DNA of 64,000 nt, from NCBI GenBank assembly GCA_947567425.1, contig CANOLV010000012.1, positions 1-64,000 of the forward strand, given 5' to 3'. Shown here piece after piece: positions 1-64,000 of this stretch. Positions within the stretch are counted from its first letter, which is position 1; every line of letters begins with the position of its first letter. Source of the stretch: an uncultured Porphyromonadaceae bacterium. Lineage in GTDB: Bacteria; Bacteroidota; Bacteroidia; Bacteroidales; Muribaculaceae. Position numbers and translations under genes: made by a program. Below the pieces are notes generated by a model that did not search any database, was not told where the DNA came from, and saw nothing but the letters and a program-made list of their open reading frames with translations.

Positions 1-1
1 T

Positions 2-45
2 GAAAATTGTACGTTTCGTTTTAGAAAGTTGTACGTTTCGTTTTT
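2..45. repeat. Two tandem 22-bp repeats at the left edge
   Basis: Positions 2-23 and 24-45 hold two copies of a 22-bp unit that differ at only two places; both share the core TTGTACGTTTCGTTTT. They abut a susD gene that has no 5' end, and TGA (1-3) and TAG (22-24) close that reading frame. Repeated short units beside a broken gene would fit the end of an insertion element, since IS21-type elements carry multiple terminal repeats. No transposase is visible, so that reading is inference. Confidence 0.6.
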
Positions 46-78
46 GCGATTATACAGCGGTGGAATAATAACTCGTGG

Positions 79-1320
79 ATGTATCTCTATCAGTCGGTGT
101 TTCGTTGCAATCAGGTAGTGGTACACGCCGAAGAGGTGGAGTGGGAGAGCGAGAGCCGTAAAAACGAAGTTCTGGCACAGGCCCGCGCCATACGAGGTAT
201 GGACTATTATTATCTGGCCATGCTTTGGAAAAAGGCTCCCATCGTGGATTGGATCTCCTCTCCGTCGGATCAACCGTCGGAAGCCACCTTTGAAGAGCTT
301 GTCGACTTCATAGAAGCTGACTTTGCATTCGCGGCCGAGCATCTTCCGGAATCATGGACTGAACCGGGGCGCATCAACAGATATTTTGCGTATTCGTTCC
401 TCGGTAAACTGTATATGAATTCAGGCCAGTGGTCAAAGGCGAAGGATGCTTTTGAGAAGGTCATCAAGAGTGGAAAGTATCAGCTTGTGGCCAATTACCG
501 CGACAATTTCCGCCATGACACTGAAAATAATTCTGAATCAATATTTGAAATCCAGAACTCGGATGAGAATCAAGTGATGGGCGGTTATTACGGCATAGGA
601 AACGACGGTGCAGAGTGTGGATATGCCTCTTACCGAGAGAAGTTTCTGTCGGGTTCGCCTTACGGTTGGGGTGACTATATAGTGTACGATTGGTTGATCG
701 ACATGTATAAGGACGAGCGCAATAAAGACGGTGGCTTTGACATCCGTCTGCGCGACAATATCGTATATCCGGAACTGTTTACGGACTTCCCCGGCGAGGT
801 AGTGTTTATGAACCGCACGGAATGGGATTACGCCAACTGGAGCAGTCTGAGCTGGTGCCGCAAATATACGACTGATTATTACCGCTCGATTACTACGTTC
901 TATTCTCCTATAAACACACGCATACTGCGTTATGCCGACGTGCTTCTGAGCTATGCGGAGTGTCTGATAGAGTGCAATGGCGCCGCCTCGATAGACGATG
1001 CCGCCGCTTATGTGAATTTGGTCCGTGAACGTGCCAATATGTATCCGCTTGATGAAAGTGTACATGCTTCATGTCTGTCGTCGGCAGATGCGTTTATGAA
1101 GCGTCTGCGCATCGAGCGCGAGAAAGAGATGTGCTTTGAATATGACCGTTTCATGGATCTGCGTCGCTGGGGGCTTGGCACCGATGCGGCATACACTGCC
1201 GAGGTTAAGGCCAGGAGCAAGAAGTATGATTCAAACTTCAAGCCCGGACGCGAATGGCTTCCGATACCACTGTCGGAAGTGTCCAACAATCCTAATCTGA
1301 CTCAGAACGACGGATACTAA
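79..1320 (+). CDS. SusD/RagB-like glycan-binding lipoprotein, 5'-truncated
   Basis: This is the C-terminal three quarters of a SusD/RagB-family outer-surface glycan-binding lipoprotein, the partner that lids a SusC transporter. Family marks include the RCNQVV helix near the start, the AQARAIRGMDYYYLAML TPR-like segment, the LRYADVLLSYAECL motif and the C-terminal RIEREKEMCFEYDRFMDLRRW block, ending in a typical PxxE...NPN tail. Family members are usually 500-600 residues; here 413 remain. The signal peptide, lipobox cysteine and roughly the first 100-130 residues are absent. The frame is open only from position 25 and is blocked by TAG at 22-24, so ATG 79 is a convenience start. No SusC is visible. 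It is probably non-functional unless position 1 is simply a contig end. Confidence 0.8.
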   Translation: MYLYQSVFRCNQVVVHAEEVEWESESRKNEVLAQARAIRGMDYYYLAMLWKKAPIVDWISSPSDQPSEATFEELVDFIEADFAFAAEHLPESWTEPGRINRYFAYSFLGKLYMNSGQWSKAKDAFEKVIKSGKYQLVANYRDNFRHDTENNSESIFEIQNSDENQVMGGYYGIGNDGAECGYASYREKFLSGSPYGWGDYIVYDWLIDMYKDERNKDGGFDIRLRDNIVYPELFTDFPGEVVFMNRTEWDYANWSSLSWCRKYTTDYYRSITTFYSPINTRILRYADVLLSYAECLIECNGAASIDDAAAYVNLVRERANMYPLDESVHASCLSSADAFMKRLRIEREKEMCFEYDRFMDLRRWGLGTDAAYTAEVKARSKKYDSNFKPGREWLPIPLSEVSNNPNLTQNDGY

Positions 1321-1338
1321 TCGCTTTATTCATAAGAT

Positions 1339-2514
1339 ATGAAAAAGACTTATTCAAGATTATTCCCATGTATATTGGCCGGAGCACTGTTCTGCTCCGG
1401 CCAGGCCGTGGGTGCCGAGCCATCGGTGTTGCCCACAAATATTAATGCGCGGTCGATGTCGCCCAAGCTTCTGCCTGACAACAGGGTGGAATTTGCTGTG
1501 AAGTCACCTGACGCTAACAGTATTAAATTGGCTCTTGGCCATGACTACGACATGGTGAAGGATGCTGATGGAGTGTGGCGTGTCACCACCGATCCCCAGG
1601 TGCCGGGATTTCACTACTATTCGCTTATAATCGACGGTGTCAATGTGGCCGATCCTGCAAGTATGTCGTATTTCGGATGCGGACGCATGTCGAGCGCCGT
1701 GGACATACCCGAAGAGGGGTGTGAATGGCAGGAGGTGAAGGATGTGCCTCATGGGTCGATAAGGACGGTGCGCTATTATTCCAATCGGCTGAAGTGCTGG
1801 CGTGTGATGAACGTGTACACTCCGCCGTCCTACGACAAGGATTCCGCCCGCAGGTATCCGGTGCTTTATGTCTGCCATGGCGGAGGTGAGGATCATACGG
1901 GCTGGGGTGCGCAGGGACGTACCGACATAATACTCGACAATCTTATCGGCGAAGGTAAGGCCCAGGAAATGATAGTGGTTATGCCTAACGGCAATATCCC
2001 TGTCGACGGCAAGGTGCGTATGGGGTATAACCGTGAGGCTATGGCGCCTTTCGCTGATGAGCTTGTCGGATCGATAGTGCCCTTTGTCGACGCTAATTTC
2101 CGGACGCAGGCTTCCCGCGAGGGCCGTGCGTTGGCAGGACTGTCGATGGGCGGCGGACAGGCGTTCTACGCAGGACTTCCAAATACCGATCTGTTTTCCC
2201 ACGTGGGAGTATTCAGTTCGGGTGTATTCGGCGGTGCCATATTCCCCGGTGAAGTTCCTAAAAAGTTTGATCCTGAAAAGGAGATGCCGGGTCTTGTCAG
2301 CGAAAAAGACCGCTATAACCGCGACCTTAACCTGTTCTACGTATCGGTCGGCACTGACGATGCCCGCTACAGTGCAGTCTGTGAGGCCGTAGAGACAATG
2401 AGGAATGCCGGACTGGATGTGGAATTTTCGATATTCCCCGGTGGACATGAGTGGCAGGTATGGCGAAAGTCGCTGCATGACATAGCCCCCCGGCTATTCC
2501 GCGGACATAAATAA
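1339..2514 (+). CDS. CE1-type esterase with N-terminal CBM48-like domain
   Basis: A secreted alpha/beta-hydrolase of the esterase D/feruloyl-esterase (CE1) type. After a signal peptide (about residues 1-26) comes an early-set, CBM48-like domain (about 45-125), then the hydrolase domain (about 140-391). The nucleophile elbow GLSMGG places Ser269; the acid is probably one of the aspartates in VGTDDARY (about 338-340), and the base is His370 in GGHEWQVW. Such enzymes remove ferulate, acetate or similar esters from plant polysaccharide side chains, often on arabinose, which suits the arabinofuranosidases downstream. It starts 18 nt after the susD stop and 35 nt before the sensor gene, so all three look co-transcribed. 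The exact acyl group cannot be read from sequence. Confidence 0.85.
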   Translation: MKKTYSRLFPCILAGALFCSGQAVGAEPSVLPTNINARSMSPKLLPDNRVEFAVKSPDANSIKLALGHDYDMVKDADGVWRVTTDPQVPGFHYYSLIIDGVNVADPASMSYFGCGRMSSAVDIPEEGCEWQEVKDVPHGSIRTVRYYSNRLKCWRVMNVYTPPSYDKDSARRYPVLYVCHGGGEDHTGWGAQGRTDIILDNLIGEGKAQEMIVVMPNGNIPVDGKVRMGYNREAMAPFADELVGSIVPFVDANFRTQASREGRALAGLSMGGGQAFYAGLPNTDLFSHVGVFSSGVFGGAIFPGEVPKKFDPEKEMPGLVSEKDRYNRDLNLFYVSVGTDDARYSAVCEAVETMRNAGLDVEFSIFPGGHEWQVWRKSLHDIAPRLFRGHK

Positions 2515-2549
2515 TTTAGCAGGCATAAAGTAATACATATTTTTTTGCG

Positions 2550-5500
2550 ATGCGTATTGTTCTCGTAAGACTGGGATTGTTGCTTTTGACGGTGTTTCTA
2601 TGTGTCGGATCCGTTATGGCACAGTCATCCGATGCATATAATTACACGTATTATCGCGCGGCCGACGGTTTGTGCGACGAGTATGTGTTCCATGTCTATC
2701 GCGACAGCCGGGGATTTATGTGGTTCTGTACGTCAAACGGGCTTGACCGTTTTGACGGTAACGATTATGTCCACTATAACACCCAGGCTCAGGTCAAAGA
2801 GCATCGCACTAAAAGTAATTTTTTCATTTCCATGGAGGAAGATGGCTCGGGATTTCTCTGGGCCATCTCCGATATGGGATTGATGAGGATATCGCCAGAG
2901 GACGGGGCTATAGTCCAGGCCTCGGAAATATATGATGATAAGTCGGGTCTGCTGTCAATGCGCGGCGCGGCGATTATGAAAGATACAAAGGGTGCCTTGT
3001 GGCTTGGTGTGGAGGGCCATGTGCTTCATCTTGTGATGGGCGACAAGGGAGATATCCGTGGAATGGATGTGTTTAAATCGAAAGGACACATAGTACAGGC
3101 ATTCTGCCAACAAGAGAATACGGTGTGGGCGGGAAGTCGCGACGGATTGTCGAGGTTTATGCTGACGAGCGACGGCCATAGCCATACGATGCCTTTGGAG
3201 GATGGGCATGAACTCGGTGGGCTGTCCAATGTCAGGACACTTGCATCGCAAGGTGCATATCTATATGTAGGTACAACAGACTCAGGTCTATACAGGTATA
3301 ATCTGCAGACGCAGGATATGCTCAATTACAGGCATAATCCGTCGGATTCAAATAGCCTTACGGGAAATTATGTGTCAAGCATTTCCATGAACCAGTCGGG
3401 CGACCTGGTGGTGGGTACCCGGTCAGGCATAAGTATTCTTACCCGAGGCAACGGATTCCTGCGTTTGCAGGCTGGACGTCCGGGATTGTCGCTCAACAAT
3501 AATCAGATTAACCATGTGTATGTCGACGGCGACAACAATATGTGGGCGGCCACTGCGCTCGGAGGCGTTAATCTGATCTCTATCCGGAAGAGCAATGTAA
3601 CCACGGTGTTCGGTTCGGACGACTTTGCGCGGACTAATGTGGTGACCGCAGTATGTCGTGACAGTAGGGGTAATATACTGGGCGGGGTGTCCGGGCTTGG
3701 ACTGGGTTTTCTGGCGGCTGACGGGTCAAATGGCGGGAAACCCTATTATTTTGGAAAAGATCTGGCCGATGAACGTTATCTTTCCGATGATCACGTGCTC
3801 GCTATCACCGAGGATGAATCGGGGGGCTATTGGATAGGTACAAAAAACGGTGGACTCAACTATATGTGCGGAGAGTTGCCGTCGAGGCCTAAGTTCGTCA
3901 GGTTTAATACGAAGAACAGTTCCATAAGGTCCAATTCGATCTATTCTTTCGCTCCGGATTCGATCAGGGGAGGATTCTGGATCTGTTTTGACGACGGAGT
4001 GCAGTTTTTTAACACGTCGACTCGCGAGTTTAAGGATCTTGCTGAATATGTCGGCGATGTTCCTCCCATGTCCAATATGATGTCGGTGATGCTCGGAAGC
4101 GACGGACGGCTTTGGGTCGGAGGCGACGGGCTGTTTGTGGCTGACCTTGAAAAGCGAGATCCGGAGACTGCACTAAGTCCGTATATTTATTGCCGGTACA
4201 AGCTTGATGATCCAGATTCGGGAATTTCGGAGCGAGTGTCCGTGATACGCCAGATTGAGGACAGTCTGGTATATATAGGTAGTCAGAACAATGGGCTTTA
4301 TATCGCTACTTACAATAGAGACGGTGGCATATCGTTCGTAAATCATCTGTCGATTTTCGGCAACAAAATATCAAATATAGTCAAAGGCAGTAATAAGTGC
4401 GTATGGATAAGCACCATAGACGGTGTGTATTATTTCGACAGGGAGACGTTGCGCACTATCAAATATGACACTTCCGACGGTCTTCCGTCAAATCAGTTCT
4501 ACATTAAGTCGGGGACGGATCTGCCGGGGGGACGCGTATGTCTCGGGTCTGTCCGGGGAGCCGTGGCTATTGATCCTCCGAGCTATCTGTCGATGGCTTA
4601 TGAGCGGCGAGTCATCCTGACATACGTGCTTTCAGGTGAGGACAATGTCAGACAGCTGAATGCGGATACGTATGAGCTTAGTCCTGACGAGACATCGATA
4701 GAGATAGGTTTTTCGGCGCAGGAGTATGTTCATCCGGACAAAGTCATGTATGCGTATAAAATAGATGAACTCGATAATCACTGGACTGTGGAGCGTCAGG
4801 CCAAAAGGATACGCTATACTGGTATGAAGCCGGGTAAGTACACGTTTTTAATCCATTGTACAAATTCCGACAATCTATGGTCGTCGCAGATGACGAGGCT
4901 TAACATTGTCGTCAAGGCTCCGTTCTATCAGACGTGGTGGTTCTACTCGTTGGTGGTGTTTGTAGTGGTGTCGGTAGTGGGATTGACCGTATATTTTTAT
5001 TTCCGCCGGCAGAAGAGCATTCAGAAGCTGTTGATCACTAAGATTCGCCAACGTACACGGCGTCTGACGGAGCAGACAGCCCAGCTAAGACAAAAAAACG
5101 AAGAGATAAGCAGTCAGAAGACTCAGCTTGAAGAATTTTCCAAGCAGATAGAGAACACCAACAGAGAAAAGCTGATGATGTTCACGAGCCTGACTCACGA
5201 GTTTAAGACTCCGCTGACGTTGATTCTTGGGCCGACGCGCAAGCTTATAGAGGGAAACGAGAATCCGGGGCTGTCGGAAAGTATCCAGATCATAGACCGC
5301 AACGCGCATCATCTGCTGTCGCTTGTCAATCAGATGATGGATTTGCGACTTATAGACGCTAGGCATTTGACTCTAAACCGGGAGCCGTTCAATATAGTTG
5401 ATGAGTTCAACGGCGACATCAAGGCTTTCTCCGACCTTATTGCGGAGCGGTGTATTGATTTCAGCACACGGGAGCGGATTGTGAATCCGTTTGTGTCAAG

Positions 5501-6734
5501 CGACAGGGGATTCCTGCACAAGATATTGTTCAACCTGATGTCGAACGCTATAAAGTACACTCCTAATGGAGGGTCGATAGTGTGCCGTCTGGCGCAACGG
5601 CGGTCAGATGACCCACAGGTGCTGTATCAGTATATATCGGTAACGAACAGCGGAAGCTATATCAGTCCGGAGGAGTGTGGCCGAATATTTGATTGTTTCT
5701 ATAAGATTGAGAACCAGACGGCCTATACGAGCTACGGGCAGAGCAGCACCGGCATAGGTCTGTATCTGGTGAAGCAGATTGTGCAGGCGCTCGATGGAGA
5801 CATTTCGGTCAAGAGTGTGCCCGGCAGTGGCACTACGTTCAGGATTTGTTTCCCGTTGACGATGGCATCCGGTATGGGTTCGGAAGCGACGGTGGCGGTG
5901 GCTGAAAGGGTATTGATGGAGAGCGAGGCCGAAGATATAGCTTTCAACGCACCTGATGAACGCGACAAGCCGGTGGTTCTGTTGGTTGAGGACAGCCGTG
6001 ACATGCGCACGTATATCAAGGATCTGCTTGAGGGCAAGTACTATGTGGCCGAAGCCATAAACGGCGAGCGGGGATATGCCATGGCCAGGAAAATAGCCCC
6101 GGACTTTATAATTTCAGACATGATGATGCCTGTATGCGACGGATTGGAATTCTGCCGTCTTGTCAGGGACGACGCGGAGTTGAGCCACATACCGTTCCTG
6201 ATGCTTACCGCTCTGTCTGACTATGATTCGCGCTTTGAAAGCTACAAGAGCAGCGTCGATGCATATCTGACGAAGCCTTTTGAACCGGAGATGCTTCTGG
6301 CCCGTATCGAGGCTATATTGGTCAACCGGCGTAATCAGCAGAATCTGATAAGTGCCGATTTGAGCAATCCTTATCCTTCGGTCGAGATAGAGGACGCTGA
6401 CAAGATATTCTTAAGCCGGCTTGTGGAGGTCATGCGCACGCATTATTCCGATCCTGATTTTTCAGTCGGAACCCTGGTCGACATGATGGGTATGAGTGCC
6501 CCGAAACTTTACCATAAGATAAACGCGCTCACAGGAATGTCGGCCGTGAGCTACATACGTCTTTACAGACTGCAGACGGCCCGGCGCATAATGGAGGAGA
6601 ACCGTGGCAAGAGCGGGATAAGTGTGTCGGAGATAGCATATCTTGTGGGATTCAACGATCCCAAATACTTTACACGCTGTTTTGTCAAGCAGTTTGGCAT
6701 ACAGCCGAGAACTTTTTTGAATAGTGAGGTTTAG
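2550..6734 (+). CDS. Hybrid two-component system sensor/regulator (HTCS) 1
   Basis: A complete one-protein signalling chain of the Bacteroidetes HTCS family, 1394 residues. Order: signal peptide (1-25), two-bladed-propeller periplasmic sensor built of reg_prop repeats (about 35-730, e.g. DSRGFMWFCTSNGLDRF), Y_Y_Y domain (about 735-790), transmembrane helix (about 795-818), coiled coil, HisKA with phospho-acceptor His883 in LTHEFKTPLTLILGP, HATPase (about 985-1100), receiver with phospho-Asp1190 in IISDMMMP, and a C-terminal AraC-type HTH (about 1295-1394, FNDPKYFTRCF). Such proteins bind oligosaccharide in the periplasm and activate PUL promoters. It probably serves the truncated left PUL; its ligand is unknown. 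Confidence 0.95.
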   Translation: MRIVLVRLGLLLLTVFLCVGSVMAQSSDAYNYTYYRAADGLCDEYVFHVYRDSRGFMWFCTSNGLDRFDGNDYVHYNTQAQVKEHRTKSNFFISMEEDGSGFLWAISDMGLMRISPEDGAIVQASEIYDDKSGLLSMRGAAIMKDTKGALWLGVEGHVLHLVMGDKGDIRGMDVFKSKGHIVQAFCQQENTVWAGSRDGLSRFMLTSDGHSHTMPLEDGHELGGLSNVRTLASQGAYLYVGTTDSGLYRYNLQTQDMLNYRHNPSDSNSLTGNYVSSISMNQSGDLVVGTRSGISILTRGNGFLRLQAGRPGLSLNNNQINHVYVDGDNNMWAATALGGVNLISIRKSNVTTVFGSDDFARTNVVTAVCRDSRGNILGGVSGLGLGFLAADGSNGGKPYYFGKDLADERYLSDDHVLAITEDESGGYWIGTKNGGLNYMCGELPSRPKFVRFNTKNSSIRSNSIYSFAPDSIRGGFWICFDDGVQFFNTSTREFKDLAEYVGDVPPMSNMMSVMLGSDGRLWVGGDGLFVADLEKRDPETALSPYIYCRYKLDDPDSGISERVSVIRQIEDSLVYIGSQNNGLYIATYNRDGGISFVNHLSIFGNKISNIVKGSNKCVWISTIDGVYYFDRETLRTIKYDTSDGLPSNQFYIKSGTDLPGGRVCLGSVRGAVAIDPPSYLSMAYERRVILTYVLSGEDNVRQLNADTYELSPDETSIEIGFSAQEYVHPDKVMYAYKIDELDNHWTVERQAKRIRYTGMKPGKYTFLIHCTNSDNLWSSQMTRLNIVVKAPFYQTWWFYSLVVFVVVSVVGLTVYFYFRRQKSIQKLLITKIRQRTRRLTEQTAQLRQKNEEISSQKTQLEEFSKQIENTNREKLMMFTSLTHEFKTPLTLILGPTRKLIEGNENPGLSESIQIIDRNAHHLLSLVNQMMDLRLIDARHLTLNREPFNIVDEFNGDIKAFSDLIAERCIDFSTRERIVNPFVSSDRGFLHKILFNLMSNAIKYTPNGGSIVCRLAQRRSDDPQVLYQYISVTNSGSYISPEECGRIFDCFYKIENQTAYTSYGQSSTGIGLYLVKQIVQALDGDISVKSVPGSGTTFRICFPLTMASGMGSEATVAVAERVLMESEAEDIAFNAPDERDKPVVLLVEDSRDMRTYIKDLLEGKYYVAEAINGERGYAMARKIAPDFIISDMMMPVCDGLEFCRLVRDDAELSHIPFLMLTALSDYDSRFESYKSSVDAYLTKPFEPEMLLARIEAILVNRRNQQNLISADLSNPYPSVEIEDADKIFLSRLVEVMRTHYSDPDFSVGTLVDMMGMSAPKLYHKINALTGMSAVSYIRLYRLQTARRIMEENRGKSGISVSEIAYLVGFNDPKYFTRCFVKQFGIQPRTFLNSEV

Positions 6735-6780
6735 ATTGTTTTTTATAGAGTACTTCAGGGTACTCTGAGGTTTAGTTAGA

Positions 6781-6816
6781 AAAAATGCGGTATCCGTGAG
6801 TGGACACCGCATTTTT
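6781..6816. terminator. Bidirectional intrinsic terminator
   Basis: Arms 6781-6795 and 6802-6816 pair over about 14 bp around the core TGCGGT/ACCGCA, with A-run and T-run at the two outer ends. It sits between the converging HTCS 1 and GH51 genes and can serve both directions. Confidence 0.8.
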
Positions 6817-6838
6817 GATTTTATGCCGTTCGGGCAGA

Positions 6839-8374
6839 TTAGTTGAGCGAGAGGGTCACGATCGACTTGGCGGGGAGAGTGAGTGTGAGCACGCCTTTGT
6901 TGATCTTGGCGCCCTTGAAGTCTTTCAAGGTCACTTTTTCGGGTTGTCCGAAGTCGTTGTAGTCGCGGATGTCGTTGGCGGTCAGTATCTCGCCTGACAC
7001 CTTTGAAGCCTTGATGCCGTCGAGGGGGATCTCGATGTCGCAGGCTTCGGTGAGGTCGGTGTTGGTGAGCGATACGGTCACTTTGCCGTCCTTTTCAGAA
7101 GCGGTGGCGCTCACTACCGGCACGATGCGTCCGTCGCGCACGGAGCGGTAGCGGGTGTTGAGGGTCAACGGTATGAGTTTTGCGTCCTGATGGGGCACGT
7201 ACATCTTGAATACGTAGTATGTGGGGGTGAGCACCATCTTATCGTCCTTGGTGAGCACCATTGACTGAAGCACGTTGGCTATCTGCGCGATGTTGGTCAT
7301 CTTCACGCGGTCAGTCAGGTTGTGGAATGTGTTGAGCGACAGGGCTGCCACCATGGCGTCGCGCATGGTGTTCTGCTGATAGAGGTGTCCGCGGATGGTT
7401 CCGGGCTCTTCGTCCCACCAGGTTCCCCATTCGTCGACGAGCAGTCCGACGCGCTTGTTGCGGTCATACTTGTCCATGATCTGCATGTGGCGTTTCACTA
7501 CGTCACCGATTTCAAGGCATTTGCCTAATGTCCAATAGTAGTCCGAGTCGGAGAATTCAGTGGCGGCGCCTTTGCTTCCGGTCCATCCTTTTACGGTGTA
7601 GTAGTGGAGCGAGATGCCGTCCATGTGGTTGGCGGCTTTATTCATCATCACTTCAGTCCAATTGTAGTCGTAGTCGCTGGCTCCCGATGCTATTTTGTAG
7701 AGTCGGTTCTTGCCGAAGTTACGGCAGTAGGTCTGATAGCGGCGGTATACGTCGGCATAGTATTCCGGAGTGAAGTTGCCTCCGCAGCCCCAGCTTTCAT
7801 TGCCCACGCCGAGATATTTCAGTTTCCAGGGCTTTTCGCGACCGTTCTGCTTGCGCACTTTGGCCTGCGGACCCTCTTCTGCGGTGATGTATTCGACCCA
7901 CTTGGCGAGTTCTTCGACCGATCCGCTTCCGACATTGCCGCTGAGATAAGGCTCTGCTCCGATCAGTTCGCAGAGGTTGAAGAATTCATGTGTGCCGAAG
8001 CTGTTGTCTTCGACAGTGCCACCCCAGTTGTTATTGACCATTCTGGGACGGTTCTCTTTCGGGCCGATGCCGTCTACCCAGTGGTATTCGTCGGCAAAGC
8101 ATCCTCCGGGCCAGCGGAGCACCGGCACTTTCAGGTCTTTCATGGCCTGAAGTACGTCGTTGCGGTAGCCGTTGGTATTGGGAATCGGGGAGTCTTCACC
8201 CACCCAGATGCCTCCGTAGATGCATGTTCCGAGGTGCTCGGCAAACTGTCCGTAGATTTCCTTGTTGATTTTCGGGGCGTCGGCTTCGGGGTTCAGATTT
8301 ACGGTAACTGTCTCGTTGGCGGCGAATGCCGAGGCGGTGACACCCATTAATGTGAGTAATGATTTAAAACGCAT
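6839..8374 (-). CDS. GH51 alpha-L-arabinofuranosidase (short type)
   Basis: A 511-residue exported GH51 enzyme that removes terminal alpha-L-arabinofuranosyl units from arabinan or arabinoxylan fragments with retention of configuration. A signal peptide (1-19, ending AFA) precedes the TIM barrel. The acid/base is Glu193 in [11 protein letters not shown] and the nucleophile is Glu315 in [24 protein letters not shown] is the usual family motif near residue 90. The C-terminal beta-sandwich runs from about 390. It is the last gene of the leftward GH43-GH51-GH51 set and lies behind a terminator-like hairpin, so it may be made in lower amounts. It is probably periplasmic because the signal has no lipobox cysteine. 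Confidence 0.93.
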
Positions 8375-8395
8375 AGCTTGTTGGTTTAAAAATTT

Positions 8396-8429
8396 GAGGT
8401 CATCGGGGATTATGCCCCCCGGTGACCTC
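8396..8429 (-). terminator. Hairpin between the two GH51 genes
   Basis: Arms 8396-8408 and 8417-8429 form a 13-bp stem with one G-U pair. Read on the minus strand it is followed by AATTTTTAAA. It looks like an intrinsic terminator or attenuator after the 8451-10430 gene, limiting read-through into the distal GH51. Confidence 0.65.
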
Positions 8430-8450
8430 TGTAAAGTTGATTAGGGTTGA

Positions 8451-10430
8451 TTATTTCTGGAAGTGATATACGGCGAAAGTCTTGGCGGGAAGCACCGTTG
8501 TCCAGTTCTGAGCCTGGTCAATGGCAAATTCCTTCTCTGCGGGAACTATCTTCGAGGGGTTCTCGATAGAGTTTTCGGCATCAGGATCGGCCGACGACAA
8601 GGTCTGTACACGTACTTTTGAGAGGGCTTCTTTCTTCTTCATGCCGGCGAAGTTGATTTTCAGTTCCTGATCTTCGGCTGAAGTGTTGGCCACTTTCACG
8701 ATATATTCGTTGCGGTCCTTGTCATAGACGGCACTTGCAAATAGACCGTTCTGACCTTCGGCTCCGGTCACGTTCTTCTTGTCCATGGTCAGGGGGAGCA
8801 CATTGGTGCCTTTGTTCTTGGCGTAAAGCTGCTGCACGTAGTAGCTTGCGGTCGGGAACGAAGAGAAGTTGTCAAACCAGATCATATCGGGACGCCATTG
8901 CCAACCTTCTACGTGGGCGAACAGAGGAGCGTATGTGGCCATGTGTACCACGTCGGCATTGCGTTCGAGGCCGGTCATAAATGCGGCTTCAAGAAGAGCT
9001 GCGTTGAAGTGGTTCCATTTCTTGCCTTTTCCGTGGCAGGCATATTCACCGGCAAATACTTTCGGACCCTTACGGTCGTAGTTGTCGTAGCGTGCGCCTT
9101 GTTCGAGGAACCAGCTTTCGGGACGGTAGAAGTGTTCGTCGACGAGGTCGGCTTTCAGACGTGTCATTTCAGGCCAGAGGTAGTCAAACTCCTTGCCTTC
9201 AGAGTTGGGGCCCGACGAGCCTACGATCTTGATGTCGGGGTATTTGGCGCGGATGGCCTTCAAGAATGGTTCGAGGCGTTCGGGATAGATGGGATCCCAC
9301 TGCTCGTTGCCGATACCGATCACCTTGAGGTTGAACGGAGCGGGGTGTCCCATGTCGGCGCGTACCTTGCCCCAAGTGGTCGAGGGATCGCCGTTGGCAA
9401 ATTCGATGAGGTCGAGTGCGTCCTGGATGTAAGTGTCGAGTTCGCTTGCCGGAATCTGCTGGTCTTCATCGTTCTGGTACTGGCAGATAAGTCCTACGTT
9501 GAGGATAGGCAGAGGCTCTGATCCGATCTCCTCGGAGAGAAGGAAGTATTCATAGAATCCGAGTCCGTATGACTGGTAGTAGTCGGGGAAGAAGCGGTGG
9601 GGGAATGTGTAGTGCCAGCGGTTTTCGTTTACCGGACGGTTCTCTACCGGGCCTACGGTGTTCTTCCATTGATAGCGGGTGTCGACGTCAGTACCTTCCA
9701 CGATGCATCCGCCGGGGAAGCGGAACACTCCGGGCTGAAGGTCGGCAAGGTGCTGTGCAAGGTCTTTACGCATGCCGTTTTCGTGGCCTTTCCAGGTGTC
9801 GACCGGGAACATGGATATATGTTCGAGGTCAACGGTCTTTTCAGGCTTGTTGAGGAATATGCGCAGACGGCCCTCTTTAAGGGTTTCCGACGGAGTCAGG
9901 ATTACCTGGTATTTCTTCCATTCCTTTGAGTCGACAGTGATGTCTTCTTTTGCTATCACCTGAGTCTCGCCCATTGACTTGGTGTCGACGATCTCCACGC
10001 GGAACGATGATTTGGCTCCGTCGGGAGTGCGTGCCCATACCGAGAAGCGGTATTTTTCGCCCTTTTTGACGCTTACGCCGAAGAATCCTTCATTCTCAAG
10101 ACCGGTGTGCTTGTGTCCGTGTCCGGGATCTCCGAGTCTGACGTAGTGGGGATTGCGTTCGAAAGGTCCGTCATCCTTCAGGTCTACATTACCGAAAGTG
10201 ACCCAGCCCATGAAGTTCTGGGGGAACTCAAAAGAGCGGTTTTTGATCATTTCGGCATACAGACCGCCGTCGGCGGCATAGTTGATGTCTTCAAAAAAGA
10301 TGCCGTACATGGTAGGTTGCACAGGCGCTCCTATTTTGTTGGTTTGTACCACTAATTCATTTGTGGCGGCGTTCACGCCTATGCCCGCGGCGAGGGCAAG
10401 GGCGGTGAGCAGATGTGATTTTAACTTCAT
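8451..10430 (-). CDS. GH51 alpha-L-arabinofuranosidase (long type, with CBM4-like insert)
   Basis: A 659-residue GH51 enzyme of the longer subtype that carries a carbohydrate-binding beta-sandwich (about residues 75-212) ahead of the main barrel. The signal peptide is about 1-21 (GVNA). The acid/base is Glu376 in IGIGNEQWDP and the nucleophile is Glu462 in VFAGEYACHG; FRFPGGCIVEG (about 236-246) is the family substrate-binding motif. The C-terminal sandwich (about 560-659) is typical. It should release arabinofuranose from branched or linear arabino-oligosaccharides and probably acts on different linkages from the shorter GH51 beside it. It lies 63 nt downstream of the GH43 gene on the same strand, consistent with one operon. 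Confidence 0.93.
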   Translation of the reverse strand: MKLKSHLLTALALAAGIGVNAATNELVVQTNKIGAPVQPTMYGIFFEDINYAADGGLYAEMIKNRSFEFPQNFMGWVTFGNVDLKDDGPFERNPHYVRLGDPGHGHKHTGLENEGFFGVSVKKGEKYRFSVWARTPDGAKSSFRVEIVDTKSMGETQVIAKEDITVDSKEWKKYQVILTPSETLKEGRLRIFLNKPEKTVDLEHISMFPVDTWKGHENGMRKDLAQHLADLQPGVFRFPGGCIVEGTDVDTRYQWKNTVGPVENRPVNENRWHYTFPHRFFPDYYQSYGLGFYEYFLLSEEIGSEPLPILNVGLICQYQNDEDQQIPASELDTYIQDALDLIEFANGDPSTTWGKVRADMGHPAPFNLKVIGIGNEQWDPIYPERLEPFLKAIRAKYPDIKIVGSSGPNSEGKEFDYLWPEMTRLKADLVDEHFYRPESWFLEQGARYDNYDRKGPKVFAGEYACHGKGKKWNHFNAALLEAAFMTGLERNADVVHMATYAPLFAHVEGWQWRPDMIWFDNFSSFPTASYYVQQLYAKNKGTNVLPLTMDKKNVTGAEGQNGLFASAVYDKDRNEYIVKVANTSAEDQELKINFAGMKKKEALSKVRVQTLSSADPDAENSIENPSKIVPAEKEFAIDQAQNWTTVLPAKTFAVYHFQK

Positions 10431-10493
10431 GATATAATTATAATTACTAAGTTGATTATATTCTTCGCTGTGATGTCATGGGCAATGTCGTGG

Positions 10494-12023
10494 TCAGATG
10501 GTGCGCTTGCCCCAGACTGTCCTGCCGTCGCTGTCGAGCCCGGCGAACAGTATGGTGTCGGCTTCGCGTTCCCAGTCGTGTCCTGCAAATATAACTAAAT
10601 TATTTATAACTTCACCGTCGATGGTCAGATTAAGCAGCTGATTCTCCTCGTCGAGGTCCCAATTTGCCGTTTCGGTGTCAGAGATGGAGCCGTCGTTGCA
10701 GAACGAGAGGCTTACCGACCTGTTCCAGTCGCCGTCCAGCGGGCGGGTTCCTGCCGGAACGAGCCCATTGGTGAACTCTTCGTTGGCTCGCGGCTCGCGG
10801 ATTCTGATGATTTCCCATGTGCCGGCCATGTCGTTCTTGCGGAATTGATGCTGCGGAGTGGCTGTGTAGCGTTGGGGCGAGACTACCGGCCAACCGTCAG
10901 GAGTGAAGTAGATTCTGCGCAGGTGCAGGTCCATCATGCCCGGCGATGGAGCGTAGCGGCCTTGATGGGCCATGTAGAAATGGCCGTCGGCATCGGCCAC
11001 GACTCCGCAGTGTCCGGTACCGACCCATCCCGGATGCCCGTCAAAGCGGTAGGGCGCGGTGAGGATGGGGAAGTTCTCGGTGGTGTCGCTCATTATTTTG
11101 CCGAAGAAGTCGGTGAACGGGCCTTCCGGGGTTTTGGAGCGGGCCACACGCACATTGTATGTCGATTCGAGTGGGTCGTATGTGCCGAAAAGGTAGTACA
11201 TGTCATGCTCCGGACTGTAGATTATCTCCGGCCCTTCAAGGTTGTCGGCTCCGGAAAGCCGCTGTCTGTGGGCCACGAGATGTCCTTGATCCCCGTCTTT
11301 GATGGTGAATCCGGTCGAGGGATCGAGTTCCACGCAGTATAGGCCGCCGAAGTAGGATCCGTAGTGCATCCACTGGCGTCCGTCCTTGCCGGTTATTATT
11401 GACGGGTCTATGGCGTTCATGGGCGATTCGTTGTCGGTCTTGACCACGCATCCCTGATGTGTCCACGGCCCTTCGGGGTCGGTGGCGGTGGCCATGGCTA
11501 TGACCGATGTCTTTCTTCCGAATGCCGACACGCAGTAATATAGACGGTAGGTGCCGTCGCCGGCATCGACCATGTATGGAGCCCAGACGTTGCTCGCGGC
11601 TCCGCGCATTCCGGGGTTAAGTCCGCGTACCCAATCGACTGTCTCCTGCGGGATTTCAGGTAGTGCCCAGCCTATGAACTCCCAATTGACGAGGTCCTTC
11701 GACCGGCGCATCTGCACGTTGCCGGTGTGGCGGTGGCGGCGCATGCGCTTTCTCATTTTGGCAGTGTCGACCGGCTCCTTCGGTCTGGGGAAATATATGG
11801 CATCCGTGCTATACATATAATATGTGTCGCCCACTTTGATCATGGCCGGGTCATGTACATTGTACGTTCCCCAACGGTGGGTACTGTCCATGTCGGCGAC
11901 TTCCGTGTAGTCGTCGGTCCAAGGATTCGGCGACTCCGAGGGCTTGAACCTCTCCGCCGAACAACCGGCCATTGCACTGGCCGACGCGAGGTATAGGCAT
12001 AAAGAAATGTGGTTGATTTTCAT
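10494..12023 (-). CDS. GH43 arabinanase-like surface lipoprotein
   Basis: A 509-residue GH43 enzyme with a lipoprotein signal ending AMAGC (lipid-bearing Cys21), so it is probably outer-membrane anchored. The five-bladed propeller carries the inverting catalytic set: Asp58 in YNVHDPAM, Asp206 in AIDPSII and Glu266 in LEGPEII. A C-terminal beta domain from about 395 (GTWEIIRIREP onward, ending GRTVWGKRTI) matches the extra domain seen in Bacteroidetes GH43 arabinanases. The likely reaction is endo- or exo-cleavage of alpha-1,5-arabinan at the cell surface. It is the first gene after the putative HTCS operator at 12071-12101 and is divergent from HTCS 2. Arabinan specificity is inferred from the neighbouring GH51s. 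Confidence 0.88.
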   Translation of the reverse strand: MKINHISLCLYLASASAMAGCSAERFKPSESPNPWTDDYTEVADMDSTHRWGTYNVHDPAMIKVGDTYYMYSTDAIYFPRPKEPVDTAKMRKRMRRHRHTGNVQMRRSKDLVNWEFIGWALPEIPQETVDWVRGLNPGMRGAASNVWAPYMVDAGDGTYRLYYCVSAFGRKTSVIAMATATDPEGPWTHQGCVVKTDNESPMNAIDPSIITGKDGRQWMHYGSYFGGLYCVELDPSTGFTIKDGDQGHLVAHRQRLSGADNLEGPEIIYSPEHDMYYLFGTYDPLESTYNVRVARSKTPEGPFTDFFGKIMSDTTENFPILTAPYRFDGHPGWVGTGHCGVVADADGHFYMAHQGRYAPSPGMMDLHLRRIYFTPDGWPVVSPQRYTATPQHQFRKNDMAGTWEIIRIREPRANEEFTNGLVPAGTRPLDGDWNRSVSLSFCNDGSISDTETANWDLDEENQLLNLTIDGEVINNLVIFAGHDWEREADTILFAGLDSDGRTVWGKRTI

Positions 12024-12041
12024 TATTGGGTAAATTTTGGA

Positions 12042-12105
12042 TAAATTTACGAAATAATCTATGTTCTGATGGTGGAAATTCCGTCAACTTGGGTGGACAA
12101 ATGTA
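12042..12105 (-). promoter_or_regulatory. Putative HTCS operator and promoter of the GH43-GH51-GH51 set
   Basis: On the minus strand from 12101, TTTGTCCACCCAAGTTG is followed nine bases later by CCACC (12075-12071). Exactly 21 bp after that lies TAAATTTA (12049-12042), close to the TAnnTTTG -7 box. TCCACC therefore repeats directly at a 21-bp spacing, two helical turns. The same arrangement occurs at 16638-16696. A stretch TACATTTG (12105-12098) also fits a -7 box but overlaps the operator. Confidence 0.6.
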
Positions 12106-12271
12106 AAAAACGGGGTTTGTGATGCTTTTTGGGAGAATTTTGGTATAAAAAATAAAAAGTTGCCGGATAAAATTATTAAATTTGTCGTCTGGCTGTTCCA
12201 AAGGTGAATTTGGCTTCGGCCGGACAGATAAACCGATTGTCAATCATCCATTATTGCGAAAGTGTGATGCC

Positions 12272-15200
12272 ATGAATATGAACCATGCAATTGTACCGGT
12301 AAATTTGTTAATGTGCCGAGTGTCATGCCTGATATGTGCGGTGATGCTTGCGTGGCTGTGTCCGCTTGTCGGCATGGCGGGGAGTGCTACGTTCATGGAT
12401 GAATACAATGTGAGCTTTTTGACTCACGACAAGGGATTGCCACACAATTTCGTCGACGATATATACATGGATTCCGAGGGATTTGTGTGGGTGGCGATGG
12501 CGGGAGGTGGCTTGTCGCGTTATGACGGCTACGAGTTTGTCGGATTCAATCCCAACTCCGACGTGCGCCGTTTGAAGAGCGCGTTTGTGCTTGAGGTGGC
12601 CGAGGACGGATTCAAGCGGTTGTGGGCGGCTACTGACGGAGGCGTCGACGTAATAAATGTCAATACGCTCAAGGAGGATGTTCCTGTCGATCTTTCAGGT
12701 AAGTATGAAGCTATATCCGACACGATAGTGTGGAGCGTGACAACTGCCGCGGATGGATGCGTTTGGCTCGGAACGGCTACGGGGCTGTCGCGGATTAAGT
12801 TTGACGCTGACGGGTCCATCGCCGACATATCTACATTTGACCCCCCCTATGGATTTTCTAACAGGTTGATAATTAAGGATGTACTTGGCGATGGCCATGT
12901 GTGGGCCTCGGTCGACGGAGTAATTACCGACTTTTCTGTCGACAACGGCGGGCATGTCATAGCCCGGCCTGTGTCGCAGCACCTCCGCTTCCCGGCTTCG
13001 ACTTATGTCACAGACTACGAAGTCAAGGACGGCGAGGTGTGGATATCTACCGATGCCGGACTATGGCGCTACAACAAGGCCGAGAATCATGTGAAGTCAT
13101 ATCATTATGATGAAAGCGACCCCAATTCCATATCCCAGGATTTCGTCACATCCGTGGCTGTCACCGCCGACAAGCGTCTGGTGGTCGGCAGTCTGCGCGG
13201 ACTGAACATATATAATCCTATCCAGGACAATTTTGTCCGTGTGCAGGACTGCGGAGGCGGCAGAAGAGGGCTGAGCAACAATTTCATCAACTGCATTCTT
13301 GTCGACGGCAGCAGAATCTGGCTTGGCACCGAGGCGGGAGGTATAAATCTGTTTACGCCCCGCAGGCTCGATCTGCGTTCGTTCCGGAGCCATCCGGTGG
13401 AGAGGTCGTCAATGTCGAGCCATCCGGTAAATTCCATATATCAGGATTCCGAAGGGGTGGTGTGGATCGGTACTATCGAGGGAGGCCTTTCGCGTACGGA
13501 CACCGAGTTCGGCAATTGGACTAATTTTACGTCGGAAAACTCCGGCCTGTCATACAACTCTGTGAGTGCGATAGCCGAGGATTCCCGCGGCAGACTATGG
13601 GTCGGAACGTGGGGCGGCGGACTCGACGTGGTGGAAAAGCATGGTGCTAAAATCAATATAATCAATCATATAGATAATGCGTTCGGCGGACGGCGCAGAA
13701 TGAACTATGTTGGTGCCGTGATCTACGATCCTGTCAACGACTGTATGTGGATAGGCTGTGCCAGAGGTCTTTTTTGTTGCGACCCGGCTTCTATGGAGCT
13801 GTTCGAGCCGTTTGCCGGGGCGTCGGAGCTTATGACGGGATGTGTGGCGATGGCGATCAGCCCCGACGGACATCTTTGGGTGGGCGGCAACAGCGGACTC
13901 TGCGAAGTGGATCTGCGGGGGCGTGACAACGACGGACATTTCCCTCACCGGTTTTTTCGCCATCGTATTGGCGATTCCGATAATAAGAACAGCGACAAGA
14001 TTGCGGCGTTGCATTTCGGCTCCGACGGTAGCCTTTGGATAGGCACCAACGGAAGCGGAGTATACAGGAGGACGGTCGGGGCCGACGGAAGTGAGACATT
14101 TAAGAATCTGAGCGTCATCGACGGGCTTCCCAACGATATAGTGCTCAGTATAATGGAGGATAAGTCCGGAATGATGTGGTTTGGCACCGGACACGGTCTG
14201 TCGAGCCGGCTTCCCAACGGTCAGTTTGTCAATTACGACCGTTCCGACGGACTGTTAAGCTCTCAATTTTACTGGAATGCCTACTGCCATTTGGCCGACG
14301 GCAGAATGGTGTTCGGCACCATCGACGGCATAGTTGTGGTCGGGCCGGATGCCGTCAGGCGTGAGGTCAAGGTGAGCGGTGTGAAGTTTACCAATCTTAG
14401 GATCGACCATAACGAGATGTCGGTGGACCGGGAAGTGTCGTTGCATGAGAGGAATAAGTCGTTGTATGTCGGATTTTCGGCTCTCGACTACAGTTCCGGC
14501 GGCCGGGGAAGCTATTTCTACCGGCTGAAAGGCTTTGACAAGGAGTGGATCAGGCTCGCTTCGCCCGGACACGGCGTCACATACACTAATCTGTCGGCAG
14601 GCGACTATCTGCTCCAGGTGAAGTATCTCGCACCGGGAATGACGTTTGACGAGGCGGCGGTGTCCGGACTGCCTATCGAGGTGCGTCCTTACTTCTATAA
14701 GCAGTGGTGGTTCGTGATTCTCATGCTGGGCCTCGTGTCGATATGCGTGGTGCTCATTCACCAATGGAGGGTGCGCGAACTGACGCGTCAGAAGGTGCTT
14801 CTGCAGCAGGCGGTCGACGAACGCACATCGGAAATCTCCAGGCAGAAGCGTATGCTCGAAGAACGTGCGGTAGAGCTGTCGGAGCAGAACCGCCGGCTTA
14901 AGATAAATAATGAGGAGATACTGTCGCAGAAGACGCGTCTGGCCGATATGGCGCGTCGAGTGCGCGAGCTGTCGGTCGACAGGATAAGTTTCTTCACCAA
15001 CATCACACACGAGTTCCGTACTCCGATCACGCTGATAATCGGCCCGATAGAGCGTGCGCTTAAGCTCAGCTACAATCCGCAGGTCATTGAGCAGCTGCAC
15101 TTCGCCGAGCGCAATTCCAAATATCTCCTGTCGCTGGTCAACCAGCTGATGGACTTCCGCAAGGTGGAGTCCGGCAAGATGGAGATAGTAAGGAGCCACG

Positions 15201-16552
15201 GCAATTTCCGCCAGTTTGTCAGCGATACGGTGGGTTCGTTCCGCCCGATGGCGGCCGACCGCGGCATAGACCTCAAGCTTTTGTGCCGTCTTAGCAGCGA
15301 CACGTTCAGCTACGACGAAGAGGCGCTGCGCAAGGTGCTCATCAATCTTCTCGGCAATGCCGTCAAGTTTACGCCCGACGGCGGATGTGTCAGGGTCTAT
15401 GCCGCTATAGTGCCTACTGCGAAGTGCGGTCCCGACATGTCGTTATATATAGATGTGTGCGATTCCGGCAACGGCATCGACGAAGCCGACATAGAGCGTG
15501 TGTTCGAGCGCTTCTACCAGGGCAACAGCCAGTTGAAATATCCTGTGGCCGGCACTTCCGGCAGCGGCATCGGCTTGTATCTGTGCAAGAGCATCGTGGA
15601 GATCTACGGCGGCCACATCTGGGCCAGGAACAATGCCGGCGGCCGCGGATGCTCGTTCAGGTTGCTGCTTCCGGTCGACATAGATGCCGATAGCGCCGCC
15701 TCCGAGGCCGACCTTAAGGCGCTTCCGGCGGAGACCGGGCCTGATTTGGCCGTTGCCTCCGGGGCCGTGGATGATGCCCACTCTACCACTATACTCGTGG
15801 TGGAGGACAACAGCGACATGAGGGCGTTCATCCGGTCGATACTTTCCGACCATTATTCCGTGGTCGAGGCTTCCAACGGCGAGGAGGCGCTCTCTATACT
15901 GATGAACCGGCATGTCGACTTCATAGTGAGCGACTTGATGATGCCGGTCATGGACGGACTCGAACTGTCGCGCCGCGTCAAGGAGGACTTTGCCATAAGC
16001 CACATCCCATTCCTGATGCTCACCGCCAAGACCTCCAACGAGGCGAAGCTCGAAAGCTTCCGCACGGGTGTCGACGAATATATCCAGAAGCCCTTCGACG
16101 AGGAGCTTCTGCTGGCCCGCATACGCAACATACTTGACAATAAGCAGCGTCAGAACCGCAGCTTCGGCTCCGACATGGATGTCGGCTCGCTGCGCATCAA
16201 TGAGGAGTCGCGCGACAAGAAGTTCATGGAGCAGGTGATGACCGTGGTCAAGGAGAATTACAAGAACTCCTACTTTGAAGTGGGCGACTTTGCCGAGGCG
16301 CTCGGCATAAGCCGCAGTCTGCTCAACAAGAAGCTCCAGAGCCTTGCCGGACAGTCGGCCGGACAGCTGATGCGCTCCTATAGGATGAACCTTGCCCGCG
16401 AGATGATCATACAGAACCGGCGCACGCGTGCCATGAACATATCGGAGATAGCCTACGAAGTCGGGTTCAACGACTCGAAGTATTTCACCCGGTGCTTCAC
16501 CAAGCAGTTCGGGGTGTCGCCGAGTGCATTTATGTCGGCCGATGTCGAGTAG
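12272..16552 (+). CDS. Hybrid two-component system sensor/regulator (HTCS) 2
   Basis: A 1426-residue HTCS, the probable regulator of the arabinan PUL around it. The frame extends upstream to a TTG at 12182, but ATG 12272 gives a normal signal peptide (LLMCRVSCLICAVMLAWLCP) and is preferred. Order: propeller sensor (about 45-740, repeated DSEGFVWVAMAGGGLSRY-type blades), Y_Y_Y domain (about 745-805), transmembrane helix (about 812-831), coiled coil, HisKA with His913 in ITHEFRTPITLIIGP, HATPase (GTSGSGIGLYLCK), receiver with Asp1221 in FIVSDLMMP, and AraC HTH at the C terminus (FNDSKYFTRCF). It diverges from the GH43 gene and faces the SusCD operon. The ligand is inferred to be an arabino-oligosaccharide. 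Confidence 0.94.
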   Translation: MNMNHAIVPVNLLMCRVSCLICAVMLAWLCPLVGMAGSATFMDEYNVSFLTHDKGLPHNFVDDIYMDSEGFVWVAMAGGGLSRYDGYEFVGFNPNSDVRRLKSAFVLEVAEDGFKRLWAATDGGVDVINVNTLKEDVPVDLSGKYEAISDTIVWSVTTAADGCVWLGTATGLSRIKFDADGSIADISTFDPPYGFSNRLIIKDVLGDGHVWASVDGVITDFSVDNGGHVIARPVSQHLRFPASTYVTDYEVKDGEVWISTDAGLWRYNKAENHVKSYHYDESDPNSISQDFVTSVAVTADKRLVVGSLRGLNIYNPIQDNFVRVQDCGGGRRGLSNNFINCILVDGSRIWLGTEAGGINLFTPRRLDLRSFRSHPVERSSMSSHPVNSIYQDSEGVVWIGTIEGGLSRTDTEFGNWTNFTSENSGLSYNSVSAIAEDSRGRLWVGTWGGGLDVVEKHGAKINIINHIDNAFGGRRRMNYVGAVIYDPVNDCMWIGCARGLFCCDPASMELFEPFAGASELMTGCVAMAISPDGHLWVGGNSGLCEVDLRGRDNDGHFPHRFFRHRIGDSDNKNSDKIAALHFGSDGSLWIGTNGSGVYRRTVGADGSETFKNLSVIDGLPNDIVLSIMEDKSGMMWFGTGHGLSSRLPNGQFVNYDRSDGLLSSQFYWNAYCHLADGRMVFGTIDGIVVVGPDAVRREVKVSGVKFTNLRIDHNEMSVDREVSLHERNKSLYVGFSALDYSSGGRGSYFYRLKGFDKEWIRLASPGHGVTYTNLSAGDYLLQVKYLAPGMTFDEAAVSGLPIEVRPYFYKQWWFVILMLGLVSICVVLIHQWRVRELTRQKVLLQQAVDERTSEISRQKRMLEERAVELSEQNRRLKINNEEILSQKTRLADMARRVRELSVDRISFFTNITHEFRTPITLIIGPIERALKLSYNPQVIEQLHFAERNSKYLLSLVNQLMDFRKVESGKMEIVRSHGNFRQFVSDTVGSFRPMAADRGIDLKLLCRLSSDTFSYDEEALRKVLINLLGNAVKFTPDGGCVRVYAAIVPTAKCGPDMSLYIDVCDSGNGIDEADIERVFERFYQGNSQLKYPVAGTSGSGIGLYLCKSIVEIYGGHIWARNNAGGRGCSFRLLLPVDIDADSAASEADLKALPAETGPDLAVASGAVDDAHSTTILVVEDNSDMRAFIRSILSDHYSVVEASNGEEALSILMNRHVDFIVSDLMMPVMDGLELSRRVKEDFAISHIPFLMLTAKTSNEAKLESFRTGVDEYIQKPFDEELLLARIRNILDNKQRQNRSFGSDMDVGSLRINEESRDKKFMEQVMTVVKENYKNSYFEVGDFAEALGISRSLLNKKLQSLAGQSAGQLMRSYRMNLAREMIIQNRRTRAMNISEIAYEVGFNDSKYFTRCFTKQFGVSPSAFMSADVE

Positions 16553-16637
16553 CGTACTGAATCGCAGATGTTTGCGCCGGATGTGCGCAGTCAGCGGATT
16601 TCGCGGGGTAAAGTGTTAAATATCGACGGTTTACTCG

Positions 16638-16696
16638 TTTGTCTACTCTAATTGTCCATTTATCCACCCATGAAGGTGGCAGAACCGATAACTTTG
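16638..16696 (+). promoter_or_regulatory. Putative HTCS operator and promoter of the SusCD operon
   Basis: TTTGTCTACTCTAATTG starts at 16638, CCACC at 16664, and the -7 box TAACTTTG lies at 16689-16696, 21 bp after CCACC. The order and spacings equal those at 12042-12105 on the other strand, with 13 of 17 bases shared in the first box. No TTG lies at the -33 spacing, as expected for an activator-dependent promoter. The rest of 16553-16835 holds an untranslated leader of about 130 nt and no gene. Confidence 0.65.
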
Positions 16697-16835
16697 CATA
16701 GTTTAACATAAGAACTAAATAACCTTAACCCAAAGTGGATTAACCGGACCATGATTTTATTTGCATGACCCTTTAATCAACCTTAAGAGAATTGAAATTT
16801 ATTTTTAACCTCTAAAACTTAATATCATCAGCATT

Positions 16836-18716
16836 ATGAAGACTAAAAAGTGGATGTCTATGACGGCTTTCGCCGCCACGCTTCTTTTAGGCTCGTCGTG
16901 TACGCATGAATGGGGACAGATGGACCCTCCCGCAGGGAACCAGATTTACCCTACGATGCAGAGCATTGCCACGTACGCGTTTGATTCTGAAGAGGAGCTT
17001 GACCCCGTGGTGATTCAACTTTCTGCCTATGACGACGGCGAGATGCCGTCGCTCTACGACGACGAGCTTGCACAGTCACCCGTCCTTGACCTTACCGGCG
17101 GCTACGCCCGCTTCAACAATCCGTTGAAGTCGGTGCAGGTGCAGAACGCCGTGTCCTACACATTCTGGATGAAGCAGATCTCCGACCCCGTGCTCGACGA
17201 GGAGGGTAATCCTATTGAGGGAGAAGTAATGCCCCAGGATGTGGAAAGCCCTATCATGTATTGGGAAAACGAGAACGGTTCGGCATCGCTCTCTTTCTCT
17301 GCCAACGGCTGGCTGAAATATGCCGGACTTGACGGAGCCTGGGAGGAGAACAACCCCGCCGAATACAAGACAGGCTACATCACCCCCGACGAATGGCACT
17401 ATGTGGCTCTCATCGTCCGCGACCACGGCTATGCCATCTATGTCGACGGCGACAAGAAGGCCGACGTGACTTCGTCTGACAAAAATTACGCCGGAGCGGT
17501 GCAGTTTGCTGCCAACGCTCCTTATATGTATTTCAACTATGGCGCCGACACCCATGCGTCGCTCTATCTTGAGGACCTCTCCGTCTACCGCAATGAGATC
17601 GAGGCCAAGCAGATCGCACGTCCCAAGAAGGGCAACATCGGAGGCGGCGGTTCTGGCGATGATCCTGGCTCGTTTGAATACGTGGTAGGTGATCCTATCT
17701 TGAATATCGGTGCAAGCGACTGTTCAACTGGATGGTGGACGGAATTCTCCAATTATTATCGTCTTCCTGTTGCTTCCACATTGAACTTGAAGTTTGTCAA
17801 CCACACTTCGGGAGGTGGCAACTGGAACAACTGGAACCTCTGCGTATGTACTGATGCAGAACGTGGCGGTGACGGCTATGAAGAGTATTTTGTAATCCGT
17901 TCTGACCTTTACGGATGGGGAAATGCATACAATGGTGACAACTTCTCCAACGAAGGCTACGGCGACTGGGATCAGTTCCGTGCCGACATGGAAGGCGCTG
18001 TTGTAAATATGGAAATCAGCCGTGTGGGTTCTGAGGTTTATGTCGATGCAGTAGCTACGGCGAAAAATGGAACCGTATATCGCGAAATGTTCCATGCTAC
18101 CTGTGGCGACGGATCCCAAGTGGTACGTGCCTTCTTGATTGTCGATGGATCATATCTCGAACTTGATAAGAATGGTATTTCTATAGCCAACAGTGTTCCT
18201 TTGACTGTTCCGAATATCGGTGCAAGCGACTGTTCAACTGGATGGTGGGCAGAATTCTCGGATTATTTTACGGTGCCTTCAAATGCCATGCTTCATCTTG
18301 AATTTGTCAACCACACTTCGGGAGGTGGCAACTGGAACAACTGGAACCTTTGCGTATCGACTGCCGCTGAACGTGGCGGTGACGGCTATGAAGAGTATTT
18401 TGTAATCCGTTCTGACCTTTACGGATGGGGCAATGCATACAACGGCGACAACTTCTCCAATGAAGGCTACGGCGACTGGGATCAGTTCCGTGCCGACATG
18501 GAAGGAGCTTATGTGACGATGGATATCGTACGTAGTGGTGCTGAAGTTAACGTGGATGCAATAGCGACGGCAAAGAATGGAACTGTATACCGCGAAATGT
18601 TCCACGCTACATGTGGCGACGGCAACCAGGATATCAATGCATTCCTTATTGTCGATGGATCGTATCTCGAAATGAAGGCCGACAAGTGCAAATTGAGTCT
18701 GAAGCTTTTTAATTAA
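16836..18716 (+). CDS. Surface lipoprotein: LamG-like domain plus two near-identical tandem modules
   Basis: A 626-residue lipoprotein (LLLGSSC, lipid-bearing Cys22), the first gene of the SusCD operon and therefore probably a surface glycan-binding protein in the SusE/F role. Residues about 80-265 resemble a LamG/concanavalin-type sandwich (VSYTFWMKQ, EWHYVALIVRDHGYAIYVDG). A Gly-rich linker leads to two modules at about 289-458 and 459-626. These are related by an exact 510-bp offset and contain identical segments rich in Trp, Asn and Tyr (GGGNWNNWNLCV, SDLYGWGNAYNGDNFSNEG). I do not recognise the module as a named carbohydrate-binding family. Exposed aromatics and lipidation suggest arabinan binding; that is inference. 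Confidence 0.75.
   Translation: MKTKKWMSMTAFAATLLLGSSCTHEWGQMDPPAGNQIYPTMQSIATYAFDSEEELDPVVIQLSAYDDGEMPSLYDDELAQSPVLDLTGGYARFNNPLKSVQVQNAVSYTFWMKQISDPVLDEEGNPIEGEVMPQDVESPIMYWENENGSASLSFSANGWLKYAGLDGAWEENNPAEYKTGYITPDEWHYVALIVRDHGYAIYVDGDKKADVTSSDKNYAGAVQFAANAPYMYFNYGADTHASLYLEDLSVYRNEIEAKQIARPKKGNIGGGGSGDDPGSFEYVVGDPILNIGASDCSTGWWTEFSNYYRLPVASTLNLKFVNHTSGGGNWNNWNLCVCTDAERGGDGYEEYFVIRSDLYGWGNAYNGDNFSNEGYGDWDQFRADMEGAVVNMEISRVGSEVYVDAVATAKNGTVYREMFHATCGDGSQVVRAFLIVDGSYLELDKNGISIANSVPLTVPNIGASDCSTGWWAEFSDYFTVPSNAMLHLEFVNHTSGGGNWNNWNLCVSTAAERGGDGYEEYFVIRSDLYGWGNAYNGDNFSNEGYGDWDQFRADMEGAYVTMDIVRSGAEVNVDAIATAKNGTVYREMFHATCGDGNQDINAFLIVDGSYLEMKADKCKLSLKLFN
17700..18716 (+). repeat. In-frame 510-bp tandem duplication
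   Basis: The unit starting near 17700 recurs near 18210. Stretches such as AATATCGGTGCAAGCGACTG (17703 and 18213) are identical, and roughly 60 bases from about 17871 match those from about 18381. DNA-level identity points to recent duplication or gene conversion of a 170-codon module. Confidence 0.85.
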
Positions 18717-18738
18717 CTTTAAAATCTGAATACTAAAT

Positions 18739-21700
18739 ATGAATAATAAACGCAGTACAGCGATAGGAGGGTGGAGCAGTGCGCTCCGCCTCCTCCTGCC
18801 GGCCTTCCTGCTCGTCTTCGCCGCGGTCAGCCTGCGCGCGCAGACCACTCAGGTGACCGGTCTGGTACAGGACATTAACGGAGAGCCTCTGATGGGTGCA
18901 AGCGTCATCGAGAAAGGCACTTCTACCGGTACCGCCACTAATCTCGACGGTGAGTTCGTGCTCTTCGTCAAAAATCCCGGCACTTCGGTGCTTACAGTGT
19001 CCTACGTGGGCTACGAGACTCAGGAAGTGGCCCTGAAGGGACAGACCAAGGTGACCGTCACTCTTAAGGAGTCGTCGGCCGTGCTTGACGAAGTCGTTGT
19101 GGTAGGTTACGGCCAGCAGAAGAAAGAGTCGGTCATCGGCGCTATCTCGCAGGTTAACTCCGCCGACCTTCTCGAAACCCCCTCCGCCAACCTTTCGCAG
19201 GCCATCACCGGTAAGATCCCCGGTGTGATCACCTCGCAGGGTTCCGGTGCTCCTGGTGCTGACGACGCTTCGATCTTCATCCGCGGCCGCGCCACATTTG
19301 CCGGCGACGCCCAGCCTCTTATCCTTGTCGACGGTATCGAACGTTCGTTCTCGCAGATTGCCCCCGACGACATCGAGACCATCTCCGTACTTAAGGACGC
19401 ATCCGCTACTGCCGTCTACGGTGTGCGCGGTGCTAACGGTGTGATGCTCATCACCACCAAGCGCGGTAAGGAGCAGAAGCCGGTGGTCAACCTCACCGCC
19501 AACTGGCAGTGGCAGACCCCGACTCGCAAGGACACCTACCTTAACTCCTACGAGTCTGTGAAGCTTCTCGAAGAGGCTCTCGCCAACGACGGCATCCCCA
19601 GCCAGTTCGATGCCAACGACATCGAGATGTACCGCAAGTCAGTGGCCGGTCAGCTCTCAGGCGCCGACGCGCTTCTCTACCCGAACGTCGACTGGTATGA
19701 TGAGATCATCCGCTCGTCAGCTCCCGCACAGCGCTACAACGCCTCTATCCGCGGCGGTACGAAGCGCATGCGCTACTATGCTTCTCTCGAATACTACGAC
19801 CAGCAGTCGCTCTTCAAGGAACTCTCCAAGGACCAGTACGGCAACAGCTCTTCCCAGCGCTACAAACGCTACGGTTTCCGTGCCAACGCCGACTTCTTCC
19901 TCACCAAAGACCTTCAGCTCTCTGTAAACTTCGGCACCCGCTTCGAGGAGCGCTATCTGCCGAACTCTGATGAAAATGCCGAATATTCAAACATCTTCTA
20001 TCAGCTCAACCACACTCCCGGATGGCTCTTCCCCGTATCGTACATGGTGGAGAACGGTTCTGAGATGAAGGAGCTTTACGGAGGTTCGTCGCAGTATCAG
20101 AACAATGTCTACGGCACTCTCGCCGAAGGCGGCTACCAGAAGGGTATCAACACCATCAACGAGACCAACTTCATCGTCGACTACAAGCTCGACTGGATCA
20201 CCCCCGGTCTGTCGGCCCGCGGTATGGCTTCTTTCGACTACGAAAGCTACCACCAGAACCGCTACACCAAGAGCTTCGCCACTTACGAGCTTAACGACCG
20301 CGACCACTATACTACGATCGAAGCCTACAACAAGTTCGGCACCGATGCTCCTATGACCTCAGGCTATTCAAGCCACACCATCTACAAGCTGTATATGGAG
20401 GGCCAGGTCAACTATAAGCGCCTCTTCGCCGGAAAGCACGACGTCACTGCAATGGTGCTTTACATGCAGAACGACTACCGTCGTAACTCTGAATTGGCCA
20501 GGCGCTATCAGGGTGTTGTAGGTCGTGTCACCTACGGCTACGACAACAAGTACCTCTTCGAGTTCAACGCCGGCTACAACGGCTCCGAGAACTTCCACAA
20601 GAGCCGTCGTTTCGGATTCTTCCCCGCAGTGTCGCTCGGTTGGCGCATCACCCAGGAGTCGTTCATGGAGTCTACCAAGGCTTGGCTCGACAACCTGAAG
20701 ATCCGCGGTAGCTACGGTGAGGTCGGTAACGACCAGATGGGCGGACAGCGATTCCTCTACGAGCAGAAGTGGAGCCAGCTCAGCAACGACTACCTCTTCG
20801 GCACCGGTTCATGGCAGACAGGTATCTACGAGCAGCAGTATCCTAACTACGCCGTTACGTGGGAACGCGCCCACAAGTACAACATCGGTCTTGAGTTCGG
20901 CCTGTTCAACTCGTCGCTCACCGGTAACTTCGACCTCTTCTACGAAAAGCGTAACAACATCTTGACCGAATACCTCACCCGCCCCTGGTGGCTCGGTGTG
21001 ACTTCGGCCGCCGGCAACCTCGGTGAGACCAAGAACAAGGGTTTTGAGATAGAGCTCCGCTACAATAAGCAGGTCACCAAGGACTTCTCGTTCAACATCG
21101 GCGGTACGTTCTCACACGCCAAGAACGAAATCACATACATGGACGAACCCGCCCTTAAGACCGACTACCGTCGTCAGCAGGGCCACTCCATAGGCCAGTT
21201 CTTCGGACTCCAGTGCGACGGATTCGTGACTTCCGCCGACCTCGCCGACCCCAACTTCCCCAAGTCGACTTACGGCGACGTCCAGGTGGGCGACCTTAAG
21301 TACCGCGACATGAACAAGGACGGCTTCATCGACGACCGCGACATCACATACATCGGCGGTACCGACCTGCCCGAAAACACTTTCGCCATCAATCTCGGCG
21401 CTCAGTGGAAGGGCATCTCCGTATCGGTGATGTTCCAGGGTGTCGACCACGTGAGCCGCTACTACGATGCCGAGGCCATGTATGCCTTCGTCAACGGCGG
21501 TAAGGTAAAGGAACACCACCTCGACCGCTGGAATCCCGCCGTGTCAGAGCAGCAGAACCTCGCCAACGCGAAGTATCCGCTACTCCACTACGACAGCTAC
21601 GGCGACCACAACCAGCGTCAGAACTCATTCTTCCTCAAGAACGGCTCGTTCATCCGTCTGAAGAATGTCGAAGTGGCCTACTCGCTTCCCAAGAGCTGGA

Positions 21701-21858
21701 TCAAGCATGCCTTCATGTCGGAATGCCGTTTCTATGTGAACGCCAACAACCTTATCACCTGGGATCACCTCGACGGCCTCACTGACCCTGAAAGCAGCGG
21801 ATCAAACAAATATCCTATCTGCAAAACCGTGAACTTCGGTGTTAACATCCAATTCTAA
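18739..21858 (+). CDS. SusC/RagA TonB-dependent glycan transporter 1
   Basis: A 1039-residue outer-membrane importer that moves oligosaccharides into the periplasm with TonB energy. After the signal peptide (to about residue 34, LRAQ) come a carboxypeptidase-regulatory-like domain (about 36-110, VTGLVQDINGEPLMGASV), the DEVVVVGYG motif that marks the TonB-box region, a plug (about 125-250, IFIRGRATF and VLKDASATAVYGVRGANGV) and a 22-strand-type barrel ending in NFGVNIQF. All hallmarks are present. It follows the surface lipoprotein by 22 nt and precedes its SusD by a few bases, so the three form one transport unit. Codons are strongly biased to C-ending forms, suggesting high expression. Confidence 0.96.
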   Translation: MNNKRSTAIGGWSSALRLLLPAFLLVFAAVSLRAQTTQVTGLVQDINGEPLMGASVIEKGTSTGTATNLDGEFVLFVKNPGTSVLTVSYVGYETQEVALKGQTKVTVTLKESSAVLDEVVVVGYGQQKKESVIGAISQVNSADLLETPSANLSQAITGKIPGVITSQGSGAPGADDASIFIRGRATFAGDAQPLILVDGIERSFSQIAPDDIETISVLKDASATAVYGVRGANGVMLITTKRGKEQKPVVNLTANWQWQTPTRKDTYLNSYESVKLLEEALANDGIPSQFDANDIEMYRKSVAGQLSGADALLYPNVDWYDEIIRSSAPAQRYNASIRGGTKRMRYYASLEYYDQQSLFKELSKDQYGNSSSQRYKRYGFRANADFFLTKDLQLSVNFGTRFEERYLPNSDENAEYSNIFYQLNHTPGWLFPVSYMVENGSEMKELYGGSSQYQNNVYGTLAEGGYQKGINTINETNFIVDYKLDWITPGLSARGMASFDYESYHQNRYTKSFATYELNDRDHYTTIEAYNKFGTDAPMTSGYSSHTIYKLYMEGQVNYKRLFAGKHDVTAMVLYMQNDYRRNSELARRYQGVVGRVTYGYDNKYLFEFNAGYNGSENFHKSRRFGFFPAVSLGWRITQESFMESTKAWLDNLKIRGSYGEVGNDQMGGQRFLYEQKWSQLSNDYLFGTGSWQTGIYEQQYPNYAVTWERAHKYNIGLEFGLFNSSLTGNFDLFYEKRNNILTEYLTRPWWLGVTSAAGNLGETKNKGFEIELRYNKQVTKDFSFNIGGTFSHAKNEITYMDEPALKTDYRRQQGHSIGQFFGLQCDGFVTSADLADPNFPKSTYGDVQVGDLKYRDMNKDGFIDDRDITYIGGTDLPENTFAINLGAQWKGISVSVMFQGVDHVSRYYDAEAMYAFVNGGKVKEHHLDRWNPAVSEQQNLANAKYPLLHYDSYGDHNQRQNSFFLKNGSFIRLKNVEVAYSLPKSWIKHAFMSECRFYVNANNLITWDHLDGLTDPESSGSNKYPICKTVNFGVNIQF

Positions 21859-21872
21859 TCACCTTGACGAAT

Positions 21873-23648
21873 ATGAAAATATCAGTAAAAAATATATCAG
21901 CCGCATTGCTCTTGGGCGTCTCGATGTCGCTCGCTTCCTGCAGTGACTTCCTCGACAAGCAGGCTTCCAATGAGCTTTCAGAGGATAAGACGTATGCCGA
22001 CTGGAGAATGTTTGAATATTTCCACAACGATACGTACAACTTCCTCATGCACGGCGCTCACCGTATCAACAATTCCTGGCTCGATGCCGCCACCGACCTG
22101 TCGGAGACATCGTTTGCCACCGGCGGCACCCGAGTGTCGTTCAACATCGGCAACTACTATGCCGGCGGAGGAGCTTCTGAGCTGACCTCCGTATGGGAGT
22201 CGCGCTACCGTGGTATACGTAAGTGCAACCGTGTCATCAACGACATCGACCGTGTGCCGAAGGATAAGACTAAGGACGACGTCACCGAAGCCCGTGACCG
22301 CGCGCTCCTCGTGGCCGAAGCCCGCACCTTCCGTGCATGGTTCTATTGGGAGCTGTTCCTCCGCTACGGCCCGCTGCCCATCGTCACCGATGTGCTCGAT
22401 CCTGACAATGACGACCTCGTAGGTCCGTATAAGACACGCCCCACGCTGACCGAATACATCGACTTTGTACTCAAGGAACTCCGCGAATCGCGTGCCGACC
22501 TCTATGACTACGACGATGCTTGGAACTCCCAGCGCATCGGACGTCTGTCGCAGCCTATGTCGCTTGCTCTCGAAGCCCGCATCATGCTCTACATGGCTTC
22601 ACCCCGCTTCGCCGCCGAATCCGGTGTCACCTGGCAGCAGGCCTACGATGCCCAGAAGAATTTCATGGACACCTACGGCTCGAAGTTCGAGCTTTATGTC
22701 GACAATACTAATCCGAACGGCATGACCAACTATTCAGGCGCAGTGCTCCGCACTCCGCACCGCGACTCCAACAAGGAGACCATCTTCTTCCGCAACGACG
22801 GCACTGTAGGTTGGGGCGAAGTGTCGATGGACACCCCTGTAGGTGAAGGCGGCTCGGGCGGTAACTGCCCCTCGCAGAACCTCGTGGACATGTACGACAT
22901 GATCGACGGTTCGTCGCCGTTCGCGCAGTATGACGCCACCGGTGCTCCCGTCTACAACAGCAACGGAGTTCCCGCCGTCAACCCTGCAAGCGGCTACAAC
23001 GACGCCAACATGTGGGCTAACCGCGATCCGCGCTTCGACGCCACGGTGCTTTACCACGGTGTTGAATGGGGTTCGATGAACTCTGCCGGACATATCGACG
23101 TGCGCTACGGCATGGCCGACAATCCAAGAGGTAACGCCAACGCCACTCCTACCGGCTACTACATGCGCAAATATATCCCCGCTACCATCCTGGCCAGCAA
23201 CCACGCCGGTGTCGACTACCGTCTGTGGACATTCATCCGCTACGCAGAGATCCTTCTCAGCCGCGCCGAGGCTCTCAATGAGATCCAGGGTCCGTGCGCC
23301 GAGGTCTACGACCTTCTCGACCAGGTGCGTCACCGCGCCGGCATTCAGGGTTCGGTGGCCGACCGCGCCGACCTCACCGGAAGCCAGGATGCCATGCGCA
23401 ACTTTATCCACAAGGAGCGCACCGTGGAGTTTGCCTTCGAGGAGCATCGTCCCTGGGACGTACGTCGCTGGAACGTGGCTGTCGAAGCCCTCTCGCGCCC
23501 GATCTACGGTATAGAGGTGGCTCAGAACGGCACTATCTCCCGCAAGGTGGCTCAGCCCCGTGTGTTTGACAGCAAGATGTACCTCTATCCCATACCCGAA
23601 GAAGAATATTGGAAGACCGGACTTGAGAACAATCCGGGTTGGAACTAA
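21873..23648 (+). CDS. SusD/RagB glycan-binding lipoprotein 1
   Basis: The 591-residue SusD partner of the transporter just upstream; it forms the hinged lid that hands glycan to the barrel. ATG 21873 is preferred over an in-frame TTG at 21864 because it begins a clean lipoprotein signal ending MSLASC. Family marks include the RCN-like helix (RGIRKCNRVIND), the EARTFRAWFYWELFLRYGPLPIV TPR block, FIRYAEILLSRAEALNE, and EHRPWDVRRWN with the terminal PIPEEE...NNPGWN. Length is normal for the family. It is followed 27 nt later by a second SusC, giving tandem SusCD pairs. Confidence 0.95.
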   Translation: MKISVKNISAALLLGVSMSLASCSDFLDKQASNELSEDKTYADWRMFEYFHNDTYNFLMHGAHRINNSWLDAATDLSETSFATGGTRVSFNIGNYYAGGGASELTSVWESRYRGIRKCNRVINDIDRVPKDKTKDDVTEARDRALLVAEARTFRAWFYWELFLRYGPLPIVTDVLDPDNDDLVGPYKTRPTLTEYIDFVLKELRESRADLYDYDDAWNSQRIGRLSQPMSLALEARIMLYMASPRFAAESGVTWQQAYDAQKNFMDTYGSKFELYVDNTNPNGMTNYSGAVLRTPHRDSNKETIFFRNDGTVGWGEVSMDTPVGEGGSGGNCPSQNLVDMYDMIDGSSPFAQYDATGAPVYNSNGVPAVNPASGYNDANMWANRDPRFDATVLYHGVEWGSMNSAGHIDVRYGMADNPRGNANATPTGYYMRKYIPATILASNHAGVDYRLWTFIRYAEILLSRAEALNEIQGPCAEVYDLLDQVRHRAGIQGSVADRADLTGSQDAMRNFIHKERTVEFAFEEHRPWDVRRWNVAVEALSRPIYGIEVAQNGTISRKVAQPRVFDSKMYLYPIPEEEYWKTGLENNPGWN

Positions 23649-23675
23649 TCTTAAATCGCTTTATATCTTTAATAT

Positions 23676-26600
23676 ATGAATAATATCATAAAATATATGT
23701 CAGTCCAGGGCAAGTCCCTGCTGACCGCAGTGCTTATCGGCAGCTCGCTTACAGTGTGGGCAGCCGGCGGCCGCGAGCTTTCAGGTACGGTGACCGATCC
23801 CGACGGCAACCCGATTGCCGGTGCGGTCGTTAACCTCGCCGAGCAGAGCCGTATAGTCATCACCGACAAGGACGGTAACTTCCTCCTTAAGGATGTCGGC
23901 ATGGACGATGAAGTCAACACCAAGTGTGTGGGCTACGAGAGCAAGATTGTGCCTGTCACCGATTTCGACAAGCCTCTTATCATCGTGCTCGATCCCGACA
24001 CCGACGCTTATAAGAAACTCCGCAACTATGCATTCCAGGAGAAGTCGCCCCGCTACTCTATCGAGGCCACTTCGATGGTCACCGGCGAAGAGCTTCAGCG
24101 CTATCCCGTGACCGTGCTTCAGAATGCGTTCAACTCGCTTCTCACCGGTGTGCAGACCTACGAGGCCGCCACTGAGCCGGGATGGTCGGAAACCAAGATG
24201 TATATCCGCGGTATCCACACGCTGAACTCATCCGCACGTAACCCGATCGTGATCGTGGACAACGTGGAGCGCGACATCTCGTTCCTCGATGCATTCCCCA
24301 TCGACAATGTGACCATACTTAAGGATGCCGCCGCAACCGCTCTCTACGGTATGCGCGGTGCCAACGGTGTGATCCTTGTCACCACCAAGCGTGGTCAGGC
24401 CGGAAAGACAAACATCGAGTTCACCCAGGAGATCGGTTGGCAGACGCTGACTAACCACATGGAGAACCAGAACGCCTACAACCATGCCATGACATCCAAC
24501 CAGGTGCGCTATCTCGACGGAAAGGATCCTCTCTATACCGCCGAACAGCTCGCCAAGTACAAGGTGGTCAGCGAAGGCGGACAGCTTGAAGGCATCGACC
24601 GCTACAAGTACTTCTCGACCAACTGGTTTGACGTGCTTTACCGCGACAATGCCCCGGTAATGAAGACCAACCTTCAGATCTCCGGCGGTAACAACCGCGC
24701 CCGCTACTATGTATCGTTCTCTTATCTCCGTCAGGAGGGTGTGTGGAACGACGGTGCCACCAAGCACTCCGAAGGTTGGAGCTCGCAGCACGTGCTCAAC
24801 CGTTGGAACCTCCGTTCGAACCTCGACGTTAAGGTCAACGACTTCTTGACCGTAGGCCTCGACCTTGGCGGACGTATCGACAACATTAAGCAGCCTACTG
24901 CCGGTGTGTTCGGACTCACCACTTTCGGTTCGGTGGAGACCAATGTGTTCTCTCCCGTTTACTGCCCCGACGGTTCTATCTACTATGACAACAATACCAA
25001 CAACCCGCTCTTCCAGCTCGGTTCGTCGGGTATCGAGAAGAACCGCCGTCGCCAGCTCTATTCTACATTGACCGCCACGGGCGACCTCGGCAAGCTCCTT
25101 CCTGGCCTGAAACTTGAGGGTGTCGTTTCGTTCGACGCATACGACGGTTTCGAGTCTACGCAGACCAACCGTATCAATGCATACTCTTACGACTATACAA
25201 ATGCCGCTGTGCAGAATGTCGAGGACTTCACCTACACCCAGACACAGAGCTACCAGGAACTTACCAACCCGAGCGCCAACGAGCGTGACAACTCATGGAC
25301 TCTCAACCTCCGCGGAGGTATCGGCTACGACCATACTTTCGGCAAGCACCACGTGGATGCCAAAGCGTTTATCCGCTCATATATGAAGCGTAACAACCGC
25401 GGTCCGCACTCGGCCAACTGGTATCACCTCTCGTCTGACCGTTACCTCTCCTACAACGGTGTTGTTAACTATATCTTCGACGGCCGCTACATCCTCAACG
25501 GATCTATCTCCTATATGGGTAGCGACAACTTCGACCCGGACAACCGCTGGGGTACTTTCTGGGGCGCAGGTGCCGGTTGGGTACTCTCCAACGAGCCTTG
25601 GCTCCGCAACAAGAACATCGACCTGCTTAAGATACGCGCCAGCTACGGTAAGACCGGTATGAACGACACCGGCGCCGGACGCTATCCCTATCAGTCGACC
25701 TTCTCTTCGCAGAGCGGCTACAACTTCGGTTCCGGCGGCGTATGGGTAGGCGGTTATGCTGAGAACGTGGCAGGTAACCCCAACTCGAAGTGGGAAATCT
25801 CCGAAATGGCCAATATCGGTCTTGACTGGGGATTCTTCAACAACAAGCTTTACGGTTCGGCCGACATCTGGAAGGAGTGGCGCTCCAACATCCTCATCGA
25901 CCGCTCGACCAACCCTGCCATCCTCGGTATCAACTTTGCCAGGGACTCTTACGGTAAGGTTGAATCTCACGGTCTGGAACTCACCATCGGCCATCAGAAC
26001 AAGATCGGCAACGTCGAGTACTCTATCGAGGGTCTGCTCTCTTACAACATGAACAAGATCACTGAAATGGACGAAGTTGAGCCTGCCGTTGAATGGCAGC
26101 GCAGGACCGGCCACCGCATCCGTGGCTATGAATCGGTAGCAGGTATCTACGAGAATCAGAACGAAGGTGTCATCGGTGGTTGGAACATGTATCAGTTCGT
26201 TAAGTGGGCTTCTGATCCCGCTCTGATCTCTACCAGCCAGCAGGACGCTATCGACCACCCCGAGAAATATCCCTACAACTCATTCTCAGGTGGCGGCCAG
26301 AAGCTTGGTACCGCAGTGTTCAAGGACATCAACGGCGACCGCGTCATCGACTCACGCGACATGATGCCTCTCGGATTCACCATGCTTCCCGACTGGACTC
26401 CTTCTGTTCAGCTTTCTGTTAAGTATGCCGGATTTGACCTCCGCGTCGTAGGTACTGCCTACCTGAACCGCTCGGTGTTCCTCTCGCCGTCAATGACTTT
26501 CTCTGAATGGGGTTCCAACAACTCTACCCACGAGGTTGTCAACGCCTGGGGTTACTATACCGACGATCCTAACGATCCGCGCAACATCAACGCCAAGTAT

Positions 26601-26903
26601 CCGCGTCTGTCATTCTCCTACAATGCCGAGGACTCTTCCCGCGACAACGGTTCTTACCAGAACGACATCTGGATCCAGAACGGCGACTACTTCTCGCTCC
26701 GCAACGTGGAATTTGGCTACTCGCTTCCTGAAAAGCTGATCTCAAAGCTCTACATGACCCGTTGCCGCATTTACTTCAGCGCATACAATGTGGCCACATG
26801 GAGCCATCTCCCGAAGGACATGGACCCCGAACGTCCTATGAGCTACTGCTGGTGGTATCCCAAGACCCGTATCTTTAACTTTGGTATCAACTTGTCATTC
26901 TAA
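23676..26903 (+). CDS. SusC/RagA TonB-dependent glycan transporter 2
   Basis: A 1075-residue SusC-like importer with signal peptide (to about residue 32, VWAAG), carboxypeptidase-regulatory-like domain (about 34-110, LSGTVTDPDGNPIAGAVV), plug (about 140-245, MYIRGIHTLNSS and ILKDAAATALYGMRGANGV) and barrel ending FNFGINLSF. It differs from its neighbour: the usual LDEVVVVGYG segment is missing and is replaced by a stretch around LDPDTDAYKKLRNYAF. Since that segment normally lies by the TonB box, energisation or regulation may differ. It is otherwise intact and pairs with the SusD that starts 21 nt downstream. A second importer probably handles another chain length or branching pattern. Confidence 0.94.
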   Translation: MNNIIKYMSVQGKSLLTAVLIGSSLTVWAAGGRELSGTVTDPDGNPIAGAVVNLAEQSRIVITDKDGNFLLKDVGMDDEVNTKCVGYESKIVPVTDFDKPLIIVLDPDTDAYKKLRNYAFQEKSPRYSIEATSMVTGEELQRYPVTVLQNAFNSLLTGVQTYEAATEPGWSETKMYIRGIHTLNSSARNPIVIVDNVERDISFLDAFPIDNVTILKDAAATALYGMRGANGVILVTTKRGQAGKTNIEFTQEIGWQTLTNHMENQNAYNHAMTSNQVRYLDGKDPLYTAEQLAKYKVVSEGGQLEGIDRYKYFSTNWFDVLYRDNAPVMKTNLQISGGNNRARYYVSFSYLRQEGVWNDGATKHSEGWSSQHVLNRWNLRSNLDVKVNDFLTVGLDLGGRIDNIKQPTAGVFGLTTFGSVETNVFSPVYCPDGSIYYDNNTNNPLFQLGSSGIEKNRRRQLYSTLTATGDLGKLLPGLKLEGVVSFDAYDGFESTQTNRINAYSYDYTNAAVQNVEDFTYTQTQSYQELTNPSANERDNSWTLNLRGGIGYDHTFGKHHVDAKAFIRSYMKRNNRGPHSANWYHLSSDRYLSYNGVVNYIFDGRYILNGSISYMGSDNFDPDNRWGTFWGAGAGWVLSNEPWLRNKNIDLLKIRASYGKTGMNDTGAGRYPYQSTFSSQSGYNFGSGGVWVGGYAENVAGNPNSKWEISEMANIGLDWGFFNNKLYGSADIWKEWRSNILIDRSTNPAILGINFARDSYGKVESHGLELTIGHQNKIGNVEYSIEGLLSYNMNKITEMDEVEPAVEWQRRTGHRIRGYESVAGIYENQNEGVIGGWNMYQFVKWASDPALISTSQQDAIDHPEKYPYNSFSGGGQKLGTAVFKDINGDRVIDSRDMMPLGFTMLPDWTPSVQLSVKYAGFDLRVVGTAYLNRSVFLSPSMTFSEWGSNNSTHEVVNAWGYYTDDPNDPRNINAKYPRLSFSYNAEDSSRDNGSYQNDIWIQNGDYFSLRNVEFGYSLPEKLISKLYMTRCRIYFSAYNVATWSHLPKDMDPERPMSYCWWYPKTRIFNFGINLSF

Positions 26904-26924
26904 ACCATGCGACATCTTTGTAAT

Positions 26925-28706
26925 ATGAAACTCAATAAATTATCTTTATACGTGGCAGGTATGCTCTCCCTTGCGGGAGCATCCTGCACCGACTCCTACC
27001 TTGACAAGGAGGTCGACCTTACCCTGCAGCCCGACATGGTGTTCAGCGACTACGACATGACCCGTGGCGCCCTGGCCGCTCTCTACAATTATCTCCCCGA
27101 CGCGTTTGCCGGTTATAGCGACACACAGTTCCGTCTTAACGAGGACTGTATGACCGACAACTGTATCGACTACTGGGGTGTGGCCCGTTACCACTCTGTG
27201 ATGGACGACGCTTACGACTCGGATAACCATTGGTTCGCAAGCGACCTCTGGGGCAATTACCGCGGTATCCGCGCCTGCAACCAGTTCCTCGCTAATGCGA
27301 GGCCTTCTGTGATCGGTAATGCCGAGAAGGCGGGCGACGACAATAAGCTTTACGACCGTTGGATGGCGGAGGCCCGTTTTATGCGTGCCATCCTCCACTT
27401 CGAGATGATGACTTACTACGGCGGAATTCCTATCGTGGGCGATGAAGGTACAGAAGAGGACCGTCATCCTATCATCCTTTCTCCCGGTATGCCGATTCCC
27501 GAACGCGGAACGGCCGCTGAGAGCCTTGACTGGATAATCTCTGAGATGGATGCCATAAAGGATGCCCTGCCTTTCCGCTACGCTAACGAGGACGAGAACT
27601 GGGGTCGTGCTAACGGTGCCGCCGCTTATGCCCTGCGTGCCCGCGCATATCTCTACAAGGCTTCTCCCCTGAACAATCCGACGAACGACCAGAACCTCTG
27701 GAAAGAAGCCGCTAAGGCCGCTGAGGACTTCATGGAGAAGAACAATGCTTCAAAGAACCCCTATCGTCTGACCGATAACGGCGACGTCAACTCAAACTAC
27801 TACGACGTATTCACTACCAACCCGGTGCGCTCCAACGAGTACATACTCTCCCGTTCGGTGTTTAACACTCTTAACCTCGTGTATTTCAACGGTCCGTGCG
27901 GTTTCTCCGGAACAATATCCAACACCGGATATGCCAACCCGACCCAGAACCTCGTTGACGCATACGAGACCAAGAACGGTCTGCCTATCGACCAGGATCC
28001 TACTTACGACGATCAGAATCCGTTCGTTAACCGCGACCCGCGCCTTGACCAGACCATTTTCTACCACGGTATGAAGTGGGGTATGGGCGACGAGGAACGT
28101 CCGCTCGACATGAACAACGATGAGACCCGCGTAGGTATCGACTATGCCCGCGGTAACGGTGGTACATGTACAGGCTATTACCTGAAGAAGTACGTCCACA
28201 ATATCCGTTTCGACGGTACTTCAGGCAACCAGCAGGTGGCTTGCCCGATATTCCGTTATGCCGAGATCCTTCTCAACGCCGCCGAGGCTTACGCTGAAGC
28301 CAGCGAATTAACTAAGGCCCTCGGATATGTCAACCAGGTACGTGACCGCGTAGGCATGCCCGGACTTAAGGCTTCTCTTTCGAAGGAGGCTTTGATCGAG
28401 CGTATACACAATGAACGCCGTATCGAGCTTTGCTTCGAGGATCACCGTTGGGCCGACTGCCGTCGTTGGAAGCTGTTCGAAGGACAGACTGCCGCTTCTG
28501 AGGTCAATCTTCCCCGCTACAAGCAGATCTACAACCTCTATGGAGTCGCCATCCGCGAAGGTTCAGGCAAGACGTTCAACTACGGTCTGTCTGAAAAATA
28601 TTCTCGCCAGACATTCAACTCGCCTAAGAACTATCGTTTCCCGATTCCTTACAGCGAAGTACAGCGTATACCTAACATGGTTCAGAACCCCGGTTGGGAA
28701 CGTTAA
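26925..28706 (+). CDS. SusD/RagB glycan-binding lipoprotein 2
   Basis: A 593-residue SusD family lipoprotein paired with SusC 2. An ATG at 26907 is in frame, but ATG 26925 starts a standard signal (KLNKLSLYVAGMLSLAGASC) and is preferred. The RACNQFL helix, AEARFMRAILHFEMMTYYGGIPIV, IFRYAEILLNAAEAYAEA, and RRIELCFEDHRWADCRRW blocks and the terminal PIPYSEVQRIPNMVQNPGW are the family signature in the normal order. It differs clearly from SusD 1 in sequence, so the two pairs probably have different ligands. The two later genes lie downstream of a palindromic intergenic repeat. Confidence 0.95.
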   Translation: MKLNKLSLYVAGMLSLAGASCTDSYLDKEVDLTLQPDMVFSDYDMTRGALAALYNYLPDAFAGYSDTQFRLNEDCMTDNCIDYWGVARYHSVMDDAYDSDNHWFASDLWGNYRGIRACNQFLANARPSVIGNAEKAGDDNKLYDRWMAEARFMRAILHFEMMTYYGGIPIVGDEGTEEDRHPIILSPGMPIPERGTAAESLDWIISEMDAIKDALPFRYANEDENWGRANGAAAYALRARAYLYKASPLNNPTNDQNLWKEAAKAAEDFMEKNNASKNPYRLTDNGDVNSNYYDVFTTNPVRSNEYILSRSVFNTLNLVYFNGPCGFSGTISNTGYANPTQNLVDAYETKNGLPIDQDPTYDDQNPFVNRDPRLDQTIFYHGMKWGMGDEERPLDMNNDETRVGIDYARGNGGTCTGYYLKKYVHNIRFDGTSGNQQVACPIFRYAEILLNAAEAYAEASELTKALGYVNQVRDRVGMPGLKASLSKEALIERIHNERRIELCFEDHRWADCRRWKLFEGQTAASEVNLPRYKQIYNLYGVAIREGSGKTFNYGLSEKYSRQTFNSPKNYRFPIPYSEVQRIPNMVQNPGWER

Positions 28707-28749
28707 CGCTCTTAATTAATTAATAGTTGTTCAAATAAGGCTGTCGTAG

Positions 28750-28772
28750 GGACGCACCCTGACGGTGCGTCC
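28750..28772. repeat. REP-like palindrome in the SusD 2 - lipoprotein gap
   Basis: GGACGCACC (28750-28758) and GGTGCGTCC (28764-28772) form a perfect 9-bp stem with a 5-nt loop, preceded by GTAG. There is no T-run, so it is a poor terminator. From memory, GTAGGGACGCACC-type palindromes recur between Bacteroidales genes; only this copy was noticed here. Confidence 0.5.
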
Positions 28773-28816
28773 ATGCGGCGAATCTTAAGAATAAACATAA
28801 CAATTTGATTTATCCA

Positions 28817-29293
28817 ATGAAAGCTAAAATATTACTTCTAAGCGCTCTGGCCGCTGTGGGTATGATGTTCACCGCGTGCGACGACGATGACGACAAGGGC
28901 AACTTCGACGGTCAGGATGCCGCAATCACCAAGGTTGAGGTCATAAAGACCCCGGCTGTCGATGCCACCGAAACCACTGAGGCCGTACCTGCTTCGCTTA
29001 TTCTCAAGGCTCAGTATAAGATGGCCGGCGACGCTGTATGCTCCGGTGCCGGATTCTGCTATTCGACCACCTCGGAGACACCGACCATCTATGACAATGC
29101 CATACGCTCGACCGACATCGACGGCTCGTCATTCTCTGTGGATGCCGAAGAGATCAACGACGACGAACAGTACTTCGTCCGCGCATACGTCAATGTCTAT
29201 AAGGGTGGAATCGTGTACTCGGACACTGTAGTACTTAACGAAAAGGCTCCGGAACCTGAAACTCCGGAGACCCCCGAAACCCCGACTGAATAA
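28817..29293 (+). CDS. Small acidic surface lipoprotein, Fn3-like
   Basis: A 158-residue lipoprotein whose signal ends MMFTAC followed by an acidic run (DDDDDK), a pattern common on Bacteroidetes surface-exposed lipoproteins. ATG 28817 is chosen over an upstream in-frame TTG (28805). The body (about 35-140) looks like one fibronectin-III/Ig-type sandwich: GAGFCYST...P and DDEQYFVRAYVNV resemble the N-terminal domain of the GH43 protein encoded next. The tail is a PETPET-type Pro/Glu repeat. It sits at the SusE position after SusCD and may help bind glycan at the surface. No enzyme motif is seen and its function is not established. Confidence 0.75.
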   Translation: MKAKILLLSALAAVGMMFTACDDDDDKGNFDGQDAAITKVEVIKTPAVDATETTEAVPASLILKAQYKMAGDAVCSGAGFCYSTTSETPTIYDNAIRSTDIDGSSFSVDAEEINDDEQYFVRAYVNVYKGGIVYSDTVVLNEKAPEPETPETPETPTE

Positions 29294-29307
29294 TACTCTG
29301 CATATTC

Positions 29308-29348
29308 GCGCCGGGCGTATGGATAATCCGTGTGCCCGGTGCTGTTTT
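29308..29348 (+). terminator. Intrinsic terminator after the small lipoprotein gene
   Basis: Arms 29308-29316 and 29334-29342 form a 9-bp GC-rich stem with one G-U pair, followed by TGTTTTT. It could end the SusCD transcript or attenuate read-through into the GH43 gene. Confidence 0.7.
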
Positions 29349-29371
29349 TCTATTTAATCTCATATCACGAA

Positions 29372-31285
29372 ATGAAACGATTCAAACACATACTTTTATC
29401 AATCGTATCGCTCAGCGTTCTTGCGTTGACCCCCGCTTGTGGAGATAATGGCGGTGGCGGCGAAGAGGGCGATAAAGGCCTGGTGTCGGTCGGCACTCCT
29501 GTCGCCGAGGCGTTAGGCACTTCTACAGCTACTTTGAAAAGCTCAGTGACCATTTCCGGCAATCCTAAATATGACCGCATCGGTTTCTGCTATGCCACCG
29601 CGCCGGCTCCCGCTGTCGGAGCGGCCATGTCGGTCAATGCTGCAGTCAATGCCGGATATGCCGTGGCCGATCTGACAGGTCTTGAACCCGCCACGACATA
29701 CTATGCACGGGCTTTTGTTACAGGGACTTCAGAAGGAATTATATACTCTTCGGAGTATCAGTTTACTACAGGGCAGATCACCGTCGACGAACAGCTTGCC
29801 AACTATGAGGCGCCGGCTTATCCTGACGACTACCGCACTTTGGCCGATTGGTCGAAGCGCGACCAGTGGAATCTCGCCAACGTACATGACCCGTCGGTGG
29901 TAAAGGCCGACGACGGCTACTATTATATGTATCAGACCGACGCTTCGTTCGGCAATGCCCACACTGCCGGCGGCCACTTCCACGGACGTCGTTCAAAGGA
30001 TCTCGTCAATTGGGAGTATCTCGGAGGCACCATGCCGCAGCTCCCGGGATGGGTCATCCCCAAACTCAATGAGATCCGCGGTGCCATGGGGCTTGACGCT
30101 GTCAATCCGGCAGTGGCCGATTTCGGCTATTGGGCTCCCGTGGTGCGCAAGGTGCGCTCCGGACTCTACCGCATGTATTACTCGATCGTTGTCCCCGGCA
30201 CTTTAAACGGGGCTAACACATGGGGCGAGCGTGCTTTTATCGGACTTATGGAGAACTCCGATCCTGCCAATAACTCAGGTTGGGTCGACAAAGGCTACGT
30301 CATAACGAATGCCTCCGACCGGGGTCTGAATTTCAATGTCAGACCTGACGATTGGGGCAACTGCTACTACAGGTTCAATGCCATCGACCCGAGCTACGTC
30401 ATTACCCCTGCCGGCGAGCACTGGCTCATCTACGGATCTTGGCACAGCGGCATAGCCGCCGTGAAGCTGGACGCGGAGACCGGTATGCCCGACATCAACG
30501 TAGCTCCTTGGGGCACGGAGGCTGACATCGAGCCTTACGGCAAACTTATATACACTCGCGGACTCGGCAATCGCTGGCAAGGCTCGGAGGGCCCGGAGGT
30601 GGTTTACCGCAATGGGTATTATTACCTTTTCCTCGCTTACGATGGACTTGACGTGCCGTATAACACGCGTGTGCTCCGTTCCGTAAATGTCGATGGTCCT
30701 TATGAGGACATGTATGGCACACGCGGCGACATGGGAGGCGACGCTTATCCCATCGTGACGCATCCTTATAAATTCGCCGGCAGCCACGGCTGGGTGGGCA
30801 TATCGCACTGCGCCGTATTTGACGACGGGCAGGACAACTGGTACTATGCTTCGCAGGGCCGTCTGCCGAACATAGCCGGCGACAATTGGGCTCCTAACGC
30901 GAATATGCTCGGCCATGTCCGTGCTATCCGTTGGACAAAGGAGGGATGGCCGCTCGCCATGCCTGAGCGTTACGGAGCGGTTCCGCAGGTGCCCATTACC
31001 GAGGAGGAGATAGCCGGGGTGTGGGAACACATCGACTTAAGCTATAAGTATGGCGAACAGCGCTCTTCCACGTCAATGACGCTTGCCGCCGACCATTCGA
31101 TCACCTCCGGTCCGTGGAAGGGAGCCAAGTGGAGTTACGACGCCGAAAGCCAGATCCTGACTGCAAACGGAGTCGAACTTTACTTGATGCGCGAGTGCGA
31201 TTGGGAGCGTAATCCACGCACGCATACTATAGTCTATGCCGGTCTCGGCAACCGAAAGACTTATTGGGGAAAGAAATCCAAATAG
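29372..31285 (+). CDS. GH43 arabinan-active lipoprotein with N-terminal Fn3-like domain
   Basis: A 637-residue lipoprotein. ATG 29372 is preferred over an in-frame ATG at 29330 that lies inside the preceding terminator; the signal ends LALTPAC (Cys23). An Fn3-like domain (about 37-135, DRIGFCYATAPAP, YYARAFVTG) resembles the small lipoprotein just upstream. The GH43 propeller follows with catalytic candidates Asp173 (LANVHDPSVV), Asp339 (NAIDPSYV) and Glu409 (GSEGPEVV). A C-terminal beta domain (about 540-637, GVWEHIDLSYKYGEQ, ending NRKTYWGKK) is like that of the other GH43 here. It probably performs the first surface cut of arabinan, feeding the two SusCD pairs. Endo versus exo action cannot be decided. 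Confidence 0.87.
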   Translation: MKRFKHILLSIVSLSVLALTPACGDNGGGGEEGDKGLVSVGTPVAEALGTSTATLKSSVTISGNPKYDRIGFCYATAPAPAVGAAMSVNAAVNAGYAVADLTGLEPATTYYARAFVTGTSEGIIYSSEYQFTTGQITVDEQLANYEAPAYPDDYRTLADWSKRDQWNLANVHDPSVVKADDGYYYMYQTDASFGNAHTAGGHFHGRRSKDLVNWEYLGGTMPQLPGWVIPKLNEIRGAMGLDAVNPAVADFGYWAPVVRKVRSGLYRMYYSIVVPGTLNGANTWGERAFIGLMENSDPANNSGWVDKGYVITNASDRGLNFNVRPDDWGNCYYRFNAIDPSYVITPAGEHWLIYGSWHSGIAAVKLDAETGMPDINVAPWGTEADIEPYGKLIYTRGLGNRWQGSEGPEVVYRNGYYYLFLAYDGLDVPYNTRVLRSVNVDGPYEDMYGTRGDMGGDAYPIVTHPYKFAGSHGWVGISHCAVFDDGQDNWYYASQGRLPNIAGDNWAPNANMLGHVRAIRWTKEGWPLAMPERYGAVPQVPITEEEIAGVWEHIDLSYKYGEQRSSTSMTLAADHSITSGPWKGAKWSYDAESQILTANGVELYLMRECDWERNPRTHTIVYAGLGNRKTYWGKKSK

Positions 31286-31365
31286 GTATTTATATATGAA
31301 ATGCTTCAACTTAAAGGTAGGAATTATATCTCCACTTTAATAATCGTTTCGATAACAAAAAGAGA

Positions 31366-31393
31366 GCGTCGGCCTGTGAAGGTCGGCGCTTTT
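31366..31393. terminator. Terminator hairpin between GH43 and metY
   Basis: Arms 31366-31375 and 31380-31389 pair with G-U wobbles around GTCGGCC/GGTCGGC and are followed by CTTTTG. It closes the PUL transcript and faces the converging metY gene. Confidence 0.6.
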
Positions 31394-31443
31394 GCATATA
31401 TGGGAGTAGGTGACAGATTTCCGCGGTGTATTTCTGCCGTGCG

Positions 31444-32736
31444 TCAGACTTTGTCGAGGGCCTGCGACAGATCGGCTATAAGGTCGTCGACATGTTCGGT
31501 GCCGATGGAGAGCCGCACGGTGCCGGGGTAGATGTGCTGTTCGATCTGCTGTTCGGGTGTCAGCTGCGAGTGGGTGGTCGTGGCCGGGTGTATCACCAGG
31601 CTCTTTACGTCGGCCACATTGGCCAGCAGAGAGAATATCTCCAGCGAATCGATAAACCGGTGTGCCTCGTCGATGCCGCCGTCGATCTCGAACGTGAATA
31701 TCGAGCCGCCTCCGTTCGGAAAGTACTCATTGTAGAGCGCATGGTCGGGATGGTCCTGGAGCGACGGGTGGTTCACTTTCCTGACTTTCGGATGGCGGTT
31801 GAGAAAGTCGACCACTTTGGCGGCATTGTAGCTGTGGCGCTCCACGCGGAGCGAGAGCGTCTCCAGCCCCTGCAGCAGCAGAAATGCATTGAACGGACTT
31901 ATGGCAGCCCCGGTGTCGCGCAGAAGCACGCATCTGACTCTCGTCACAAACGTCGACTCAGGAGCCAAGTCGGTAAATACCAGTCCGTGGTAGTTGGGAT
32001 CCGGTTCCGTAAGCTGAGGGAACTTTCCTGACTTCTTCCAGTCAAATCTGCCTGAATCCACGATCACTCCTCCCAGCGATGTACCGTGACCGCCTATGAA
32101 TTTGGTGGCGCTGTGCACCACTATGTCGGCTCCATGTTCGATCGGCCGGATCAGATAGGGGGTGCCGAATGTGTTGTCGATGATCAGCGGCAGTCCGTGG
32201 CGGTGCGCCACCTCTGCGATCGCCTCGATATTCGTCACGCTGCAGTTGGGATTGCCGAGTGTCTCTACAAAGAGGGCTTTCGTCTGCGGGAGTATGGCGT
32301 TTTCGAAGTTGGCCGGATCCGACGGTTCCACGAATGTAGTTTTGATCCCGTACACGGGAAGTGTGTTGTCGAGGAGGTTGTATGAACCTCCATAGATATT
32401 GTTGGCGGCCACTATGTGGTCGCCTGCAGATGTGATATTCAACAATGCGTATGTCACCGCCGCGGCTCCGCTCGCTACTGCCAGCGCGGCGCTGCCGCCT
32501 TCGAGCGCGGCTATACGTTTTTCCAATACCGCCTGCGTGCTGTTGGTCAGGCGTCCATAGATATTACCTTCCTCTTTGAGGTCAAACCTGTCGGCCGCCT
32601 GCCGGCAACTGCCGAACACGTACGACGTGGTCTGGTAGATGGGCACGGCTCGGGCATCTGTGGCCGGATCCGGTGTCTCCTGTCCTACGTGTAGCTGAAG
32701 GGTCTCAAAGTGAAGTTTAGAGCGATCGATAGGCAT
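31444..32736 (-). CDS. metY: O-acetylhomoserine sulfhydrylase (MetY-type)
   Basis: A 430-residue PLP enzyme of the Cys/Met metabolism family that joins sulfide to O-acetylhomoserine to give homocysteine in cytoplasmic methionine synthesis. The PLP lysine is Lys212 in [11 protein letters not shown]. The N terminus [27 protein letters not shown] and the [22 protein letters not shown] segment are typical of MetY and distinguish it from the shorter cystathionine synthases and lyases (about 380-400 residues). It diverges from an Lrp-family regulator with promoter-like elements for both genes between them, so that regulator is its likely controller. Substrate assignment within the family is probable, not certain. 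Confidence 0.9.
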
Positions 32737-32788
32737 GCCAAAAAAATATTTTATAGATTGTAGTTATTATGAAATGTAAGAGACTCTG

Positions 32789-32819
32789 CAAAGTTACGGT
32801 AATATGTTTATTTTGTCAA
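32789..32819 (-). promoter_or_regulatory. Promoter of metY
   Basis: On the minus strand TAACTTTG (32796-32789) matches the Bacteroidetes -7 box TAnnTTTG, with TTG (32819-32817) 20 bp upstream at the -33 position. It is back to back with the lrp promoter. Confidence 0.6.
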
Positions 32820-32826
32820 TAAAATA

Positions 32827-32916
32827 TTGTTATAACAGAATATTATTCTATATTTGCAGTCATATACGGAAATAATGTGCTGTTGGCACATTCGGTGGAA
32901 CATTATAACAGAATAT
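32827..32916 (+). promoter_or_regulatory. Promoter of the Lrp gene with a repeated operator-like element
   Basis: TTG at 32827-32829 and TATATTTG at 32849-32856 (19-bp gap) form a good -33/-7 pair. The 14-mer TTATAACAGAATAT lies between them at 32830-32843 and again at 32903-32916, directly in front of the chosen ATG at 32917. Two identical copies 73 bp apart suggest binding by the Lrp protein itself. Confidence 0.6.
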
Positions 32917-33384
32917 ATGACTACAGAACAGCTCGATGAGATTGACATAGCCATACTCCGTGAGTTGCAGGAGGATGCACGCCTGACCACCCGTCAGCTC
33001 GCCGCAAGGGTCCATCGTTCGCCGACGCCGGTGTTTGAGCGCCTGCGCCGTCTGGAGTCGCACGGCTACATACGCCGCTATGTTGCGCTTCTCGATGCCG
33101 ACAAGCTCGGCAGGGGCTTCGTGGTGTTCTGTCAGGTAAAGCTCCGGCACATCAACCGTGAGATAGCGCGTGACTTTGTCGAATGGATCCAGTCAATACC
33201 GGAGGTGACCGAATGCTACAATGTCAGCGGTTCCTTCGACTTTTTGCTCAAGGTATATGCCAGATCCATGCGCGAATATCAGGAATTCGTGCTCAACAAA
33301 CTCGGTGCCTTCGAGTCGCTCGGTTCCATAGAGTCGTCGTTTGTAATGCTCGAAGCCAAGAACAACCCCGCCATCCCCTTATAG
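32917..33384 (+). CDS. Lrp/AsnC-family transcriptional regulator
   Basis: A 155-residue Lrp/AsnC regulator. The frame opens at ATG 32854, but that codon overlaps the -7 box at 32849-32856; ATG 32917 begins MTTEQLDEIDIAILRELQ, the canonical family N terminus, and is preferred. The HTH covers about residues 5-55 (TTRQLAARVHRSPTPVFERLRRLE), followed by the RAM effector domain (about 70-150, GSFDFLLKVYARSM). Family members form octamers and respond to amino acids. The divergent metY and the repeated 14-mer in the shared intergenic region suggest control of methionine or cysteine supply and of itself. Confidence 0.9.
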   Translation: MTTEQLDEIDIAILRELQEDARLTTRQLAARVHRSPTPVFERLRRLESHGYIRRYVALLDADKLGRGFVVFCQVKLRHINREIARDFVEWIQSIPEVTECYNVSGSFDFLLKVYARSMREYQEFVLNKLGAFESLGSIESSFVMLEAKNNPAIPL

Positions 33385-33407
33385 ATTATCAACGGATCTT
33401 GGATAAA

Positions 33408-33442
33408 AAAAGCGACATAGGAGGCCGAGGCCTCCTATGTCG
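33408..33442 (-). terminator. Intrinsic terminator of the GH2 beta-galactosidase gene
   Basis: Arms 33413-33426 and 33429-33442 are perfectly complementary over 14 bp around CATAGGAGGCC. On the minus strand the stem runs into CTTTTTTT, the expected U-run. It separates the converging lrp and GH2 genes. Confidence 0.85.
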
Positions 33443-33466
33443 TTAAGTATAGTGTTGTTTACTGGC

Positions 33467-36562
<3,096 letters not shown>

Positions 36563-36601
36563 TTATAAATAATGATAATGATTATTTGGATTAATTATTC
36601 G

Positions 36602-36632
36602 CAAATATACTCATAATTCACGAGTCGGCCAA
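36602..36632 (-). promoter_or_regulatory. Promoter of the GH2 beta-galactosidase gene
   Basis: On the minus strand TATATTTG (36609-36602) is a consensus -7 box with TTG (36632-36630) 20 bp upstream. The -33 element lies inside the left arm of the palindrome at 36624-36645. Confidence 0.6.
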
Positions 36633-36645
36633 AAGCTTGGCCGAC
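36624..36645. terminator. GC-rich palindrome behind ssb, overlapping the GH2 promoter
   Basis: GTCGGCCAA (36624-36632) and TTGGCCGAC (36637-36645) form a perfect 9-bp stem with a 4-nt loop. Its place behind ssb suits transcription termination, but it lacks a T-run and covers the -33 of the GH2 gene, so it might instead be an operator. Confidence 0.4.
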
Positions 36646-36692
36646 TTATGAACTTATGAATTTATCAGGATGCTTGTGTGTGCGGATTTAGG

Positions 36693-37034
36693 CTATTGTC
36701 CGGCTGGACGCGACAGTATGTCGAAGCTGTCCACCAGGATTTCTGTCACGTTGCGCTTGATGGTGTTGCGGTCTTCCCACACACGTGTGCGCAGTTTTCC
36801 TTCGATATAGAGCTTGACACCTTTGCGTATGTACTTCTCGGCTGTTTCAGCCGCGCGGTCCCACATCACTATCCGGTGCCATTCGGTGCGTTCCGGTATC
36901 TGCGCTCCGGAGGCCGTGGTGTATGCGCGTTCGGTAGTGGCCAGGGAGAACGTGGCCACCGGACGCTGTTCGACATACCGGATTTCCGGATCCTGGCCGA
37001 CATTGCCGACGAGTATCACCTTGTTGACCGACAT
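36693..37034 (-). CDS. ssb: Short single-stranded DNA-binding protein
   Basis: A 113-residue OB-fold protein of the SSB family (MSVNKVILVGNVGQDPEIRY start, FSLATTERAY, EWHRIVMWDRAAETAEKYIRKG, KLYIEGKLRTRVWED). It binds single-stranded DNA in replication and repair. The usual C-terminal extension is missing: the chain stops soon after the OB fold at ILSRPAGQ, without the acidic DDDIPF-like tip that recruits partner proteins. Chromosomal SSBs are generally 140-180 residues, so this may be a secondary SSB. It lies 11 nt downstream of argD on the same strand and may share its transcript. Confidence 0.9.
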   Translation of the reverse strand: MSVNKVILVGNVGQDPEIRYVEQRPVATFSLATTERAYTTASGAQIPERTEWHRIVMWDRAAETAEKYIRKGVKLYIEGKLRTRVWEDRNTIKRNVTEILVDSFDILSRPAGQ

Positions 37035-37045
37035 ATCGATAGTGG

Positions 37046-38176
37046 TTATTGCTGGTTAAGTGCGTGTCTGAACCTGGTCAGGAATTCATCGGCTTCCTCC
37101 ATGGTCAGAGTGAGCGGGGGCAGCAGACGGATTATGTCGGTCGATGCCGCGCCTGTAAACACGTGCTCTTCGTATATGAGCTTGTTACGCAGCTCCTTCA
37201 CCGGATAGTCCATTTCGATGCCTATCATAAGTCCTAGGCCTCTCACCTCCTTTATGCCATCCATTTTTTTGAGGCTGTCGATAAGGTAGGCGCCCACTTT
37301 GGCCGCATTGTCGACCAGATGTTCACTCTCTATCACGTCGAGCACGGCTATGGCGGTGGCACATGCCAGGTGGTTGCCGCCGAACGTGGTGCCGAGCTGG
37401 CCGTATGAAGGGGTGAATTTCGGACTTATAAGCACGCCGCCCATCGGAAATCCTGTGGCGATACCTTTGGCCACGGTGATGATGTCGGGCTTTATGCCGG
37501 CATGCTGGTGGGCGAAGAAGCGGCCGGTGCGTCCGTAGCCCGACTGGATTTCGTCGAGTATAAGCACTGTCCCGGTGGCGTCGCACTCCTCGCGGAGCAC
37601 CCGCAGGAAGTCTGCCGTCGGAATCCGGATGCCTCCTACTCCCTGCACTCCTTCCACTATCACCGCGGCTACGTCGCCTTTGTGGATTTCGCGGCAAGCC
37701 GCGTCGATGTCGTTGAGGGGCAGGAAGGTCACGTTGCCGTTGGCATTGACCGGTGCGTTTATCTTGGGGTTGTCGGTAGCCTCTACAGCCGCCGAGGTAC
37801 GTCCGTGGAATGCCTTCTTGAAGGCTATGATCCGTTTGCGGCCGGTGTGGAACGATGCCAGCTTGATGGCGTTTTCATTGGCCTCGGCTCCGGAGTTGAT
37901 CAGGAAGAGCTGATAGTCGTCGTAGCCGCAGACTTTTCCAAGCCGTTCCGCAAATTTTACTTGAAGGTCGTTGATCACGGAGTTGGAGTAGAATATGAGT
38001 TTCTCGGCCTGCTCCTTTATGGCCTTTACCACAGTTGGGTGTGAATGTCCTACCGACACCACGGCGTGTCCGCCGTAAAGGTCGAGATATTCCTGGCCTT
38101 CGGAGTCATAGACCCTGCAGCCTCGTCCCTCCACTATGTCTATGTTGAATAGGGGATATACGTCAAATAGTTTCAT
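37046..38176 (-). CDS. argD: N-acetyl/N-succinylornithine aminotransferase
   Basis: A 376-residue class III PLP aminotransferase of arginine synthesis; it converts the N-acylglutamate semialdehyde to N-acylornithine with glutamate as amino donor. The Schiff-base lysine is Lys237 in ITVAKGIATGFPMGG; LILDEIQSGYGRTG carries the PLP-ring aspartate. The start MKLFDVYPLFNIDIVEGRGCRVYD is typical of ArgD. It follows argC on the same strand after a 58-nt gap. In Bacteroidetes the acyl group is known to be succinyl rather than acetyl at the carbamoyltransferase step, so the natural substrate may be the N-succinyl form. Confidence 0.94.
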   Translation of the reverse strand: MKLFDVYPLFNIDIVEGRGCRVYDSEGQEYLDLYGGHAVVSVGHSHPTVVKAIKEQAEKLIFYSNSVINDLQVKFAERLGKVCGYDDYQLFLINSGAEANENAIKLASFHTGRKRIIAFKKAFHGRTSAAVEATDNPKINAPVNANGNVTFLPLNDIDAACREIHKGDVAAVIVEGVQGVGGIRIPTADFLRVLREECDATGTVLILDEIQSGYGRTGRFFAHQHAGIKPDIITVAKGIATGFPMGGVLISPKFTPSYGQLGTTFGGNHLACATAIAVLDVIESEHLVDNAAKVGAYLIDSLKKMDGIKEVRGLGLMIGIEMDYPVKELRNKLIYEEHVFTGAASTDIIRLLPPLTLTMEEADEFLTRFRHALNQQ

Positions 38177-38234
38177 CTTTTTTCTGCTGAAAGTCTTTTT
38201 CTTCAGGGGGTCAACATCTGTTATCAGCCCCCGG

Positions 38235-39206
38235 TTAGAATGCTGAAGGTTTTAGCTGGAGTCCGGCGCGTTCATGCAGTCCGAACAGCAGGTTCATATT
38301 GTGGACGGCCTGCCCCGACGCGCCCTTTACCAGATTGTCCACAACTGATGTGATGAGCAGCTTCCCGTCGATTTTGTCAAGATGTAGAATGCACTTGTTG
38401 GTGTTCACCACATCCTTTAGGTCGGGAGCCTTGTCGGTGACAAAGGTGAAGTTATGGTCGTCGTAGAAGTCTTCGTAGAGCTTCTTTACGGTTTCCAGGT
38501 CGACCGGGCAGTCGAGATAGACCACGGCCATTATGCCTCTGGCGAAGGGGCCTCGCATCGGTATGAAGTCTATCGACTTGTTGAAGCTGTTCTGCAGTTG
38601 GGTGAGCGACTGTCGGATCTCGGCCAGATGCTGGTGGGTGAACGGCTTGTAGATCGACACGTTGTTGTTGCGCCACGAGAAGTGGCTTGTGGCTGACGGT
38701 TTCACTCCTGCGCCTGTCGAGCCTGTGATGGCCGTCACGTGTATGTCGGAGTTTAACAGCAGGTTTTTGGCCAGCGGAAGCAGTGCCAGCTGTATGGCGG
38801 TGGCGAAGCATCCCGGATTAGCCACGTGCTTGGCTCCGCGCACTATGCGCTTGCGGTTAAGCTCCGGCAGTCCGTAGACAAAGTCGTGTGTGCCGTCCTC
38901 TATGCGGTAGTCGGTCGACAGGTCGATGATCCTAAGGTCGGCTGGCATGTCGTGGCTTTCGAAAAATGTCTTGGTCTGGCCGTGCGGAGTGCAGCAGAAG
39001 AGCACGTCTATTTCATCCATCGGCGTCTCGTCGGTGAAGCGCAGGTCGATTTCGCCTATGAGTCCCTGGTGTACGTCGGCCACCGGATTGCCTGCGTTTG
39101 ACGAGCTGTTCACCCACTTTATCTCCACGTCGGGATGGTTTATGAGCAGTCTGAGGAGTTCGCCGGCCGTATAGCCGGCGCCTCCGATGATTCCGGCTTT
39201 GATCAT
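38235..39206 (-). CDS. argC: N-acyl-gamma-glutamyl-phosphate reductase
   Basis: A 323-residue NADPH-dependent reductase of the arginine pathway, acting before ArgD. The Rossmann start GIIGGAGYTAGELLRLL and the catalytic cysteine Cys133 in NPGCFATAIQLALLP are diagnostic; FVYGLPELNR and ITGSTGAGVKPSATSHFSWR are conserved segments. It overlaps the end of argG by 4 bp (39203-39206), indicating translational coupling. Length and motifs are normal. Confidence 0.96.
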   Translation of the reverse strand: MIKAGIIGGAGYTAGELLRLLINHPDVEIKWVNSSSNAGNPVADVHQGLIGEIDLRFTDETPMDEIDVLFCCTPHGQTKTFFESHDMPADLRIIDLSTDYRIEDGTHDFVYGLPELNRKRIVRGAKHVANPGCFATAIQLALLPLAKNLLLNSDIHVTAITGSTGAGVKPSATSHFSWRNNNVSIYKPFTHQHLAEIRQSLTQLQNSFNKSIDFIPMRGPFARGIMAVVYLDCPVDLETVKKLYEDFYDDHNFTFVTDKAPDLKDVVNTNKCILHLDKIDGKLLITSVVDNLVKGASGQAVHNMNLLFGLHERAGLQLKPSAF

Positions 39207-40417
39207 ACCTCGCGCTCTTTATTGTTGCGTTCCTGTACGGAATAGTATATCTTCATCTGGTTGCCGAATATGCGGGTGAATCCCTTGACGTCGTCGGCGG
39301 TCCAGCCCTTGCTGATTTCTCCGTATTCGCCGAAGCCGGTCTTCATCAGGTCGAAGTCGCTCTCCACGCCCACGAGGATGAACCGGTAGGGCTTGAGGTC
39401 TACGATCACGCGTCCGGTCACGTTGCGCTGCGACGATTCAAGAAATGCCTCGATGTCGCGCATCACCGGTTCGAGGTACTGTGCTTCGTGGAGGAACATT
39501 CCGTACCAGTTGCCGAGCTGGTCCTTCCAGTACTGTTGCCATTTGGTGAGCGTATGCTTTTCGAGCATCTTGTGCGCTCCGAGGATCACCATCGGGGCGC
39601 CGGCTTCAAAGCCTACGCGGCCTTTGATGCCTATGATTGTGTCGCCGATGTGCATGTCGCGGCCCAGCGCGTATGGAGCCACGAGCTCCTCTATTTTCTG
39701 TATGGCTTTGACTTTGTCGTCGAAGTGTTCGCCGTTGACGGCGTCGATCTCGCCCTCCTTGAAGTCTATTGTCAGTCGCGAGTCGGCGGTGGCGGTCATT
39801 TGGGTCGGGTAAGCCTCTTCGGGGAGTGTCTGTTCGCTGTGCAGCGTCTCTTTTCCTCCTACCGATGTGCCCCACAGACCCTTGTTGATCGAATATTCGA
39901 GCTTCTTGAAGTCGGCCACGTAGCCATGTTTTTTCAGATACTCGATTTCATATTCGCGGGTCAGGTTCATGTCGCGGGTAGGGGTGATTATCTCTATCTC
40001 CGGGGCAAGGATCTGGAAGGTTATGTCGAAGCGTATCTGGTCATTGCCGGCGCTTGTGCTTCCGTGGGCCACATATTTGGCGCCTACCGACTTGGCATAT
40101 TCGATGATGGCGATGGCTTGGAATATGCGTTCCGAACTTACCGATATCGGGTATGTTCCGTTGCGAAGCACATTGCCGTAGATCATGTATTTGATGCTTT
40201 TTTCGTAATATTCCTGCGTGATGTCGAGGGTGGCGTGGGCTTTGGCGCCGAGAGCCAGGGCGCGTTCTTCGATGGCCTTTAATTCCTCGGCCGAGAAGCC
40301 GCCGGTGTTTGCTATGGCGGTATATACTTCATATCCGCAGTCTTCGGTCAGGTACTTTACTGCAAATGAGGTGTCAAGACCTCCGCTGAATGCGAGCACT
40401 ACTTTCTTGTTGTCCAT
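39203..40417 (-). CDS. argG: Argininosuccinate synthase
   Basis: A 404-residue enzyme that condenses citrulline and aspartate using ATP to give argininosuccinate. The N-type ATP pyrophosphatase motif is LAFSGGLDTSFAVKYL at about residues 8-23. YVAHGSTSAGNDQIRFD and IITPTRDMNLTREYEIEYLKKHG are family blocks. It is the third gene of the leftward argR-GNAT-argG-argC-argD set, 60 nt behind the GNAT gene. Nothing about it is unusual. Confidence 0.96.
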   Translation of the reverse strand: MDNKKVVLAFSGGLDTSFAVKYLTEDCGYEVYTAIANTGGFSAEELKAIEERALALGAKAHATLDITQEYYEKSIKYMIYGNVLRNGTYPISVSSERIFQAIAIIEYAKSVGAKYVAHGSTSAGNDQIRFDITFQILAPEIEIITPTRDMNLTREYEIEYLKKHGYVADFKKLEYSINKGLWGTSVGGKETLHSEQTLPEEAYPTQMTATADSRLTIDFKEGEIDAVNGEHFDDKVKAIQKIEELVAPYALGRDMHIGDTIIGIKGRVGFEAGAPMVILGAHKMLEKHTLTKWQQYWKDQLGNWYGMFLHEAQYLEPVMRDIEAFLESSQRNVTGRVIVDLKPYRFILVGVESDFDLMKTGFGEYGEISKGWTADDVKGFTRIFGNQMKIYYSVQERNNKEREV

Positions 40418-40477
40418 TATTTCTGTTTATATATGTTGGGGTTATTTTGTTGTTGTTGCCGTGTTTCGTGCAGTTAG

Positions 40478-41065
40478 TCACTGCTTTTCATCCTCTTCGT
40501 GCTTATGGAATCTTGTCTCCGCCGGGTCGTAAAGCAGGCCTGTGCATAGACATTTGTGTCCGCCGTTGCGCTGGAGTATGTCGAAGTTGACACAGCTCTC
40601 GCATCCGCGCCAGAATGCCGCGTCGGTGGTCAGTTCGTCGAACGTTACGGGACGGTAGCCAAGCTCGAAGTTCATTTTCATTACTGCCGCGCCGGTGGTC
40701 AAGGAGAATATCTTGGCCTGCGGGAACATCTCGCGCGACAGTTGGAAAATTCGTCGTTTTATGCGCGATGCCAGACCCAGGCCTCTGAATTTATTGGCCA
40801 CGATAAGGCCTGAATTTGCCACAAACTGCTTGTTGCTCCAGCATTCGATATAGCTGAAACCAGCGAATTCGCCCTCGTAAAGGGCTATTACTGCCTTATG
40901 CTCGAGCATCTTCTGCTTGACATAGGCGGGCGAACGCTTTGCGATGCCGGTGCCTCTTACTTTGGCCGCGCGGTTGATGGTGTCCAGAATTTCGTCCACG
41001 TAACCTACGTGCTCTTCAGAGGCCACTAAAACTTCGATTTTAGATGGATCTACAGATTCTTGCAT
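40478..41065 (-). CDS. GNAT-family N-acyltransferase, arginine-pathway candidate
   Basis: A 195-residue GNAT acyltransferase. The acyl-CoA binding segment is SGLIVANKFRGLGLASRIKRRIFQLS (motif A, RGLGLA, about residue 95), preceded by GEFAGFSYIECW. It sits between argR and argG, where a glutamate N-acyltransferase for the first step of arginine synthesis would be expected; no argA or argJ is otherwise in this window. Because Bacteroidetes use N-succinylornithine, it might transfer succinyl rather than acetyl to glutamate. The placement supports this; the substrate is inference. C-terminal cysteines (FWRGCESCVNFD, HKCLC) are notable and could bind metal. Confidence 0.75.
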   Translation of the reverse strand: MQESVDPSKIEVLVASEEHVGYVDEILDTINRAAKVRGTGIAKRSPAYVKQKMLEHKAVIALYEGEFAGFSYIECWSNKQFVANSGLIVANKFRGLGLASRIKRRIFQLSREMFPQAKIFSLTTGAAVMKMNFELGYRPVTFDELTTDAAFWRGCESCVNFDILQRNGGHKCLCTGLLYDPAETRFHKHEEDEKQ

Positions 41066-41113
41066 TCTTCTTTCTGATCGTAAAAACTATATATGTTAAT
41101 ATGATGAACTGTA

Positions 41114-41626
41114 TCACAGAAATTGGTCGCGGGCCTGTTCGAGCACCTGTTCGGGGAAGAAGTCCTTGAAGTATTCAAACAGCTCCTCTCTGGTATAGCG
41201 GTCGTTGACCACGGCCAGTACGGTGTCGGCTCCGGATATGGTGCCGAGCAGATATGGTGAGTCGAGTTGGTCGATGTCGTAGGCCAGACCGCTTGCGTAG
41301 CCGGTGCGGGTCTTGATCACGAGTATGTTGCCCGACAAGGCTATCGACAGCACCGAATAGTGGGTACCCGACTGGGCTGTCGACGGCACTGCTTCCCAGA
41401 TTTCGTCGACGGGCACTTCTCCCGGCTGGGTGACTATGTAGCGGTAGTCGCCGAAGTCGGTGGCTACTTTGGTGGTACGTAAGGCTTTAAGGTCGCGTGA
41501 CAGCGTGGCTTGCGTCACAAGAAACCCCCGCGCCGCCAATAGGCGCGAAAGTTCATCCTGGCTTCCGATGCAGTTGTTGGTCAGAATTTCCAGAATGGCC
41601 TGTAAACGAGTTTTCCTTTTGTTCAT
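41114..41626 (-). CDS. argR: Arginine repressor
   Basis: A 170-residue ArgR. The frame extends to 41704, but ATG 41626 (MNKRKTRLQAILEIL) is the conserved start and leaves room for the promoter at 41660-41688. The winged HTH covers about 1-70 (SQDELSRLLAARGFLVTQATLSRDLKAL), and the C-terminal hexamerisation and arginine-binding domain about 90-165 (GTISGADTVLAVVNDR, with the usual GT..G.DT pattern). It heads the leftward arginine cluster and probably represses it when arginine is plentiful. Confidence 0.93.
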   Translation of the reverse strand: MNKRKTRLQAILEILTNNCIGSQDELSRLLAARGFLVTQATLSRDLKALRTTKVATDFGDYRYIVTQPGEVPVDEIWEAVPSTAQSGTHYSVLSIALSGNILVIKTRTGYASGLAYDIDQLDSPYLLGTISGADTVLAVVNDRYTREELFEYFKDFFPEQVLEQARDQFL

Positions 41627-41659
41627 AACTTTCTTCTGTGAGAATTTTCGTTCAAGGTG

Positions 41660-41714
41660 CAAATTTAGTGACAATTTTTTGATAACAACGAATTTTTGGT
41701 GCATTAATATGCAT
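41660..41714 (-). promoter_or_regulatory. Promoter of the arginine cluster with an ARG-box-like palindrome
   Basis: On the minus strand TAAATTTG (41667-41660) and TTG (41688-41686), 18 bp apart, fit -7 and -33 elements. Upstream, the near-palindrome TGCATTAATATGCATG (41700-41714 region) resembles the AT-rich dyads bound by ArgR. The operator role is inference. Confidence 0.5.
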
Positions 41715-41775
41715 GAAATATTGCCTTAGTGAAATTTTATTCCAATTTTGCAGTATAATCCGACGTTTTGCGTAT

Positions 41776-41783
41776 TATCTTTG
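41776..41783 (+). promoter_or_regulatory. -7 box upstream of the M15 peptidase gene
   Basis: TATCTTTG matches TAnnTTTG exactly, 46 nt before ATG 41830. A properly spaced -33 TTG is not obvious. Confidence 0.45.
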
Positions 41784-41829
41784 CTGTGGATTCTGAAAAA
41801 CTATTAAACACCATTTAAATCTGAAAACT

Positions 41830-42261
41830 ATGAAAAACCGTGAATTGATGGCCGCCGTAGTGGCCATGGCTGAATTTGCCTCACCTGCCAAAGCCAAGGA
41901 GGCATTAGTGCATTTTACCGTCGATGAGCTGACTCGCAGTGCCGTGGCCTCAAGCATGAATATCGACAACACTCCGCCGGCGCATATCGTCGGCAATATC
42001 CACCGCCTTATCGGCGATGTGCTCGAACCTGCGCGATTGAGGTTCGGCGCTCCGATCTACGTCAACAGCGGTTACCGATGTCCTCAACTCAACCGGGCCG
42101 TAGGGGGTGTTGCCCGCTCGTATCATCTTCAGGGACGCGCCGCTGACTTTACCACAGGCACCGTTGATGGCAACCGTCGATTGTGGCGCATACTCTGCGA
42201 TCTGCCTCACGTCGAACTGATTTGGGAGGGTGGAGGAGCATGGATCCATGTGGCCTACTGA
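41830..42261 (+). CDS. M15-family peptidase (peptidoglycan endo/carboxypeptidase-like)
   Basis: A 143-residue protein of the M15 D-Ala-D-Ala carboxypeptidase/endolysin-like family. The zinc site is readable: His99 and Asp106 in SYHLQGRAADF and His140 in the terminal WIHVAY, after the conserved NSGYRCPQLNRAVGG segment. The N-terminal HFTVDELTRSAVASSMNIDN is the usual partner motif. Such proteins cut peptide stems of peptidoglycan and occur both as phage lysins and as cell-wall enzymes. No other phage gene is nearby and no signal peptide is evident, so its route to the wall is unclear. It stands alone with its own -7 box. Confidence 0.88.
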   Translation: MKNRELMAAVVAMAEFASPAKAKEALVHFTVDELTRSAVASSMNIDNTPPAHIVGNIHRLIGDVLEPARLRFGAPIYVNSGYRCPQLNRAVGGVARSYHLQGRAADFTTGTVDGNRRLWRILCDLPHVELIWEGGGAWIHVAY

Positions 42262-42332
42262 CTTCTTGGCTGAGAAACCGCCATGCCGATTTATTTCCTG
42301 AGCATTTTGTGCGAATAATAGTTTTAATTATT

Positions 42333-42340
42333 TATCTTTG
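42333..42340 (+). promoter_or_regulatory. -7 box upstream of the Ser-rich exported protein gene
   Basis: TATCTTTG matches the -7 consensus, with TTTG at 42306-42309 somewhat too far upstream (23 bp). ATG 42386 follows 46 nt later. Confidence 0.45.
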
Positions 42341-42385
42341 CGGTATTGATCATTTTGAAATATAAACCAATAAATATCATGCGCG

Positions 42386-43654
42386 ATGAATAAATTGTTA
42401 AAGACTCTCCTGTGCACTGCGCTGTGCATGGCGGTCGCTCTGCCCTCCTTTGCCGAAATAGAGATTATAAAGGATGATGGAATAATTAGTGCGATTGAAA
42501 ATGACAAACTGTTCTTTTCAGACGAAATGCTCGATACACAGGCCGACAAAGCGCGGCGGGAGAGCGATTGGGGGATATCTGCCGATGGACAGAGTGCGGT
42601 GATATTAGTACTGTCAACAGCCATATTTACCCAACTTGACGGCGCTGCTGTATATTTCGTATTCGTTGCACCGGAACGTTGGAATTCATCAATTGAACGT
42701 AACAATCCTATTCATGTGGGTTTTCGCGACGGAAATAGTTTGAAAATGGGCATTACAGCCCAAACGGAGGAAAACGGCTTATTGACAGTTGGTTGTATAC
42801 TTGGTGCGAAAGACGGATCAAACATACCGTCCAGGCTTCCTATGAACGAGGCTATGGTGCAATTGGCCACGAGCGACATCGCTTCTTTGACATGCGGCGA
42901 CCAGACATATCATTTCCGTGGAAATACGGCCCAGGTGATTCGATCTGAGTTTGACGCGCTGTTTAAGCAGAAGGGGGTGCCGAAAGATGCATTCTCGATA
43001 TATCTTAACTCTGTCGATGCAGGTGCGTCGGCGGCGGTATCCTCGATGTCGGGCAAGTCTTCTTCTTCCAAAGCATCCAAAAGATCCAGGACATCGGCTT
43101 CTGCATCAGGCTCTTCATCCTCGGCGGCTCCGGCTGTCCCCGCATCCAAGCCCTATGCCCGCGCCTCGGAGTACTCTTCCGACATAGCCGCGCTGATTAA
43201 GAATCCTGCCGGATTTTCGTCAAGAAACCCATTCACGTCGCCGGGTATCTATGAGGAGAACTTCAAGTCGTACGCATCGGGCAACTCATGGAGGTTCCGT
43301 ACCCGCCAGGCCGGGCCGAACCGGGTGCTTGTGTTTGACAACGCTACGGTGTCGTCGGCCCTGATGGGCTATGAATGCAAGTTCGTGGCCAATTTCAAGA
43401 ATCAGATTCTCAACGGCTATGCCTATCAGTCGCAGGTCATCAGCCGTGAGCAGGCCATGAATCTGGCCGAGGAACTGGCCTCAGGGCTGGAGGATATGTC
43501 GAATATAGCTCCGTCGGCCTCCGGCAAATCAGATTCAGGAGCGATCTTCAGCCGTCAGTATCTTTACGGTGCCGGAGCCACAGTCACGGTTGATGCCCGT
43601 CAGATCGACGGACGCTACTTTGTCTCGCTGTCGGTCGGAATCACCCACTTCTGA
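42386..43654 (+). CDS. Exported protein of unknown function with a Ser-rich linker
   Basis: A 422-residue protein I do not recognise. A signal peptide covers about residues 1-23 (CTALCMAVALPSFA). The N-terminal domain (about 25-205) has alternating beta-type segments (AAVYFVFVAPERW, NPIHVGFRDGN) and one CGDQTYHFRG stretch. A very Ser/Ala-rich linker (about 215-265, SSSSKASKRSRTSAS and similar) joins it to a C-terminal domain (about 265-422) ending in SRQYLYGAGATVTVDARQIDGRYFVSLSVGITHF. No catalytic motif or membrane helix is visible. It is probably periplasmic or outer-surface. It has its own promoter-like element and no obvious operon partner. Confidence 0.8.
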   Translation: MNKLLKTLLCTALCMAVALPSFAEIEIIKDDGIISAIENDKLFFSDEMLDTQADKARRESDWGISADGQSAVILVLSTAIFTQLDGAAVYFVFVAPERWNSSIERNNPIHVGFRDGNSLKMGITAQTEENGLLTVGCILGAKDGSNIPSRLPMNEAMVQLATSDIASLTCGDQTYHFRGNTAQVIRSEFDALFKQKGVPKDAFSIYLNSVDAGASAAVSSMSGKSSSSKASKRSRTSASASGSSSSAAPAVPASKPYARASEYSSDIAALIKNPAGFSSRNPFTSPGIYEENFKSYASGNSWRFRTRQAGPNRVLVFDNATVSSALMGYECKFVANFKNQILNGYAYQSQVISREQAMNLAEELASGLEDMSNIAPSASGKSDSGAIFSRQYLYGAGATVTVDARQIDGRYFVSLSVGITHF

Positions 43655-43755
43655 TGCAAAACCGCTCAATTAAGGAAATTTTTCGTTAATCGTAATGTTA
43701 ATTGCGATATAATTCCTATCTTAGCGGAAAATACTAACCATATAATATCCAAGAT

Positions 43756-44841
43756 ATGACTAACCGACATAGATATTGCGTGATCATGTGCGGAGGTATC
43801 GGCAGTCGTTTCTGGCCTTACAGCCGTGCCGACCGTCCTAAGCAGTTCATTGACTTTTTCGGCACCGGACGTTCGCTCCTTCAGATGAGCTACGACCGGA
43901 TCTCTCCGCTGGTGCCGAAAGAAAACATAATCATTGTCACTAACGACAAATATGCGCCTCTGGTGCGCGAGCAACTGCCTGAACTGGCCGACTCGCAGAT
44001 CCTTCTCGAACCGGCCCGACGCAATACGGCTCCGTGCATAGCATGGGCGGCATGCCATATACATGCTCTTGACCCGCAGGCGAGCATCATCGTCACTCCG
44101 AGCGACCATGTCATAACCCGCGAGGTTCAGTTTGTCGAATCCATCAAGCGCGGATTTGAGTTTGTGGAGTCGTGCGATTCTCTGCTCACGCTCGGCATCA
44201 AGCCCACCCGCCCGGAGACCGGCTACGGCTACATCCAGATCGGACAGCCAGAGGCTGAAGGCATCAACAAGGTAAAGACATTCACCGAAAAGCCCGACCG
44301 CGACCTCGCCAAGGTGTTTGTCGAGAGCGGAGAGTTCTTCTGGAATTCCGGCATTTTCCTTTGGTCGGTAAGCTCTATACTGAAGGCCTTGCACGAATAT
44401 GCTCCCGACCTTATGTCGGTGTTCGAGCGCGGCCGCAATTCCTTCGGAAATCCGGAAGAGGAGACGGCTTTCATCAACCGCGAGTTCCCGGGATGTGTCA
44501 ACATATCCATCGACTATGCTGTCATGGAGCGTGCCGGCAATGTGTTTGTGGAGTGTGTCGACTTCGGATGGAACGATCTCGGCACATGGAGTGCCTTGTA
44601 CGATATGTCGCCGAAGAATGCCGACAAGAATGTCACTCAGAACTGCCGCGTGCTCTCATATAATTCTTCCGGCAATATATTTGCGGTCAATCCCGACAAG
44701 CTTGTGGTGATCTCCGGATTAAAGGACTTTGTGATAGCCGATTCCGACGATGTACTTCTGATATGTCCTAAATCCGAGGAGCAGTCGATCAAGCTGTATG
44801 TTAACGATGTCAAGCTCGCTTACGGCGAGAAGTATATGTAG
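43756..44841 (+). CDS. manC: Mannose-1-phosphate guanylyltransferase
   Basis: A 361-residue nucleotidyltransferase that makes GDP-mannose from GTP and mannose-1-phosphate for glycan and capsule synthesis. The pyrophosphorylase signature MCGGIGSRFWPYSRADRPKQF lies at about residues 10-30, and VTPSDHVI (about 114) and the FTEKPD and FFWNSGIFLW segments fit the family. It is the monofunctional short form, without the phosphomannose isomerase domain of the longer bifunctional ManC proteins. It lies 87 nt before era and may be co-transcribed with it, although a -7-like box lies in the gap. Confidence 0.92.
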   Translation: MTNRHRYCVIMCGGIGSRFWPYSRADRPKQFIDFFGTGRSLLQMSYDRISPLVPKENIIIVTNDKYAPLVREQLPELADSQILLEPARRNTAPCIAWAACHIHALDPQASIIVTPSDHVITREVQFVESIKRGFEFVESCDSLLTLGIKPTRPETGYGYIQIGQPEAEGINKVKTFTEKPDRDLAKVFVESGEFFWNSGIFLWSVSSILKALHEYAPDLMSVFERGRNSFGNPEEETAFINREFPGCVNISIDYAVMERAGNVFVECVDFGWNDLGTWSALYDMSPKNADKNVTQNCRVLSYNSSGNIFAVNPDKLVVISGLKDFVIADSDDVLLICPKSEEQSIKLYVNDVKLAYGEKYM

Positions 44842-44893
44842 ATTGTGTGGCATTAGCGTTTTTTAACAAACACTATTCCGCAGGTTCATGTGT

Positions 44894-44901
44894 TATATTT
44901 G
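44894..44901 (+). promoter_or_regulatory. -7 box upstream of era
   Basis: TATATTTG matches TAnnTTTG, inside the small dyad GTGTTA...TAACAC (about 44890-44910), 27 nt before ATG 44929. No TTG sits at the -33 spacing, so the promoter call is tentative. Confidence 0.4.
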
Positions 44902-44928
44902 ATGTAACACTGAAAACTAATTACGAAT

Positions 44929-45819
44929 ATGAACGAAAATCATAAATCCGGGTTCGTCAACATTGTTGGCAATCCTAATGTGGGTAAGTCCACGTTGATG
45001 AACAATCTCGTCGGTGAGCGAATAAGCATAATAACCTCAAAGGCTCAGACCACGCGCCACCGTATCATGGGAATCGTCAATACCGACGATTATCAGATCG
45101 TGTTTTCCGACACCCCTGGCGTGCTGAAGCCCAACTATAAGATGCAGGAAGCCATGCGTGAGTTCTCCGAGGGTGCATTGACGGATGCCGACATTCTGCT
45201 TTATGTCACCGATGTGGTTGAGGACCCGACAAAGAATGCCGACTTTCTCGCCAAAGTGGCCAAGGAGAAAGTGCCGGTGCTGCTGGTGATCAATAAGGTC
45301 GATCTGCTGAAGAACAATGAGGAGCTTGAGGACATAGTGGCCAAGTGGAACGAGCTTCTGCCTAATGCTGAAGTGTTCCCGACCTCGGCCAAGCTCGGAT
45401 TCAACACCGACTCGCTTATGACGCGTATTCTGGAGCTTCTTCCTGTGGCGCCGCCATATTTCGGCAAGGACGCGCTGACCGACAAGCCGGCCCGATTCTT
45501 CGTCACAGAGATCATCCGCGAGAAGATGTTGCTCCACCTTGACAAGGAAGTTCCTTACTCGGTAGAGGTAGTGGTCGAGAAATTTGACGAGAAGGAGGAT
45601 TCTATCCACATCATGGCTGTGATATATGTGGAGCGCGACTCACAGAAAGGCATTATTATAGGAAAGGGAGGCGCGATGATAAAGCGCATAGGCACGGAAG
45701 CGCGTAAGGACATCGAGACCTTCTTTGCCAAGCATGTATATCTCGAACTTTTTGTGAAGGTAGAGAAAGACTGGCGCAACCGCGAAAATAAGCTTCGCTC
45801 GTTCGGCTATATCGAATAA
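44929..45819 (+). CDS. era: GTPase Era
   Basis: A 296-residue GTPase that binds 16S rRNA and assists 30S subunit assembly. G1 is GNPNVGKST (about 12-20), G3 is DTPG (about 60), G4 is NKVD (about 123-126). The C-terminal KH domain carries IIGKGGAMIKRIG (about 244-256). All parts are intact, and the FGYIE ending is normal. A strong intrinsic terminator follows. Confidence 0.97.
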   Translation: MNENHKSGFVNIVGNPNVGKSTLMNNLVGERISIITSKAQTTRHRIMGIVNTDDYQIVFSDTPGVLKPNYKMQEAMREFSEGALTDADILLYVTDVVEDPTKNADFLAKVAKEKVPVLLVINKVDLLKNNEELEDIVAKWNELLPNAEVFPTSAKLGFNTDSLMTRILELLPVAPPYFGKDALTDKPARFFVTEIIREKMLLHLDKEVPYSVEVVVEKFDEKEDSIHIMAVIYVERDSQKGIIIGKGGAMIKRIGTEARKDIETFFAKHVYLELFVKVEKDWRNRENKLRSFGYIE

Positions 45820-45866
45820 ACAGGAAGATCGGATATATCGGTCTTTCAGGATAAGATACGATACTT

Positions 45867-45916
45867 AAGCATGCAGACGGACAGTTCTGATACGGTCCGT
45901 CTGCATGCTTGTTTTT
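45867..45916 (+). terminator. Intrinsic terminator of era
   Basis: Arms 45867-45882 and 45895-45910 are perfectly complementary over 16 bp around GCATGCAGACGG, with a 12-nt loop and the tail GTTTTT. The rest of 45820-46058 is an AT-rich leader in which I see no gene and no clear promoter. Confidence 0.9.
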
Positions 45917-46058
45917 GGGGAGGTGAGCTATCGTGTAAGTAATGTTAAAATCAAAAGTTTTCAAATTCCGGGGGCAACTATCGCGATTTTTAAATTGTTT
46001 TAATAGTGATTCATTCAGAGAATATTCACTCGAAACTTAACATTAAACCACATACAAT

Positions 46059-47813
46059 ATGGCAAACTCTTCTGATAAAAACGCTATTTGGAATAGCGAC
46101 GGTGAGATTTTGGGCAATGCTCCCCGATGGGCCGCCTATCGTAAACAACTTAACAGTGAATTCCCCGCACCTTTCAAGGGGGGTGCCGACACGCTTGCGG
46201 AATCAATGAAAAAGGCGGTCGAGATGATCGACGGCCTGCGTCCCGAACCGGGAGGCCCCGCATTTCTCGGCAATAGTTCAAAACTCGATTATACATATCC
46301 TGAAGTAAAGGACTGCAAGATACCGGAAAAGTCTGAGTCGCTCGACGCCGTGATGTCCGACTGCGTGAAGCTCTTCAAAGGCATGCCCGACGTGTCGAGC
46401 CCGCTTACGATGTCCAACGTGTGGCCGCAACCTAACAATGCGAGCATCATTGCGTCGATGCTTCCTCTGATATTCGCTCCGAACATTATCGAAGGTGAGT
46501 ATGCCTGGAATGTCCACAAGGCTGAGCTGGAGAGCGGCGGTATGCTTGCTGACCTGTTCGGATGGGAATCGACAAAGGCCGGTGCGGTCTACACCTACGG
46601 CGGTTCCGGATGCTGGCTGTACGGACTGAAGTATGCTTTGAGCCGAGTGTTCCCCGGATCGCGCGAAAAGGGCGTGCGTGTCGACGGAAAAGTCCTCGTA
46701 TCGGGTCAGGCGCACTACTGTCGCCAGAACGCCACCGACTGGACCGGACTCGGTATGGACAATGTCATCGTGATTCCTACCGATGCCGAAAGCAATAAGA
46801 TGGACCTTAAGGCGCTCGAAGCCACATTAAAAGATTTGACCGAAAAGGGTATACCCGTCGTCGAGGTGGTCTGCACCATGGGCACAACCGACGCCAGCGT
46901 GTTTGATCCTATCGCCGACGTGCGCCGTCTGCTTGACAAATATCCTAATCCGGCCGGCTACGGCAAGGCTCTCTTGTATGCCGATGCCGTGTGCGGATGG
47001 TCGTGGCAGACATTCCGCCATTACGATTTTGAGAAGAACCCGCTCGGATTCTCTGCCGAGGCGCTCCGCGTGATCAGGAATAACTATGAGCAGATCAAGG
47101 GCATACATTACGCCGATGCCGTAGGTATCGACTTCCACAAGTTCGGATTCTCGCCATATATCAGCAGTTGCTTCGTATATAAGGATGCCGCCGAGTTCGA
47201 AAACATCATGCGGCGCGGTTCGTATGCCTACTTGCAGGAGGTGACCCCATATAATCCTATGTACTACACTCTTGAGGTGTCGCGTTCAGCCGCCGGCTCG
47301 CTGGCCGGATGGGCTACGCTGAAGTATCTCGGACTTGAAGGCCTGCAGGCAGTGCTTGGCGGCATACTTGAAGTGCGTCTCTACATGGATTCTTTGGTTG
47401 AGAAGGTGCCTGACATGGTGGTGGCCGATCCCGACAATACGGGCTTCATCACTCTGTTCAGGGTATATCCCAAAGGAACGGATGCACGTGAGCAGTTTGC
47501 ACGCGAGCTTAATGACCGGGCCAGCCGTGCCGACCTTATCGCCAACAACCGTTTCCAGCAGGCGGTGGGTGAGAAGATGTTTGAATGGTATCTGTCGGGA
47601 CATAAGATCAACGGCAAACCGTCGCCCCATATCGCTTACAGTACAGGATTCCGCACGGCTTCATGGAATGCCGACGGCACCGATGCGGAAGGTACGGTCT
47701 ACGCGCTTAAGACGTATCCCATGAACGTCTACAACAACTCTTCCGTGATGGACCATGTGATCACATGTGTGCTTGCGGCCCGCGACGAAGTCGAGAAGGA
47801 GATGAATAATTGA
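46059..47813 (+). CDS. Group II PLP-dependent amino-acid decarboxylase
   Basis: A 584-residue cytoplasmic PLP decarboxylase, first gene of a three-gene unit. The PLP lysine is Lys361 in VGIDFHKFGFSPY, and the PLP-aspartate segment is KALLYADAVCGWSW; VYTYGGSGCWLYGLKYAL is the cofactor phosphate region. It is longer than GadB-type glutamate decarboxylases (about 460) and closer in size to bacterial tyrosine decarboxylase-like enzymes. It releases CO2 from an amino acid and consumes a proton; substrate candidates are glutamate or an aromatic acid, and sequence alone does not decide. The next two genes encode a pyruvoyl-type decarboxylase homologue and an amino-acid antiporter, which supports an acid-resistance or energy role. 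Confidence 0.85.
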   Translation: MANSSDKNAIWNSDGEILGNAPRWAAYRKQLNSEFPAPFKGGADTLAESMKKAVEMIDGLRPEPGGPAFLGNSSKLDYTYPEVKDCKIPEKSESLDAVMSDCVKLFKGMPDVSSPLTMSNVWPQPNNASIIASMLPLIFAPNIIEGEYAWNVHKAELESGGMLADLFGWESTKAGAVYTYGGSGCWLYGLKYALSRVFPGSREKGVRVDGKVLVSGQAHYCRQNATDWTGLGMDNVIVIPTDAESNKMDLKALEATLKDLTEKGIPVVEVVCTMGTTDASVFDPIADVRRLLDKYPNPAGYGKALLYADAVCGWSWQTFRHYDFEKNPLGFSAEALRVIRNNYEQIKGIHYADAVGIDFHKFGFSPYISSCFVYKDAAEFENIMRRGSYAYLQEVTPYNPMYYTLEVSRSAAGSLAGWATLKYLGLEGLQAVLGGILEVRLYMDSLVEKVPDMVVADPDNTGFITLFRVYPKGTDAREQFARELNDRASRADLIANNRFQQAVGEKMFEWYLSGHKINGKPSPHIAYSTGFRTASWNADGTDAEGTVYALKTYPMNVYNNSSVMDHVITCVLAARDEVEKEMNN

Positions 47814-47851
47814 TTAGATGAGGTAGACGAACCTAAAAACACATAGATATT

Positions 47852-49009
47852 ATGGCAACAAAAACTTATTCGCCGATAGTCCAGGAACTTATCGACATGA
47901 TTGAAAAAAACGGATGGCGTGACAAATTCCAGCAGGCGCTTGACAAGGCCCGCTCCTATAATACGGTCGAATATGAGCCGATCAAGACTCTTGAAGATTA
48001 TTTCGACTGGTGTGAATCAAATCTGCGCTGGGTGCCTAAGGAGGATCCCGAAGGCGATATCGTATATCAGCATGTGACCATGTTCTACTTCCTTCTTGAC
48101 CAAAGTCCTGTCAAGGAACTCCAGACTCCTGTCGTACCGAGTAAACTTAAGGGCAACGAGATGCCGCCGCTGACTCCGCTGTCGGAGTGGATGCGCCGCT
48201 TCGTGATCTCGCTCGGACAGTGGATGGACACTCCTGAGTCGCTTACCGACGAGGCCGTGAAGTCATATTATGACTCGCCGCGCTATAATATGTCGGACTA
48301 TGAGGTACCTATGGGCGGATGGAAGACTTTCAACCAGTTCTTCGCCCGTGAGACCAAGCCAGGATTCCGTCCGGTGGCCGCTGTAAACGACGACCATATC
48401 ATCGTGTCGCCGGCCGACTCGACAAATGCCGGACAGTGGGAGGTCAACTCCGACTCAAAGGTCAACATTAAGGGGCTGGAATGGAGCCTTGAGGAGCTGC
48501 TTGAAGGAAGCGAGTATAAGGACGACTTCAAGGGCGGTATATGGATCCACCAGTTCCTGAACACTACCGACTACCACCGTCAGCATGCTCCCGTAGGGGG
48601 TAAGGTGCTTGAAGCGCGTGAGATCCAGGGCGCCACTTGGCTCGGCGTCACCACAGAGCCTATTGAAGGCGACGCCCAGGGCCGCAACCATATAGTGCGC
48701 CGCAAGATCGAAGCTCTCGACCAGGAGGGATATCAGTTCCTTCAGACGCGCGGACTTATCGTGATTCAGTCGAAGATCGGCAAGGTGGCCATTCTGCCGA
48801 TGGGCATGGCACAGGTGTCGTCGATCGTCGTGACAGCCGAGGAGGGCACCACTCTGCGCAAGGGTGAGGAGATATCCTACTTCCAGTTTGGCGGATCGGA
48901 TATAGTGATGGTGTTTGAGCGTGCCTCCAATGTCAGCATCACGGCACAGCCGGGAGTACATTACAATTACGGAACGAAGATTGCCGAGGCTTATCCCGTA
49001 GGCGAGTAA
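47852..49009 (+). CDS. PsiD/phosphatidylserine-decarboxylase-like pyruvoyl decarboxylase
   Basis: A 385-residue homologue of phosphatidylserine decarboxylase. The N-terminal segment (about 10-125, MIEKNGWRDKFQQALDKARS, FMRRF-like WMRRFVISLGQWMDTPESL) resembles the domain found in PsiD-type L-tryptophan decarboxylases, and the core follows (GGWKTFNQFFARETKPGFRP; HQFLNTTDYHRQHAPVGG). The self-cleavage site is FQFGGSD with Ser349 as the predicted pyruvoyl residue, leaving a 37-residue alpha chain as in the family. No membrane segment is present, so a soluble amino acid is a likelier substrate than phosphatidylserine. It follows the PLP decarboxylase by 38 nt. Function is inferred from family and context. 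Confidence 0.82.
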   Translation: MATKTYSPIVQELIDMIEKNGWRDKFQQALDKARSYNTVEYEPIKTLEDYFDWCESNLRWVPKEDPEGDIVYQHVTMFYFLLDQSPVKELQTPVVPSKLKGNEMPPLTPLSEWMRRFVISLGQWMDTPESLTDEAVKSYYDSPRYNMSDYEVPMGGWKTFNQFFARETKPGFRPVAAVNDDHIIVSPADSTNAGQWEVNSDSKVNIKGLEWSLEELLEGSEYKDDFKGGIWIHQFLNTTDYHRQHAPVGGKVLEAREIQGATWLGVTTEPIEGDAQGRNHIVRRKIEALDQEGYQFLQTRGLIVIQSKIGKVAILPMGMAQVSSIVVTAEEGTTLRKGEEISYFQFGGSDIVMVFERASNVSITAQPGVHYNYGTKIAEAYPVGE

Positions 49010-49027
49010 TCAAGACTTAATTAACAG

Positions 49028-49064
49028 GCGGGATTTCCCGGGCGTGGCCGTCCGGGGATTCCGC
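49028..49064 (+). promoter_or_regulatory. Hairpin in front of the antiporter gene (attenuator-like)
   Basis: Arms 49028-49041 and 49052-49064 form an imperfect 13-bp GC-rich stem followed by TTTGTACTTTTT. It could reduce expression of the antiporter relative to the two decarboxylases. Confidence 0.45.
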
Positions 49065-49099
49065 TTTGTACTTTTTCATAACACTTAACTATTGGATTT

Positions 49100-50716
49100 A
49101 TGAGTAAGAACAATATTTCTCCTGCAGAGCCTTCGGTCACTAAGTCAGGCCGAAAAAAGGTGGTGTCGACAGCCAAGGGCTCTCTGACCATGATAGCCAT
49201 GGCCATAATGATCATAACGTCGATACTTAGCATGCGCGGTCTGCCCTCCGAAGCTAAATTCGGCGTGCAGTCGGTGTTCTATTATATATTCGCGGCGGTA
49301 GTGTTCCTATTGCCGTATTCGCTTGTGTGCGCTGAGCTGGCATCCACTTATACTAAGTCGGGAGGTCTTTACCGCTGGGTGTCCGAGGCGTTCGGACCGC
49401 GTTGGGGATGGACGGCCATGTACCTCGAATGGCAGACCATCATCATCTGGTTCCCGACGGTGCTGATGTTCGGAGCCGTGTCGCTGGCATTTATCTTCTG
49501 GCCGGAAAGTTTCGACGAGAAGCTTGCCTCAAATAAGGTCTACACGCTGATTATAGCCCTTGCGGTCTATTGGCTCGTGACTTTCAATTCTTTCCGCGGA
49601 CAGAAGTCGGCCAATAAGCTGAGCACTATGGGCGGACTTTTCGGTACCATCATACCTGGTGCCATACTACTGGTGCTCGGAGTGGTGTATGTCTGCATGG
49701 GTAAGACCATCGATCTGACTCCGATGCCTTTCTTCCCCGATTTCTCTCATTTGAGCACCATCGTGCTCGCCGCTTCCATATTCCTATTCTACGGTGGTAT
49801 GGAGATTCAGGCCGTGCATATCAACGACATGAACAATCCTGCCAAGGAATATCCTAAGTCGGTGTTTATAGCCATCGCCGTCATCGTACTCGTTTATGCG
49901 CTCGGCACGTTGGTGATCGGGCTTGTGATTCCGACCAAGGACATCAATCTGCTTCAGTCGCTTCTCGTGTCGTACAATGCGCTTTGGGGCAGCTTCGGCC
50001 TTCAGTGGCTCGGCAATGTGATGGCGCTCGTCATCATGTTCGGCGTCATCGGTCAGGTCAGTGCTCTTGTCACCGGTCCGGCCACGGGACTTATGGCTGT
50101 GGCCCAGTCCGGCTATCTGCCCATGTCGCTCCAGAAAGTCAACAAGAACGGTGTCAACAAGAGCATCCTCGTCATCGAAGGCGTGTTTGTCAGTCTTCTG
50201 ACTTTGGTCCTGCTTGTGCTCCCTACTGTTGAGTCGGCCTATCAGATCATGTCGCAGATGGCCACCATCATCTACCTGATAATGGTGCTTCTGATATACG
50301 GCGCATTTATCCGTCTGCGGCGCACCCAGCCCAACAAGACCCGTGGCTTCAGAGTGCCCGGAGGCAAGCTTGGGGAAGTGATAGTGTGCGGCATCGGTAT
50401 TCTTGGCGCTTTGCTCGCGCTTGTGCTGAGCTATCTTCCGCCGGCACAGATATCCACTGGAAGTCCGGTGGTCTACATCGGCATAATCCTGATCGGAGTA
50501 GCGCTGTTCGTGGCCATACCTCTGATCATATATTCAAAGCGCAAGCCGTCGTGGCGTAATCCGGAGGCCCACTTCTATCCCTTTGACTGGCAGATAGAGG
50601 GCCGCGAACCCGGACAGGTGTCAAAGTGGACTCCCGGCTACGAACCTACCGAGGACGAAGTCGAGGCCGCCGAGACCGGAGCCATCTCCAAACACGGCCA
50701 GCACAAACATTATTGA
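49100..50716 (+). CDS. APC-superfamily amino-acid/amine antiporter (GadC-like)
   Basis: A 538-residue inner-membrane transporter of the amino acid-polyamine-organocation superfamily, nearest in look to glutamate:GABA antiporters. About twelve hydrophobic helices are visible, beginning LTMIAMAIMIITSILSMRG (about 30-48); ELASTYTKSGGLYRWVSEAFGPRWGW is the conserved loop after helix 2. A hydrophilic C-terminal tail (about 480-538, His- and Glu-rich, ending SKHGQHKHY) may act as a pH plug as in GadC. The gene closes the decarboxylase unit and probably exchanges the amino acid for its decarboxylation product, which would generate a proton gradient. Confidence 0.88.
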   Translation: MSKNNISPAEPSVTKSGRKKVVSTAKGSLTMIAMAIMIITSILSMRGLPSEAKFGVQSVFYYIFAAVVFLLPYSLVCAELASTYTKSGGLYRWVSEAFGPRWGWTAMYLEWQTIIIWFPTVLMFGAVSLAFIFWPESFDEKLASNKVYTLIIALAVYWLVTFNSFRGQKSANKLSTMGGLFGTIIPGAILLVLGVVYVCMGKTIDLTPMPFFPDFSHLSTIVLAASIFLFYGGMEIQAVHINDMNNPAKEYPKSVFIAIAVIVLVYALGTLVIGLVIPTKDINLLQSLLVSYNALWGSFGLQWLGNVMALVIMFGVIGQVSALVTGPATGLMAVAQSGYLPMSLQKVNKNGVNKSILVIEGVFVSLLTLVLLVLPTVESAYQIMSQMATIIYLIMVLLIYGAFIRLRRTQPNKTRGFRVPGGKLGEVIVCGIGILGALLALVLSYLPPAQISTGSPVVYIGIILIGVALFVAIPLIIYSKRKPSWRNPEAHFYPFDWQIEGREPGQVSKWTPGYEPTEDEVEAAETGAISKHGQHKHY

Positions 50717-50746
50717 CGGAAATAATTGACAATCGAATCTAAATAG

Positions 50747-50783
50747 AACTCCGGAGCGACTCAGTCATAGACGCTCCGGAGTT
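50747..50783. terminator. Bidirectional terminator between the antiporter and GH95 genes
   Basis: AACTCCGGAGCG (50747-50758) and CGCTCCGGAGTT (50772-50783) are perfectly complementary, with a 13-nt loop, between converging genes. Confidence 0.75.
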
Positions 50784-50787
50784 TGTG

Positions 50788-53166
50788 CTATTTCAGATGT
50801 TGCCCTATATTTAAAGTCATGCTTATAGGTATGGATTCAATCAGATTGAGCTTTTGAGGGCGGCTGTCGCCTATGGTCAGGCTGACAGTCGAGGTCCGTT
50901 CCGGCAACAGGGTTAGCTGAGCCGTTCCGAGCCCGGTGTCCCATTCAAGACTGGTTATTGTTGCTCCGCATCGTGTCTTTAACCCTGATATGCGTCCTTT
51001 GGGAATACCTCCGACGAGAGCCGGCAGAATATGGATTCCTTCTTCGTCAGAGCCTACGGTCATTTCGCTGATTATGGCCGGTATGGTGTGGCACACATCG
51101 GTGCAGAATACCCCATGGTCAGGATAGTGTGCTGTGGCGAGATTGGAATAATAGAAGTCGCGTCGCAGCAGGTGGTTCATCTTGTCGGAAAGGGACTTCG
51201 GATTGCATAGGCATGCGGCTATGAGTGCCGAATGTAGATAGCCGTGACCGGCATTTTCATAATCGTGACCGTCTCTTAATTCCAGAGCTTTGACGGCATG
51301 GCGGTAAAGTGCATGGCGGTTGGAGGGCGAAGTCTCGCGGTAGGGCCATACCATCATCAGATGGCTTGAATGGCGGTGGGCGTAATTGTCATCGAGTCCT
51401 TCCCATCCCCATTCGGCTATGGCGCCGTCATCGTTTATCCTGTAGTCCGGCAGTGATGAATATAGTTCGGCGGCTATGTCGCGCCAACCTCCCGGGTCAT
51501 TACCGATGCCGAGTATGTCGCAGGATTTAATCAATGTGGATAAAGCCCACCGCGCTCCGGCAAGGTCAAATGCCGAATTGTTGAGCAATGACACCGGACG
51601 GTTTGAGGGCCTGTTTTCAGGCGATACAGATCCGGCTATGATAAACTTTCCGTTGGAGTCCCGGTGTCGTAGGAAGTCTTGATAGAATTCACACATTTTG
51701 GTCAATAGCGGGAATAGACGGTTCCTGAGAAACGTGGTGTCGCCTGTTGTCAGGTAATGTTCCCAGAATGGATATAGGAGCCACGATTCTTCTCCTGTGG
51801 CATAGTGGTATGGGTAGTAGTCGTTGATTGCGGCCATAAGACCGGATGATAATCCAGGGGTGTTGCCGCAGGCGAGCAGACCGCGGCATCCGAGCAGTCG
51901 GCGTGCGTTAGTCTCGAAATCGGGAATCCAGGCTTCGTTCAGGTTGAAATAGCCTTCCATGGCTTCAGGCATATTTCCGATATTTCCGGCCGCCACCTGT
52001 AGGTTGAGGTTGGCGTCAAGATGATAGTATCCGGCCCATCCGGCATTACAGTCGCCGGTCCATATCCCTAAAAGGTCGGGAGGTGTAAGTTCGCTGCTTG
52101 CCGACAGAAAGTGATAGCGTCCGGAATAGAATAGGCGTTCCCAAAGGGCAGGTATCGGTGCATCGCTGTCTTTTTGTCTGGACAGCAGTTCTTCGTTTGA
52201 CAGCATTCGATCCTTCGGTGCGGCACCTAAATCGAGCGAGACTCTGTCGAATATGGCGGAGTGGATTGCAGTGTGTCTGGAGAATAAGGTGCTATAGTCG
52301 GCCGTGGATGTCGACATGGCCTGATCAAGTTGGCGGCATGAAGGGTGCCTGGATCCGGTTTTGCCCAGACGGGCAAGTAGTGTCAATTTAATGACGTCAT
52401 GAGCAAACAGTGTGTCGTTTCTGACCTCCAGGCGGCCTCCTTCACACGTCGGGACTATCAGGCCTGAATAGCCTTGTGAATCGGATGGCGCCGGATATTT
52501 CACATCGATGCCTATGGAGCCAGAATCGGAACTATATCCTGACGCCGACATTCCGGCAGGATAATTGGCTTCTGCCGGCATGCGCAGGCTTACGGAACAG
52601 TCAAATCTGCGTCCGTCGGTATTTTCGATGAGAAATGCCGATATGTCCTCGTCGCGTGAGACAAAACACTTTCTTAACCATTCTCCGCCGGCATCATTCC
52701 AGCTGACGGTTATTTCTCCGGTTGAATAGTCGCATTCGCGCCTGTAGCCGGTTATTTCTCCTTGTCCGGACATGTTTATTTCCATCACGAATCCGGGATG
52801 GCGTCCGCCCTCGCCTCCGTCGGTCCATTGAGAGGAGGCTACTGCAAGGGCGTTTGCTTCCTCAAATCGGCTTTCTGCACACAGATTGCTGATTTTTAGC
52901 ACGGTGTCGGTAGGGACTTCTGCGAAAGTGCGAGGTTTTGTGCCGGGGAAGTTGAAATTACGGGCATTGAAAATTATGGTTTCTGAGCGTGGATTTCCGA
53001 AAACCATTATGCCTGTCTTGCCGTTCCCGGCAAGTAGGGAATTCTGCCAGTCGGAATACTTTCGAGGATAATCAAGTGATATGCCGCGTGCCGAAGGATG
53101 GACGGAGCCGAAGGATGGAATGGCGATTGCCGCACACGCCAATATTGAGATGAGTCTGTCCGTCAT
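50788..53166 (-). CDS. GH95-like glycoside hydrolase, divergent
   Basis: A 792-residue exported protein with the GH95 layout: N-terminal super-sandwich (about 30-270, YSDWQNSLLAGNGKTGIMVFGN), linker, (alpha/alpha)6 barrel (about 330-690) and C-terminal sandwich. Aligned from memory with alpha-1,2-L-fucosidase AfcA, the substrate asparagines fit Asn386 and Asn388 (HLDANLNLQ), the acid Glu517 (SVSPEN), and the base Asp690. However, the usual QIDGNFG motif around that aspartate reads FCTDVCHT. GH95 enzymes release alpha-L-fucose or alpha-L-galactose by inversion; this divergence leaves the substrate open. Its ATG overlaps the upstream GH2 stop by 4 bp, so the two are translationally coupled and probably attack the same glycan. 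Confidence 0.8.
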   Translation of the reverse strand: MTDRLISILACAAIAIPSFGSVHPSARGISLDYPRKYSDWQNSLLAGNGKTGIMVFGNPRSETIIFNARNFNFPGTKPRTFAEVPTDTVLKISNLCAESRFEEANALAVASSQWTDGGEGGRHPGFVMEINMSGQGEITGYRRECDYSTGEITVSWNDAGGEWLRKCFVSRDEDISAFLIENTDGRRFDCSVSLRMPAEANYPAGMSASGYSSDSGSIGIDVKYPAPSDSQGYSGLIVPTCEGGRLEVRNDTLFAHDVIKLTLLARLGKTGSRHPSCRQLDQAMSTSTADYSTLFSRHTAIHSAIFDRVSLDLGAAPKDRMLSNEELLSRQKDSDAPIPALWERLFYSGRYHFLSASSELTPPDLLGIWTGDCNAGWAGYYHLDANLNLQVAAGNIGNMPEAMEGYFNLNEAWIPDFETNARRLLGCRGLLACGNTPGLSSGLMAAINDYYPYHYATGEESWLLYPFWEHYLTTGDTTFLRNRLFPLLTKMCEFYQDFLRHRDSNGKFIIAGSVSPENRPSNRPVSLLNNSAFDLAGARWALSTLIKSCDILGIGNDPGGWRDIAAELYSSLPDYRINDDGAIAEWGWEGLDDNYAHRHSSHLMMVWPYRETSPSNRHALYRHAVKALELRDGHDYENAGHGYLHSALIAACLCNPKSLSDKMNHLLRRDFYYSNLATAHYPDHGVFCTDVCHTIPAIISEMTVGSDEEGIHILPALVGGIPKGRISGLKTRCGATITSLEWDTGLGTAQLTLLPERTSTVSLTIGDSRPQKLNLIESIPISMTLNIGQHLK

Positions 53167-55946
53167 AGTGTCCTCCTTTCCATATTGTAGGCTTCTGCCG
53201 TTATGTAGGACGGTAGCGCATGGTCATATTCGATGGTGACGGTTCGCTTTTCTCCCGGAAGCAGGTTGAAGTAACCGTCTGAAGCGTATGCCGGAAGAAT
53301 CCGCTCGCCGGAGTCAAGATGCCTGGCATTTAGTTTTATGGCGATAGCCGCTTTTTTCCCACGATTGTAGAGGCTTATGACGGCCCGGTTATCCTTGTGG
53401 GTCACTTTGGCGGTTAGTTCGGCCTGCGGGAGCGAGTTCAGATGCTTGAGGCTGTTGTCGCTATCTGCAAGCAGATAGTCGTTGGCGGACAGTTCGCGGC
53501 CTCTGCTGTCAAGCAGGGTCAGACGCTGGATTAGAGGAATCTCGATATATTCGGGAGTCCAGCAGGCAAACAAATCGTAGGCGCTGTTTGCTTTAAGGTC
53601 TAATTTTTGGCTTTCAGAGTGGATCTTTTTCCCGTCGAGAGAGTATAGCGTATAGACTGCCCGGGCATTGTCGACATGATTCAATGTCGTGTTTATGGCC
53701 GTCGCCGTCCGATTGTGCGCGTTGAGCTGTATGTGCAGAGGTTCGCATGCTTTACGGCATCCGTAGAATGATCCCATCGTCTCATAGTCCCATGAATAGA
53801 TTTGCCATACGAAGCTGGGCCATGCCGGATGGCTCATCCAGAGCAGTAGTCCGGAAGTGCTGTTCCACATCCGGCTGTTGCATGCTTCAAGCATTGCCCG
53901 GTGCGAATCGTAATTCAGCAATTGAGCCTTTTTGCAGAAGTCGCTTAGAGACTGAGGCGAACCGAGTCGGTCCGCGAGGTCTTCCTGAAAGGCGTTTTGG
54001 CCGCCATGCAGGTCGTGGTAATACCACACGTCGCCTATCGGCCAGGTATCGGCTTCGTCCATCATAGCACGGATTGATTCCTCTACAGGTATGGATGTGG
54101 TGCCTTGTTCGGTGTTGAACCCGTATATGCGGTCGGTGAAGTACCATGCCGGGTTCTTCTTGTAGTCCCAGGGTCCGCTTGGCCGCAGGTTGCAGTGGGT
54201 GGAGTTGGGGCTGTATAGTCTGGTCCCGTCATCGGTGGTCACCATTTCAGATAGAGCCTTGTCGATGTATTCGGGAGCGAATCCCTCGTTGCGTGGGTTC
54301 CAAAGGGCTATTGAAGGATGGTTCCGATAGCGGATTATGGTCTCTTTGGCGTTGTCGAGGAATAGGTCGTCGTCATTGACAAGCCGGTTGTAGTTCTCTG
54401 TACTGAGCCAGAAGTCGTTGAACACGAGCATCCCATACTCGTCGCATAGATCGTAGAAGGTCTTTTCGGTGCTTTCTCCCGTCCAGTTGCGTATCATGTT
54501 GAAATTAGCTTCTTTATGGAGTCGGAAGTATGGTTCCATTCTGGTGCGGTCCACTCGTTTCATGCCGTCGTCCATGCCCCAGTTGCCTCCGCGGCAGAAT
54601 ATTCGCCTGCCGTTGACTTTGACTACGAGGTAGTGCTCCATGTCCGGATCGGTTACTTCCGCAAATATTGCAGGATCAATACCTTCAGCTATGCGGGGCA
54701 TGCACATTCCGCCCTCTATGTAGTGGCGGTCGGTGGTGTTCAGTGCCGGGCGTCCGGTAGTGTTGGACGTAGGCCGGTAGTCGATTCTTTTTACTTTATT
54801 GCCGGAGTCTGCCACCGCCATTTCGTAGGATAATTCGCGTATGCCGAACCGCGTGTTCTCTGTGTCGGAAATATGACCGTCCTCTTTGACGCTAATCGTC
54901 AGGTCGTATAGGTTCTGGGCACCGTATCCGTTGGGCCACCATAAACGTGGATTCTTAACTGACAGGCAGGAGTCGGTGGAGGGTGAGAACATGACGGTGC
55001 GTGTTTCCATAGGATCGAGGGAGATAACTTTGGAGACCTTTCTGCCGTCGAATTCGATGGTTACTGTAGCTTCTTTCTTCCGATTCTGCAGATTTTCGAT
55101 TTCGGCGCTCACCTTAAGATTAGCCACGGTGGTGTCCGGAAGCTCAAGACGGCTTACCACGTGAGGATTTTTAATGCGCGTGCCTGATGTGAATCGCAGA
55201 TTTACGTCCTGCCAGATTCCGATGTTGCGGTCGCGTATGCCTGGCACCCAGTCCCATCCTTCCGATGCTATGAATGTAGGGCCGTCCATGCAGAGTTGGC
55301 CGCCGTTGCCGCCGTTGCCTGCACGGGATGACTGTTCGTGCGGGATGCCGGGATTGTGAGGTGGGCGGATTTTTACGAGCAGACGGTTGCCTTCGGGCTT
55401 CATTAAGCCGGTGGCGTTGAAGTGTCCGCGTCGGAATGCTCCTTTGATTCTGCCAAGGCGTGTGCCGTTTAGATTTATGTCGGCTATATAGTTTATGCCT
55501 TCAAATTCTATCCATGCTTCTTTGCCTTCGATCTGTACGGGAGCATCGAAGTCGATGGCATACCACCAGTCGGTCCTGCATAGCGAGTCCGGGATTGAAA
55601 GGTTGTTAAGTCCGTAGTACGGATCAGGATAGACCCCATTGTCGATCAGTGTGGTAAGTACGGTGCCGGGCACTGTGGCCCGGTAGACTGTCGCCGGATT
55701 GTCGTCTGACCATAGGCACCAGCCGTCATCAAGACGATATTTGCCGTCAGGTAAGGCGGTGAGTTTTGTCTGTCTGACTGGTTTGTCGGACACCTTGGCG
55801 ACCCGAGGTTCTTGCTTCGACCGCGATACAGGCAGGGAGGATTCTGCTTGTGGATGTGTCAGCCCGGGATTGTCGATTCGTTGGGTCTGAGCTGACAGCA
55901 GCATGGGAACTGCGAGCAGGGACAGTATGGTTTTATTCATTTGCAC
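53163..55946 (-). CDS. GH2 exo-beta-glucosaminidase/mannosidase-like enzyme
   Basis: A 927-residue exported GH2 enzyme of the exo-beta-glucosaminidase/beta-mannosidase branch, not the LacZ branch. Signal peptide about 1-19 (LLSAQ); sugar-binding sandwich about 70-240; Ig-like domain; TIM barrel about 440-720; two C-terminal sandwiches. The predicted acid/base is Glu554 in ALWNPRNEGFAP and the nucleophile Glu613 in YGFNTEQGTTS. Residues about 20-60 form an unusual low-complexity insert after the signal. It removes a terminal beta-linked sugar; which one is not decidable here. It is the first gene of the GH2-GH95 pair, and no SusCD is attached, so the pair may work with a PUL elsewhere. Confidence 0.85.
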   Translation of the reverse strand: MQMNKTILSLLAVPMLLSAQTQRIDNPGLTHPQAESSLPVSRSKQEPRVAKVSDKPVRQTKLTALPDGKYRLDDGWCLWSDDNPATVYRATVPGTVLTTLIDNGVYPDPYYGLNNLSIPDSLCRTDWWYAIDFDAPVQIEGKEAWIEFEGINYIADINLNGTRLGRIKGAFRRGHFNATGLMKPEGNRLLVKIRPPHNPGIPHEQSSRAGNGGNGGQLCMDGPTFIASEGWDWVPGIRDRNIGIWQDVNLRFTSGTRIKNPHVVSRLELPDTTVANLKVSAEIENLQNRKKEATVTIEFDGRKVSKVISLDPMETRTVMFSPSTDSCLSVKNPRLWWPNGYGAQNLYDLTISVKEDGHISDTENTRFGIRELSYEMAVADSGNKVKRIDYRPTSNTTGRPALNTTDRHYIEGGMCMPRIAEGIDPAIFAEVTDPDMEHYLVVKVNGRRIFCRGGNWGMDDGMKRVDRTRMEPYFRLHKEANFNMIRNWTGESTEKTFYDLCDEYGMLVFNDFWLSTENYNRLVNDDDLFLDNAKETIIRYRNHPSIALWNPRNEGFAPEYIDKALSEMVTTDDGTRLYSPNSTHCNLRPSGPWDYKKNPAWYFTDRIYGFNTEQGTTSIPVEESIRAMMDEADTWPIGDVWYYHDLHGGQNAFQEDLADRLGSPQSLSDFCKKAQLLNYDSHRAMLEACNSRMWNSTSGLLLWMSHPAWPSFVWQIYSWDYETMGSFYGCRKACEPLHIQLNAHNRTATAINTTLNHVDNARAVYTLYSLDGKKIHSESQKLDLKANSAYDLFACWTPEYIEIPLIQRLTLLDSRGRELSANDYLLADSDNSLKHLNSLPQAELTAKVTHKDNRAVISLYNRGKKAAIAIKLNARHLDSGERILPAYASDGYFNLLPGEKRTVTIEYDHALPSYITAEAYNMERRTL

Positions 55947-56317
55947 TTTGGATGTTGATACAGTGCAAAATAAATCACCACACCTTAAAATAGGGTTAAT
56001 AATCAGGTTAAAATTATATTAACGCATCTTCCGTTGGTCATTCTGTCGCATAGGACCATCGTCATCATCAGTGCTCCGCTTCCCCCGGCTATTGGCGGTG
56101 AACCCTCTTTTCTGTCTATTCCCGCAATTGAATCTTATGGAATAGGGTCGTATTTAGCAGTAAATTAAAAATTATGAATCGGTTTTTGTTTATTTTGTGA
56201 ACAAATCATCGGTAGAGATGTTTGATTTTTAACTGTATATACGGTGTCGTTTATAAATATTCTTATATAAAAGGTGACTGCAGTGTCTTTTATTAGGAAT
56301 TTAAATTAAAATGAATT
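55947..56317. other. Intergenic region between the GH2 gene and the RiPP-like cluster
   Basis: About 370 bases between divergent genes. It becomes strongly AT-rich rightward of about 56150 and should hold promoters for both directions. TTATTTTGC on the minus strand near 55964 and the AT-rich stretch near 56240-56270 are possible but unconvincing -7 regions. No open frame with a double-glycine leader or other recognisable gene was found. Confidence 0.5.
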
Positions 56318-56536
56318 ATGAAAAAAATAAAAATTCAGCCTTTGTCGAAAGACGAAATGGGACATTTAATCGGAGGCTTTGCAACGCCATCAGATCCTGG
56401 AATTTCTCCCAATAGTTTAGCAAATGGCAATTGTAGCCAAGATTCAAAAATTTATAATAATAATTGCGCTTGTTCAAAATGTTCTGGAGGAGGACGTAAG
56501 GATCCTGAACCCCCGAAAGATTTACCAGCCGACTAG
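56318..56536 (+). CDS. RiPP precursor with double-glycine leader and four-cysteine core
   Basis: A 72-residue peptide. Residues 1-20 (MKKIKIQPLSKDEMGHLIGG) match the classical double-glycine leader: Leu-12, Ser-11, Glu-8, Met-7, Leu-4, Gly-2 and Gly-1 counted back from the cut, exactly what a C39 peptidase-ABC exporter reads. The predicted core (21-72) is hydrophilic and carries cysteines at 39, 50, 52 and 55, including CACSKC, then Gly-Gly-Gly and a charged Pro-rich tail (KDPEPPKDLPAD). The radical SAM enzyme encoded next presumably modifies it. From memory it fits the GG-Bacteroidales natural-product precursors. Product structure and activity are unknown. DNA is AT-rich and codon use differs from the flanks, suggesting transfer. 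Confidence 0.85.
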   Translation: MKKIKIQPLSKDEMGHLIGGFATPSDPGISPNSLANGNCSQDSKIYNNNCACSKCSGGGRKDPEPPKDLPAD

Positions 56537-56542
56537 AAACTT

Positions 56543-56580
56543 GTCTACAAGTGGGTAAGAATCCTTACTCACTTGTAGAC
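56543..56580 (+). promoter_or_regulatory. 17-bp hairpin between precursor and maturase genes
   Basis: Arms 56543-56559 and 56564-56580 pair over 17 bp with one G-U pair and a 4-nt loop (AATC). There is no T-run, so it is more likely an attenuator or 3'-end stabiliser that keeps precursor mRNA in excess of the enzyme genes downstream. It starts 7 nt after the precursor stop. Confidence 0.75.
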
Positions 56581-56595
56581 TAATAATTATTTGAC

Positions 56596-57885
56596 ATGAA
56601 ATTAAGTAAATATATTTATATTGAAGAAATTGCGGGAAATAATTCAATTTTATACAATTATTCCAATGACTTGGCTATTGTTGTTTTTAATGAATTAAAA
56701 GAATTGCTGTTAGAAAATAGATTGTTCCCGGATAAAATTAAAGTAATTCATCCATCGTTTTATGAGGCTTTATGCGATAGGAAAATATTGATTCCCAATT
56801 GTCTTTTGGAAGAAAAACATAAAGTCTCCGAGATAAGAAGTAGATTATGTCAACAGCATTCTGCTCATATAATTATCAATCCAACCATGGATTGCAATTT
56901 GAGATGTTGGTATTGCTATGAACCTCATTTAAGAGGTAGTTATGTGTCGAATGATATGTTGCGTAAAATAGAACTGTTTATCAGCAGAATTGTTAATTCA
57001 TCAAAAATTTCAAATATTGATTTATCATTTTTCGGTGGTGAACCGCTTATGAAATTCCATCAAACGGTATTACCCTTATTGAATGACACGAAAATTTTAT
57101 GTGAAAGGAATAAGGTAAAATTATCACTAAGCTTCACGTCGAATGGAGTTTTGTTAAGTAAAAGAGTTGTTGATAAGATTATAGATATGGATAAAAATTG
57201 TCAAATTCAAATACCATTCGATGGAAATCGTAAATATCATAATAGAACGAAGATTGATAATCATAGATCTGGGACTTATGACGTTACTCTAAAAAATATT
57301 TTGTATGCATTAGAATGTGGAATAAGAATAAATATTAGATGTAACTATACAGATGAGAATGTATTATCTTTTAAAGATTTATTGGATGACTTGGCAAAGT
57401 TGGAAAGAACCTTGCATAAGAATTTACATATTTCCTTACAACGTGTTTGGCAAAATTCAGAGTCGCAAATATTGAGTGAAAAGGTCAATGAAGTTATTGA
57501 ATATGCCATTAAATTGGGCTTGATGACGGAATCTGAATCAATGGAAATAGGCACTCATTGTTATGCAGATTATGAAAATTCATATGTGATTAACTATGAT
57601 GGTAATGTATTTAAATGTACGGCGCGAGAATTTTCAGAAAAGAATAGCATTGGTAAATTGGGAGAGCATGGTGAAATTATTTTAAAAGATCGAAATTTAA
57701 GTAGTGTTGAGTCTCGATTCAAAAAGCCGTGTTATTCTTGTATAATATTGCCAATATGCACAATTTGTCATCAACGACATTTTGAGAACGATGATAATTG
57801 TTGTCCTAATCAATTGTCAGAGGTTGACAAATTAAATCAAATTAGATTTCGATTACACTCACTATATAAGTCATACTTAACATAA
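56596..57885 (+). CDS. Radical SAM/SPASM peptide maturase
   Basis: A 429-residue radical SAM enzyme. The [4Fe-4S] cluster motif is CNLRCWYC with Cys100, Cys104 and Cys107, followed by SFFGGEP, the SAM-binding GGE motif (about 145). The N-terminal 90 residues may include the peptide-binding (RRE-like) part. A C-terminal SPASM region holds auxiliary-cluster cysteines: CYADYENSYVINYDG, VFKC, CYSCIILPICTIC and the terminal CC (about 335-405). Such enzymes install thioether or C-C crosslinks in ribosomal peptides; the four-cysteine precursor 60 nt upstream is the obvious substrate. One 60-base line counted (57241-57300) is 28% G+C, far below the flanks. The bond formed cannot be predicted. Confidence 0.92.
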   Translation: MKLSKYIYIEEIAGNNSILYNYSNDLAIVVFNELKELLLENRLFPDKIKVIHPSFYEALCDRKILIPNCLLEEKHKVSEIRSRLCQQHSAHIIINPTMDCNLRCWYCYEPHLRGSYVSNDMLRKIELFISRIVNSSKISNIDLSFFGGEPLMKFHQTVLPLLNDTKILCERNKVKLSLSFTSNGVLLSKRVVDKIIDMDKNCQIQIPFDGNRKYHNRTKIDNHRSGTYDVTLKNILYALECGIRINIRCNYTDENVLSFKDLLDDLAKLERTLHKNLHISLQRVWQNSESQILSEKVNEVIEYAIKLGLMTESESMEIGTHCYADYENSYVINYDGNVFKCTAREFSEKNSIGKLGEHGEIILKDRNLSSVESRFKKPCYSCIILPICTICHQRHFENDDNCCPNQLSEVDKLNQIRFRLHSLYKSYLT

Positions 57886-57889
57886 ATTT

Positions 57890-60190
57890 ATGCGCTTTGT
57901 TTGGATTATAGTCTTGGTTATTGCCGGAATATCGCCGTCTGTTCTCTGCGCGGATTCGGGAAATCGCATTCGTGTATCTGTGTCAGACAGCAATGGGGCG
58001 CAGGTGGAAATGGCAAATGTTGTGCTTCAAAGTATGCCTGATTCTAACTTTGTAAATGGCGGAGTAACGGATGTGCAGGGAATAGTATGGTTGAATGTTC
58101 CTCAAAGTGGCATATATCTTGTAAAGGCCGTTTGTTTAGGCTATATCGAGGAGGACGAATTGATTAGAGCAGGGGATTCTTGTGTCAATCTGACTTTGAA
58201 AAATAATCCTCGGATGCTTGATGAGGTGGTGGTCAGACCCGAACGCATGAAATACCATGCTTCCGGATTCGTGGCAGACTTGTCCGGAAGTAAAATTTCT
58301 GTCGGAAAGCAATTGTCCGAGGTATTGGCATTTCTTCCAGGAGTATCGGTCTCTGACGGGAAAGTGCAGATTCTCTCAAAAGCTCCATCAGCGATATATG
58401 TTGATGGGTTGCGCGTTACATCGCAGAGGGAACTTGAAGCAATTCCTGCCGAGATGATTCAGACGGTAGATGTAAGTTATATGGCAGGAGCAGATCAATC
58501 CTCCGATGCGTCAGGTGGCGTGATTCGGATTGTCCTGAAAAAGAGCCCTAAAGGTGGATATTCAGGTTACTTTTATAGTGGCTTAAATCCTGTCTCTCAC
58601 TATGGCTATGGAGGAGAGATGGCATCTAATTACATTACTTTAAGTAGGGGGAGATTTGCATTGTCGAACCGTCTTTACTTTGACCGAACGAAAATATATG
58701 CGGATGAGGACAATAGCTATACATATAAAGATAAAGACAATACTGTTGCTTCTTTTGACAAAACGCGAGGATGGAGGACCACGCTATATGACAGATTAAA
58801 TATAAATGTTGATATTGGTAATTGTCATACTCTTGCCCTGTCGGGAATGTTTTCCACGACCAAAATAGACAACGATATTTCTTCATTAATCGGAGAATCT
58901 TTGTCTGTACTTAATGTGGACGATTGTACAGATCAATATCAGATTGTAGGTAAATATGTCTGGACTAATGATGATGACGGAGGTAAAATTGATCTTACGG
59001 CCGACTATATTCACAGATATAACCGCTTGGGTCAGAATGTTTCTCAAAAAGCTGAACTTCAGTCTGATCTGCATAGTCAAAGTACGGACTTATTGCGGAC
59101 CACAGCCTCAGTGTTGCATCGATTTGGTGCTGTTGAATTTTCTGGTGGACTTGATATGCAGTATGTGAAAATGTCCTGTAAGTTTTCGGGCAATACTGAT
59201 TCTTTTGATAAGAATGGGGGTGTTGGATTTAATGGTTACAGGCCGGCCGCATTCATGCAATTTTCGGGTAGTGTCAAGAATATTATGTACGAAGCGGGGC
59301 TTAGGTTTCAAGGGAGCTTGACCAGAATTGAGGACCATTCGATTAAAGTCAATAAAGATATATGGGAATTTTGTCCTGCTGTAAGTATTCTTTGTCCGTT
59401 TAATGCCGATAAAGGGCATTTGTTGATGTTTAATTATAGGCGGTCGGTCGATGAACTGCCCTACAGTGTCATCTCTCCGTATAGAACATATACCTCGGAG
59501 CTATCGTATACCACCGGCAATCAGAATGTCACATCGCCAATTGAAAACGAGGTCATGGCGCTGACGACTTTTTTTGATAAATACACTTTCATCGCCGGAT
59601 ATAACCATATATCCGATCCTATATATTTTGCTACTTCATCAGATGCTTCCGGGCAAATAAAAAATGAGGCTACCAACGGTACGTTTGAGTCATTGCTGTC
59701 TTTTACTGCAGAAGCATTGATTGACGTGACTAAATGGTGGAGTGTGAAGCCTAAGGCCATGTTTGGAATTCATTGGGCTGATACGCCGGACTATTATGTC
59801 GCCGCTCAGTCAAAATGGGCGTTTTCGATAAACAACAGTTTTAATTTCTCTGATTCTTTTGGAGGCGGCATATATGCGAAGTATGAGCCTGATTGTAACT
59901 ATATGGACATGGTGATGAAATCCGTTTATGGCGTAAATGGTAATATTTATAAGACTTTTTTGAAGGGTAATCTACAGTTCAGGCTTGATTTTAATCTGTA
60001 TTCCAAGGGGCGTATAGTTGTCACTGACACAAAATCTTGTCGTAACATATATCGAAATCTGACTAAAAGTCCGTCGCTAAGCTTTACAGCAACCTGGTAT
60101 TTCCGTGGAGGTAAAAAGGTAAAGCCCAAAGACGATGCGGAAAGTATTCAGAATTATCATGTCGTTGATAATAACAAAGATTTTGATTGA
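57890..60190 (+). CDS. TonB-plug outer-membrane beta-barrel protein of the RiPP cluster
   Basis: A 766-residue outer-membrane protein. Signal peptide about 1-20 (SPSVLCAD); carboxypeptidase-regulatory-like domain about 25-108 (RIRVSVSDSNGAQVEMANVVL); plug about 110-220 (LDEVVVRPERM, VLAFLPGVSV, SAIYVDGLRV, ASGGVIRIVLKK); and a beta-barrel to about 740, of the OMP_b-brl_3 type rather than SusC. It starts 5 nt after the maturase gene, and its stop TGA overlaps the exporter ATG by one base, so it is an integral member of the operon. It might carry the mature peptide across the outer membrane or take part in its reuptake or immunity. Direction of transport is inference. Confidence 0.82.
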   Translation: MRFVWIIVLVIAGISPSVLCADSGNRIRVSVSDSNGAQVEMANVVLQSMPDSNFVNGGVTDVQGIVWLNVPQSGIYLVKAVCLGYIEEDELIRAGDSCVNLTLKNNPRMLDEVVVRPERMKYHASGFVADLSGSKISVGKQLSEVLAFLPGVSVSDGKVQILSKAPSAIYVDGLRVTSQRELEAIPAEMIQTVDVSYMAGADQSSDASGGVIRIVLKKSPKGGYSGYFYSGLNPVSHYGYGGEMASNYITLSRGRFALSNRLYFDRTKIYADEDNSYTYKDKDNTVASFDKTRGWRTTLYDRLNINVDIGNCHTLALSGMFSTTKIDNDISSLIGESLSVLNVDDCTDQYQIVGKYVWTNDDDGGKIDLTADYIHRYNRLGQNVSQKAELQSDLHSQSTDLLRTTASVLHRFGAVEFSGGLDMQYVKMSCKFSGNTDSFDKNGGVGFNGYRPAAFMQFSGSVKNIMYEAGLRFQGSLTRIEDHSIKVNKDIWEFCPAVSILCPFNADKGHLLMFNYRRSVDELPYSVISPYRTYTSELSYTTGNQNVTSPIENEVMALTTFFDKYTFIAGYNHISDPIYFATSSDASGQIKNEATNGTFESLLSFTAEALIDVTKWWSVKPKAMFGIHWADTPDYYVAAQSKWAFSINNSFNFSDSFGGGIYAKYEPDCNYMDMVMKSVYGVNGNIYKTFLKGNLQFRLDFNLYSKGRIVVTDTKSCRNIYRNLTKSPSLSFTATWYFRGGKKVKPKDDAESIQNYHVVDNNKDFD

Positions 60191-62382
60191 TGAAGTTTCA
60201 ATTTGTCAAACAGCGGGATTCTATGCAATGCGGAGTGGCATGCCTGTCAATGGTGTGCCGGCACTTTGGCCGAGCATATTCTATTGAGGCTTTGTCGCGT
60301 TATTGTTTTGCTACGGCTGAAGGCGTGTCCATGCTTGGAATCGGTGAAGCCGCCGAAAATCTCGGACTTAATTCTAAGGCTGTAAAACTGTCAATCAGAC
60401 AACTTGCAGAATCTCCTATGCCTTGTATTCTGCATTGGAACCAAAACCACTTTACTGTATGTTATGGTATAAAGGGTGGCGGAAAACAATTTCTTATAGC
60501 CGATCCTGCGAAAGGACTCATAAAGTGCAGTGTGTCTGAATTGGAATCACACTGGGTCAGTTGCTCTTATGATGGAGAACGCTTTGGAGTGGCTATGTTT
60601 TTTGATCCGACTAAAAGATTTTTTGAACTTAATTCTGAAATGTATGAGCCAGAGAAGAGATCTTTCAGATTTCTTATAGGCTACATTAAGCAATATAAAG
60701 GATATTTTGCTCAAATCATATTTGGTTTATTGTTAGGTAGTTTATTGCAGCTTATAATGCCATTCCTTACGCAAGCTGTTGTTGATGTCGGAATAAAACA
60801 GTCGGATATTAACTTTATCTGGCTAATATTATTGGGCGAAATGATGATAGTGTTCGGACGTGCGGCCACCGACTTTATCCGCAGATGGCTGATGCTTCAC
60901 ATATCCATGCGCATTAACATATCGCTTCTTAGTGATTTCTTTATAAAATTATTGAAATTGCCGATGTCGTTTTTCGATACTAAGCTAATGGGCGATTTGA
61001 TGCAGCGTATGGGCGATCATGGTCGGGTGCAGTCATTTCTTACGTCGCAAACACTTAACATTGCCTTTTCGATTTTAAATTTTGTAGTTTTTGGTGTTGT
61101 GCTCCTTATTTATAATAAGTTGATATTCTCGGTGTTTGTTATAGGAAGTACTATATATGGACTTTGGACTGCGTCATTTTTGAATAAGAGAAAGGTTTTA
61201 GATTATGAGCTTTTTGAGAAGCAAGCCATCAATCAAAATAAGACATATCAGTTTATAACCTCAATGCAAGAGATTAAACTTCAGGATTGTGAAAGGCGCA
61301 GACGTTGGGAGTGGGAGGATGTACAGGCCGACTTATTTCTTGTACAGATGAAGTCGCTTAAGTTACAGCAGATGCAGGAAGCAGGAAGCATATTCATAAA
61401 TGAGGTGAAGAATATTTTAATTACGGTATTTGCTGCCACAGCTGTTATTAATGGTGAAATAACGCTTGGTGCAATGTTGGCTATTCAATATATCGTGGGC
61501 CAATTGAATAGTCCTATAGCCCAGCTGATGGGATTTATTTACTCTCTTCAGGATGTAAAGATTTCGCTTGAACGAATTAATGAAATTCACGAGGGCCGTA
61601 ATGAAGAAACTTCAGAAAATAATTTGACGGAATTTGAATCCGGAGAAAACATTAACTTCAGCGACGTAGTGTTCAAATATGACCCTCATAGCCTCCGGAA
61701 TATTATTGATCATGTCACGTTTGACATCCCCGATGGTAAGGTTACTGCAATAGTGGGGGCATCTGGATGTGGAAAAACCACCCTTATAAAGTTAATGTTA
61801 GGATATTATCCTGTCCTTGCCGGATGTTTGTCGGTGGCTGGTCATAATATAGCAAAGTATAATTTGAAATGGTGGCGAAGACAATGTGGCGTTGTAATGC
61901 AGGATGGAGTAATCTTTTCTGAATCAATAGCTCGGAATATAGCTGTTGATGATAGTGAAATAGATGCTGAGCGACTCGAATATGCTGCTTCGATAGCAAA
62001 TATCCGCGATTACATAGAAGGGTTGCCATTGAAGTATAACACTCAGATAGGACGCGACGGGATAGGCCTCAGTCAAGGGCAAAAACAACGAATTTTAATA
62101 GCGAGAGCAGTATATAAGAATCCTAAATTTATATTTCTTGATGAGGCGACAAATGCTCTTGATGCAAAGAACGAACGCATAATTGTAGAGAATCTAAAAA
62201 AATTCTACAGAGGTCGCACGGTAGTAATTGTCGCTCATCGCTTGTCTACGGTTAAAGATGCAGATAAGATTATCGTGCTTGATGGCGGTAAAATTTCCGA
62301 GGTCGGTAATCACGAATCTTTAATAGCTCAAAAAGGGGTATATTATAACTTAATTAAGAATCAACTCGAACTTGGAGCATAA
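60190..62382 (+). CDS. C39 peptidase-containing ABC exporter
   Basis: A 730-residue bacteriocin-type exporter that cuts double-glycine leaders and pumps the product across the inner membrane. ATG 60190 (stop-start overlap TGATG) is preferred over an in-frame TTG at 60187. The C39 peptidase (1-130) has Gln13-Cys14 in DSMQCGVACLSM, His87 in WNQNHFTV and Asp105 in IADPAKG. Six membrane helices follow (about 155-440), then the ATPase: Walker A GASGCGKTT with Lys529, signature LSQGQKQR, Walker B FIFLDEATNALD with Glu652. All catalytic residues are present. Its partner is the leader peptide encoded at 56318. Only a stub of an HlyD-type adaptor follows. Confidence 0.95.
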   Translation: MKFQFVKQRDSMQCGVACLSMVCRHFGRAYSIEALSRYCFATAEGVSMLGIGEAAENLGLNSKAVKLSIRQLAESPMPCILHWNQNHFTVCYGIKGGGKQFLIADPAKGLIKCSVSELESHWVSCSYDGERFGVAMFFDPTKRFFELNSEMYEPEKRSFRFLIGYIKQYKGYFAQIIFGLLLGSLLQLIMPFLTQAVVDVGIKQSDINFIWLILLGEMMIVFGRAATDFIRRWLMLHISMRINISLLSDFFIKLLKLPMSFFDTKLMGDLMQRMGDHGRVQSFLTSQTLNIAFSILNFVVFGVVLLIYNKLIFSVFVIGSTIYGLWTASFLNKRKVLDYELFEKQAINQNKTYQFITSMQEIKLQDCERRRRWEWEDVQADLFLVQMKSLKLQQMQEAGSIFINEVKNILITVFAATAVINGEITLGAMLAIQYIVGQLNSPIAQLMGFIYSLQDVKISLERINEIHEGRNEETSENNLTEFESGENINFSDVVFKYDPHSLRNIIDHVTFDIPDGKVTAIVGASGCGKTTLIKLMLGYYPVLAGCLSVAGHNIAKYNLKWWRRQCGVVMQDGVIFSESIARNIAVDDSEIDAERLEYAASIANIRDYIEGLPLKYNTQIGRDGIGLSQGQKQRILIARAVYKNPKFIFLDEATNALDAKNERIIVENLKKFYRGRTVVIVAHRLSTVKDADKIIVLDGGKISEVGNHESLIAQKGVYYNLIKNQLELGA

Positions 62383-62400
62383 TCTATATAACTCGTAATT

Positions 62401-62547
62401 ATGGAACATGATCGAATTGACATAAGGTCAGATAAAGTAAAGCGACTGCTCGCAGAGAAGCCGTCGCCGTTAGTGAGGTATGGGACTTTGGTATTGCTGA
62501 TAATTTTTGCGATTACCGGTGCTGTAATCGGATGCTATTTTTGGTAA
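62401..62547 (+). CDS. 48-residue membrane protein like an HlyD adaptor N terminus
   Basis: A short frame 18 nt after the exporter stop: ATG 62401, TAA 62545-62547. The product has a charged head (MEHDRIDIRSDKVKRLLAEK), then PSPLVRYGTL and one membrane helix (LVLLIIFAITGAVIGCYFW). This head-plus-helix layout is what HlyD/MFP adaptors of C39 exporters show before their periplasmic part, but here the chain ends right after the helix. No adaptor remnant follows, because the RNase HI gene begins 11 nt later on the other strand. It may be a truncated adaptor or a dedicated small partner of the exporter. Recognition is from memory. Confidence 0.65.
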   Translation: MEHDRIDIRSDKVKRLLAEKPSPLVRYGTLVLLIIFAITGAVIGCYFW

Positions 62548-62557
62548 TCGCAGATGT

Positions 62558-63193
62558 TTATTTGCGGCCGAAGTCGGCGGGTATTTCGCCCCAGTGTTCG
62601 GTGTCCCATGTCAGCACGGGGTTAGGGTAGGTGTTTGCCGCGAGCCATGCCTCGGCGCGTTGGATCATCTGGATCAGTTTACCGTTGCGCGGTGTCGGCT
62701 TGAGGGTGGTTTTGGCTTTTCGGTTGCGCACCCAGGCCCTGGCAGTCTTGCTGTCGGAGTATATGGGCATGGTCCATCCCTGCTTCTTGCATAGGGCGAG
62801 TGCGTGGACGAGAGCCAGAAATTCGCCTACATTGTTGGTGCCGTCGTCGATCGGCCCGAAGTGAAACAGTTCGGCCCCTGAGGCTACATCCACACCTCGG
62901 TATTCCATGCGTCCCGGATTGCCGGCGCATGCGGCGTCGACGGCTATGGCGTCGCGGCGTATTTCAGGGAACGCTTCATAGTTTACGATCGGCTTGTCGT
63001 GGCCTGCAATGGCGCGGAGCACCCCCATGTCGTCGGGGTTGTCGCGATAGGCGAGGGTGGCGTCGGTCTGTGAATTGAAAGCCTTGTAGCGGGCTCCCGG
63101 AAATCCGTCGATCTGAGCTTTGCACTCCTCCCAGGAGTCATATATGCCGGGACTGTGTCCGGCCCACACTACGTAGAATTTTCTGAATGCCAT
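62558..63193 (-). CDS. rnhA: Ribonuclease HI with N-terminal viroplasmin-like domain
   Basis: A 211-residue RNase H that cuts RNA in RNA-DNA hybrids. A longer frame reaches 63439, but ATG 63193 (MAFRKFYVVWAGHSPGIYDSW) is the conserved start of the hybrid-binding viroplasmin domain (1-50). The catalytic domain (about 70-211) has Asp in AIAVDAACAGNP, Glu in NNVGEFLALVHALAL, Asp in MPIYSDSKTARAW and the last Asp in the IPADFGRK tail region. It is 5 nt downstream of the alanine dehydrogenase gene on the same strand. Confidence 0.93.
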   Translation of the reverse strand: MAFRKFYVVWAGHSPGIYDSWEECKAQIDGFPGARYKAFNSQTDATLAYRDNPDDMGVLRAIAGHDKPIVNYEAFPEIRRDAIAVDAACAGNPGRMEYRGVDVASGAELFHFGPIDDGTNNVGEFLALVHALALCKKQGWTMPIYSDSKTARAWVRNRKAKTTLKPTPRNGKLIQMIQRAEAWLAANTYPNPVLTWDTEHWGEIPADFGRK

Positions 63194-63198
63194 AATGA

Positions 63199-64000
63199 TC
63201 AGGAGCAGTTTAACAATAGGTTTATGTCCATCGGCCGCATCTTTACTATGTCGGCCACCCGGCGGTTGACGGGCTTGCCGAGAAAAGTGAATACGGCTCC
63301 CTGTATGCCGGGGAGCAGTTTTACGGTGTCGGTGACGCCGTCGCACGATATGATCTCGTGCATCAGGCTCAGAAATGTGTTGGTAAGGGCCATGGCGGCC
63401 GTTCTCGGCACCGCGTTGCCGAGATTGATGTAGCAGCACCGCCCAGACTTTCCGGGCGGGATCTGGCCTGAGGTGGATATGTCGACGGCTCTGAGCGAGG
63501 GGAATGATGGCGATTCGTCGTAGTTGAGGTCCATCACGATGGCTCCGGACTTCATCACCGAGGCGAGGTCGGCCCCGATCTGAGGCGCGCCGTGCTGTGC
63601 CGTGGCCACCACCACGTCGGCTCCGCGGAGCGCCTTTTCGAGTATGCGCGGATGCATGGTCGACACCGTTATGCCCGGGCCGAGCAGTCTGGACGACTCG
63701 CGGATGCGGTATATGTCGTTGTCAAACATGTTTACGATGGCACCCATCCCTATGGCGGATGCCGCGGCGGCTCTGGCCGCGATGCCCGAGCCGAGTATGG
63801 TGACTTCGCACGGGTTTACGCCGGCCACTCCGCCCAGAAGGATTCCCTTGCCATGTTCGGGCGATGCGAGCATGGTCGACGCGATGGCCATGGAAGCCCG
63901 TCCGTCGACCTCCATCATTATGTCGTAGAAGGGGGTGTTGCCCTGACGGTCGCGGATGAGGTCGATGGCCACCGATATTATGCGCCTGTCAAGTAAGGCT
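63199..64000 (-). CDS. ald: Alanine dehydrogenase, 5' part outside the window
   Basis: The C-terminal 267 residues or so of an NAD-linked L-alanine dehydrogenase, which interconverts alanine with pyruvate and ammonia. The frame stays open to position 64000 (LLDRRIISVAIDLIRDRQG), so the start lies beyond the window and a GTG at 63972 is not the real start. The Rossmann motif reads EVTILGSGIAARAAAASAIGMGA, and the active-site loop VDGRASMAIAS and the ADVVVATAQHGAPQIG segment fit the family. The family is usually 360-420 residues. It may be co-transcribed with rnhA. Confidence 0.88.
   Translation of the reverse strand, partial: ALLDRRIISVAIDLIRDRQGNTPFYDIMMEVDGRASMAIASTMLASPEHGKGILLGGVAGVNPCEVTILGSGIAARAAAASAIGMGAIVNMFDNDIYRIRESSRLLGPGITVSTMHPRILEKALRGADVVVATAQHGAPQIGADLASVMKSGAIVMDLNYDESPSFPSLRAVDISTSGQIPPGKSGRCCYINLGNAVPRTAAMALTNTFLSLMHEIISCDGVTDTVKLLPGIQGAVFTFLGKPVNRRVADIVKMRPMDINLLLNCS

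Follow-up and report, generated by a model that had tools for sequence, protein, structure and literature searches.

The window analysed here is the whole stretch of 64,000 nucleotides from an uncultured Porphyromonadaceae bacterium. Positions 56318-62547 hold a cassette of five genes on the plus strand, with every open reading frame intact in the window. The features are as follows.

56318..56536, + strand: precursor peptide, 72 aa; leader 56318-56377 ending in Gly-Gly, core 56378-56533
56543..56580, + strand: 17-bp hairpin in the 59-base gap that separates precursor and maturase; z -7.1 relative to shuffled versions of this gap
56596..57885, + strand: radical SAM/SPASM peptide maturase, 429 aa, assigned by family models and an alignment of relatives
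57890..60190, + strand: TonB-plug beta-barrel (OMP_b-brl_3), 766 aa, assigned by Pfam and predicted fold
60190..62382, + strand: C39 peptidase-ABC exporter (PCAT), 730 aa, read from the ATG overlapping the stop codon of the barrel and assigned by Pfam
62401..62547, + strand: micro-HlyD, 48 aa; a cytosolic helical segment and a single hydrophobic stretch that extends to the C-terminus

All coordinates of the first-pass annotation held, and the "six-part unit" that it described is correct if the hairpin is counted as a part; by genes the count is five. The same gene order was searched for elsewhere and recurred in locus L091, and also in L095 with one additional small gene.

The GC content was 39% in the precursor gene, 30% in the maturase, 42% in the barrel, 39% in the exporter and 43% in the micro-HlyD, compared with 53% in the gene that flanks the cassette upstream; GC3 was 0.25-0.45 in the cassette genes and 0.62 in the flanking gene. 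The cassette is an island of foreign composition, in which the maturase is set apart from the exporter half. A GC step lies within it, between 56318-57885 (39 and 30%) and the barrel and exporter in 57890-62547 (42 and 39%), which fits an exchange of modules. Five collinear intact ORFs, curated domains, recurrence elsewhere and 30-43% GC beside a 53% flank indicated that the cassette is more than a chance arrangement. A small double-glycine (GG) leader precursor, a modifying enzyme and a C39-ABC exporter are the gene content of the RiPP double-glycine/PCAT class, and judged by its sequence the cassette seems equipped for the production, modification and secretion of a short peptide that contains cysteines.

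Precursor and maturase

The Gly-Gly of the precursor lies at residues 19-20, which leaves a core of 52 residues, as annotated before, with cysteines at positions 39, 50, 52 and 55. The three closest maturases (L087, 41% identity; L088, 39%; L089, 38%) adjoin precursors that can be aligned with that of the window. In an alignment of the window precursor and nine precursors beside related maturases, a set of ten picked by eye, the leader motif resembled L(S/T)xDExxxLxGG(F/Y). The core contained two Asn-Cys sites, the first as NxNC in 8 of 10 precursors and the second conserved in 9 of 10; L087 has TGNC at the first site and L094 deviates at both. At least two further cysteines followed the second site in all ten. 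The leader had been called a perfect GG consensus. This wording was loose, as no curated model passes for the precursor (TIGR04149, the GG-Bacteroidales precursor model, gave 9.4 bits and E 0.99, below the 25-bit threshold), while recurrence of the leader motif in relatives stands on its side.

The gap between precursor and maturase was predicted to fold more stably than shuffled sequences in 9 of the 10 loci (z -2.9 to -7.6), the exception being L089 with z 0.1. This fits control of the precursor:enzyme ratio by RNA structure. No match to the Bacteroidetes promoter pattern was found upstream of the precursor.

The maturase passed Pfam Radical_SAM (48.7 bits, cut-off 29.5) and fell below the cut-off of Pfam SPASM (14.8, cut-off 21.5). 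It carries the CxxxCxxC motif (C100, C104, C107) and seven SPASM cysteines (C322, C341, C379, C382, C388, C391, C403), and all ten were invariant in 48 of 48 aligned relatives, which bears out its earlier assignment as a SPASM-type maturase. No curated NCBIfam cut-off was passed among the best 25 of 57 models: the scores were 120.3 for CefB NF038107 (cut-off 600), 109.4 for TIGR04463 (525), 111.7 for TIGR04280 (400), 94.5 for PapB NF047865 (340) and 43.4 for TIGR04148 (300). Among the NCBIfam models listed, there was none whose curated cut-off the precursor or the maturase reached. The best relative of known structure by profile was 5wgg (E 3.5e-21), which is CteB, described in PMC10352776 as a ranthipeptide maturase. 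The window maturase shares the SPASM cysteine pattern of thioether-forming maturases (CteB 5wgg, CefB, TIGR04463, PapB) and has its best scores in this group, but it lies far under their curated cut-offs, and the core of its precursor differs in having the Asn-Cys motif. Our best guess from sequence is that the maturase would form thioethers.

The micro-HlyD and its exporter

The exporter passed Pfam Peptidase_C39, ABC_membrane and ABC_tran, and aligned over residues 2-723 with PCAT1 (4ry2) and over residues 5-723 with ComA (8hf4). Q8, C14, H87 and D105, which we take to be the catalytic residues, were all found together with the ABC motifs, in agreement with the first reading.

That reading did not identify the final small ORF as an HlyD anchor. 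The 48-aa protein matched no Pfam family, and its one NCBIfam match reached 12 bits against a cut-off of 476. ORFs following related exporters, however, share a common start like (I)ELRSEKVRxxxGxxPxxxxRxG. A profile of these micro-proteins found 12 ORFs longer than 300 aa among the loci examined, and in 12 of 12 the match was N-terminal only, from residues 1-17 to residues 49-71. Both of the long ORFs that were tested (L158 and L237) passed Pfam HlyD_3. This homology identifies the 48-aa protein as the anchor that forms the N-terminus of HlyD.

Across related exporters, the size of HlyD ranges from about 440 aa through about 160 aa down to 44-82 aa. An HlyD match was present in 132 of 393 genomes of the order, and among the 150 matches listed, 103 frames were of 425-500 aa, 31 of 150-235 aa and 6 shorter than 100 aa; three of these six came from the genus of the window, and the other three (40-55 aa) were weaker matches. 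In a tree of 96 exporters, HlyD class changed 17 times, compared with 45 when shuffled, and all 24 micro cases fell within one clade of 28 rows, the rest of which comprised three without a detected micro-HlyD and one with a 130-aa protein. A bootstrap tree of 45 rows supported the micro side at 100/100 and placed two groups of 138-174 aa between micro and full forms (supports 98/96 and 100/99), with two short forms (174 and 228 aa) nested among full-length ones. The shortening is not one clean series, because of the gaps and the 130-aa member in the micro clade and these nested short forms. The exporter trees are unrooted, and we infer shortening because full HlyD is the commoner form. A separate exporter clade (L103, L109, L117, L118, L135), about 41% identical to the window exporter, has proteins of 126-150 aa without the ELRSEKV motif after C39; these are perhaps an independent shortening of HlyD.

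The 48-aa protein might instead be a decaying HlyD remnant without function, with the PCAT alone sufficing for export. The 3 of 28 clade members in which no micro-HlyD was found would agree with this, as would the many more distant exporters with no detectable HlyD alongside. We consider it improbable: the protein is kept across the clade directly after the exporter gene, S10, K12, P21 and G28 were invariant in 12 of 12 aligned micro proteins, and dN was below dS in all 8 micro pairs with finite dS (of 28 pairs), several of them near saturation. Between the window and G011, a genome of the same genus, dN was 0.24 and dS 1.90.

The barrel and the proposed route of export

The barrel protein comprises a CarboxypepD_reg-like domain (about residues 25-105), a plug (about 117-216) and the barrel (about 224-740). 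It passed Pfam OMP_b-brl_3 (117.5, cut-off 27) and was just under the cut-off of Pfam Plug (21.8, cut-off 23.9). Its predicted structure has the fold of a TonB-dependent transporter, with the plug within a large beta-barrel. This plugged fold and the one-base overlap between the barrel stop and the exporter ATG support the earlier description of a TonB-plug barrel translationally coupled to the exporter. By sequence, nothing convincing was found among solved structures (best E 0.034, an antibody chain). The top structural matches, ranked by VIA-align re-ranking, were siderophore, cobalamin and colicin/microcin receptors, all of them for import.

In hand-picked loci chosen by exporter, a barrel was adjacent in 13 of 14 loci with a micro-HlyD, 3 of 3 with a mini-HlyD and 1 of 9 with a full HlyD; these loci are not independent, since barrel and HlyD class share ancestry. 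In a set chosen by maturase, a barrel was adjacent in 29 of 30 loci without HlyD. TolC was adjacent in none of the 9 full-HlyD loci; L158, which was excluded from the nine for its short flank, has TolC 2.6 kb downstream. TolC in trans is thus possible for the window cassette as well. Tripartite type I secretion uses a periplasmic HlyD domain reaching to TolC, and the window HlyD has 48 aa and a hydrophobic C-terminus. Because this hydrophobic stretch runs to the C-terminus, the micro-HlyD should be unable to bridge the periplasm.

The reading that we favour, with modest confidence, is a RiPP cassette with two-step export, through the PCAT to the periplasm and then through the barrel. The leader would recruit the SPASM radical SAM enzyme, which would probably join the thiols of cysteines with neighbouring residues in the region of the two Asn-Cys sites. 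The C39 domain would then cleave after Gly-Gly, and the ABC exporter, whose motifs are intact, would carry the 52-residue core to the periplasm. An HlyD-TolC channel would be missing at this point, HlyD being a cytosolic segment and a membrane anchor too short for the periplasm, although it may still dock on the exporter and tune it. The TonB-plug barrel, gene-coupled to the exporter, would finally pass the peptide over the outer membrane, as is reported of Oar and PopC. The product is most likely a peptide secreted between bacteria, a toxin or a signal. The claim that the unit contains everything from substrate to two-membrane export had assumed export by the barrel.

It counts against this model that the structures most similar to the barrel are receptors for import, and that the 17-kb locus of L087, the closest maturase relative, is devoid of a C39 gene. 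The barrel may be an importer or receptor for re-uptake of the mature peptide or a peptide-metal complex (for self-sensing, immunity or nutrition), with exit via a TolC encoded elsewhere or by leakage. The plugged fold and its top matches speak for this, and the full-HlyD loci have no adjacent TolC either. Yet the barrel accompanies micro rather than full HlyD, as if replacing the bridge, and a 48-aa HlyD cannot reach TolC. We regard an importer as the less probable function, though a serious one. Alternatively, the product might be a metallophore, a metal-binding peptide whose loaded form the barrel re-imports, rather than a toxin or signal. The core is rich in cysteine and gave a weak match to Pfam metallothionein (E 0.13), and copper and zinc transporters were also among the fold matches of the barrel. 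The metallothionein score was far under the cut-off (12.9, cut-off 27), cysteines crosslinked by the radical SAM enzyme would not bind metal, and the cassette contains no metal-related gene, making a metallophore very unlikely.

Apparent module exchange and relation to known systems

Among 148 related genomes, matches to the maturase were found in 27 (E 1e-10), to the barrel in 6 (E 1e-30) and to the exporter in 44 (E 1e-100). Scanning named genomes yielded 158 maturase relatives, the best 80 of which lay in 79 loci, all Bacteroidetes by title. Among viral contigs, 99 stretches matched a pattern and none encoded a relative; plasmids gave 4 records, at 26-33% identity.

The exporter of G011 is 87% identical to that of the window, the micro-HlyD 62-64% and the RNase H 85%, and the next genes downstream are syntenic. 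DNA similarity sets in at window position 60182, which is 8 bases ahead of the exporter ATG. Upstream of its exporter, on the opposite strand, G011 encodes a 97-aa GG precursor whose Cys-rich core is a different one (L069:239-532), and a 38-aa ORF that on visual inspection looks like the beginning of a maturase; the G011 module is known from these two near a contig end. The barrel had no tblastn match at the exporter locus of G011 or on contig 26. RNase H was present in 13 of 13 other genomes of the genus, the upstream flanking gene had a relative in only 1 of 13, and no exporter lay beside RNase H in the 10 neighbourhoods examined (of 12 genus genomes besides G011).

Contig 22 of the genome from which the window comes carries a second cassette, with an exporter 75-76% and a maturase 36-37% identical to those of the window. 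This cassette (L068:3158-12640) encodes a maturase, a 94-aa precursor with 9 cysteines after GG, a 767-aa protein in which two stretches are of the glycosyltransferase-2 type, and an OMP_b-brl_3 protein of 972 aa, followed by C39 and a micro-HlyD. From these genes its product is perhaps a glycosylated radical SAM peptide; L109 looks similar by eye. In other loci (L070:34-2486, L077, L079, L080, L083, L084, L091, L162), a TPR protein, which in L070 has a weak DUF6377 match, and a protein of 120-140 aa that begins with a signal-like segment were found upstream, and could be a peptide-responsive regulator. In 7 of 23 micro-HlyD rows (L141 repeats L071, and some flanks are short), a TPR protein longer than 300 aa lay no more than 9 kb upstream; none lay by the window cassette. 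Proteins encoded next to GG or PCAT genes at L090:5911-8974 and L233:3847-6965 have by eye the look of LanB/thiopeptide-type dehydratases, although LanB is reported absent from Bacteroidales in PMC10352776.

Exporters at 74-77% identity pair with maturases at 19-62% identity. Maturase and exporter identities had a Spearman correlation of 0.20 (1371 pairs), which slower evolution of the exporter may explain. With a different precursor at the same site in the sister species, precursor or cargo modules appear, by sequence comparison, to be exchanged beside the exporter. The exporter and micro-HlyD would then form a fixed chassis at the site.

PMC10352776 describes Bacteroidales clusters that combine a radical SAM enzyme with a PCAT and an outer-membrane protein and in which no membrane-fusion protein (MFP) was identified; its authors ask whether transport is distinct or the MFP was missed. 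OMP_b-brl_3/TonB-related proteins were earlier suggested as graspetide exporters (PMC8939145). "New natural-product system" was therefore too strong, and the RiPP-type cassette of GG precursor, SPASM-type maturase, C39 exporter and coupled barrel is what stands of the first interpretation. The kind of cassette is known; its new parts are the precursor-maturase subfamily and the graded HlyD. BGC6-9 of PMC10352776 share with the window GG precursors, a C39 PCAT and an outer-membrane protein, with radical SAM enzymes in BGC6-8 and LanM in BGC9. By their description, the window cassette differs from them: YcaO and LanM are both absent, precursor and maturase belong to a different subfamily, and the exporter is immediately followed by a micro-HlyD. 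Bacteroidetocins, as described in PMC6671954, are Bacteroidales GG-leader peptides with a C39 ABC exporter, as here, whereas their loci have a five-TM protein, usually a thiol oxidoreductase and no radical SAM enzyme in that description; the five window genes include neither such a TM protein nor a thiol oxidoreductase, and do include a radical SAM enzyme. With HlyB-HlyD-TolC the cassette shares the HlyD anchor, but it lacks the periplasmic HlyD domain and an adjacent TolC, and has the TonB-plug barrel in their place. Oar of Myxococcus xanthus is a TonB-dependent transporter required for secretion of PopC across the outer membrane (PMC6434023). Its N-terminal extension, plug and TonB box resemble the window barrel in features, and its cargo, unlike that of the window, is a protease without a PCAT partner.

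In the literature searched, as far as the accessible texts go (including PMC10352776, PMC6671954, PMC6434023, PMC8939145 and PMC8277102), no description of a graded HlyD was found. The micro-HlyD as a shortened HlyD anchor, the module exchange point, and the precursor subfamily marked by a pair of Asn-Cys sites and a cluster of Cys, with its maturase subfamily, look new by that literature.

We tentatively propose that a Bacteroidales lineage may have passed from one-step ABC-HlyD-TolC secretion to two-step export, with HlyD cut in stages to a PCAT-tuning microprotein of 44-82 aa, a TonB-energised plugged barrel exporting the RiPP, and the exporter serving as a fixed dock for interchangeable precursor-maturase modules. 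The graded HlyD offers a candidate answer to how GG-leader peptides exit Bacteroidales. Should the barrel prove to export, gut bacteria would have in their TonB-dependent transporters an outward route for natural products, and genome mining would do well to include HlyD anchors of 44-82 aa, which Pfam and NCBIfam left unnamed here. If precursor modules are indeed swapped next to an exporter that stays in place, this would suggest an interchangeable peptide platform.
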